The position numbers were made by a program, and so were the translations under genes. A stretch of DNA of 33,150 nt from Candidatus Bathyarchaeota archaeon. Its GTDB lineage: Archaea > Thermoproteota > Bathyarchaeia > Bathyarchaeales > SOJC01. Below the pieces are notes generated by a model that saw only the letters and a program-made list of their open reading frames with translations, made no database searches and was not told the DNA's origin. Positions 1-33,150 of this stretch are shown piece by piece (the stretch's first letter is position 1; the number at the start of each line of letters is the position of its first letter). The stretch is from contig CP070683.1 of assembly GCA_020352645.1 (NCBI GenBank), forward strand, positions 960,803-993,952. Reading direction: 5' to 3'.

Positions 1-216
1 CCTGATTTGCTCGACTTTTGCTAGATCATTTTCCAGTGCTGCAACTTCGTTTGGTGTCTGCCATTGAAAAAGTTGAAGGAGCTCAGCTGATTCGATGCAT
101 ATAGACTCTGCCAGATCTTTAGGGTTGTGATATTTCTCCCAGTCTCTTTCGCGCAGGAATTTTCTAACATTAGTAATAAGTTCCTTAACTACCGTGTTCT
201 CATCGCTTTTCTGCAA
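1..216 (-). CDS. MazG-like nucleotide pyrophosphohydrolase, C-terminus cut by window edge
   Basis: The minus strand from 216 reads without a stop to the window edge. The peptide includes FLRERDWEKYHNPKDLAESI followed by ESAELLQLFQW. This is the typical N-terminal half of MazG-like / RS21-C6 (dCTP pyrophosphatase) proteins, with the ExxE metal-binding segment of helix 1. Such enzymes hydrolyse non-canonical or excess NTPs to NMP and PPi. About 72 residues are visible and the rest lies left of the window. I chose TTG at 216 because GAGGGG lies just upstream, an in-frame TAG closes the frame above it, and no ATG is available. The gene runs in the same direction as two small genes that look like element debris. 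Family assignment is fairly sure; substrate is unknown. Confidence 0.72.
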   Translation of the reverse strand, partial: MQKSDENTVVKELITNVRKFLRERDWEKYHNPKDLAESICIESAELLQLFQWQTPNEVAALENDLAKVEQIR

Positions 217-300
217 GTGATTGCCCCTCTCAGATTGCGTTTTGCTTGTCTTAAGCTATTGTGGCATGTCCACAAACACTCTCTAATCTGCGCACACATG

Positions 301-510
301 CTATTGATCTGTATATTTGCGCCATTTCTCAACTTCTTTTTGAATTTCAGCAAGCCGTTCTGGATGTGCGATAAGAGCATTAATCACTTTTAGCTGCTCA
401 TCATGCTCAACGTCTAGTCTTGTAGCCATTTCATATTTGAAGAATGCTCCATAGATTTTTAAATCTGTCAGATAAGCTTCCATGTCTGGAGAAATCTTTT
501 TTCCTACCAT
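301..510 (-). CDS. Small hypothetical protein, 69 aa
   Basis: I do not recognise this protein. It is charged, mostly helical in composition, without cysteines, signal peptide or membrane segment; the C-terminal half (AHPERLAEIQKEVEKWRKY) looks like an amphipathic helix. Its ATG overlaps the last codons of the upstream recombinase-like gene by seven bases, so the pair may be translationally coupled. Small charged proteins in this setting are common in archaeal plasmids and viruses, but that is context only. It could also be non-coding. Confidence 0.45.
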   Translation of the reverse strand: MVGKKISPDMEAYLTDLKIYGAFFKYEMATRLDVEHDEQLKVINALIAHPERLAEIQKEVEKWRKYTDQ

Positions 511-746
511 TTTCTTGATTGCACAGTCAGTCTTTCGTAGGTCTTTCTCTTAACCCTGTCAGCTGTCAATTGCTGTTCTCTTTCCTTAAGCATCTCATCA
601 CATGTCTTTCCAGTGAATTCTTTGAACTGTTTCATCGAAATTCTGTACATTCTTTGTGTGTTTTCACTCTGGCTAATTGTCAGTAGCCACTCTCTCAGCG
701 CATTGTCTGCGATGTCTTTGATTGGCTTCATTTTCTTCGTGTTCAT
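504..746 (-). CDS. Recombinase SAM-like (core-binding) domain protein, truncated or stand-alone
   Basis: This 80-residue protein resembles the N-terminal SAM-like DNA-binding domain of tyrosine recombinases. It has a segment of the type LREWLLTISQSENTQRMYR followed by MKQFKEFTGKTCDEML, the helix pattern that clasps DNA in XerC/D-type integrases. The catalytic domain with its Arg-His-Arg-Tyr residues is absent: the frame ends at 504 and the following gene does not encode it. It is therefore either an integrase fragment or a genuine small DNA-binding protein. A GGAGATGA sequence lies about 10 bases before the ATG. The seven-base overlap with the next gene argues for two functional small genes rather than random decay. 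Family call is moderate. Confidence 0.55.
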   Translation of the reverse strand: MNTKKMKPIKDIADNALREWLLTISQSENTQRMYRISMKQFKEFTGKTCDEMLKEREQQLTADRVKRKTYERLTVQSRKW

Positions 747-807
747 TCTTTACTTATCATCTCCTTTTTGGTCTATGAAGCCAAAATCTGTAGCGGACTA
801 CCGATGA

Positions 808-815
808 CTATAAGA
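808..815 (+). promoter_or_regulatory. TATA-like box for the aminotransferase gene
   Basis: CTATAAGA lies about 45 bases before the likely ATG at 857. This predicts transcription starting near 836-840 with a short leader that contains the Shine-Dalgarno sequence AAAGGTG (847-853). The call rests on sequence pattern and spacing only. Confidence 0.45.
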
Positions 816-856
816 ATCTCTCTTTCACTATTGAATAATCTTCAAGAAAGGTGAAT

Positions 857-2197
857 ATGATGTCTGATTATCCCAAGATTGTTATCACCCCACCTGGACC
901 GAAGGCTAAAGAGCTGGCGAAACGTGACGAAAGAGTGATCTCACAATCGTTTGTGCGGTTCTATCCCTTAGCAATACAAAGTGGAAAAGGCTGCATAATT
1001 CGTGACGTAGACGGAAACGAGTACATAGATTTCAACTCTGGCCTAGTTTGCCTGAACGTGGGGCACAGCCATCCTAAAGTTGTTGCAGCAATCAGAAGCC
1101 AGCTAGACCGCTTTCTGCATTACTCGGTAACAGATTTCTTGTATCGTGAAGTTGTCGACGTAGCTGAGAAGTTAGTTAGAATCACTCCTGGAAAAGGGGC
1201 GAAAAAAGTCTTCTTCGGCAACAGCGGCGCTGAGGCGGTTGAGGCAGGAGCAAAGATGGCGAGGTGGCACACACGGAAGCCGAGGTATATTGCGTTCGTA
1301 GGTGCCTTCCATGGAAGAACCTTCGGTGGGATGTCTTTTACAGCCAGCAAACCAGTTCAAAGAAGACACTTCTTTCCTCTCGTTTCCGGCGTAACTCATG
1401 TGCCCTACGGTTACTGTTATCGTTGCCCCTTCAAACTTTCATTCCCCGATTGCAACTATTGGTGTGTAGACTTTATAGACGAGCATGTATTGAAAAAATA
1501 CGCACCGCCTGAAGAGGTTGCTGCTTTTGTCTTTGAGCCGATTCAAGGTGAAGGAGGTTATGTTGCTCCTCCACCTGAGTACTTTAAAAAGCTCAAGAAG
1601 CTTGCTGACAAATACGGCATTTTGATGATGGATGACGAAGTGCAAGCTGGAATGGGAAGAACTGGTAAATGGTTTGCAATTGAACATTGGGGTGTGGAAC
1701 CAGACATAGTCTGCATCGCGAAATCAATAGCGGGAGGAATGCCTCTTGGCGCTGCTGTGGCAAGAGCTTCGATAATGGATTGGGAAGGTGGCTCTCATGC
1801 GAGTACATTCGGCGGCAATCCAGTTTCCTGTGCGGCTGCTTCAGCAGTCATTGATACAATTGAGGGAAACAGATTGATGGAAAACGCAGCAAAACAGGGT
1901 TCACACATAATGAGGAGACTCGGAGAGCTTAAGGAAGAATGTGAGATAGTAGGTGACGTTAGAGGAAAAGGGCTGATGATTGGCATGGAATTGGTGGAAG
2001 ACAAAGTGAGTAAGAAACCTGCCGCAAAGAAAGCCGGAGAGATTATGAAGAGAAGCTGGCAGCGAGGAGTCGCTGTGATAACTTGTGGGAAATCAACAAT
2101 TCGAATAGCTCCCCCCCTCATCATAACTAGAGAGCTTGTGGACGCCGCATTGGAAATAATAGAGGACGTAACTAGACAGGCTGAGAAACAAGCTTAA
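857..2197 (+). CDS. Class III PLP-dependent aminotransferase (GABA/ornithine type or related racemase)
   Basis: A complete fold-type I PLP enzyme of 446 residues. Visible family marks are NSGAEA (phosphate-binding loop, about 122-127), GAFHGRT, DDEVQAGMGRTG (with the Asp that contacts the PLP ring nitrogen), CIAKSIAGGMPLG with Schiff-base Lys near 289, and STFGGNP. A cysteine-rich insert near residues 187-203 (C-x2-C-x8-C-x3-C) is shared, as I recall, with archaeal enzymes of the Pyrococcus ornithine aminotransferase / broad amino-acid racemase group. Members transfer amino groups from omega-amino acids to 2-oxoglutarate or racemise amino acids; sequence alone does not decide which. The frame opens at a GTG at 851, but AAAGGTG at 847-853 fits ATG 857 or 860. 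It is probably monocistronic, as structured DNA follows. Confidence 0.88.
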   Translation: MMSDYPKIVITPPGPKAKELAKRDERVISQSFVRFYPLAIQSGKGCIIRDVDGNEYIDFNSGLVCLNVGHSHPKVVAAIRSQLDRFLHYSVTDFLYREVVDVAEKLVRITPGKGAKKVFFGNSGAEAVEAGAKMARWHTRKPRYIAFVGAFHGRTFGGMSFTASKPVQRRHFFPLVSGVTHVPYGYCYRCPFKLSFPDCNYWCVDFIDEHVLKKYAPPEEVAAFVFEPIQGEGGYVAPPPEYFKKLKKLADKYGILMMDDEVQAGMGRTGKWFAIEHWGVEPDIVCIAKSIAGGMPLGAAVARASIMDWEGGSHASTFGGNPVSCAAASAVIDTIEGNRLMENAAKQGSHIMRRLGELKEECEIVGDVRGKGLMIGMELVEDKVSKKPAAKKAGEIMKRSWQRGVAVITCGKSTIRIAPPLIITRELVDAALEIIEDVTRQAEKQA

Positions 2198-2213
2198 TAC
2201 GGCAAATGACAAA

Positions 2214-2288
2214 TCTCGAACGCCTCAGAACGAGATACCATGTGCCTTATGTCCAAGCACATGGAACTTGCTTGGCCACTTCCAGCAA
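2214..2288 (+). promoter_or_regulatory. Three tandem hairpins upstream of the MgtE-like transporter gene
   Basis: Three inverted repeats follow one another in the gap after the aminotransferase stop. Hairpin 1 pairs TCTCG (2214-2218) with CGAGA (2231-2235). Hairpin 2 pairs CCATGTGC (2238-2245) with GCACATGG (2257-2264), a perfect 8-bp stem with an 11-base loop. Hairpin 3 pairs TTGCT(T)GG (2268-2275) with CCAGCAA (2282-2288), 7 bp with one bulge and a 6-base loop. The array ends shortly before a strong Shine-Dalgarno sequence. It could be an RNA leader sensing a metal, a terminator for the upstream gene, or a chance fold. It does not resemble the bacterial M-box that I know. Confidence 0.45.
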
Positions 2289-2311
2289 CCATGCCTTGAA
2301 GAGGTGAAAAC

Positions 2312-2440
2312 ATGGAAGGTGAAGTCAAAGGTGATCCAGAACGCAATGAAGGGAGTATGACATGGGCGCTGAAGGAGTCAGGCAGCTCAGTCTCGCAGAG
2401 ACGACTAAGCAATCTTCACTATCTTTGGTCTCCAATCTAG
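2312..2440 (+). other. Possible 42-aa upstream ORF overlapping the transporter start
   Basis: An ATG at 2312 sits five to six bases after GAGGTG (2301-2306), a better Shine-Dalgarno context than the transporter's own. It opens a 42-codon frame ending with TAG at 2438-2440, out of frame with and overlapping the first 79 bases of the transporter. The peptide (MEGEVKGDPERNEGSM...) matches nothing I know. It may be a leader peptide controlling the transporter, or the true N-terminus separated by a frameshift. It could also be chance. Confidence 0.3.
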
Positions 2441-3561
2441 GTGCTATTCTTGCGGGTTTATTAGTAGCTTCTTCCCTAGGTTTGTTTCTGCAGAAACCAT
2501 GGATTGTCGCGCTCTATCCTGGGATTCTTAGTATGCGAGGAGTCATAGGCGGACTTTTCTCCGGTCGCTTGAGTACAGGCCTGCATTTGGGCACAGTCGA
2601 GCCAAGAATCCTTGGGAGAAAGACGGAAACATTCCACACATTATTGAATTCCACTGTTGTATTGACCTTCGGGAGCAGCATGCTTCTAGGATCTTTCGCA
2701 TTCGTTTTCGGAACCTTTTTTTGGGGAATGACCCCTCTTGACATGATTACGATTCTCGGCATTCTAGTTTCTACAATGGGCTTGTCAATACTGGCAGTCT
2801 CTCCAATAACTATCGTTGTCGCTTTTTCGTCTGCCAAGAAAGGTTTGGATCCGGACATTATTGTCTATCCGATAACAGCAACTATGGCTGACATTTTGGT
2901 GACCATATGCTATGTTCTTGTTCTGAGCCTTACATTCAGTATGGGTGAAATAGGTCAACTTATCGTATGGAGCATCTGTCTGATGTTCGCTTTCATTGCT
3001 GCAAACGCAGCTTTTGGGAATAGAAAGGAAGGGGAGTTTGTAAGAACAATCCAAGAGGCCCTCTTAACTATGATTGCAGTAGCTTTGATAGTAAACGTTA
3101 CAGGCTCCATACTAACGAATATTGGCCTTAAACCCGCCATTTTCCTTGTATACCCTGCGCTTCTCGACGTAATTGGAGGTTTTGGGGCAATAATCGGCTC
3201 TACAGCCACTACAAAACTTGCTTTGGGAACAATTGATTCTTCCTTCACATCAATAAGAAGTCACAGAAATCAGATTGCAGGGGCTTGGACCGCGGCTGTG
3301 ATCATGTATTTGATACTCGCACTTGTCTCCTCCTTCTATCAACATCTTTCCGACTTGGTCTTAATGTCACATTATATCATAGTGTTTTGCGTAACGAATA
3401 TTGTTGCAGCAGCATTCATGATTTGCATCTCCTTCAGCGTAGCTATTCTGACTTTTCAGAGAGGCCTTGATCCAGACAATTTTGTGATTCCAATAGAAAG
3501 CTCATTGGCTGACACCGTGACAACGGTCGCATTGCTTCTGGCTTTGGAGTGTATTGCATGA
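2362..3561 (+). CDS. MgtE/SLC41-like divalent cation transporter (membrane domains only)
   Basis: A 399-residue membrane protein with about ten hydrophobic segments and an internal duplication. Each half carries an MgtE-type signature: ALYPGILSMRGVIGGLFSGR with a following LHLGTVEP, and LVYPALLDVIGGFGAIIGST with a following LALGTID. SLC41/MgtE proteins pass Mg2+ (and sometimes other divalent cations) across the cytoplasmic membrane. The soluble N-terminal and CBS domains of bacterial MgtE are absent; as in SLC41, two membrane repeats form one chain. Two downstream soluble PhoU/TrkA_C proteins probably replace those regulatory domains. The ATG at 2362 follows GAAGGGA at a suitable distance, and an in-frame stop at 2347 excludes much extension. 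The ion selectivity is inferred from family. Confidence 0.85.
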   Translation: MGAEGVRQLSLAETTKQSSLSLVSNLGAILAGLLVASSLGLFLQKPWIVALYPGILSMRGVIGGLFSGRLSTGLHLGTVEPRILGRKTETFHTLLNSTVVLTFGSSMLLGSFAFVFGTFFWGMTPLDMITILGILVSTMGLSILAVSPITIVVAFSSAKKGLDPDIIVYPITATMADILVTICYVLVLSLTFSMGEIGQLIVWSICLMFAFIAANAAFGNRKEGEFVRTIQEALLTMIAVALIVNVTGSILTNIGLKPAIFLVYPALLDVIGGFGAIIGSTATTKLALGTIDSSFTSIRSHRNQIAGAWTAAVIMYLILALVSSFYQHLSDLVLMSHYIIVFCVTNIVAAAFMICISFSVAILTFQRGLDPDNFVIPIESSLADTVTTVALLLALECIA

Positions 3562-3649
3562 ATTCATAAGACAGTAAGTATTATCTAGCTCCATGGATTG
3601 TATGTTAACTACATCATGAGTCATCCAAAACCGGAGTGTTCCTTATTGG

Positions 3650-4258
3650 ATGGTGAAGTTGGAGAAGGTTGAATATAGACCAATATCGGTTAGAGATTTG
3701 TTGGTTGAAATCAAAGATTTGTCTGAGTTGATGATTGATCTGGCATATTCAGCAGCACTCTTCAACAGTAAAGAATTAGCGGAGGAAGTATTGGCACTTG
3801 AGAACCACGTGGACACACTTGCATATCTTCTGCACATGAATGTCATGATAGCTGTCCGAGACGCTGAAGATGCTGAGCATCTGGTGGCTGTCTCAACAGT
3901 TGCCTCAGCCGCCGACAAGATCTCAAATGCAGCCGCCGACATTGCCACAATAGTAATCCAAAACATAGGTATCCACCCTATTGTGAGGCAGGTCTTTGAA
4001 AAAGTTGAGGAGCGTTTGATTAGGGTGAAAGTGAGACCTAACTCAATTCTAGCTGAAGCTTCGATTGGCGAACTGGAGTTGGCGGCTAAGATTGGTGTTA
4101 ATGTGATCGCAATAAGGCGAAACGGAAAATGGATTATTGGTCCAAAAGGAAATGAAAGGCTTGAAAGAGATGATGTTCTGTTAGCGAGGGGAGCACCACA
4201 TGGTATCGACGAGCTTAGAGCAGCAGCTGAAGGTTCGCTAAGGAACTTGGAGGACTAA
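3650..4258 (+). CDS. PhoU-like plus TrkA_C (RCK_C) domain regulator, copy 1
   Basis: A soluble protein of 202 residues. Residues of about 10-115 form PhoU-like helices (with SELMIDLAYSAALFNSKELA), and about 120-196 form a TrkA_C/RCK_C domain (RVKVRPNSILAEASIGELEL, then DDVLLARG). TrkA_C domains bind small ligands, in some proteins cyclic dinucleotides, and gate ion transporters. PhoU-type helices commonly bind metal clusters or partner transporters. The gene follows the MgtE-like gene by 88 bases and precedes its paralogue by one base, so the three look like a transport unit. The ATG at 3650 has no strong Shine-Dalgarno sequence. The domain call is firm; the ligand is unknown. Confidence 0.83.
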   Translation: MVKLEKVEYRPISVRDLLVEIKDLSELMIDLAYSAALFNSKELAEEVLALENHVDTLAYLLHMNVMIAVRDAEDAEHLVAVSTVASAADKISNAAADIATIVIQNIGIHPIVRQVFEKVEERLIRVKVRPNSILAEASIGELELAAKIGVNVIAIRRNGKWIIGPKGNERLERDDVLLARGAPHGIDELRAAAEGSLRNLED

Positions 4259-4259
4259 T

Positions 4260-4838
4260 ATGAGCGAAAAAGACCAGCAGTTTAGAACGATAGTTGATAG
4301 ATTGGTTTATCTAAAAGACACGTCTGAGTTGATGATTGATCTGGCCTACTCTTCAGTTTTGCTAAACAGCCGATACCTGGCTGAAGAAGTACAAGCCCTT
4401 GAAGAAAGCATGGATCAGCTCCACACAGAGTTTGAACAGCTTGTCATGTCAAGCGGGTTCAAGCCGCAAGATTCAAAGGATTTCCTAGGATTGATAAGGC
4501 TGGGAGTCGCCACTGAGCAATTGGCGGACGCAGGAGCCGAGATCGCACAAGTGGTTCTTAGGGAGCTGGAACCACACCCTATTCTTAAGCTAGCGATAGA
4601 AGAAGCGGAAGAGACAGTCGTGCGTGTTCAAGTATCTCCCAAATCCCAACTCGTAGGGAAAACGCTTCGCAAGGCTCAAATTCATGAAGACACAGGGATG
4701 TGGATCTTGGCTATCAGAAGGGGCAACACTTGGATTCGCCCAAGGCCTAATACAACAATCCTGCCAAATGACGTTTTGCTAGCCTCGGGATATTCAGAAG
4801 GGGAAGAAGACTTGGAAAACCTTGCTTCAAATGAATGA
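4260..4838 (+). CDS. PhoU-like plus TrkA_C (RCK_C) domain regulator, copy 2
   Basis: A 192-residue paralogue of the preceding protein with the same order: PhoU-like helices (about 10-108, with SELMIDLAYSSVLLNSRYLA) and a TrkA_C domain (about 115-188, with VQVSPKSQLVGKTLRKAQI and NDVLLASG). It starts one base after the stop of copy 1 and is surely co-transcribed. The two proteins are clearly diverged outside the conserved helix, so a heteromeric regulator is plausible. Together they may form the cytoplasmic gate or ligand sensor for the MgtE-like channel. Function is inferred from domain content and neighbours. Confidence 0.83.
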   Translation: MSEKDQQFRTIVDRLVYLKDTSELMIDLAYSSVLLNSRYLAEEVQALEESMDQLHTEFEQLVMSSGFKPQDSKDFLGLIRLGVATEQLADAGAEIAQVVLRELEPHPILKLAIEEAEETVVRVQVSPKSQLVGKTLRKAQIHEDTGMWILAIRRGNTWIRPRPNTTILPNDVLLASGYSEGEEDLENLASNE

Positions 4839-4923
4839 TCAAACAAGAGTCGAGGCAACTAGTAGGAACCAGCTTAGCGCGAATTAGCACGATCAATGCT
4901 GAAAAAAGCTATTCGCAAGATGA

Positions 4924-5268
4924 CTACGTATACTCTCGGAAGGTAAAGCTGCATTTTGTGCATCGGAAAAACTGAGTTGATGACTCGTCGCTTCCTCTAG
5001 TTTGCACTTGCCACACAAAAGCTTGGCTATTCCCACATTTCGGGCACTCAACTCTTACTGTAGGTAGAGTTCGTAGCTTTTGTTCTTCTTTGCCAATCAC
5101 AGCGATAGACGCGTCAAAAGGCCTGGGGTCTTTCATAACTAATGGAACAGCAATTTCCCCCGTTTTTTCGGCGTTTTTTGTGAAACCACATTTTGGGCAC
5201 ATCCAAAGCGCGACCTTCTCGCTTTTTTTTGCTATCAATCTTTTTCCACACTTGACACAGAATTCCAT
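4924..5268 (-). CDS. tfs: Transcription factor S (TFIIS/RPC11-like transcript cleavage factor)
   Basis: 114 residues with two zinc ribbons, the usual length for archaeal TFS. The N-terminal ribbon uses FCVKCG and MCPKCG. The C-terminal ribbon uses VECPKCG and FFRCTKCSFTFREY, and between these lies TRGSDESSTQFF with the acidic Asp-Glu pair that reaches the polymerase active site. TFS stimulates RNA cleavage in backtracked RNA polymerase. GGTG precedes the ATG. It lies downstream of DUF99 on the same strand, with its own candidate TATA element in the gap, and converges with the PhoU/TrkA_C genes. High confidence. Confidence 0.93.
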   Translation of the reverse strand: MEFCVKCGKRLIAKKSEKVALWMCPKCGFTKNAEKTGEIAVPLVMKDPRPFDASIAVIGKEEQKLRTLPTVRVECPKCGNSQAFVWQVQTRGSDESSTQFFRCTKCSFTFREYT

Positions 5269-5311
5269 GCTTTCACCCTTGCCTGTTCTTTTCCCCGTTG
5301 CAATTGACTCT

Positions 5312-5323
5312 TAAAAATCTTTT
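5312..5323 (-). promoter_or_regulatory. TATA-like element before tfs
   Basis: On the minus strand the sequence reads GATTTTTAAGAG about 45 bases before the tfs ATG. This is consistent with an independent promoter in the 77-base gap after DUF99. Pattern evidence only. Confidence 0.35.
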
Positions 5324-5345
5324 CCAATTTCAACAGTGATTCCGG

Positions 5346-5927
5346 CTACAATTGTGGGCTAGTTAATCCAGAAGCGATTAGGTGTGCTACACGTAAGGGT
5401 TCAGGGATGTTGCTTCTGGTGGCAGTGCTTTCCACGATTTTCTTGGCTGTTTCAATGTCAATCCCAACTGCTTGCATGTAAATGCTTTCGTTGCCTGTTC
5501 CTGTTGAAACTTCGGTGATCTTTTGTGTCTTCCTTATTGCTGCCCATCGTTCTTCTGTGAAAGGCAAGTTTTTTAAAGCTTTTTTTATGTCGCTGAAACT
5601 TGGTCTGGCACGTGTAATCGAAATGACAGGCAAACTGGTCGTCTCGAAAAGTGTGGTGGTGTCAACAATATTGAAGCCAGCGAACGTGACTCCGTCCAGC
5701 ATTATCACTCTCAGCTGGCCATAATGAGGGGATCCCATTATCATATGTGAGATCTTTTCAGTCGCATCCATGCCATCAACTTCAACCTGTGTTCGCATAA
5801 CTCCATCGATCCAATACCCGCCTCTGAAAACGATGCCGATAACCTCACACTTTCCATGTGTGTGAGGTTCGAAGAAACCATCATCAATTCCAACTATTCT
5901 TATCTCGGTCTTTATGGATCGAAGCAT
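5346..5927 (-). CDS. DUF99 family protein (UPF0215, endonuclease V-related fold)
   Basis: 193 residues matching the archaeal DUF99/UPF0215 family. Typical segments are RIVGIDDGFF near the N-terminus, GGYWIDGV, and RVIMLDGVTFAGFNIVD in the middle. The acidic residues in IDDGFF and MLDGVTFAGFN correspond to the core of the RNase H-like endonuclease V fold to which this family has been related. The biochemical activity is unknown, so a nucleic-acid role is only inference. A TTG at 5945 is in frame, but ATG 5927 is preferred because GAGGAG stands four bases before it. It shares a short intergenic region with the divergent RNase III-like gene. Confidence 0.85.
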   Translation of the reverse strand: MLRSIKTEIRIVGIDDGFFEPHTHGKCEVIGIVFRGGYWIDGVMRTQVEVDGMDATEKISHMIMGSPHYGQLRVIMLDGVTFAGFNIVDTTTLFETTSLPVISITRARPSFSDIKKALKNLPFTEERWAAIRKTQKITEVSTGTGNESIYMQAVGIDIETAKKIVESTATRSNIPEPLRVAHLIASGLTSPQL

Positions 5928-5949
5928 TGGGCTCCTCAACTCCAATTGC

Positions 5950-5960
5950 CTTTTAAAGCT
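5950..5960. promoter_or_regulatory. Shared TATA-like element between divergent DUF99 and RNase III-like genes
   Basis: CCTTTTAAAGC contains the self-complementary core TTTAAA and lies about 25 bases before the DUF99 ATG on minus and about 32 before ATG 5992 on plus. It could position TBP for both directions. A second A/T-rich box (GATTTAAGAAT, about 5969-5979) may serve the plus-strand gene alone. Confidence 0.4.
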
Positions 5961-5991
5961 TCTAGAGGGATTTAAGAATAGACCCTGTTAT

Positions 5992-6414
5992 ATGCTTAGG
6001 CTGGCAATGGTTATGAGACGAGAATCCGCAAAAGTGCGATTTCCCTTTGTACCGCATCATGGAACCGTGCAGGAAATTCTTAACGATCATGGTCTGGCAA
6101 GTCTAGGTGATGCATATACTAACTTGATCTACTCTCTATATCTTTCCGTTAGAAAAGGAAAACCTGCGGGAGCTAAGGCGGATAGTCACACGCTTTCGAA
6201 CGCTTTGAGGCAATCAGGTTTGAGAAGCCTGATGAATTCGCGAGTAGATCGACACGACCAAGCGGACGCTGCAGAAGCATTGCTTGCCTACGCATGGTTA
6301 AGTGGACTGACGACAATCACTCGAAGTGTTAGCATCCTGGCAAAGCATGATAACGTACAAGAAGCTTTCGCCTTGCTTCTGTCTGATGCGATGGAAAAGC
6401 TTGGATCGGACTAA
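5992..6414 (+). CDS. Stand-alone RNase III-like catalytic domain protein
   Basis: 140 residues from ATG 5992. LASLGDAYTNLIYSL aligns with the RNase III signature (consensus LEFLGDAVL), keeping Asp at about residue 40 but with Ala where the first Glu is usual. DQADAAEALLAYAWL matches the second catalytic patch, with Asp92 and Glu95 spaced D-x-x-E. No double-stranded-RNA-binding domain follows, as in bacterial Mini-III. RNase III enzymes cut structured RNA; similar proteins occur, as I recall, in Thaumarchaeota and relatives. It is flanked by RNA-related genes (Csl4, RpoL). Starts at 6007 or 6013 are possible. Catalytic competence is uncertain because of the missing Glu. Confidence 0.62.
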   Translation: MLRLAMVMRRESAKVRFPFVPHHGTVQEILNDHGLASLGDAYTNLIYSLYLSVRKGKPAGAKADSHTLSNALRQSGLRSLMNSRVDRHDQADAAEALLAYAWLSGLTTITRSVSILAKHDNVQEAFALLLSDAMEKLGSD

Positions 6415-6419
6415 GCTTC

Positions 6420-6722
6420 TTACGAGATCTTCTTTGAAGCAATGGCGAGTTCTTTCCTAAAGGATGCTGTGTCTTTCTTGATTTGTTTAACAGCGGCTTT
6501 AAGCACGGTGTCTGGCTTGCTCTTTCCTTTTGTTCGGACATAGAGCTGTGGACTTGCAGTTAATGGATGTGGAATATGGTAACCTGCAAAATCCACTCTG
6601 TTGTCCTCTAGCAAGGTCTTCTGGACGACATTGCAGAGGGTGTGGCTCTCTCCTTCAATCTCTATCTTCAACTCGTTCTTTTTCTGTTTCATGATCTTCA
6701 CTTTGATTGATAAGCCCTCCAT
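6420..6722 (-). CDS. rpoL: DNA-directed RNA polymerase subunit L (Rpb11-like)
   Basis: 100 residues, the normal length for archaeal Rpo11/RpoL. The family landmark is EIEGESHTLCNVVQKTLLED followed by VDFAGYHIPHPL, the alpha-like dimerisation fold that pairs with RpoD to seed polymerase assembly. The start at 6722 is three bases after the csl4 stop, so both are co-transcribed; an internal Met at 6692 is possible but would remove the first strand. Its stop lies only six bases from the end of the convergent RNase III-like gene. High confidence. Confidence 0.93.
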   Translation of the reverse strand: MEGLSIKVKIMKQKKNELKIEIEGESHTLCNVVQKTLLEDNRVDFAGYHIPHPLTASPQLYVRTKGKSKPDTVLKAAVKQIKKDTASFRKELAIASKKIS

Positions 6723-6725
6723 GTC

Positions 6726-7307
6726 TTAGAAGTTCGCTTGACCGTAGTCTGGAGCGGTACGGCGCTTTTCAATCCTTCCACATTGAGGACAGCTCGTCCT
6801 ATACCGTCTTCTCTCAAGTGCTTGTCCGCATTGAGAACAATAGCCGTGCAGAATTCCTAGATCCTTGTCAGCCGTTGAGAGGTGATATGTTCGGTTTTTC
6901 AGACTAATCACCTTAGCTCGGATTATGTCTCCGGGTTTGCATGCGTCCCCAATTGTATCAATGTAAGATCTACTAACGTCCGAAATGTAAAGCAATCCTG
7001 AGAAAACGCCTGATAAATATTCTTTTCCTATCTTGAAAACGCGGATAACTGCAGTCTTGTTCTGAAGACTCATAACCTGACCTGTTACGATACTTCCCAC
7101 ACGAGGTACTCTTGCTCCTGGCACAAAAGGAAAAACTGTGACTGTCTTGTTCTTTAGATCGAGAAGAGTGCGTCCACTCACATTAGCGTGGATGATCCCT
7201 TGATCCACATACGTGCCTTGTCCTGGTGTGAATTCTTCAATTACACCTATTGGATCACCAGGCGCTACAAATTGACCACTTTGTCTTTTTGAGCGGGTAT
7301 TGCTCAT
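6726..7307 (-). CDS. csl4: Exosome complex subunit Csl4
   Basis: 193 residues with the Csl4 layout. An N-terminal beta domain (QFVAPGDPIGVIEEFTPG, residues 12-29) is followed by an S1 RNA-binding domain (about 70-155, VGSIVTGQVMSLQNKTAVIR). A C-terminal zinc ribbon has YCSQCG and SCPQCG. Csl4 caps the archaeal RNA-degrading exosome and recruits substrates. GGAGA lies eight bases before the ATG. The gene heads an operon with rpoL. The upstream gap contains a duplicated promoter-like motif. Confidence 0.93.
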   Translation of the reverse strand: MSNTRSKRQSGQFVAPGDPIGVIEEFTPGQGTYVDQGIIHANVSGRTLLDLKNKTVTVFPFVPGARVPRVGSIVTGQVMSLQNKTAVIRVFKIGKEYLSGVFSGLLYISDVSRSYIDTIGDACKPGDIIRAKVISLKNRTYHLSTADKDLGILHGYCSQCGQALERRRYRTSCPQCGRIEKRRTAPDYGQANF

Positions 7308-7312
7308 TCAAT

Positions 7313-7400
7313 CTTTCTCCGTTTATACTACTCTAAGTTCCTCTATACAAGCGAGTATGCGCATTCATCAAAGTGCTCGTTACTTCTCCTTATACTACTC
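7313..7400 (-). repeat. Duplicated TATA-containing motif upstream of csl4
   Basis: Two near-copies occur on the minus strand: GAGTAGTATAAACGGAGAAAG (split as GAGTAGTATAA plus ACGGAGAAAG) at 7313-7333 and GAGTAGTATAAGGAGAAGT at 7382-7400. They are separated by 48 bases. The inner copy supplies the csl4 Shine-Dalgarno sequence and is too close to the ATG to act as its TATA box; the outer copy could be the promoter. Otherwise the 173-base gap between csl4 and the METTL5-like stop shows no gene that I can support. Confidence 0.4.
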
Positions 7401-7480
7401 AATAAACCTTTTGATTGTAGAGCCATTAAGGATATTTCGTTGGCTGGAAGACAACAGAGGAAAGACCTATGACACATGCG

Positions 7481-8152
7481 CTAGTGCTGGCTGTCAATAA
7501 TATAAAGATCGACGTAAAACTGATGCTTTGGTTTTCTGTGAAAGCCAAACATGTGGGGAATTGACATCTGCAGCGTGTATATTGCGGTAATCTCTCCACC
7601 GTATCTCTGGATAGTCTTCTTCAAGAAGCGTGAAGGGGTGTCAATATACAGCTTTGTCTTCTGATTAGTGCCAGACTGCTTTCTGTTGTTGTCAGTGCTT
7701 TTGTGTAGCGAGTAGATGTTTCTGCCTATTTCAAGCGCTGTTTTGAGGAATCTTCGATCAGCATTTCGCCTTTGCACTCCAAAGGGGGGATTCTGAAGTA
7801 CAGTGTCGAAATCTCCTCGAAGCACAGTGATATCGGCGGTTACCCATTGAGTTATTGGCGTCACGTGAAGTCTTTCAGCGTTTCTTGAAGCCGTTGATAT
7901 GGCAGCTCTATCTATATCCACGCCTGTGGTCTCTTTTGCTCCCATGAGAGCAGCTCCGATTGCAAGTCTTCCGGTTCCACAGCCCAAGTCAGCAACGGTT
8001 TTGTCTGCTATGTCGTCATGTGTATATGCGGCTAAATACAGCAGTTCTGCGGCCACCTCAGGGGTTATTGTGTATTGCTCTAGGTAAGCGTTAGGAGAAG
8101 GGTGAGGTCGAATTTTCGATAGGGCAATTTTCAGATCTAGTTTTCGAACCAT
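7481..8152 (-). CDS. METTL5-like rRNA adenine-N6 methyltransferase
   Basis: A 223-residue class I SAM-dependent methyltransferase. DLGCGTGRLAIGA (about 55-67) is the SAM-binding motif I, GVDID the acidic motif II, and NPPFG (121-125) the signature of N6-adenine methyltransferases. N-terminal LEQYTITPEVAAELLYLA matches the METTL5 / archaeal relatives, which modify small-subunit rRNA in eukaryotes. An archaeal rRNA target is inference. The open frame extends to 8176, but ATG 8152 is preferred by homology of the start (MVRKLDLKIAL). It overlaps the end of dph2 by 16 bases, indicating one operon. Confidence 0.85.
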   Translation of the reverse strand: MVRKLDLKIALSKIRPHPSPNAYLEQYTITPEVAAELLYLAAYTHDDIADKTVADLGCGTGRLAIGAALMGAKETTGVDIDRAAISTASRNAERLHVTPITQWVTADITVLRGDFDTVLQNPPFGVQRRNADRRFLKTALEIGRNIYSLHKSTDNNRKQSGTNQKTKLYIDTPSRFLKKTIQRYGGEITAIYTLQMSIPHMFGFHRKPKHQFYVDLYIIDSQH

Positions 8153-9141
8153 CCTTTCTGACACAATTGCTCCCAACTCATCTTGCCCAAAGCCACAAGT
8201 GTTTCATTAGGGGTTAGCAAGGGTTTTCGAAAACTCTCAGCATTGTCAAGAGACAGCCTGGGACAGGCAGTGTTCACAAAGGCATGGATTGTTGGGAACT
8301 GCATTAGGGTACTTGGGGTGATTTCCCTCAAAGCAAAGAGAGTTACTCTCTTCTTTGCGTTCTCCAACATCCTCTTCATCCTAAATGCTAAATCAAGTCT
8401 CTTCTGTCCCGTTTTCAACCCTATTAATACTCCGATTTGTTCAGCTTTTCTGGCCTCGTAAATGCTTGCCCACCGTTTCTTCAGTAAGACTCTGACTTCT
8501 TCTAGCATCGAGAAAGCTTTCTTTTCATATGGATCCGCAACAACTGTTGGCTTAGCAGTTGCCAGCGATACGCCTAGTGCATGGAATCTGCCACCTCCAA
8601 CAAAAAGGAAGCATTCCACATCCTCAGAAATCGCTAGTGCGTTGCTGTAATCACAGCCCAAAACTTGGCCTGCATGCTCCAACTTGCCAGAGTCTCCGAT
8701 CAAGACCACTTTGCCTTTCTCAACAAGCAAACTCCTGATCTCGTCAAGACTCTGAATATGCTGCGCAGTTGTTATCAGGCCTATTCTCCTCCACTTCTGA
8801 AGTAGACGAAGTGCTCTCGTCACTGCATATTTCACGGGTCTTCTGGATTTCGCTTCGATGTATAATGTGGGAAACGCCTTCTGCTCCAACATCTTAGTAT
8901 GCCCGTAATGGACGAGAAGATCTGCGCCGAGCCTTTCAGCTTCAGATATCGCCAAGTCACAACCACCGTAGCAAGGATCTGCCGAGACTATCGCTAAGGC
9001 CCCTAAGTTCTCAACTGAGTAAGCCAATTCTGGTCCATAGGTTTTCAATCCTTCGGGAAGCTGAATCAGGACAAATTTGGCTCTTGCTTTGAGAATTTTC
9101 TCTGCCAACCGCCTTTGTTCAAGATCGTGCGATTTTCTCAT
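8137..9141 (-). CDS. dph2: 2-(3-amino-3-carboxypropyl)histidine synthase Dph2 (diphthamide biosynthesis)
   Basis: 334 residues, normal for archaeal Dph2. This non-canonical radical-SAM enzyme transfers the 3-amino-3-carboxypropyl group from SAM to a histidine of elongation factor 2, the first diphthamide step. Three cysteines that bind the 4Fe-4S cluster are visible, one per domain: Cys61 in CYGGCDLA, Cys163 in LGCDYSNA, and the Cys in NTACPRLS near 290. The N-terminal segment (LPEGLKTYGPELA) is also typical. It is the first gene of a two-gene operon with the METTL5-like methyltransferase, both modifying the translation machinery. Confidence 0.93.
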   Translation of the reverse strand: MRKSHDLEQRRLAEKILKARAKFVLIQLPEGLKTYGPELAYSVENLGALAIVSADPCYGGCDLAISEAERLGADLLVHYGHTKMLEQKAFPTLYIEAKSRRPVKYAVTRALRLLQKWRRIGLITTAQHIQSLDEIRSLLVEKGKVVLIGDSGKLEHAGQVLGCDYSNALAISEDVECFLFVGGGRFHALGVSLATAKPTVVADPYEKKAFSMLEEVRVLLKKRWASIYEARKAEQIGVLIGLKTGQKRLDLAFRMKRMLENAKKRVTLFALREITPSTLMQFPTIHAFVNTACPRLSLDNAESFRKPLLTPNETLVALGKMSWEQLCQKGWFEN

Positions 9142-9201
9142 GCAATTCTTCTCATGGAAAATGTGATTCGAAAGGATTAAGATGTTACGAATGCGAGCTG
9201 A

Positions 9202-11619
9202 CTAAGTCCACATGAATTCTCTTGAAACCCGCTCCTTACTTGTCTCTTGGCTCTTCATCGTTTGTTCAAGGATAATCTTCTGCTCGATGCTTGCTACCAG
9301 TTTCCTCGTGCTAATCACAGCATCATTGTTGACTGAGATGCTGTCTATGCCGGAACGAACTAGAAATTCTGCGAAATCAGGTAGATTTGAAGGGCCCTCA
9401 CCGCAAATCGAAACTTTGACACCGTTTTGATGAGCCACTTTTATCAAGTGAGCAATGATTCGCTTGATCGCTGGATCTCTTTCATCAAAATAGCCCATCT
9501 GTCCAAGCCTCTCCGAATCTCTATCTATCATCAGGATGCCCTGTGTCATATCGTTTGAGCCAATCGAGAACGCGTCACAAAGCTTTGAGAACGCGTCAGC
9601 CATTATGGCTATTGATGGCGTTTCAGCCATGAACCATATTTGAAAGTCTCTGGAACTTTCAAGGCCTTCTTCTTTCATAATTCCCAGGCATTCCTTGGCT
9701 TCCCATAGAGTTCTTATCACGGGCAGCATGACCCAAATATTCTGTAGTCTCCATTCTTCGCGGCATTTCCGAATAGCCTTGCATTCCAGTCTAAAAGCCT
9801 CTTTGTACCATCTGCTTATGTAGCGGCTTGCTCCGCGCCATCCAAGCATGGGATTGGCTTCTTCAATTTCGTATTTTTCGCCACCTTTGAGGTCGCGATA
9901 TTCGTTTGTTTTGAAGTCGCTAAATCGGACAACTACAGGCCGCGGCTGGATTGCTCTTGCAACCTTTCCGATTCCTTCTGCCAGTCTATCAACGAACTCC
10001 TCTCCTTTGCCGGTCTCAAGCATGTGCAACGGATGTTCACCGATGTAACTCGCAAGGATAAACTCCATTCTCATGAGTCCTATACCATCAAAGGGTAAAT
10101 CTTTATAATCGTCGATTTTTTCCGGAACACCTAGATTCATGAGAATCTTGGTGGCAGTTACGGGTACAGATTGAAGGGTTTGTGCTGCCACTCCTGTAGT
10201 GGATGGGGCGGCGGATTCTTCAAGCGATACAATTCTGCCTTCGTAAATTACACCGTTTCGTGCGTCGACAGTGTATTCATTGCCAGTTTCCATCGTCTTG
10301 GTTGCCTTCTCTGCTCCTACTATACATGGTATTCCTAGTTCACGGCTCACTATTGCGGCATGAGCGGTCACGCCTCCCTTGTCAGTCACTATTGCGCTGG
10401 CGAGTTTCATGTACGGCACAAAATCGGGATTTGTCATGGGTGTGACGAGGATGTCTCCTTTCTCAATGAGTTTCGAGGCGTCCTCGGGTGTGAACACCAC
10501 TTTAGCGACGCCAAACCCTATGCTTCTTCTGCCCGCTGCAATTCCTCTGGCCACGATCTTCCTTTCTGAGATTGGAGGGGCGGGCCTAGCCATTTCGGGG
10601 GCTCCTTCTTTCTTGCTCCAAACAGTTTCAGGTCTTGATTGAACTATGAAAATGCTCTGGGGAAAAGCCAAGTCTCGATCTATTGCCCATTCTATGTCTT
10701 GAGCTATGCCGTAATGCTGATCAATGTGGATGCCCAATTCAGCTAATTTGTGAATTTCTTCATCGCTTATACATGGTTTCTTCTGTCGCTCTGATGGCAC
10801 TTCAGCGTGTTCGGTCCTTCCAGTTTCAGGGTTAAGGACATATTCCACTGTTTTTTGGGCTATTCTGCGTTCGACTATTTCGGATCTTTCTTTGCTTATC
10901 TCAAAATGGTCAGGAGTCTCTGCGCCTGAAACAACTGCTTCGCCGAGTCCCCAAGTGCCTTCAATGATGATTTTGCTTTTATTTCCTGTCACTGGATCTA
11001 TTGTAAACATGACGCCTGCTGATCGAGCGTTCACCATTTTCTGGACACCCACGCTTATGAGAACTTCTTCGTGCTTGAACCCCTTGGTTGTTCTGTAGAA
11101 TATTGCTCTAGGTGTGAAGAGGCTGGACCAGCATTTAACCGTCTTTTGAACGAGCTCTTTGGGTCCTTTCACGTTGAGGTAGGTCTCCTGTTGTCCAGCA
11201 AAGGATGCATCTGGCAAATCCTCTGCTGTGGCGCTTGAACGGACTGCTACATAAACCTGGGCAGAATTAACCTTTCGTCCAAGTTTTTCATAAGCTTCTT
11301 GAATGGTCTCCTGAATTTGTCTGGGCACTTGGGTTGATTCAACTAGAGTTCTGATTCTCCTTGAGGCCTCTTCGAATTGCTTGGGTTCGTTAATGTCTGT
11401 AACAGTTTCTTTTATTATTCGATATATGTTCTCGGAAATTCCAGTTTCAGTGATGAACTTCTGATACATCTGTGCGGTAAATGCAAAACCAAGAGGAACT
11501 GGGATTTTTGCGCGTGTCATTTCGCCTAGATTGGCGTTTTTGCCCCCAACTAGTGGAATGTCCTTCTTGGTTAGCTCTTCAAACCACAACACAAACTCGT
11601 CTTCTTTCGGGGGGCTCAT
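9202..11619 (-). CDS. ppsA: Phosphoenolpyruvate synthase (pyruvate, water dikinase)
   Basis: 805 residues, full length for the family. The enzyme converts pyruvate and ATP to PEP, AMP and phosphate, feeding gluconeogenesis. Domains in order: N-terminal ATP-grasp (about 20-330, with VGGKNANLGEM and RSSATAEDLPDASFAGQQET), the swivelling phosphohistidine domain (GGVTAHAAIVSRELGIPCI, catalytic His about 420), and the C-terminal PEP/pyruvate TIM barrel (SIGSNDMTQ and SICGEGPSN with the catalytic Cys). The frame opens at 11649, but ATG 11619 starts four bases after the L10e stop and is preferred. Close spacing makes it the second gene of an L10e operon, an unusual pairing. Confidence 0.94.
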   Translation of the reverse strand: MSPPKEDEFVLWFEELTKKDIPLVGGKNANLGEMTRAKIPVPLGFAFTAQMYQKFITETGISENIYRIIKETVTDINEPKQFEEASRRIRTLVESTQVPRQIQETIQEAYEKLGRKVNSAQVYVAVRSSATAEDLPDASFAGQQETYLNVKGPKELVQKTVKCWSSLFTPRAIFYRTTKGFKHEEVLISVGVQKMVNARSAGVMFTIDPVTGNKSKIIIEGTWGLGEAVVSGAETPDHFEISKERSEIVERRIAQKTVEYVLNPETGRTEHAEVPSERQKKPCISDEEIHKLAELGIHIDQHYGIAQDIEWAIDRDLAFPQSIFIVQSRPETVWSKKEGAPEMARPAPPISERKIVARGIAAGRRSIGFGVAKVVFTPEDASKLIEKGDILVTPMTNPDFVPYMKLASAIVTDKGGVTAHAAIVSRELGIPCIVGAEKATKTMETGNEYTVDARNGVIYEGRIVSLEESAAPSTTGVAAQTLQSVPVTATKILMNLGVPEKIDDYKDLPFDGIGLMRMEFILASYIGEHPLHMLETGKGEEFVDRLAEGIGKVARAIQPRPVVVRFSDFKTNEYRDLKGGEKYEIEEANPMLGWRGASRYISRWYKEAFRLECKAIRKCREEWRLQNIWVMLPVIRTLWEAKECLGIMKEEGLESSRDFQIWFMAETPSIAIMADAFSKLCDAFSIGSNDMTQGILMIDRDSERLGQMGYFDERDPAIKRIIAHLIKVAHQNGVKVSICGEGPSNLPDFAEFLVRSGIDSISVNNDAVISTRKLVASIEQKIILEQTMKSQETSKERVSREFMWT

Positions 11620-11623
11620 TGTG

Positions 11624-12121
11624 TCAGTCCCCTGTGGTCTCGATTTCAATTCGGCAAGGCATGGGAAGCTTTGCTTGCCCGAGCTTCAAGGCTTTCTTGG
11701 CTATTTCCAGACCATCCTCGTTGACGCCTGCAACAATAATTGGCTGGTTCGTTCTGACTCGTGCTGCGGTTCCTATTGGCTTGCCAAATGCTCCTCGCAT
11801 GCCGTCCTGCAATCTGTCCGCGTGGGCGCCAAAAATCATCTTGTTCTCTCTTAAGATTGCGTGAGGGTAAGGCATAATTCGCAAGAAGTAGTTTTCGCCA
11901 AGTCTTTCCGATAGAATCCGATTTGAAGCGATTCTAGCAGCTTCTAGGGCATTATGACGTATCTGAGCGTTTTCCAGGGCGATAAGCTTTGCCTGCACTG
12001 AAAACTCGGTTCTACTGTTTCCCATTGTGAACTTGCTTATTTTCGAAGGAGGAGAGCTCTTCACGTACTCCTTTCTAGTGTAGGCTTGACCCTTAACTTG
12101 GCGATAGTTCTTTGCTTTCAT
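11624..12121 (-). CDS. rpl10e: 50S ribosomal protein L10e (uL16)
   Basis: 165 residues. KNYRQVKGQAYTRKEYV opens the protein and RIMPYPHAILRENKMIFGAH is the conserved central segment of the L10e/L16 family, followed by DRLQDGMRGAFGKPIGTAAR. The protein sits near the peptidyl-transferase centre and tRNA sites. ATG 12121 is chosen because GAGGAAA lies just before it; an in-frame extension to 12175 would add a non-conserved stretch. A clear TATA box lies about 30 bases upstream. It is followed by ppsA after four bases. Confidence 0.95.
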   Translation of the reverse strand: MKAKNYRQVKGQAYTRKEYVKSSPPSKISKFTMGNSRTEFSVQAKLIALENAQIRHNALEAARIASNRILSERLGENYFLRIMPYPHAILRENKMIFGAHADRLQDGMRGAFGKPIGTAARVRTNQPIIVAGVNEDGLEIAKKALKLGQAKLPMPCRIEIETTGD

Positions 12122-12150
12122 TGTGATTTCCTCTAGCATAGCGATTTTGC

Positions 12151-12162
12151 AGATATTTAAAC
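12151..12162 (-). promoter_or_regulatory. TATA box of the L10e-ppsA operon
   Basis: The minus strand reads GGTTTAAATATCT centred about 35 bases before the L10e ATG. It is one of the best archaeal TATA matches in the window and predicts a leader of roughly 10 bases carrying the Shine-Dalgarno sequence. Confidence 0.55.
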
Positions 12163-12231
12163 CGTTTGTTGACAATCAGTTATGGGCGTTATGAATTCAG
12201 AATATGAACCAGAAGGGAATTCTGCAGCTCG

Positions 12232-12747
12232 TCATGAGATATTTGATCTAGACCATTTCTCTGCCAGTTCATCATAATTCGGAAAAACCTGTTTCAGGAT
12301 TGGAACGTAGATTGTCCGCTCCTCTTTCGTCAGATACTGAAATTGATAAGGCCCCACGTAAGGCGCAGGTTCACCTTCACGTGTTATGAATTCAATGTGC
12401 ATGAATGGGTCGCCGCGTTTTATCGTAATTGGCTTACGCTCATTACTTAAGTTAACTATTTCCAGAGCTAAACGTCCAATGAAACCGCTATGAACCTTCG
12501 CAGCGTTAAGAAAACTCAAACCCATGCGACCGTATTTGCTCTTGGCTGTGAGATGAGCGACAAGACTGGGGGGTGTAAACACAATCTCGTAACTTATGAG
12601 ATTTTGGTGTTCCAAATAGTTTAAAGTGGTTTCCTCTTTAACCGTTAGGACATAACTGTCACCATCAAGCAAATGGTAGTCATACGGGTAGATTATACGA
12701 TACTTTTCGATAAGGCTTACAAGCTTGTCTTTTCCCAATATACACAT
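12232..12747 (-). CDS. dcd: dCTP deaminase / dUTPase family protein
   Basis: 171 residues from ATG 12747. The trimeric dUTPase-like fold is shown by HLTAKSKYGRMGLSFLNAAK, then VHSGFIGRLALEIVNLS and GPYQFQY near the C-terminus. The Glu in LALEIVN is at the position of the catalytic Glu of dCTP deaminases. These enzymes deaminate dCTP to dUTP, in archaea sometimes also hydrolysing it to dUMP. The frame is open to 12867, but family proteins begin like MCILGKDKLVSLIEKYRI, so I take the internal ATG, which GGGAG precedes at about ten bases. Deaminase versus bifunctional activity cannot be decided here. Confidence 0.82.
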   Translation of the reverse strand: MCILGKDKLVSLIEKYRIIYPYDYHLLDGDSYVLTVKEETTLNYLEHQNLISYEIVFTPPSLVAHLTAKSKYGRMGLSFLNAAKVHSGFIGRLALEIVNLSNERKPITIKRGDPFMHIEFITREGEPAPYVGPYQFQYLTKEERTIYVPILKQVFPNYDELAEKWSRSNIS

Positions 12748-12932
12748 GACGGTATTACTCCCAGGGGTTTTTTTGCAGTAATGTGTACTTCCGAGGATAA
12801 GATTTTTGGTCTGTGCATTACATTCATCACCTAACCTTGTACCTTCCGTTGCATAAAGCAATTCCAATACGCATCAATTAGTTCACGGGTTGGAGTGTGA
12901 AAAACAGCAGTTGAAATCTGCTCGTTTAAATG

Positions 12933-12940
12933 TTTATATT
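12933..12940 (+). promoter_or_regulatory. TATA box of the L44e-S27e-aIF2alpha-Nop10-PAC2 operon
   Basis: TTTATATT lies about 50 bases before the L44e ATG, with a second A/T-rich stretch (GTTTAAATG) just upstream. A short inverted repeat, AGCAG (12906-12910) with CTGCT (12918-12922), precedes it and might be an operator. The 240-base divergent gap from 12748 to 12987 otherwise shows no gene. Confidence 0.5.
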
Positions 12941-12987
12941 GCTCATTTCTGTCTTACCTAGACGCAACAAAGTATGTTGTGCGTGTC

Positions 12988-13272
12988 ATGAACATTCCAA
13001 AGACAATAAACACTTACTGTCCAAAGTGTAAGATCCACACACAACACTCGGTGAGCTTGTATAAAGCCGGAAAACGTCGTGTCCTCGCATTGGGTGCTCG
13101 GAGACATGAAAGGGAAAAGCGTGGATATGGTGGACAAGGCTGGCCTCTGCAAAAGAAATTCGCGAAAACCACTAAGAAGCAGAGTTTGAAGCTGAAGTGT
13201 AGGAAGTGTGGGTTCACCGTCCAAAAGGAGGGTATGAGATTGAGGAAACTGACAATAGGAGGTAAAGCTTAG
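12988..13272 (+). CDS. rpl44e: 50S ribosomal protein L44e (eL42)
   Basis: 94 residues, the standard length. TYCPKCKIHTQHSVSLYKAG opens the protein and KCRKCGFTVQKEGMRLRK closes it, giving the four zinc-binding cysteines; the middle is very basic (GARRHEREKRGYGGQGWPLQ). The protein lies by the ribosomal E site. ATG 12988 is chosen over GTG 12979 by family length. It is the first gene of the conserved archaeal operon with S27e and aIF2-alpha, with a TATA box about 50 bases upstream. Confidence 0.95.
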   Translation: MNIPKTINTYCPKCKIHTQHSVSLYKAGKRRVLALGARRHEREKRGYGGQGWPLQKKFAKTTKKQSLKLKCRKCGFTVQKEGMRLRKLTIGGKA

Positions 13273-13275
13273 AGT

Positions 13276-13476
13276 ATGAGTGCTGATTGGGAGACACTGA
13301 TACCAAAACCCAAATCTTGTTTTCTTAGGGTAAGATGCCCTGATTGCGGCAATGAGCAACTCGTTTACAGTAACCCGGTGAACGTCATAAGATGCAATAT
13401 ATGCAAGACTACTCTTGCTTCACCTACTGGAGGCAAAGCCAAGATCAGTGGAGAAATCACAGCCATAATGGAGTGA
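13276..13476 (+). CDS. rps27e: 30S ribosomal protein S27e
   Basis: 66 residues with the S27e zinc ribbon: RCPDCGNEQLVYSNP and RCNICKTTLASPTGGKAKI give four cysteines in C-x2-C pairs. The length fits archaeal S27e. The ATG is three bases after the L44e stop, consistent with one transcript. Confidence 0.95.
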   Translation: MSADWETLIPKPKSCFLRVRCPDCGNEQLVYSNPVNVIRCNICKTTLASPTGGKAKISGEITAIME

Positions 13477-13489
13477 GGTCAGATCAACA

Positions 13490-14287
13490 ATGCAATCCCT
13501 CAAGAAATCCTCGTGGCCTGAAAGAGGGGAGCTCGTACTAGCAACTGTCAAGAAGGTTGCTGACTATGGCGTCTACGTTGCCTTGGAGGAGTATGGCAAC
13601 AAAGAAGGTTTGCTCCACAGAAACGAAATCAGCACAAGTTGGGTTCGCAATATTCGGAACCACGTTCGTGAAGGTCAGAAACTCGTTCTTAAGGTCCTCC
13701 GAGTCAATCCAAAGAAGAAGCACATAGATCTCTCGCGGAAAAGAGTTAGTCGACGCGATCGGATAGACAAGCTATATACTTTTAAACATGAAAGGAAGGC
13801 CGAGACTCTCCTTCGTCTAACAGCGGAGAAACTTGGAAAGCCCTTTGAAGAAATCGCGGAAAAAGCTGCAGTTGTCATGGAAGAAAACTATGGCGGCATA
13901 TACCCCGCTCTTGAGGAGGCAAGTCGCAATGGTCCTGAGGCACTGACAAAGATTGGCATACCCAAAGAGATCGCTCATGTCTTAGCTGAATTCGCTCAAG
14001 AAAAGATTCCTCCACAACTTGTTGAAGTCAAAGGAATTCTGCGACTCACTAGTAGCAAAGCCGATGGTGTGAGCGTCATAATGGAAGCACTAGGTGCAGC
14101 GAAGAAGATGTCAGTTTCAAAGAATGCAAAGATTCACATACACACAATAGCCGCTCCTAAGTACCTTCTCAGAGTAGAAGCTGAGAACTACAAAGAAGCT
14201 GAAACCGTGATTGAACGGGCTTCTGAAAAAGCAATTCAGGTAATTACCGCTGCCGGCGGAAAAGGCGACTTCGAACGGGAAAAGTAA
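13490..14287 (+). CDS. eif2a: Translation initiation factor aIF2, alpha subunit
   Basis: 265 residues with all three domains of aIF2-alpha. An S1-type beta barrel occupies about 11-85 (GELVLATVKKVADYGVYVAL, then KKKHIDLSRKRVS). A helical domain spans about 90-170 and an alpha-beta domain about 175-260 that contacts the gamma subunit. The factor delivers initiator tRNA to the small subunit. GTGAGGT precedes the ATG. Its TAA overlaps the ATG of nop10 (TAATG), so translation is coupled. The order after L44e and S27e is the classical archaeal arrangement. Confidence 0.95.
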   Translation: MQSLKKSSWPERGELVLATVKKVADYGVYVALEEYGNKEGLLHRNEISTSWVRNIRNHVREGQKLVLKVLRVNPKKKHIDLSRKRVSRRDRIDKLYTFKHERKAETLLRLTAEKLGKPFEEIAEKAAVVMEENYGGIYPALEEASRNGPEALTKIGIPKEIAHVLAEFAQEKIPPQLVEVKGILRLTSSKADGVSVIMEALGAAKKMSVSKNAKIHIHTIAAPKYLLRVEAENYKEAETVIERASEKAIQVITAAGGKGDFEREK

Positions 14288-14466
14288 TGGTTTGGCTTCT
14301 GAGAAAGTGCGTCGAATGCGAACGCTACACACTGAATAAGAACGCATGCCCTCATTGTGGAGGCAGAATTCGCATTCCGCATCCTGCCAAGTTCTCTCCA
14401 AACGACAAATATGCAAGGTATCGAATAGCGTTAAAAGAAGGTAAGCTTAATGAAAACGATGATTAG
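14287..14466 (+). CDS. nop10: H/ACA ribonucleoprotein protein Nop10
   Basis: A 59-residue gene easily missed because of its size. It begins MVWLLRKCVECERYTLN and continues with ACPHCGGRIRIPHPAKFSP and DKYARYRIALKE, which is the Nop10 zinc ribbon plus its conserved C-terminal helix. Nop10 binds Cbf5 in the pseudouridylation complex. The start overlaps the aIF2-alpha stop by one base and the 3' end overlaps the PAC2 gene by 17 bases, so three proteins are coupled. High confidence. Confidence 0.94.
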   Translation: MVWLLRKCVECERYTLNKNACPHCGGRIRIPHPAKFSPNDKYARYRIALKEGKLNENDD

Positions 14467-15217
14467 AGAACATCTGAAGATAGAGCCCAAGAACCCTCTT
14501 ATTATAGAAGGCCTTCCAGGATTAGGGATGGTTGGTAGAATTGCTACCAAGTATCTTATCAAACAGCTGGGAGCAAAGAGGTTTGCGCTACTCTACTCCC
14601 CCCACTTTCCATACTATGTTGTTGTTAACAAGAAAGGCAATGTCCGCCTCTTGCGAGGCGAGTTCTACTATTGGAACAACTCGGAAGGTAATGATCTTAT
14701 TTTCTTCACTGGGGACAGCCAAGCCCAAACAATTGAGGGACAATATGAAATCGCAGAAGCAATCTTGGATTTTGCTAACAGACGAAATGTGAAAAATCTG
14801 ATAACCTTGGGGGGCTATCGTAAAGAAGCCAATGGAACACCGAAGGTCATTGCGACAGCCACCGATCCAGAGTTTCTAAAGGATGCTCTGAGGGCCAATG
14901 CGTCTATCAGCCCTCCGGGAAACCCGATAGTCGGAACCGCTGGGTTGCTTGTGGGCATGGCAAGGTTCCAAGGAATCTCGGCTTTGTGCCTTCTGGGCGA
15001 GACACGTGGATATCTCCCGGATCCCAAAGCGGCGAAGAGCATACTCCTCGTTCTGCAAAGAATGCTAACGGTAACCGTGGATTTGAATGACCTGGACAAG
15101 GAGATCGCGAAATCTGACGAGATCCTAGAGAAGATGAGGCAAATAGAAGCGAGGAGAGAAACATATGCGAAAAAGACGCGTAGAGGAGAGGAAGGCAAGA
15201 CCACTTACATCAGCTGA
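14450..15217 (+). CDS. PAC2 family protein (archaeal proteasome assembly chaperone-like)
   Basis: 255 residues of the PAC2 superfamily. The N-terminal NPLIIEGLPGLGMVGRIATK is the family hallmark, GTAGLLVGMARFQGISALCL a second conserved block, and the C-terminus ends in a charged helix. Archaeal PbaA/PbaB homologues help proteasome or other assemblies, but a direct role has not been shown for most members. It ends the L44e operon, its usual place in many archaea. ATG 14450 or 14459 are both possible; both lie inside nop10. Family call is firm, function less so. Confidence 0.9.
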   Translation: MKTMIREHLKIEPKNPLIIEGLPGLGMVGRIATKYLIKQLGAKRFALLYSPHFPYYVVVNKKGNVRLLRGEFYYWNNSEGNDLIFFTGDSQAQTIEGQYEIAEAILDFANRRNVKNLITLGGYRKEANGTPKVIATATDPEFLKDALRANASISPPGNPIVGTAGLLVGMARFQGISALCLLGETRGYLPDPKAAKSILLVLQRMLTVTVDLNDLDKEIAKSDEILEKMRQIEARRETYAKKTRRGEEGKTTYIS

Positions 15218-15274
15218 GTTCTACGATTCCACATCCACGGGTTAGTTGAAGCGCCAGAGAGATAAGGTTGAACT

Positions 15275-16159
15275 ATGAAAAGAATTCTAGTGACTGGCTC
15301 AAGTGGACTCTTAGGAAGCAAAACAGTAAATGAAGCTGGTAGCAAATACGAAGTTTACCCAACACATGCAACTCTTGCTCTTTTCCCCAACTCATTGAAG
15401 ATGAACGTTACTGATGAAAGCGAGGTTAGACATGTTATAAGCCTAATCAAGCCAGATGTAGTCGTTCACACGGCTGCAGAGACAAACGTTGACAAGTGCG
15501 AGGATAATAAGGCATATGCCTCAAGAGTGAATGTTGAAGGTTCAAAACATCTGGCGAAGATATGCAATCAGTTGGGAACAAGAATAATCTTCATCTCAAC
15601 AGATTACGTATTTGACGGAGAAAAAGGTTTGTACGTCGAAACCGACTCCACTAATCCAATTAACCATTATGGAGTAACCAAATTATTTGGGGAGCAATGC
15701 ATCACCAAACTCTGTAGTGATTTCGCAATTCTTAGAACAAGCGTCCTTTACGGATTACATCCCAAGAAGCAAAATTTCGTAAGGTGGGTTATAAGTAACC
15801 TGAAGAAGGAAAGCCAGCTGGCGATCGTGGAAGATCATTACAATTCTCCAACACTTGCCAAGAATCTCGCGAAGACAATTCTGGAAATTATAGACAAGGA
15901 CATCAAAGGTCTATATCATGTCACTGGAGGTGAGAGGATAAGCAGATACGAATTCGCCCTAAAAATCGCCGAAACGTTTGACTTTGATACCGCTCTCATA
16001 AGACCGGTTAAAATGAGCAAGCTAAAAATGTGGATCGCAAAAAGGCCAAAAGATTCTTCATTGCGCGTGGACAAGATCAGAAGAGAAATCGACACCAAGC
16101 TTTTGGGTGTTTCTCAAGGCTTGAAAGAAGTGAGACAAGAATGGGAAATGAAAACATGA
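15275..16159 (+). CDS. rmlD: dTDP-4-dehydrorhamnose reductase
   Basis: 294 residues of the extended short-chain dehydrogenase family. GSSGLLGSKT (about 8-17) is the nucleotide-binding glycine motif, HTAAETNVDKCEDN and FISTDYVFDGEKG are typical RmlD segments, and YGVTK is the catalytic Tyr-x3-Lys. The enzyme makes dTDP-L-rhamnose in the last pathway step. AAGGTTG lies six bases before the ATG. Its TGA overlaps the rmlA ATG (ATGA). It is the first of four adjacent Rml genes, 57 bases after the PAC2 gene. Confidence 0.93.
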   Translation: MKRILVTGSSGLLGSKTVNEAGSKYEVYPTHATLALFPNSLKMNVTDESEVRHVISLIKPDVVVHTAAETNVDKCEDNKAYASRVNVEGSKHLAKICNQLGTRIIFISTDYVFDGEKGLYVETDSTNPINHYGVTKLFGEQCITKLCSDFAILRTSVLYGLHPKKQNFVRWVISNLKKESQLAIVEDHYNSPTLAKNLAKTILEIIDKDIKGLYHVTGGERISRYEFALKIAETFDFDTALIRPVKMSKLKMWIAKRPKDSSLRVDKIRREIDTKLLGVSQGLKEVRQEWEMKT

Positions 16160-17226
16160 AAGGCATTATACTTCATGGAGGTCATGGAACACGACTCAGG
16201 CCGCTGACCCATACAGGCCCGAAGCAGCTAATCCCAATCGCGAACAAGCCTATGTCACAGTATGTGCTGGAAGATCTGAGGGATTCTGGGATAAGTGAAA
16301 TATCGATAATTGTCGGAGACGTTTTGCCAGAGAAAGTGAAAAGCCACTACGGAACAGGTGAAGAATTCGGCGTGAGAATCTCATACATACACCAAGACAA
16401 GCCTGGTGGGATAGCTCACGCTATAAGCCTTGCAGAAGAATTCGTCGGAACCGATCCCTTTATCGTATATCTTGGTGACAACTTACTGAAAGGCAAGATC
16501 ACGCAGTTTGTCGAAGAATTCAAGAGATCGGATTATGATGCAATGACACTCCTTTGTGAAGTTGAAAACCCTCGCCAGTTTGGTGTGGCCCAATTCGGAG
16601 AAAGCGGAAAACTAATCAAACTGATAGAAAAACCTGAGAAACCGCCAAGTAACTATGCCCTTACAGGAATCTACTTTCTCAGACCTTCAATCTTCAGCAC
16701 AATAAGCAGCTTGAAACCCTCCTGGAGAGATGAACTTGAAATCACAGAAGCATTACAGGGCCTGCTAGACACTGGACGAAAGGTAGGTTACCGATTCGTT
16801 ACGGGCTGGTGGAAAGACACGGGAACCGTGGACGATATATTAGAAGCTAACCGGCTTGTTCTTGATGATCTTAAGAAGACTTCAAAGGGAGTTGCGGAAG
16901 CCAGATCTTCCATCCAGGGAAGAGTGTCGACAGGCAGCGGAAGCATTGTCAAGCGAGGAGCTTTGATAAGAGGGCCATCAATCATAGGTGAAAATTCGGA
17001 AATATACTCCGGCGTCTATATCGGACCCTATACAAGTATAGGAAACAACGTCAAAGTAAGGAAGGGTGAAATAGAAAACTCCATCATTATGGATGACTGC
17101 CAAGTGGAAGTTGAAGCAAGAATCACTGACAGCCTCATAGGGCCTTCCACAGTCCTAACCTCAAATTTAGGAAGCCCGAAAGGTTATAAGCTAATTGTAG
17201 GCGAATGTTCCAAGATAATTCTTTGA
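16156..17226 (+). CDS. rmlA: Glucose-1-phosphate thymidylyltransferase, long form
   Basis: 356 residues. IILHGGHGTRLRPLTHTGPK is the nucleotidyltransferase signature (the more usual residue is Ala where this has His), LGDNLLKGKI holds the metal-binding Asp, and EKPEKPPSNYALTGIYF is typical RmlA. Beyond residue 240 is a left-handed beta-helix of hexapeptide repeats (IGPYTSIGNNVKVRKGEI), as in the long archaeal and StrD-like forms. The enzyme activates glucose-1-phosphate with dTTP. The frame opens at 16030, but ATG 16156 overlapping the rmlD stop is preferred. First committed step of dTDP-rhamnose synthesis. Confidence 0.92.
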   Translation: MKGIILHGGHGTRLRPLTHTGPKQLIPIANKPMSQYVLEDLRDSGISEISIIVGDVLPEKVKSHYGTGEEFGVRISYIHQDKPGGIAHAISLAEEFVGTDPFIVYLGDNLLKGKITQFVEEFKRSDYDAMTLLCEVENPRQFGVAQFGESGKLIKLIEKPEKPPSNYALTGIYFLRPSIFSTISSLKPSWRDELEITEALQGLLDTGRKVGYRFVTGWWKDTGTVDDILEANRLVLDDLKKTSKGVAEARSSIQGRVSTGSGSIVKRGALIRGPSIIGENSEIYSGVYIGPYTSIGNNVKVRKGEIENSIIMDDCQVEVEARITDSLIGPSTVLTSNLGSPKGYKLIVGECSKIIL

Positions 17227-17236
17227 GGATTGGCAA

Positions 17237-17704
17237 TTGTTGGAAGGCGTAGTTACCCGGAAACTGAAGCTGATCTCAGACGAGAGAGGCTGGCTTCTCG
17301 AAATTTTTAGAAGCGACTGGGAAATATTCGAGAAATTCGCTCAAGCATACGTGACTACAGCCTATCCGCAAGTTGTGAAGGCTTGGCACATGCACAAGAA
17401 ACAGACAGATAACATAGCCTGTATACGAGGAATGGTAAAACTAGTCCTCTGCGATGATCGTAAGAACTCCGTTACCAAAGGTCACATTGAAGAGTTTGTG
17501 ATCGGGGAGAAACAACCCATGCTGGTGAAGGTTCCTCCACAAATTTGGCACGGCTTCAAGAACATAGGTGAAAATCTCGCCCTAGTCATCAACATACCGA
17601 ATAACCTGTATAACTACAAGAAGCCCGATGAGCATAGGCTTCCACCAAATACAGAAAAAATCGATTATGATTGGAAACTTGCTCCTTGGCTGAAACACGG
17701 ATGA
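17237..17704 (+). CDS. rmlC: dTDP-4-dehydrorhamnose 3,5-epimerase-like cupin
   Basis: 155 residues of the RmlC cupin family, about 25-30 shorter than bacterial RmlC. Visible are KAWHMHKKQTDNIACIRGMV (in the position of the usual RGLHYQ block) and VPPQIWHGFKNIGE, then the C-terminal IPNNLYNYKKPDEHRL and DYDWKLAPW. The enzyme epimerises C3 and C5 of the keto-sugar between RmlB and RmlD. TTG 17237 follows GAGGA within an acceptable distance. Its location between rmlA and rmlB strongly supports the role, although a sugar ketoisomerase of the same fold cannot be excluded. Confidence 0.85.
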   Translation: MLEGVVTRKLKLISDERGWLLEIFRSDWEIFEKFAQAYVTTAYPQVVKAWHMHKKQTDNIACIRGMVKLVLCDDRKNSVTKGHIEEFVIGEKQPMLVKVPPQIWHGFKNIGENLALVINIPNNLYNYKKPDEHRLPPNTEKIDYDWKLAPWLKHG

Positions 17705-17709
17705 GATAG

Positions 17710-18726
17710 ATGAAAGCACTTGTCACAGGTGGAGCAGGCTTCATTGGCAGCAACTTCACAAGACATCTTTTGTCAACATATAGAGACATAGACGTAGTTT
17801 GCTTAGACCTGCTTACTTATGCAGGGCGACTTGAGAATCTACAAGATATGACGGAAGATTCACGTTTTAGATTCGTTCAAGGAGATATAAGAAAAAGAAG
17901 GACCGTGGAGTCCTTACTTAAAGAGAAAGTCGACTTGATAGTGAACTTCGCAGCTGAAACTCACGTGGACAGAAGCATTGTAGAAGCAGGCTCCTTCGTT
18001 TTGACAGATGCATACGGGACCTACACTTTGCTTGAAGCAGCAAGAAAATTCGAAGCGGGAAAATTCATACAAGTCTCTACTGATGAAGTATATGGCAGTA
18101 TACAAGAAGGAGCATTCAAGGAATCCGATACTCTGAACCCATCAAGCCCCTATTCCGCAAGCAAGGCCGCGGGTGACCACATAGCTCTGGCCTTTCACAA
18201 AACATATGGAATTAAGGTGTTTGTAACCCGCAGTTCAAACAACTATGGGCCATTCCAACATCCTGAAAAGCTTATTCCTAAGTTAATATTGAGAGCTCTT
18301 CATGATATCCATTTACCGATCTACGGTGACGGAAAACAAGTAAGAGACTGGCTACACGTGAGAGATAACTGTGTAGCTATTGAGCAAGTAACTAAGAAAG
18401 GAAAGGCTGGAGAAGTTTACAACATAGCGTCAGGCGAGGAACGCATGAATATCAAAGTGGCGGAAGAGATTCTAAGAATACTCAAGAAGCCTAGGAATCT
18501 GCTCAAATCAGTTCTTGATAGACCGGGCCATGATCGGCGATATTCTCTGAATGTGGACAAAATGAAGCAAATCGGGTGGAAACCTGAAGTCAGATTTGCG
18601 GAAGGTTTAGAGAAGACAGTCAACTGGTACAAGGATAATTCATGGTGGTGGAAGCCATTGGTGAGAGACAAGTTTTTCCAATTTGACACTCCATGGCTAC
18701 ATGGAGAAACCCCAGCCGATAGATAG
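17710..18726 (+). CDS. rmlB: dTDP-glucose 4,6-dehydratase
   Basis: 338 residues, full length. GGAGFIGSNF (7-16) binds NAD, HVDRSIVEAG is the typical RmlB block, STDEVYGS carries the catalytic Thr-Asp-Glu, and YSASKAAGDH the Tyr-x3-Lys. RSSNNYGPFQHPEKLIPKLI is a strong family signature. The enzyme forms dTDP-4-keto-6-deoxyglucose. The gene follows rmlC by five bases. Together the four Rml genes supply dTDP-L-rhamnose for the glycans built by the rest of this region. Confidence 0.95.
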   Translation: MKALVTGGAGFIGSNFTRHLLSTYRDIDVVCLDLLTYAGRLENLQDMTEDSRFRFVQGDIRKRRTVESLLKEKVDLIVNFAAETHVDRSIVEAGSFVLTDAYGTYTLLEAARKFEAGKFIQVSTDEVYGSIQEGAFKESDTLNPSSPYSASKAAGDHIALAFHKTYGIKVFVTRSSNNYGPFQHPEKLIPKLILRALHDIHLPIYGDGKQVRDWLHVRDNCVAIEQVTKKGKAGEVYNIASGEERMNIKVAEEILRILKKPRNLLKSVLDRPGHDRRYSLNVDKMKQIGWKPEVRFAEGLEKTVNWYKDNSWWWKPLVRDKFFQFDTPWLHGETPADR

Positions 18727-18804
18727 TAGACCTCTCGACCAAACATTGGACTTAAATCTTCCACTAATAATCTACACTGTCATATATGCAAGTGGTTGTC
18801 TTGA

Positions 18805-20391
18805 ATGCAAAGCTCTGAAACCCATGTTGCTAGAGGTGCAACGTTTGTTTTTCTCCAGGGCTTCATACACTCAGGGCTTGGCGTACTCTATGTATGGTTT
18901 CTTCTACACACAAAAGAGATAACTGGACAAATCTTATTCACTCAAGAGAATTGGGGTCTGTCTACTATTCTTAGTTTCGTTCTGACGCTGACTTCGACTG
19001 TTGGAATTCTATCGCTTCGTGCAGCCTCTGTTAAATACATCTCACAATACCTTGCAGAACGAAAGGTAGATAGAGCAAAGTCGGTGGTATCGCGAGTTCT
19101 TCAAGTCTCTGCAATTACCTCTCTGGTAGAAATAGCCTTGCTTTTCGGGCTGGCAAATACGCTTTCCACCTCTCTAGCAAGCACTGATCCAAACGCGATT
19201 CTCATATTTCAACTTCTTCCGTTGTCGTCAGTGTTTCAGATCTTGTATTTTCAAGCGTTGGGATTCCTTCAGGGCTTACAGCGATTGAGGGAGTTCGCCG
19301 CAATAGGGATACTGTATTCTTTGACCCAGTATTCTGTTGCTATTCTGTTTGTGTACATTGGGTATGGAGTTCTAGGAATAGTAATTAGTTGGATATTCGC
19401 CTTAGCTCTGGCATGTATACTCAGCTTTTCAGTCGCATTTCGCCACATCGGTTTCTCAAGACGTCCCCACGAGCTAAAACCGCTCTTGTCATTTTCTTTT
19501 CCAATCTATGTTTCAGGTCTCTTGACCTTTGTTGTGAATTGGGTGGATCAGATTTTCGTTTTCGGCTTGATGGATGTTGAAGCATTAGGAGTGTACAACA
19601 TTGCAGTGAGAGCTTCATTTGTTCCCAACCTAGTTTCAATAGCGTTAATTATCTCCCTCTTTCCCAAGATGTCAGAGATGCGTTCCAAACTCGGGACGGA
19701 GAGTTTGAGAGATGCTTTCAGAGCATCTACAAGATACGCTTCCCTAATAGGCTTCCCAGTATCGCTGCTGGTCGCAGCTTTAGCATATCCGATAATTGTG
19801 CTATTCGCAACAGTCAGATTCTCTGAGGCTGCCATTCCACTTGTAGTGATGTGTGTAGCAGCGATTCCGACGATATTGGGATCTGCGATTTTGCCTGCGC
19901 TTTATACATTGGAGAAGACTAAGATTGCTTCCTTAATAGGAATAGTCTCTATTTTCTTGGAAGGTTTTGTTTCATATGTTCTCTTATCGCGTCTTGGTGC
20001 CGATCTCTCCGGAGTAGCGTTTTCAAGGTTAGTCGCTGCTCTCGCAGCGTTTGTGTTGGGTACCTATGTGGTCAGAAAAAGCCTTAAAGTAAAGTTCGAC
20101 AAGGAAGCAATCTGGAAATCAGCTATATCTTCGCTAGTAATGGTCTTTTCAATTCTTGCAATGGAGCTCCTAAGGTATATTGCTGCGCCGTCTTCATATG
20201 AATTTCTCGTTCTGCGTGTGCGTCAGCTTCCTGTCTACGCTATTGTTGGGGTCGCTGTCTATGTTCTTTCACTTGTTGCGTTAAAGGCAGTCAAAGGCCG
20301 AGACATAAAACTACTGGATAACTATCTTCCATCACGTTTAAGATGGATCGCTCGGTTGGCACAACGTATCACTCGAGTGGAAGACCAATAA
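18805..20391 (+). CDS. Polysaccharide/lipid-linked oligosaccharide flippase (MATE/Wzx-like)
   Basis: 528 residues with roughly 12-14 hydrophobic segments and small basic loops, typical of the MOP superfamily (Wzx / RfbX type). Segments such as GVYNIAVRASFVPNLVSIAL and FPKMSEMRSKLG at the middle, and a charged cytoplasmic end, fit that family. These proteins move lipid-linked glycans across the membrane. The ATG at 18805 directly precedes the first membrane segment; no strong Shine-Dalgarno sequence is seen, and a TATA-like stretch (CTTAAATC, about 18750) may give it an own promoter. It follows the Rml genes, and AglB stands on the opposite strand nearby. Confidence 0.85.
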   Translation: MQSSETHVARGATFVFLQGFIHSGLGVLYVWFLLHTKEITGQILFTQENWGLSTILSFVLTLTSTVGILSLRAASVKYISQYLAERKVDRAKSVVSRVLQVSAITSLVEIALLFGLANTLSTSLASTDPNAILIFQLLPLSSVFQILYFQALGFLQGLQRLREFAAIGILYSLTQYSVAILFVYIGYGVLGIVISWIFALALACILSFSVAFRHIGFSRRPHELKPLLSFSFPIYVSGLLTFVVNWVDQIFVFGLMDVEALGVYNIAVRASFVPNLVSIALIISLFPKMSEMRSKLGTESLRDAFRASTRYASLIGFPVSLLVAALAYPIIVLFATVRFSEAAIPLVVMCVAAIPTILGSAILPALYTLEKTKIASLIGIVSIFLEGFVSYVLLSRLGADLSGVAFSRLVAALAAFVLGTYVVRKSLKVKFDKEAIWKSAISSLVMVFSILAMELLRYIAAPSSYEFLVLRVRQLPVYAIVGVAVYVLSLVALKAVKGRDIKLLDNYLPSRLRWIARLAQRITRVEDQ

Positions 20392-20475
20392 GATTCAGAT
20401 GTGCTTGTGAGAATGTTCCAATTATAAGATCCAAATGTGATCTAGTTTCATCCTTTCTCCCGAAGCGTGAACCAT

Positions 20476-21363
20476 TCAATCGTGGTGACCTGCAAGCAAT
20501 CCTTTGGCATAGGCTAGTCGTATAAGGGGATGAATGTATGTAATCGAGGGATCACGCATTCTGAGGGCTATGAGCACGCCTGTGGCGGGCGAGATGGCCA
20601 GCCTGAAAAACACGCTTGATCTTGTGATGGAAAAGGCCAGCCCTGTCTCCTGCCTTATCTTTAATGAAATTTCTTTCAGCATTGAAGCATAGAGCTGTTG
20701 GTGACGCAGTTCTTCTCTTAGATTTTTTCTGATATGCGTTGATTGAAGATTGTAATCTACAATCCAGTGGAACCCAGCCTTTTCCATTTTATATGCTAGG
20801 ACTGCGTCGACTCCTGCATTAACTGTCATCTTAGGAAAGCCCCCGAGGTTTCTCATCACTTCAGTCTTGTACATGGTATTGTCCAAGGTCTTGCCTAAGG
20901 TGAAAGCTGCCATCATTCTGCTTCTGAGCCATGACGAGAGCTCTTTTTCTCCTCTGTATTTTCTTGCTACATATTGCTGGAGCTTTCTGAGACCAGCAGG
21001 TTTTTCAGCAACTCTCATTCCAGATACAACCGCAACCTTCTTCTTCTCAAAATGCCTCGGTATCTCGTTCCACCATTCCTTGGTCAGAAGAAGATCTTGT
21101 TCGAAGCTTATAAAAAAGGGCGATTCCACATGCCTGAGGGCTTCATTTGCACCAGCTGATATTCCTGAAGATGGATTCTTGTAGGTTTCCCAGTTGAATC
21201 CCCTAGCGATCTCTACCGTTGAGTCTGAACTGTGATCATCGATCAAGATCCTGCGGTTGACATTTCGTGAGGGAATTGTCTCCTCTATGCGTTTAAGTAC
21301 TCTTGGGAGGAAGTGTGCACCATTTCTAGCCCACATAATTAAATCAACGCTTTTCCGGGTCAT
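20476..21363 (-). CDS. Family 2 glycosyltransferase
   Basis: 295 residues from ATG 21363, which GGAAGAG precedes. The GT-A fold is indicated by RRILIDDHSSDSTVEIARGF near the N-terminus and by EQDLLLTKEWW, the DxD-like region (here Glu-Gln-Asp). GGFPKMTVNAGVDAVLAYKM is the acceptor-side acidic block. The C-terminal part has a hydrophobic stretch that could associate with the membrane. The sugar donor and acceptor are unknown; transfer to a lipid-linked glycan is inferred. It is the last gene of the minus-strand glycan operon and ends 84 bases from the convergent flippase gene. Confidence 0.85.
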   Translation of the reverse strand: MTRKSVDLIMWARNGAHFLPRVLKRIEETIPSRNVNRRILIDDHSSDSTVEIARGFNWETYKNPSSGISAGANEALRHVESPFFISFEQDLLLTKEWWNEIPRHFEKKKVAVVSGMRVAEKPAGLRKLQQYVARKYRGEKELSSWLRSRMMAAFTLGKTLDNTMYKTEVMRNLGGFPKMTVNAGVDAVLAYKMEKAGFHWIVDYNLQSTHIRKNLREELRHQQLYASMLKEISLKIRQETGLAFSITRSSVFFRLAISPATGVLIALRMRDPSITYIHPLIRLAYAKGLLAGHHD

Positions 21364-21409
21364 ACTAGACTCTTCCAACCTTCGGTCAGAGCGACAACTA
21401 TCAACTATC

Positions 21410-22162
21410 TCAGCGGTCGACTTTCTCTGGGGGGTTTTCTTCCTTTCGCTTCTCGTTCGAGTCTAAGATAACCTTGACAAAAGGGGATTGATATAATTCC
21501 TCTAGCATTTTCGCGTTTGGTATTACGCAATGACCTTTGATGATTCCGGGATAGAACACAGGTCTTTGATGTCTTCCCCCAGACTCTTTCTGATTTGTTC
21601 TGAAAAAGTGGGTTATCTCTTCTTCCTTGAGGTTGAATTCCTTGCAGATTCTGTGAATTTCTTGGAACCAGGTAATCATGAGCCCATAATAGGTTGTGTT
21701 GAGAACCTTCATGAATTCAGTTTCCAGTGGAGAGTTGCAGATATATGTCTTGAAACCCAATGAATGGTAGTATTCTTCTGCCATCTTTCCGTATTCTGCT
21801 TCTGCAGGGCCTATGAATTTCGTATAGTTGAAGTAGGCCCATTTGAATCCATCTTCTTTTCTTCCACGTACTGGGCTGTGGCAGATTGCTGTTTCTGTTT
21901 TTTGGTGTATTTTCTCAGTCGTGAAAGGTAGCACGGTGCTTTCGATGATGGTGAGTTTGGGGTCGAATCGGTTGATGTAATCAATTGTGGTTCTCACAAA
22001 TTCTTTGGTGTAGGGAATGCAGATGTGCAGTATGTCAAAGCTGTCTTGCAGTTCTTTTGGTTCAATGTCTAGGCCTTCTGCATGATAGACTCCTTTGACG
22101 ATTTCTAGAAGAGGTGCACCGATTTCGCCCAATCCAACGACGAGAACGCTGTCAACTTTCAA
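21410..22162 (-). CDS. Compact NDP-sugar dehydrogenase-like protein
   Basis: 250 residues. VLVVGLGEIGAPLLEIVKGV is a Rossmann NAD-binding start, STVLPFTTEKI resembles the STVPPGTT block of UDP-glucose dehydrogenases, and ETEFMKVLN keeps the E-x3-K-x2-N pattern of their central domain. GHCVIPN corresponds to the catalytic-cysteine loop. The canonical C-terminal nucleotide-sugar domain is missing and the Rossmann domain is short. It may be a divergent oxidoreductase acting on a sugar nucleotide or lipid-linked sugar, or an inactive relative. The start is TTG at 22162. It lies between the DUF354 and GT2 genes of the glycan operon. Confidence 0.68.
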   Translation of the reverse strand: MKVDSVLVVGLGEIGAPLLEIVKGVYHAEGLDIEPKELQDSFDILHICIPYTKEFVRTTIDYINRFDPKLTIIESTVLPFTTEKIHQKTETAICHSPVRGRKEDGFKWAYFNYTKFIGPAEAEYGKMAEEYYHSLGFKTYICNSPLETEFMKVLNTTYYGLMITWFQEIHRICKEFNLKEEEITHFFRTNQKESGGRHQRPVFYPGIIKGHCVIPNAKMLEELYQSPFVKVILDSNEKRKEENPPEKVDR

Positions 22163-22250
22163 CTCTTTTCCAGCTCATTGAGTGCTCTAAGATTTGGGAG
22201 TTAGGAGTCTATTTAGCTGTTGTGGACGTGGCCCCTATACGCATAATCTG

Positions 22251-23228
22251 TCAGAATATTTCTTGGGTCAGCTTCTCAACGTAGTCAACTGGATTTTCTA
22301 ATTGTTTAAGTTGCTTCTTAGTGTCCCATTTCTGCCCTAGGTATTGCTTGGCTCTTTTGATGATTTGGCTGGGTTGTACGGTGAATAGTGGGAATCCCAG
22401 TTTGGAGAGGTAGTCATTGACGTAGGATTGCCCAAAGGTTTGGACTACTATGCTAGGAGTTCCCTGCAATGCGGCTTCTCTGGAAATAGTTCCTCCAACG
22501 CTTATGACAAGGTCAGCAGCAGCTGAGAGGTTGACGCTGTCTATGAGTTTGTGAGGAATGATCAACTTCTTTCTAGGACGTTTATCATATCGTGGTATGA
22601 ACATCACATTTCCATGGTTAGAGAGTTTCATCGCTATTCTTTCTGTAATATCCTGTTTTTTTTCTGCGTATGAGGCTTTTGTTTCCATTTGTCTGACAAC
22701 TATTAGCGGTCTTTTGTAGTTCTTGGGTTTTAACGGATAGTTCTTGACCCAAGCTACCTCATCTACTCCAGCGAATCGTTCGATCCTCTTGACTCCAAAT
22801 CTTTCGTATTCTTCCAGAGGGATTGCCTTTGAAGCTAGGAGGATGTCGACCAGGGGGAGTCCAAGCCTGTTTGCAGCTATTGCATGAGGGGCATCAGCAG
22901 TTGATATTGAAGGTATTCTGAGACCAAATGCGACTCTAATCAAATCTACTGAACCATGGGAGATCGCCAAATGTGGAGGTTTGTCTCCGAACCGCTCACA
23001 AAAAGCAAGTTGGCGCTCCAAGCTTCCCTTCAATCTTGAAAGGGCTGAGTCTGGTGAGTATCTGCCTACAATGAGAAAGTCTTCCTCAAGCAGTTCTGCT
23101 AATGCGAGAGTGTCAGGATGCTGTCGGGTGGTTAGTATAACTTCATGTCCCAAAGTTCTAAGCCGTCGGGCTACAGCTATCGCATATCGAACGTGTTTTC
23201 CGGTACATGCGTCATACCAAGCCTTCAA
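22251..23228 (-). CDS. DUF354 family protein (GT-B-like glycosyltransferase)
   Basis: 325 residues with the DUF354 layout. It begins MKAWYDACTGKHVRYAIAVA, like the family opening (MKIWIDxxNAPHV), has HLAISHGSVDLIRVAFGL and DAPHAIAANRL in the middle, and ends with DLVISVGGTISREAALQGTP, the C-terminal nucleotide-binding GT-B loop. DUF354 proteins are related to UDP-GlcNAc epimerases and glycosyltransferases; none of the reactions is certain. TTG start at 23228 after GGATGAG. A 112-base gap separates it from the ATP-grasp gene upstream. Confidence 0.8.
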   Translation of the reverse strand: MKAWYDACTGKHVRYAIAVARRLRTLGHEVILTTRQHPDTLALAELLEEDFLIVGRYSPDSALSRLKGSLERQLAFCERFGDKPPHLAISHGSVDLIRVAFGLRIPSISTADAPHAIAANRLGLPLVDILLASKAIPLEEYERFGVKRIERFAGVDEVAWVKNYPLKPKNYKRPLIVVRQMETKASYAEKKQDITERIAMKLSNHGNVMFIPRYDKRPRKKLIIPHKLIDSVNLSAAADLVISVGGTISREAALQGTPSIVVQTFGQSYVNDYLSKLGFPLFTVQPSQIIKRAKQYLGQKWDTKKQLKQLENPVDYVEKLTQEIF

Positions 23229-23340
23229 ATTCTCATCCTGATGAATTGCGTATCATATCTTTCTGTAATTCCAACACGATCTATGTTTCTGTCACGGTTG
23301 TTAGGAGGGCAGCTGGGTTTTCTCTGAATCGGAAACTATG

Positions 23341-24420
23341 TCAATCATTTATTAACCTTCCCAATACTTCTCCAGCTCTGACAAGTCGTGGGGAGGAGTC
23401 CATGTGGCGTATCCAATAGAGATCCTTGGGCAGAATGTTGTATCTTGGTGTCTTTTCTAGGTGCTCTTTACAGCCTAGTTTGACGCAAAGGTAGGGGAAG
23501 TTTGCGTGGTAATTGTTAAGGATTTTCTTGCTTGCGTAGGAGAAGAAAAAGGACGTTGTGAACATTCGCCCCGCATTTATCTCCGTGGCGTGTGGGGTTC
23601 CATTGTTGTCCTCCTTCAAATCCACACACGCAATGCCATCGAAATCTGGTTCGATTGCTAGTACCGCTTTTGTTGCGACTTTGTTGGCCGCATCATCATG
23701 AATTGTTCGTTGAACAGCTGGTGTGCCTGTGATCCCTGAGGGCGCGAGATGTGGGTAGATATATTCAATGCGTTCCCTGGCCATCGAAGTGATGAGCTCT
23801 CCATCTTTCCATATGCTGTGGAATCCAATATTCCTTCCCTGGAGATACTTTTGCGCGATAAACTCCCAGTTTTGACCACGTGATCTCCAATAGTTAATCC
23901 AAGACAACGCTGTTTCGACACAGTTGGCTGGAGTACTTCCCTTCCCTCCTGCTCCATGTTTTGCCCTTATCCAAATTGGGCTGCCGAATTCGCTGAAGGC
24001 TTTTTCGATGTCATCTTGATCATCTAGTGGAATTGTTCTCGCTGCCGAAACTCCCTTCTTAGCCCATATTCGGGCTGATTCAAGCTTGTCTTGGCAGATT
24101 CGGATTGTTTTCTTTGTTGGAAGTAATATGTTGGCATTTAGTTTCTCGCGGTTGTCTGATATCGCTCTTACTTCGATGTCAGGCTGTGGATGAATGAAGT
24201 CAATGTTCTCGAGCTTGATAATCTCATTTAGCTTGTCAATGTATGTGGACTCAGTTGCCTTTGGGACTGCATACATTTCACTGGTCAGTGCGAGTTTGGC
24301 AAAGTAAGGGTTGGCTTCAGCTCCGACTAGGTGCATTTTCTCAGGGGCGATTCTTAATGATTGAGTGAAGTTTACTCCAGCTGGGCCGCCTGCTCCCGTA
24401 ATCAGGATTCTTTTTCTCAT
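23341..24420 (-). CDS. ATP-grasp ligase, CarB/PylC-like
   Basis: 359 residues. An N-terminal pre-ATP-grasp Rossmann half (ILITGAGGPAGVNFTQSLRI) is followed by the ATP-grasp core with GSPIWIRAKHGAGGKGS (ATP-binding loop), KYLQGRNIGFHSIWKDGELI, and the metal-binding C-terminal part GIACVDLKEDNNGTPHATEI plus EINAGR. ATP-grasp enzymes join a carboxylate and an amine or thiol through an acyl phosphate. The substrate here is unknown. The ATG at 24420 overlaps the stop of the upstream phosphoglycosyltransferase gene (ATGA), so the ligase is probably part of glycan synthesis, perhaps attaching an amino acid or amide to a uronic acid. Confidence 0.8.
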   Translation of the reverse strand: MRKRILITGAGGPAGVNFTQSLRIAPEKMHLVGAEANPYFAKLALTSEMYAVPKATESTYIDKLNEIIKLENIDFIHPQPDIEVRAISDNREKLNANILLPTKKTIRICQDKLESARIWAKKGVSAARTIPLDDQDDIEKAFSEFGSPIWIRAKHGAGGKGSTPANCVETALSWINYWRSRGQNWEFIAQKYLQGRNIGFHSIWKDGELITSMARERIEYIYPHLAPSGITGTPAVQRTIHDDAANKVATKAVLAIEPDFDGIACVDLKEDNNGTPHATEINAGRMFTTSFFFSYASKKILNNYHANFPYLCVKLGCKEHLEKTPRYNILPKDLYWIRHMDSSPRLVRAGEVLGRLIND

Positions 24421-25271
24421 AGAAGCCACACAGCTACTGCTGCTAGCGTTGAAAGAGCGACGAGAAGTGAGACAAGTGAAACGAGTGTCCTTTCAGTCAA
24501 CGGTTTACGATAAGTGATTAGCGTTACAAGGCTGCGCCGGCTTTCTGAGTGAAGCTTCGCACCTTCCACAACCAGGCGGGCGGTTCTTCTGAAGAAAAAG
24601 ACATTAACCAATATTAACGAGGAGTTTAAGATGAATGGTAGAATTGAGATTAGCAAAGTTTGTTCATTGTTGGCGATTATGGCGTACGAAGCGAGGGTGA
24701 TGCCGACTGCAAACGTTCCGGTGTTTCCGACAAAAATTTTTCCAGAGAAGTTCAGAAAGGCAAGAACTAGATAGATGAGAAGTGGGAAGAAAAGAAGAAT
24801 ACCTACGTTGGATGTTATCACCAAGCCAATCATGACGACTGATGGGCATATAGTTTCCAGACCATTCAATCCTCCAAGCTGGTTTACGGTGTTGGTGGTC
24901 GCTGTGACTATGATGGGAATGATTATTATGTAGAAGTAGATTCCGAAATCGATTTTCCCGAATATGTAAGTTGCCATTTTTGTAGCTTCTGGTATCGCCT
25001 CTCTTTGTACTGCAAGAGGAAGTGATGCGAAAATTGGTAGGAAGGCCTTGTATCTCCATCTGAGATCCACCCAATCGTCTACTAATCCCATGAATCCGCC
25101 AAATAGAATACATCCAGCTAGAGGCAAAGCTCCTGCGGCGTCAAAATAGTGAAGAAGAAAAAGGTATGCTGCGCTGGTAATAACGTATATGACGCCTAGT
25201 CCGTTGGGAACCAAGCGATGGTTTGGTTTGTGTTGATCAACGGCTTTCGGAAACAAGTCATCCGCCTTCAT
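24417..25271 (-). CDS. GPT-type phosphoglycosyltransferase (WecA/MraY/AglH-like), short N-terminus
   Basis: 284 residues with about nine hydrophobic segments. GGFMGLVDDWVDLRWRYKAF holds the Asp-Asp metal site of the family. TNTVNQLGGLNGLE corresponds to the NPxDGLDGL block and KIFVGNTGTFAVG to the GDTG block. Such enzymes transfer a sugar-1-phosphate from a UDP-sugar to polyprenol phosphate and start lipid-linked glycan synthesis. It begins at KPNHRLVPNGLGVIYVI without the usual first transmembrane helix. The ATG overlaps the AglB stop (ATGA), and its own stop overlaps the ATP-grasp start. Strong family call. Confidence 0.84.
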   Translation of the reverse strand: MKADDLFPKAVDQHKPNHRLVPNGLGVIYVITSAAYLFLLHYFDAAGALPLAGCILFGGFMGLVDDWVDLRWRYKAFLPIFASLPLAVQREAIPEATKMATYIFGKIDFGIYFYIIIIPIIVTATTNTVNQLGGLNGLETICPSVVMIGLVITSNVGILLFFPLLIYLVLAFLNFSGKIFVGNTGTFAVGITLASYAIIANNEQTLLISILPFILNSSLILVNVFFFRRTARLVVEGAKLHSESRRSLVTLITYRKPLTERTLVSLVSLLVALSTLAAVAVWLL

Positions 25272-27472
25272 GAGGCTTGGTCAATATCGAACTGTGTGTA
25301 GTCCACTTCGTAAAGGGCAACTAATGCGTAGAGATAGACGGTTTGTCCTGCTTCGGTTTGTCCGAGCGCTGCAATCTCTTTCCCTGGTGAGAAGTGTGCT
25401 GTTTTGAAGTACTTCAGTTCTGGGGATTCCGGTGATTGGACTTTGGAGTTCTTTGCTGTAAGCATCAGCTTGTAAATAGTTGTGTTTTTGCCTAGATCGT
25501 TCCACACCCATTGCCCTTCCTGGGTTATGTGTCCGAATGTGCTATTTTGTAGGCGTTCTCCCCATTCAAGATAGAATCCTCTTGCATCCTCCACGGTTTG
25601 ATTCGCGATTCTTGCCATCCATCTCCACTTTCCTTCATCACCATAGCCTTGGTCACCACCCAAGCTGTTGAAAGTTGTGAAGACCAATATATGAGTTGGT
25701 GGGCCGTCCGGTCCATCAAACCTCTCTTTCAGGATTCTCACGGCTTCAGTTTCATTAGACATGAATGTCAGCCCTATAAGCCCTATATGTGTAGCGTTGA
25801 AGGTGGCGTTGTCGGCTAGAGAAGTTCGATTTGCTTTGATCGCTATCCAATACCCGTAATCCCACCAGCTACAGATTATTGATTTCTCGGGGAGGTTGAG
25901 CTCCATCCATCTTAGCATCTCTGTCCATTCAGTTACTGCTTCTGAAGGCTTTATTGGAACACTTGCTGAAAGTATTGTAGGCGGAGAGTATGCATGGCTG
26001 AACATTCTGGGTGACGGTAACGAATATGTTAGAGTGAGTAGCAGGAATATTAGGATTAAAACTGAACCACTAAATTCTTTACCCACATGTCCAGTGATGT
26101 ATTTTCTGCCTGAAGGTATTCTTGGGGTCCTTTTTATTATCGTGACGAAGGGTCTTAGAAGATTTACTATTCCTGTTGCCATAAGTATAGCAAAAGCTGG
26201 TGCCAGCAGTATTGTAAGTCGGACCATGGAGGAAGCGAAATAAAGCGTGGTTATTCCAAAGATTATGATGAAAAGGTTTCTAGTTGTTAGATCTCTTACA
26301 GCGAAGAAGAGACCTATAGCGAAGAAGAGAACTCCAACTCCATAGTCGTAGTATATTGAGCCCCAAGCTGTCATTCTATGTTCCTGGACAGATTGATATA
26401 TCTGAGATTCGCCTCGTTGTGTTGGATTTATTGTGCCAACGAACTTCCCGGCTATTGAACCCAAGTATCCCAGATATGACAGCACCAGGAATCCCGCTAT
26501 AATGGCAGAGAGAACACTTACGGTGAGCAGCACCCTTCTTCCTCGACTTTTTATAGCGTTTAACGCTTCCCGAAGAACTAGGAGAATGAAGACTCCGAGA
26601 ACTGGAAGAATAGCCCAAGTTGTAAGGTAGTCAATTGAGTTCTTGGGGATGTTGATTGCCATGAATAAGCCCAGGCCGAATGTGACGCTGTATGATAGGA
26701 GTAGCCGCCTCGTGTACTTCTTGATTATCAGGAGTATGAACGTGAATAGCGTCACCATCCCTATAAGATATAGGGAAGCGCCCCATGTGGCAGTAACATA
26801 ACCAAGAGCTAGACCCGCCAAGATAGAATAGGTTGTGGAGCTTCTATGAGAGCGTTCATTGTCTAAAGCTCTGAGGAACAGAAACGCGAATAGCAGAATA
26901 GCTCCTATTCCAATAGTTTCGTCGTCGAAGAATCCTGCCGCAGTCCTCGTTATGTGCGATGAATTTAGAGCGAGAAACAGAGCTGAGAAAAGACCTACTG
27001 CCCTACCTCCCACATCTCTACCTAGAAAGAAGACCATGATGCAAGCTAGTGCCCCGAAGATGGCAGGAAATATTATGCACAAATGGTAAAGAGAAATCGG
27101 TATTCCCAAGACTGAAACAATGTTGAACAATGTTGCAGCAGTATAGGCAAGGCCTGGAAGAGCATTATCGCTGACAGTTTTCTCAAGAGGATACCATCGG
27201 TTTGATTCCGCGGTCGTCCAAGTTAGCCAATCGAAGGGGCCATCTTTCACGATTTTATTGGTAAGTTGGAAATGGAAGTACGGATCGAATTCGGAGAGCT
27301 CTAATCCCCAGCGAGTGGGCAGCAGTCTTACAGACAAAGCGACAAAGAATATGAGTGTCAAAGCTGCAACGGTAAGTAGGGTGGAGCGAGAAACTGAGAT
27401 TCTAACATGTGCGATAGTACTGAATAGGCCCGTGATCTTTTCCCGACTTATCAATCCTCTGAGGTCCAACAA
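25268..27472 (-). CDS. aglB: Oligosaccharyltransferase AglB/STT3
   Basis: 734 residues. The N-terminal ~480 residues are multi-spanning membrane; the C-terminal part is a soluble extracellular domain. Catalytic marks: LSEFDPYFHF (metal-binding Asp63), a second acidic site FFDDETIG (about 181-188), VQEHRMTAWG (Glu about 364, external loop 5), and WWDYGYW (536-542) with the universal WWDYG signature for the acceptor Ser/Thr. AglB transfers lipid-linked glycan to Asn in N-x-S/T. The protein itself carries several such sequons. It starts at TTG 27472, six bases after GGAG, and heads the glycan operon. Confidence 0.94.
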   Translation of the reverse strand: MLDLRGLISREKITGLFSTIAHVRISVSRSTLLTVAALTLIFFVALSVRLLPTRWGLELSEFDPYFHFQLTNKIVKDGPFDWLTWTTAESNRWYPLEKTVSDNALPGLAYTAATLFNIVSVLGIPISLYHLCIIFPAIFGALACIMVFFLGRDVGGRAVGLFSALFLALNSSHITRTAAGFFDDETIGIGAILLFAFLFLRALDNERSHRSSTTYSILAGLALGYVTATWGASLYLIGMVTLFTFILLIIKKYTRRLLLSYSVTFGLGLFMAINIPKNSIDYLTTWAILPVLGVFILLVLREALNAIKSRGRRVLLTVSVLSAIIAGFLVLSYLGYLGSIAGKFVGTINPTQRGESQIYQSVQEHRMTAWGSIYYDYGVGVLFFAIGLFFAVRDLTTRNLFIIIFGITTLYFASSMVRLTILLAPAFAILMATGIVNLLRPFVTIIKRTPRIPSGRKYITGHVGKEFSGSVLILIFLLLTLTYSLPSPRMFSHAYSPPTILSASVPIKPSEAVTEWTEMLRWMELNLPEKSIICSWWDYGYWIAIKANRTSLADNATFNATHIGLIGLTFMSNETEAVRILKERFDGPDGPPTHILVFTTFNSLGGDQGYGDEGKWRWMARIANQTVEDARGFYLEWGERLQNSTFGHITQEGQWVWNDLGKNTTIYKLMLTAKNSKVQSPESPELKYFKTAHFSPGKEIAALGQTEAGQTVYLYALVALYEVDYTQFDIDQAS

Positions 27473-27540
27473 GTGTTTCTCCTTTTCTCAGACATGTTAA
27501 AGGAACTGTTTTATTTCCCTTATGGTTTTCAGCAAGCTCG

Positions 27541-28677
27541 TCACTGCTTCCTCGTGTAGCCGAACTTGGTTGGATCGTAAAAGGGGAACTTGACAATCTC
27601 TGCCTTCACCTGTCTCTTCCTTATTCTCACATCCACGGTTTGAGACATCTTTCCATATTCTCTCTGAACATAGGCCATTGCAATGCCTTTTTTCAACAAC
27701 GGCGAAAAAGTTCCACTTGTTACCCATCCTATCTTCTTCTCATCTGTGAGAACATCATGCTTGGGGCGAGGGACTCCTTCCTCAATCATTTTCAATCCGA
27801 CTCGTCTTTTCTTTATTCCCTCCTCCTTTTGCCTGAGCAGTTTCTGTTTTCCTTTGAATTTGGCTTTTTGGAGTTGGACCACAAAGCTGATTCTTGCCTC
27901 CAACGGCGTTATGGATTCATCAATGTCATTTCCGTAGAGGCACATTCCAGCTTCTAATCGTAGGGTGTCTCGTGCTCCTAAGCCGCAGGGTTCGATGTTG
28001 AATTCCTTTCCTGCTTCAAGAATTGCCTTCCATGCGTCCACTGCTTTTTTCGGCTTAGAAGTATGTGTGTTCCACACAAAAAGCTCAAATCCGTCTTCGC
28101 CAGTGTAACCTGTTCTTGAAATGAAGGTTTTAGAGCCAGCGATTGTTGTCCAGCCACATTTAAACCGTTTTATTTGATCTAGATCCTCTGTGCTAATCTT
28201 TTGCAGGGTCTGTTGGCTTCTTGGTCCTTGGACTGCAAACATGGCTACGTTGTTGGATAGGTCATCTATTCTCACGTTATAATCTGTTGCGTGGCGGGTT
28301 AGCCACTTGTAGTTCTTCTCTCTATTTGCAGCGTTGTATACCATGAAGTATTGGTTCTCTTCCTGTCTTGAGATGACAAAGTCATCAATTATCCCCCCTT
28401 CATCGTTGCACATTGTTGAATATTGAGCATCTAATCGAGCCAATGTAGATACGTCGTTTGTGGTGACATAATTGAGGAAAGCTTCAGCGCTCTTCCCAGT
28501 GATTGTTACTCTCCCCATATGCGTGACATCGAAAATCCCCACATTATTGCGGACTGCTAGATGTTCAGGAATTATGCCTTTATACCATATCGGCATCTCA
28601 AATCCAGCGAATGGAACGACTTTCCCGTTTTGGGCATGAAAACTGTAGAGATGTGTTTTTCCGTGCATTTCTCTCAC
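27541..28677 (-). CDS. gcvT: Aminomethyltransferase (glycine cleavage system T protein)
   Basis: 378 residues, full length. FHAQNGKVVPFAGFEMPIWY starts the folate-binding domain, NEGGIIDDFVISR includes the catalytic Asp region, and SRTGYTGEDGFELFVW and GLGARDTLRLEAGMCLYG are classical GcvT blocks. It releases ammonia from the aminomethyl-lipoyl H protein and makes methylene-tetrahydrofolate or the archaeal pterin equivalent. No gcvH or gcvP is in the window. GTG 28677 is preferred because AAAGGTGG stands six bases upstream, overlapping the stop of the zinc-ribbon gene; ATG 28668 is possible. Confidence 0.92.
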   Translation of the reverse strand: MREMHGKTHLYSFHAQNGKVVPFAGFEMPIWYKGIIPEHLAVRNNVGIFDVTHMGRVTITGKSAEAFLNYVTTNDVSTLARLDAQYSTMCNDEGGIIDDFVISRQEENQYFMVYNAANREKNYKWLTRHATDYNVRIDDLSNNVAMFAVQGPRSQQTLQKISTEDLDQIKRFKCGWTTIAGSKTFISRTGYTGEDGFELFVWNTHTSKPKKAVDAWKAILEAGKEFNIEPCGLGARDTLRLEAGMCLYGNDIDESITPLEARISFVVQLQKAKFKGKQKLLRQKEEGIKKRRVGLKMIEEGVPRPKHDVLTDEKKIGWVTSGTFSPLLKKGIAMAYVQREYGKMSQTVDVRIRKRQVKAEIVKFPFYDPTKFGYTRKQ

Positions 28678-28689
28678 GCCAGCCCACCT

Positions 28690-28860
28690 TTAGCTCTTTG
28701 TGGCGGGCTTGACTTCGACATCTATAGGTATATAGGACAGTTTCTTGCCGCATTTTGGGCATTTCCCATCATGCTTCTGTATAATCTCGTCAGGCGGTTT
28801 CAATTCCTGTCCTTCATAAAGTAAGTTGCCACACTTTTGGCAGACAATCCGTTGAGGCAT
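28690..28860 (-). CDS. Small zinc-ribbon protein, 56 aa
   Basis: A gene too short for many callers. It reads MPQRIVCQKCGNLLYEG at the start and GKCPKCGKKLSYIPIDVEV towards the end, giving two C-x2-C knuckles 24 residues apart, one zinc site. The ATG lies downstream of a good TATA box. The stop is 12 bases before gcvT, so the two share a transcript. Comparable small ribbon proteins are widespread in archaea; its role is unknown and a link to glycine metabolism is only suggested by the shared operon. Confidence 0.8.
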   Translation of the reverse strand: MPQRIVCQKCGNLLYEGQELKPPDEIIQKHDGKCPKCGKKLSYIPIDVEVKPATKS

Positions 28861-28905
28861 AAATGCTATCCCACTTCATAGATCAGAAGAGAACTGATTT
28901 GCAGG

Positions 28906-28914
28906 CTATTTATG
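28906..28914 (-). promoter_or_regulatory. TATA box of the zinc-ribbon/gcvT operon
   Basis: The minus strand reads CATAAATAG, about 46 bases before the zinc-ribbon ATG. It lies in the divergent gap shared with uppP (28861-29022), which shows no other gene. Confidence 0.45.
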
Positions 28915-29022
28915 TCTTATCATCGCGTGAAGAGGCCTTGTGCAGATCGCTCGGGTTCTGGTAGATTTGCAGTTGCAGTTTTTGGGAAGATTAATATGGT
29001 CAACCTAATCTACTGGAGATTT

Positions 29023-29802
29023 ATGGTTTCGTTTGCGGAGACTTTGCTTCTTGGTGTACTTCAAGGTGTCACCGAATGGTTGCCAGTATCAAGCTCAGGA
29101 CACTTGGCTCTTGCCAAAGAATTCCTTGATTGGCAACCTCCGTTGGTGTTCTATATCCTTCTTCATCTAGGCACCTTGATCGTGACTCTAGCTTTTTTCA
29201 GGCGAGACGTGGTGATGATCTCCAAAGCTTTGCTGAGAGGGGATTTCAGATCGAGAGAGGGAAGGGTGGGAATCTTTATTCTTCTGGGTAGTATACCTAC
29301 CGCGATAATCGGCCTTTTCTTTAGAGAGCTTTTCGAATCATTCTTCGATAACACTATTGTCATCGGTTTGGCTCTTCTAATCACTGGAGTCCTGCTTTTC
29401 GTTTCGAAGAGAATTGAAGGGAAAAGATCATTGAACGTTCTTGACACAGCGATTCTAGGCGCAGCGCAAGGATTTGCCATAATTCCGGGAATCTCAAGAA
29501 GTGGAGTGACAATCTCAGCTGGTCTGTTGCGTCGGTTGGAGAGAGAATCAGTCTTCAAATTCTCGTTCCTATTGTCTATTCCATCTATTTTGGGAGCCCT
29601 TGTGGTGGAGTCAGATGATCTCGGCTTGTTGGTTACTAATGGAGATCTGCCTTCGGCTGCTTTAGGGCTTCTTGCCTCTGTAATAGTCGGCTATTTGTCT
29701 CTCAAAGCGTTAAGAATAGTTGTCTTGAAGCGTAAGTTCCACCTTTTTGCATTCTACTGCTGGATTGCCGGGACTCTGACCGTAGCTTTCTCACTATCTT
29801 GA
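29023..29802 (+). CDS. uppP: Undecaprenyl/polyprenyl diphosphatase UppP (BacA)
   Basis: 259 residues from ATG 29023. LQGVTEWLPVSSSGHLALAK (about 13-32) and IPGISRSGVTISAGLLRRLE (about 158-177) are the two catalytic blocks of the family, and the rest is hydrophobic, with about eight membrane segments. UppP removes a phosphate from polyprenyl diphosphate; in archaea the lipid is a dolichol-type carrier. GGAG stands six bases before the ATG; the frame opens at 28912, but the extra residues are not family-like. It lies 1.5 kb from aglB and may recycle the same carrier. Confidence 0.93.
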   Translation: MVSFAETLLLGVLQGVTEWLPVSSSGHLALAKEFLDWQPPLVFYILLHLGTLIVTLAFFRRDVVMISKALLRGDFRSREGRVGIFILLGSIPTAIIGLFFRELFESFFDNTIVIGLALLITGVLLFVSKRIEGKRSLNVLDTAILGAAQGFAIIPGISRSGVTISAGLLRRLERESVFKFSFLLSIPSILGALVVESDDLGLLVTNGDLPSAALGLLASVIVGYLSLKALRIVVLKRKFHLFAFYCWIAGTLTVAFSLS

Positions 29803-29847
29803 GATTCCTAGGTTCAATCTTGAAGTCCTTTCACCTTCCAACAGCAA

Positions 29848-29855
29848 TTTATATA
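29848..29855 (+). promoter_or_regulatory. TATA box of the ferritin-like gene
   Basis: TTTATATA lies about 42 bases before ATG 29897, predicting transcription near 29878 and a short leader with AAGAAGG as Shine-Dalgarno sequence. Good match to the archaeal consensus. Confidence 0.55.
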
Positions 29856-29896
29856 GTTGCTTCCTAATCACAAATGGTGAGAAGAAGGTTTGTTCC

Positions 29897-30370
29897 ATGC
29901 CTGAGAATGAAATGATTGAATTCTTCCATGAACAGATCAGATTGGAAAACCATATCGTTGAATCAATCACAAAAAGCTTGAAAGACGTCCGAAATCCGGT
30001 GGTGAAGCAGGTTTTACAGGCTATAGCTTTTGACTCGCAGAAACATGCAGGAATCTACAACGCAGCAATTTCTGTCGCTAAAATCACGCCAGCTTTGACT
30101 GACAAAGAATACAATGATCTCAAGAAGATAGCAGAAATGCATATTGCAGACGAGGAGAGAGTGCTGTCCGCTCTAGCGAAGGCCATGCCCAAGATAAGAG
30201 ATGAAAAAATCAGGCTCCTACTGAAATCTATAGTTGCAGATGAAAACAAACATCACGAGCTTCTTGAGACAGTAATGAAGTTAGTGGTCAAGAAAGAAGC
30301 CATAACAGAAGAAGACTGGTGGGAGATCCTTTGGAAAAACGTTCCTTTTCATGGTGCTCCTGGAGGGTAA
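29897..30370 (+). CDS. Ferritin-like / rubrerythrin-like four-helix protein
   Basis: 157 residues, nearly all helical. Acidic-His patterns typical of a di-iron four-helix bundle recur: FDSQKHAGIYN (about residues 45-55), IADEERVLSAL, and IVADENKHHELLETV. The first helix contributes Glu in IRLENHIVESI. No rubredoxin-like Cys domain is present, unlike classical rubrerythrin. A role in peroxide or iron handling is inferred from family. A good TATA box and a short leader precede it. It stands alone between uppP and the LSm gene on the same strand. Confidence is moderate on the family and low on the function. Confidence 0.7.
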   Translation: MPENEMIEFFHEQIRLENHIVESITKSLKDVRNPVVKQVLQAIAFDSQKHAGIYNAAISVAKITPALTDKEYNDLKKIAEMHIADEERVLSALAKAMPKIRDEKIRLLLKSIVADENKHHELLETVMKLVVKKEAITEEDWWEILWKNVPFHGAPGG

Positions 30371-30398
30371 AATTGGCAATATCAATTCTCATAAAGCT

Positions 30399-30405
30399 TT
30401 TATAC
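30399..30405 (+). promoter_or_regulatory. TATA box of the LSm gene
   Basis: TTTATAC lies in a 60-base gap and predicts transcription starting around 30428, so the LSm mRNA has a very short leader. Confidence 0.45.
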
Positions 30406-30440
30406 GGTAGGGCCATGTCTTTTATCGTTTGGTGAGAACG

Positions 30441-30680
30441 GTGAGTAGCTTGGAGCCTAGCAAGAAGCCATTGAATGTTTTGGTCAAACAGCTAAACAAT
30501 AACGTAATGATAACACTCAAGAACGGCGTCACGTATAAGGGTCACATGGCAAAGTGTGATGGTCACATGAACATAATTCTGGAAGGTGCAACTGAGTGCA
30601 GAGGCGACAAACCTGTAGCAAACTATGGCAGCGTGCTGGTGCGAGGAAACAATATTCTTTACATTTCCATAGAAAAGTAG
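30441..30680 (+). CDS. LSm (Sm-like) RNA-binding protein
   Basis: 79 residues from GTG 30441. Sm1 is seen in PLNVLVKQLNNNVMITLKNG followed by VTYKGHMAKCDGHMNIILEG, and Sm2 in YGSVLVRGNNILYISIE. Such proteins form heptameric rings that bind U-rich RNA. GGTGAG (30431-30436) is five bases before GTG 30441; TTG 30429 and GTG 30432 are also in frame and nearer the predicted transcription start. Strong family call. Confidence 0.9.
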   Translation: MSSLEPSKKPLNVLVKQLNNNVMITLKNGVTYKGHMAKCDGHMNIILEGATECRGDKPVANYGSVLVRGNNILYISIEK

Positions 30681-30952
30681 AAGATCAGTTGCCTGTCGGC
30701 TGCTTTAAGATACTTCTTTCAAAGATATCCTAGGAACTATGTGGGTTTTGCCGAGGTGTCTGAGTAGGGCTTTCTTCTCTTGGCTAGAATCCTAACCGCA
30801 GGCAAGGATAATCGGTCGCCCTTAGAGGGAATGAGGCGGAAACTGCGGGTGATATGCTATGAGGATAGACGATTCAGCTTCTACGAGTTGAATCAGTATT
30901 TTGACATTGAAAATCTTAAATATCGCCAGCTTTCTTTAGCTAGTTGAGCAAC
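30681..30952 (+). other. Noncoding gap with nested inverted repeats, possible structured RNA
   Basis: This 272-base gap between the LSm and aIF1 genes has no gene that I can support. It contains AGGGC (about 30766-30770) pairing with GCCCT (about 30818-30822), enclosing ATCCT (about 30789-30793) with AGGAT (30804-30809 region), and a later hairpin GATTCA (30871-30876) with TGAATC (30889-30894). The nested arrangement could be an untranslated RNA or chance. I saw no C/D box pair and no tRNA. The 3' end holds the aIF1 promoter. Confidence 0.3.
30915..30923 (+). promoter_or_regulatory. TATA box of the aIF1 gene
   Basis: CTTAAATAT lies about 34 bases before ATG 30953, predicting a leader of only a few bases. 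The position and composition are typical of archaeal promoters. Confidence 0.5.
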
Positions 30953-31261
30953 ATGGCTGAAATCTGTCCAACATGCGGGCTCCCAATGGACATATGTGTC
31001 TGCACTGAAATCGGCAAAGAACAACAACGCATAAAGATACGGCGTGAGACTCGGAAATTCGGAAAACCAACGACCATCATAGAAGGTATTGACGACAAAG
31101 ACCAAGATCTCGGACGTCTAGCGCAGAAACTCAAAACCTTCTGTGCATGCGGTGGAACCGCCAAGAACCGTCAGATAATTCTTCAAGGAGATCAACGTGA
31201 TAGAGTCAGAGTGTGCCTTGTCCGCCTAGGTTTTCCTGAACAGAATATAGAGCTTCAATGA
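30953..31261 (+). CDS. Translation initiation factor aIF1 (SUI1)
   Basis: 102 residues. A short N-terminal zinc-knuckle-like segment (AEICPTCGLPMDICVC) precedes the SUI1 fold: RRETRKFGKPTTIIEGID, KLKTFCACGGTAKNRQI, and IILQGDQRDRVRVCLVRLGF. The last block is the classical eIF1/SUI1 pattern. The factor checks start codons on the small subunit. ATG 30953 is chosen over an in-frame start at 30944 by similarity and TATA spacing. The stop overlaps the ATG of a zinc-ribbon gene (ATGA). Confidence 0.93.
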   Translation: MAEICPTCGLPMDICVCTEIGKEQQRIKIRRETRKFGKPTTIIEGIDDKDQDLGRLAQKLKTFCACGGTAKNRQIILQGDQRDRVRVCLVRLGFPEQNIELQ

Positions 31262-31506
31262 TAGAATGTAGAGAGATTTTTTGTATGGGTGGTGTTCTGC
31301 GCGATATCATAGGCGGTTTGAAACGGAGAAAGCCTGTCAAGAAGTATTGTCCAAAATGTGGCAACCCAAACATCAGCCTGTCAAGCAAGTTTGACATTTG
31401 GCTTCTCCCCGAGCAGTACACCTGTGATAAATGTGGGTATAGAGGGGCATTTGCATTAGAAATAGATGACGAAAAGCATGAGCACAAGTGTAGAGAGTCA
31501 GATTAG
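31258..31506 (+). CDS. Zinc-ribbon protein, 82 aa
   Basis: A small protein with YCPKCGNPNISLSSKFD and YTCDKCGYRGAFALEID, two C-x2-C knuckles that form one zinc ribbon, followed by a charged tail. It starts at ATG 31258, overlapping the aIF1 stop by four bases; an internal Met at 31285 is possible. Comparable ribbons occur next to translation genes in several archaea, but I do not know its function. Its coupling to aIF1 suggests a role in translation or RNA handling; inference only. Confidence 0.68.
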   Translation: MIECREIFCMGGVLRDIIGGLKRRKPVKKYCPKCGNPNISLSSKFDIWLLPEQYTCDKCGYRGAFALEIDDEKHEHKCRESD

Positions 31507-31522
31507 TTCTCTTTCAAACCAG

Positions 31523-31546
31523 CCTCAGAATATAGAACCTCTGAGG
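31523..31546. terminator. Possible hairpin between convergent genes
   Basis: CCTCAG (31523-31528) pairs with CTGAGG (31541-31546) across a 12-base A/T-rich loop. It lies 16 bases after the zinc-ribbon stop and 80 from the convergent VIT-like gene. It could help end transcription, although archaeal terminators usually rely on T runs, and no run follows. Confidence 0.25.
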
Positions 31547-31626
31547 AGCGAGCGGCTATATACACATGTTTTCAAACTTCAGATTCCGTTATAGAGAGTA
31601 TGAACTGCCTCCAGCTCAGGCCGATG

Positions 31627-32106
31627 TCAACCCATGAAAATTTGATAAACCAGAAACCCTAGGTAATTGGTCAAAATGATGACAAGAATTGTTATCATGA
31701 TGTGTTCAGCAACCGCTTTGTAAGGGTTCTTCTTCTGGGATTTTGCCATCCAGAAACTGAAAAACGCAACTAACAGAAGCCCCCAGATTGCGCTGGTAGC
31801 AACAGCCGTCTGTAACTCCAAGAGCGTAATTGGGACCAAGAACGTCAGTGTTATAGATAGCTTGGATAGAAAAGTGAACGCTGAGGCTTCCCAGATCTCT
31901 CTCGCTGAATGCTCGTCCTCAGCCTCTTCAGAGACATGGATTCCCATTGCGTCTGATAGAGCGTCGGAAACTGCTAAAACAACGATGCCGGCCAATACGG
32001 CAATCGTGGATTGTGTGCCTGTATTCAATCCTGCTATCAGTCCCAATGTAGTAATAACTCCTGAAGTAGTTCCGAAACCGGCACCTTTCCTGAAAGTGAT
32101 TCTCAT
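31627..32106 (-). CDS. VIT1/CCC1-like membrane transporter
   Basis: 159 residues with five hydrophobic segments. FGTTSGVITTLGLIAGLNTG and LAGIVVLAVSDALSDAMGI, followed by HVSEEAEDEHSAREIW, match the start of VIT1/CCC1 iron/manganese transporters, which export metal with the Asp/Glu in these helices. The long cytoplasmic metal-binding helix pair of plant VIT1 is not present; the acidic loop is short. The ATG at 32106 is near GGTGAGG; GTG 32115 is in frame. Metal is inferred from family. Inverted repeats overlie the promoter region. Confidence 0.75.
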   Translation of the reverse strand: MRITFRKGAGFGTTSGVITTLGLIAGLNTGTQSTIAVLAGIVVLAVSDALSDAMGIHVSEEAEDEHSAREIWEASAFTFLSKLSITLTFLVPITLLELQTAVATSAIWGLLLVAFFSFWMAKSQKKNPYKAVAEHIMITILVIILTNYLGFLVYQIFMG

Positions 32107-32115
32107 ATTCCTCAC

Positions 32116-32437
32116 CTTTTTCGCAGAATCTAAATCCAGATTTGGGAGGCTATTCCAGCCCTAAATCTGCTGAGTGAAACCTTCATTATTCTTGTTGAGC
32201 CAATCATCGAATCTAGCAAACTAATGAGCCTGTATGCTACGTAAGAGCTTTTATTCTCCCTAGACTCCCGCTCACCACGTGTTTCTGCCATTCTCATACT
32301 CTTTCGACCGGTCGTGTCTCAATTCAATGTTGTAACGGGAGGTTAGATTATTCGATAAAGGTGTTGTGCCGAAAATATGGCATCGGTATCCGAAAAGAAT
32401 ATTAGTTTTGAGATTTTTTCTCAGTCAGCGACGAGAA
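32116..32437. other. Divergent 322-base gap with candidate operators
   Basis: The gap between the VIT-like and Lrp genes contains no gene that I can support. An inverted-repeat region lies near the VIT-like start. CGACCGGTCG at 32305-32314 is a perfect 10-base palindrome. AAGAGCTTTTATTC near 32248 is a TATA-like stretch on plus. The region 32366-32437 reads openly in the Lrp frame but is not conserved-looking and lies before the preferred start. Confidence 0.35.
32132..32169. promoter_or_regulatory. Overlapping inverted repeats in the VIT-like promoter region
   Basis: Three half-sites occur: AAATC (32132-32136 region), GATTT (32139-32143) and AAATC (32163-32167). The first two form AAATC-CA-GATTT, and CAGATTT (32137-32143) with GGG pairs with CCC-(T)-AAATCTG (32159-32169), a 10-bp stem with one bulge. 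They lie 25-65 bases before the transporter ATG, a natural site for a metal-dependent repressor. Binding protein unknown. Confidence 0.4.
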
Positions 32438-32917
32438 ATGGACGAAAAAGATGAGATGATAATCAGGGTTCTTGAAAGGAAAGCACGGTTGTCCAGTAGG
32501 GTCCTTTCGAAAATGGTTGGTTTGCCGATTTCTACTGTCCATAGGAGGATCAAGAAGCTAGAGCGGGAAGGAATAATCTATGGCTACAAAGCATTGATTA
32601 ACTATGAAAGAACAAACAGACCCATAGGGGCTTTCTTGCTAGTCAATCTAGAGGAAGTCATTCCGGGAAGAGGGCATATTCCAAAAAAGACTATAGTAGG
32701 AGTTCTCAGGAGAATAAGAGAAATTGAGGAAATAACTGAGGTCCAAGCATTTAATTTTGAGCTAGTAATCAAAGCGAGACTGCATAATCTCAAAGCACTA
32801 GCCGCTCTGATGGAGCAACTGCGTTCCATAGAGGGAATAGAGCATGTCTCCTCCGCTATAATAACAGAAGAAACAATTCTGCCGCCATCCACACTTCGAA
32901 ACTCAACTCAAAAATAA
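32438..32917 (+). CDS. Lrp/AsnC-type transcriptional regulator
   Basis: 159 residues from ATG 32438. The N-terminal winged helix-turn-helix is clear: MIIRVLERKARLSSRVLSKM and VHRRIKKLEREGIIYGYKAL, as in the Lrp/AsnC family. The rest has the RAM-like alpha-beta pattern (FLLVNLEE, VQAFNFELVIKA, LRSIEGIEHVSS). Lrp proteins are archaeal regulators of amino-acid and energy metabolism that bind DNA as octamers. The ligand and targets are unknown. An earlier in-frame ATG at 32366 adds a non-conserved 24 residues. It is followed by a glycyl-radical-enzyme relic. Confidence 0.82.
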   Translation: MDEKDEMIIRVLERKARLSSRVLSKMVGLPISTVHRRIKKLEREGIIYGYKALINYERTNRPIGAFLLVNLEEVIPGRGHIPKKTIVGVLRRIREIEEITEVQAFNFELVIKARLHNLKALAALMEQLRSIEGIEHVSSAIITEETILPPSTLRNSTQK

Positions 32918-32968
32918 CCGTTAGAAACCTGTGGAAAACCAATCCGCACCATTTCTGCTTCAAGCTAA

Positions 32969-33150
32969 GGGGGACGTCACATCCAATTCAACGAGGTAAA
33001 CACGGAAACTCTGAAGAAAGCGCAGAGAAGCCCGGAGAAACACAAAGACCACATTGTTCTGGTAGCAGGACCCTCCGAGTATATCGCCGACAGAGGCATA
33101 GAATTGCAGATGAAATGTCTCAAGAACACAACATCAAAGGCTTTAGATCG
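32969..33150 (+). pseudogene. Glycyl radical enzyme C-terminal fragment, extends past window edge
   Basis: After an in-frame TAA (32966-32968) 60 codons read openly to the edge: GGRHIQFNEVNTETLKKAQ, then SPEKHKDHIVLVAGPSEYIA and DRGIELQ. This lines up with the C-terminus of pyruvate formate-lyase-type glycyl radical enzymes, consensus GGxHIQFNVVxxETLxxAQ and RVxGYxxxF. The Gly is kept, but the preceding Arg is Leu and the following Tyr is Pro. No start codon precedes the homologous part and no upstream GRE sequence is visible. A degraded remnant is likeliest; a stand-alone spare-domain protein (GrcA-like) with an unusual start is a less likely alternative. Confidence 0.6.

Follow-up and report, generated by a model that had tools for sequence, protein, structure and literature searches.

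Results

Three adjacent genes on a bathyarchaeal chromosome

The stretch of DNA analysed here (the window; 33,150 nucleotides, G000:C1:960803-993952) belongs to a Candidatus Bathyarchaeota archaeon whose genome is a single contig of 1.68 Mb. It holds three consecutive open reading frames on the + strand, the first for an MgtE-like membrane protein and the next two for paralogous proteins, here called PT1 and PT2, in which a PhoU domain is followed by a TrkA_C domain (Table 1). A preliminary description made from the sequence had named the same three genes, and we confirmed them at the stated position, with the corresponding domains by Pfam. The gaps measure 88 bases between MgtE and PT1 and 1 base between PT1 and PT2. 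The surroundings are those of an ordinary archaeal chromosome: a class III aminotransferase is encoded on the 5' side, and PT2 is followed by genes for a TFS-like zinc ribbon protein and then for an endonuclease-dU family protein, a Csl4-like exosome protein, a methyltransferase, a Dph2-type protein and others. We found no second MgtE and no other TrkA_C protein in this genome. Control by a magnesium (M-box) riboswitch was dropped, as no Rfam family, M-box or any other riboswitch, was detected across the entire window.

Table 1. Positions of the genes, domains, helices and conserved acidic residues of the MgtE-PT1-PT2 locus (window numbering unless residues are stated).
Feature	Position	Strand	Remarks
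MgtE gene	2362-3561	+	399 aa ORF
MgtE repeat 1 helices	residues 11-37/46-76/89-121/125-159/164-193		AlphaFold2
MgtE linker helix	residues 196-219		AlphaFold2
MgtE repeat 2 helices	residues 224-254/258-288/295-327/332-366/371-398		AlphaFold2
Asp177, repeat 1 pore acidic residue	2890..2892	+	aligns with TM5 Asp of bacterial MgtE; D in 47/51 homologues
Asp384, equivalent acidic residue in repeat 2	3511..3513	+	D in 49/51 homologues
PT1 gene	3650-4258	+	202 aa ORF
PT1 PhoU domain	3704-3955	+	Pfam
PT1 PhoU-type acidic motif E51xxxD55	3800..3814	+	E51 in 29/32, D55 in 32/32 homologues
PT1 D97	3938-3940	+	31/32 homologues
PT1 TrkA_C/RCK_C domain	4016-4222	+	Pfam
PT2 gene	4260-4838	+	192 aa ORF
PT2 PhoU domain	4311-4553	+	Pfam
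PT2 PhoU-type acidic motif E48xxxD52	4401..4415	+	28/28 homologues
PT2 PhoU-type acidic motif E86xxxD90	4515..4529	+	28/28 homologues
PT2 TrkA_C/RCK_C domain	4617-4823	+	Pfam

The pore protein is a double-repeat MgtE

The first gene encodes an SLC41-type MgtE with two repeats in one chain and no CBS domain. PF01769 matches it twice (89.3 bits against a cut-off of 27.6; whole-protein E 3e-25), and NCBIfam has no model for this type. The protein has neither MgtE_N nor CBS by Pfam, and in its AlphaFold2 model, built on an alignment of 51 homologues (pLDDT 93.2, pTM 0.91), the plug helix is absent and the N-terminus is TM1 itself. The model has 11 helices arranged as five TM, one linker TM and five TM, which presumably agrees with the 11-TM model of SLC41. 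Because the number of linker helices is odd, both repeats would be oriented alike, like the bacterial MgtE homodimer. The preliminary description was right that the membrane protein has no N and CBS domains, but this is nothing special to the locus: archaeal and metazoan MgtE/SLC41 proteins normally do without them, and two repeats with no CBS are what defines the SLC41 type (PMC9276622).

Both repeats carry the P(D/A)x4Px6D motif with its pore Asp, as P164-D165-x4-P170-x6-D177 in repeat 1 and P371-D372-x4-P377-x6-D384 in repeat 2. The pore residues were assigned by profile alignment to T. thermophilus MgtE chains 8h5e and 4u9l, and the TM5 Asp aligned with Asp177 is one that we take to be Asp432, the selectivity residue, by our own count on a tagged chain. 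Of the Px6GN motif, both repeats keep Px6G (P53/G60 and P265/G272), but the window protein has Val and Gly where the Asn would be. One half of the model matched T. thermophilus MgtE 2zy9 in Foldseek with a probability of 1.00, in a local overlay of 4.5 A with a weak E of 0.21, and no full-length double-repeat relative was found among PDB chains. MATE transporters, which filled the top Foldseek rows, were discarded as meaningless at an rmsd of 12-17 A. An apparent N-terminal extra domain in some homologues (frames up to 476 aa) proved to be start-less open frame. Judging from the family, Mg2+ is probably the ion carried; since SLC41A1 has been reported as a Na+/Mg2+ exchanger (PMC8104411, PMC9276622), the archaeal protein could be either a channel or an exchanger.

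PT1 and PT2 resemble PH0236 and carry nearly invariant acidic motifs

Both domains of both partner proteins, PhoU (PF01895) and TrkA_C (PF02080), score above the Pfam gathering cut-offs (29.2 and 29.0 bits for PhoU in PT1 and PT2, against 23.5), and neither protein has a TrkA_N/RCK_N domain by Pfam. PT1 matches PH0236 of Pyrococcus horikoshii (1vct, with three further entries) with an E of 5e-49 across residues 2-199, and the PT2-family profile (A4) matches it with an E of 1e-54. The E(D)xxxD acidic motifs of the PhoU halves are nearly invariant in PT1 and PT2, as is D30 of PT1 (32/32 sequences), and the motifs align onto the acidic ExxxD motifs of the true PhoU structures 1t72 and 1sum. In PhoU proteins these motifs form a metal site. 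PhoU proteins are made of two three-helix bundles (PMC12301784), and the E. coli protein is described as containing Mn2+ and changing conformation on Mn2+ or Mg2+ (Gardner 2014, as cited in PMC12301784). The residues conserved in the PhoU halves point to metal binding; a structural role, or a preference for iron or manganese, could also be conceived.

A natural PT1-PT2 fusion (L058), modelled from an alignment with one plasmid row left out, gave a confident fold (pLDDT 89.4, pTM 0.88). Each of its halves fits PH0236, one of them overlaying at 1.5 A, and both halves together match entire PhoU chains (TM 0.66-0.70 by target length). Such a structure would be expected if PT1 and PT2 paired in the way that the halves of a single PhoU do.

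MgtE and the PT proteins occur together across archaea

In 200 genomes spread evenly over the phylum Thermoproteota, MgtE was found in 66 and PT in 69, with both in 65, MgtE only in 1, PT only in 4 and neither in 130 (Fisher 1.6e-46, a test that ignores shared ancestry). A sample of 119 Asgard-side genomes, taken from the phylum of a Jordarchaeia MAG, gave 76 with MgtE, 73 with PT, 71 with both, 5 with MgtE only, 2 with PT only and 41 with neither (Fisher 7e-24, again ignoring shared ancestry). The families therefore co-occur widely outside the window genome, against the possibility, allowed for in the preliminary description, that no other archaea would hold them together. Among the four PT-only Thermoproteota, Pfam reveals a diverged MgtE in G160, G219 is 75% complete and G199 holds a weak fragment, which leaves G142 as an exception. 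Closer to home, 48 of the 61 relatives of the window genome have both families, and the few exceptions (a truncated MgtE in G007, a weak match in G027, and assemblies 81% and 83% complete in G029 and G054) are mostly accounted for by fragments or incomplete assemblies. Genus g25 has MgtE and PT in G040 and G055 and neither in G031, G034, G043 and G052, and such differences within a genus imply joint gain or loss at close range. Decay also strikes both: G061 has broken copies of MgtE and PT, G012 has a broken PT adjoining a 36-aa vestige of MgtE that contains a stop, and in G003 a second PT pair adjoins an MgtE remnant.

The window genome also encodes CorA, as do 11 of the 65 Thermoproteota genomes with MgtE and PT, and the MgtE-PT system is therefore not the sole Mg2+ route. 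CorA is found in 72 of the 135 other genomes of that sample (Fisher 5e-7, ignoring phylogeny); this anti-association would suit two systems with a Mg2+ role in common, a hint that we hold short of proof.

Layouts vary around a 2+2 composition

A survey for adjacency, of the kind proposed in the preliminary description, finds the trio together in dozens of genomes: MgtE and PT lie within 3 kb of each other in 51 of the 65 Thermoproteota genomes, on the same strand in 35 and on opposite strands in 16. In the remaining 14 they are far apart on one contig (6) or on different contigs (8). As 16 of the 51 close pairs are on opposite strands, the linkage represents more than one inherited operon layout. 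The layouts comprise MgtE with PT1 and PT2, MgtE with a fused PT1-PT2, split MgtE halves with a fused PT, and split halves with separate PTs. Wherever the assembly of a locus is uncut there are always two MgtE halves and two PT units, and two PT units are present in 64 of the 65 Thermoproteota genomes with both families. No MgtE-PT gene fusion was seen among the fetched loci; a 703-aa candidate (L099) is really PT1-PT2 with an Ala/Glu/Lys-rich helical tail, MgtE being the next gene. The system reaches Euryarchaeota, as a Halobaculum roseum plasmid encodes a fused PT1-PT2 and then MgtE as two half genes, which bear the annotation "magnesium transporter". This plasmid is the single record of PT relatives on plasmids, and our MgtE query gave no plasmid match at E 1e-5, though Pfam recognises the Halobaculum halves clearly.

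When 144 PT units, taken from 72 loci, were placed in a tree, one bipartition with a support of 0.97 splits the 5' from the 3' units, with 1 of the 144 misplaced. First and second MgtE halves likewise separate in their own tree, where 4 of 144 are misplaced, each of them the second half of a split locus. Both the PT1/PT2 pair and the MgtE repeats therefore go back to old duplications, and the 2+2 composition is the rule.

Discussion

In this study, we have examined an archaeal MgtE gene together with two neighbours that combine PhoU and TrkA_C domains. What we observed directly are the genes with their domains, the residues kept among homologues, the 2+2 make-up of the system, and its co-occurrence together with co-linkage. 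A partnership between MgtE and the PT proteins is very probable, and a physical regulatory complex of MgtE with PT1-PT2 is probable as well. The preliminary description had pictured a transport system in three parts, its soluble members acting in trans, and the near-perfect co-occurrence and conserved linkage support this part of it; its overall interpretation is partly supported, the proposed nucleotide gate being the part that found no support. We consider it reasonably likely that PT1 and PT2, as a hetero-pair, sense Mg2+ or some other divalent ion in trans and gate the CBS-less, SLC41-type MgtE. Taken by itself, the identification of a divalent ion as the ligand has about an even chance of being correct.

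In the mechanism that we propose, MgtE would form a pseudo-dimeric pore from the two 5-TM repeats of each chain (in some archaea, from the products of separate half genes), each repeat supplying a pore Asp equivalent to that of bacterial MgtE. PT1 and PT2 would be an ancient obligate hetero-pair offering one sensor unit per pore half, and would replace in trans the two N+CBS sensors beneath the bacterial MgtE dimer. Their PhoU three-helix bundles would use the E(D)xxxD motifs to bind a divalent ion, Mg2+ or another, and their RCK_C domains would join PT1 to PT2. A metal-driven shift of the pair would then close or open the cytoplasmic mouth of MgtE, and the outcome would be feedback on intracellular Mg2+.

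Each component has a counterpart among known systems. In bacterial MgtE, the pore is built of two 5-TM halves and is locked at high Mg2+ by a pair of N+CBS sensors (PMC8104411). The T. thermophilus protein (2zy9/2yvx) shares with the archaeal one the 5-TM fold, the P(D/A)x4Px6D motif, the pore Asp and, if our proposal holds, the combination of two 5-TM halves per pore with two cytosolic sensor units. It differs in being a homodimer with N, CBS and plug helix in cis, whereas both archaeal halves sit in a single chain, and sensing, as we propose it, would fall to separate proteins of the PhoU+RCK_C type. Eukaryotic SLC41A1-A3 likewise have two MgtE repeats in one chain without N or CBS; to our knowledge, no PhoU/RCK_C partner is known for them. 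In the RCK-gated K+ systems TrkH-TrkA, KtrB-KtrA and MthK, a soluble RCK_C subunit encoded apart from the pore controls it, as we propose here, but in the archaeal system the pore is MgtE and no Trk or K+ channel, a PhoU bundle stands in for RCK_N, and a hetero-pair would take the place of the octameric ring. PhoU itself (E. coli, T. maritima 1sum, A. aeolicus 1t72) shares the three-helix bundle, the E(D)xxxD motifs, the putative role as regulator of a membrane transporter and the two bundles per unit, here contributed by PT1 and PT2; unlike PhoU, each PT bundle bears an RCK_C domain, and its partner would be the cation transporter MgtE instead of Pst/PhoR. PH0236 (1vct, 2bkn, 2bko, 2bkp) has the PhoU+TrkA_C architecture end to end, in structures titled as of unknown function or as putative K+ channel related.

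What the PT proteins sense can be read in other ways. By sequence, their TrkA_C domains match the S. aureus KtrA RCK_C domain crystallised with c-di-AMP (4xtt), and binding of this or another cyclic dinucleotide could gate MgtE as in KtrA/KtrC, a gate also put forward in the preliminary description. However, diadenylate cyclase (DAC, PF02457) was found in none of the 61 relatives and in 4 of the 200 Thermoproteota genomes, none of them among the 65 with both MgtE and PT; one genome, G142, has DAC and PT with no MgtE found. The same search matched 11 of 14 control genomes, including M. jannaschii and H. volcanii. S. aureus KtrA contacts c-di-AMP through Arg169, Asn175 and Asp167 (PMC5508000), and in the alignment with 4xtt the Arg169 position is Arg in 0/32 PT1 and 0/28 PT2, the Asn175 position being mostly Asp in PT1 and Trp or Arg in PT2. 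With cyclase and contact residues missing, we set c-di-AMP gating aside as highly improbable. Having no RCK_N, PT1 and PT2 also have no usual ATP/ADP/NAD site of KtrA/TrkA, and nucleotide gating of the Trk/Ktr kind appears unlikely from their sequences. The pair might still regulate MgtE with RCK_C or PhoU as the sensor of phosphate, Mg-ATP, K+ or H+, since a variety of ligands is bound by RCK_C domains (PMC11078986, KtrAB), PhoU works with Pst/PhoR in signalling phosphate status, and ATP modulates bacterial MgtE gating (PMC9276622). We regard this as rather unlikely, given that a classical nucleotide site is absent and that the invariant residues of the PhoU half form acidic motifs of metal type.

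Other readings dispense with sensing, or with MgtE. Were PT1 and PT2 assembly or stability subunits of MgtE, the same obligate pairing and 2+2 composition would be expected, but both of their domains serve regulation in other proteins (PhoU, TrkA/KtrA/MthK) and conservation of the acidic motifs goes beyond the apparent need of a scaffold, which makes such a role improbable. The name PhoU and the 1vct title, "putative potassium channel related protein", would suit a pair serving a distant K+ or phosphate transporter and linked to MgtE by chance or a shared operon. We give this even less credit than c-di-AMP gating: PT tracks MgtE over two archaeal phyla, also where the genes are unlinked or inverted, the window genome offers no further TrkA_C protein, and the PT-only genomes G142 and G219 have no K+ or phosphate transporter among the scanned neighbours.

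In conclusion, across two archaeal phyla MgtE and the PT pair share their retention, rearrangement and loss. This suggests that magnesium entry in archaea is controlled by two proteins acting as a detached sensor, where bacterial MgtE has its sensor built in. We found no description of the MgtE-PhoU/TrkA_C pairing in the open-licence literature, and genome browsers may show the adjacency uncommented; the novelty lies in a regulatory module for MgtE/SLC41 Mg2+ transport, not in a new kind of protein. If true, it would be a gating design for Mg2+ channels of which we found no earlier description. A bolder reading, which we advance tentatively and at somewhat less than even chances, is that an obligate PhoU-RCK_C heterodimer senses intracellular Mg2+ in trans for archaeal MgtE, and that the double-repeat MgtE common to archaea and the metazoan SLC41 proteins is ancestrally multi-subunit and externally gated. 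For the PH0236 family, to which no role has been assigned although a crystal structure has been available since 2005, the pairing suggests a function, as a candidate two-protein trans sensor present in nearly all Thermoproteota genomes, and most Asgard-side genomes, that have MgtE.

Genomic context of MgtE and the PhoU-TrkA_C (PT) genes

The aminotransferase gene next to MgtE has the same position at loci L002-L004, L009-L011 and L033; among the loci compared, this adjacency was limited to the window genome's own family and one sister family and absent elsewhere, and the linkage is probably lineage-local. The 80-aa ORF had no match in Pfam or PHROGs.

Several archaeal lineages encode the MgtE halves as separate genes, and the second halves of these split loci group apart from the C-terminal repeats of fused MgtE. 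The Asgard-side PT1-PT2 fusion bears a tail of about 290 aa, rich in Ala/Glu/Lys and probably coiled.

Features of the window and of compared loci
Feature	Position	Strand	Remark
Class III aminotransferase, PRK05769-type	window 851-2197		directly upstream of MgtE
80-aa ORF, resembles N-terminal core-binding part of tyrosine recombinase	window 504-746	-	
PT1-PT2 fusion, 703 aa	L099:1728-3836	-	Asgard-side
Split MgtE halves	L046:7023-8433; L100:2026-3143; L109:2421-3588		

Across 200 Thermoproteota genomes, CorA was rarer among those that have the MgtE-PT system (11/65) than among those lacking it (72/135), in counts uncorrected for phylogeny. Genome G142 (assembly 90% complete, 7% contamination) is among the few carrying PT1-PT2 in which the MgtE search came up empty, and of the PT genomes it alone encodes a diadenylate cyclase. 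At L110 (G061), L103 (G012) and L111 (G003), MgtE and PT genes have degenerated jointly or left adjacent remnants, the pattern expected if they form a functional unit.
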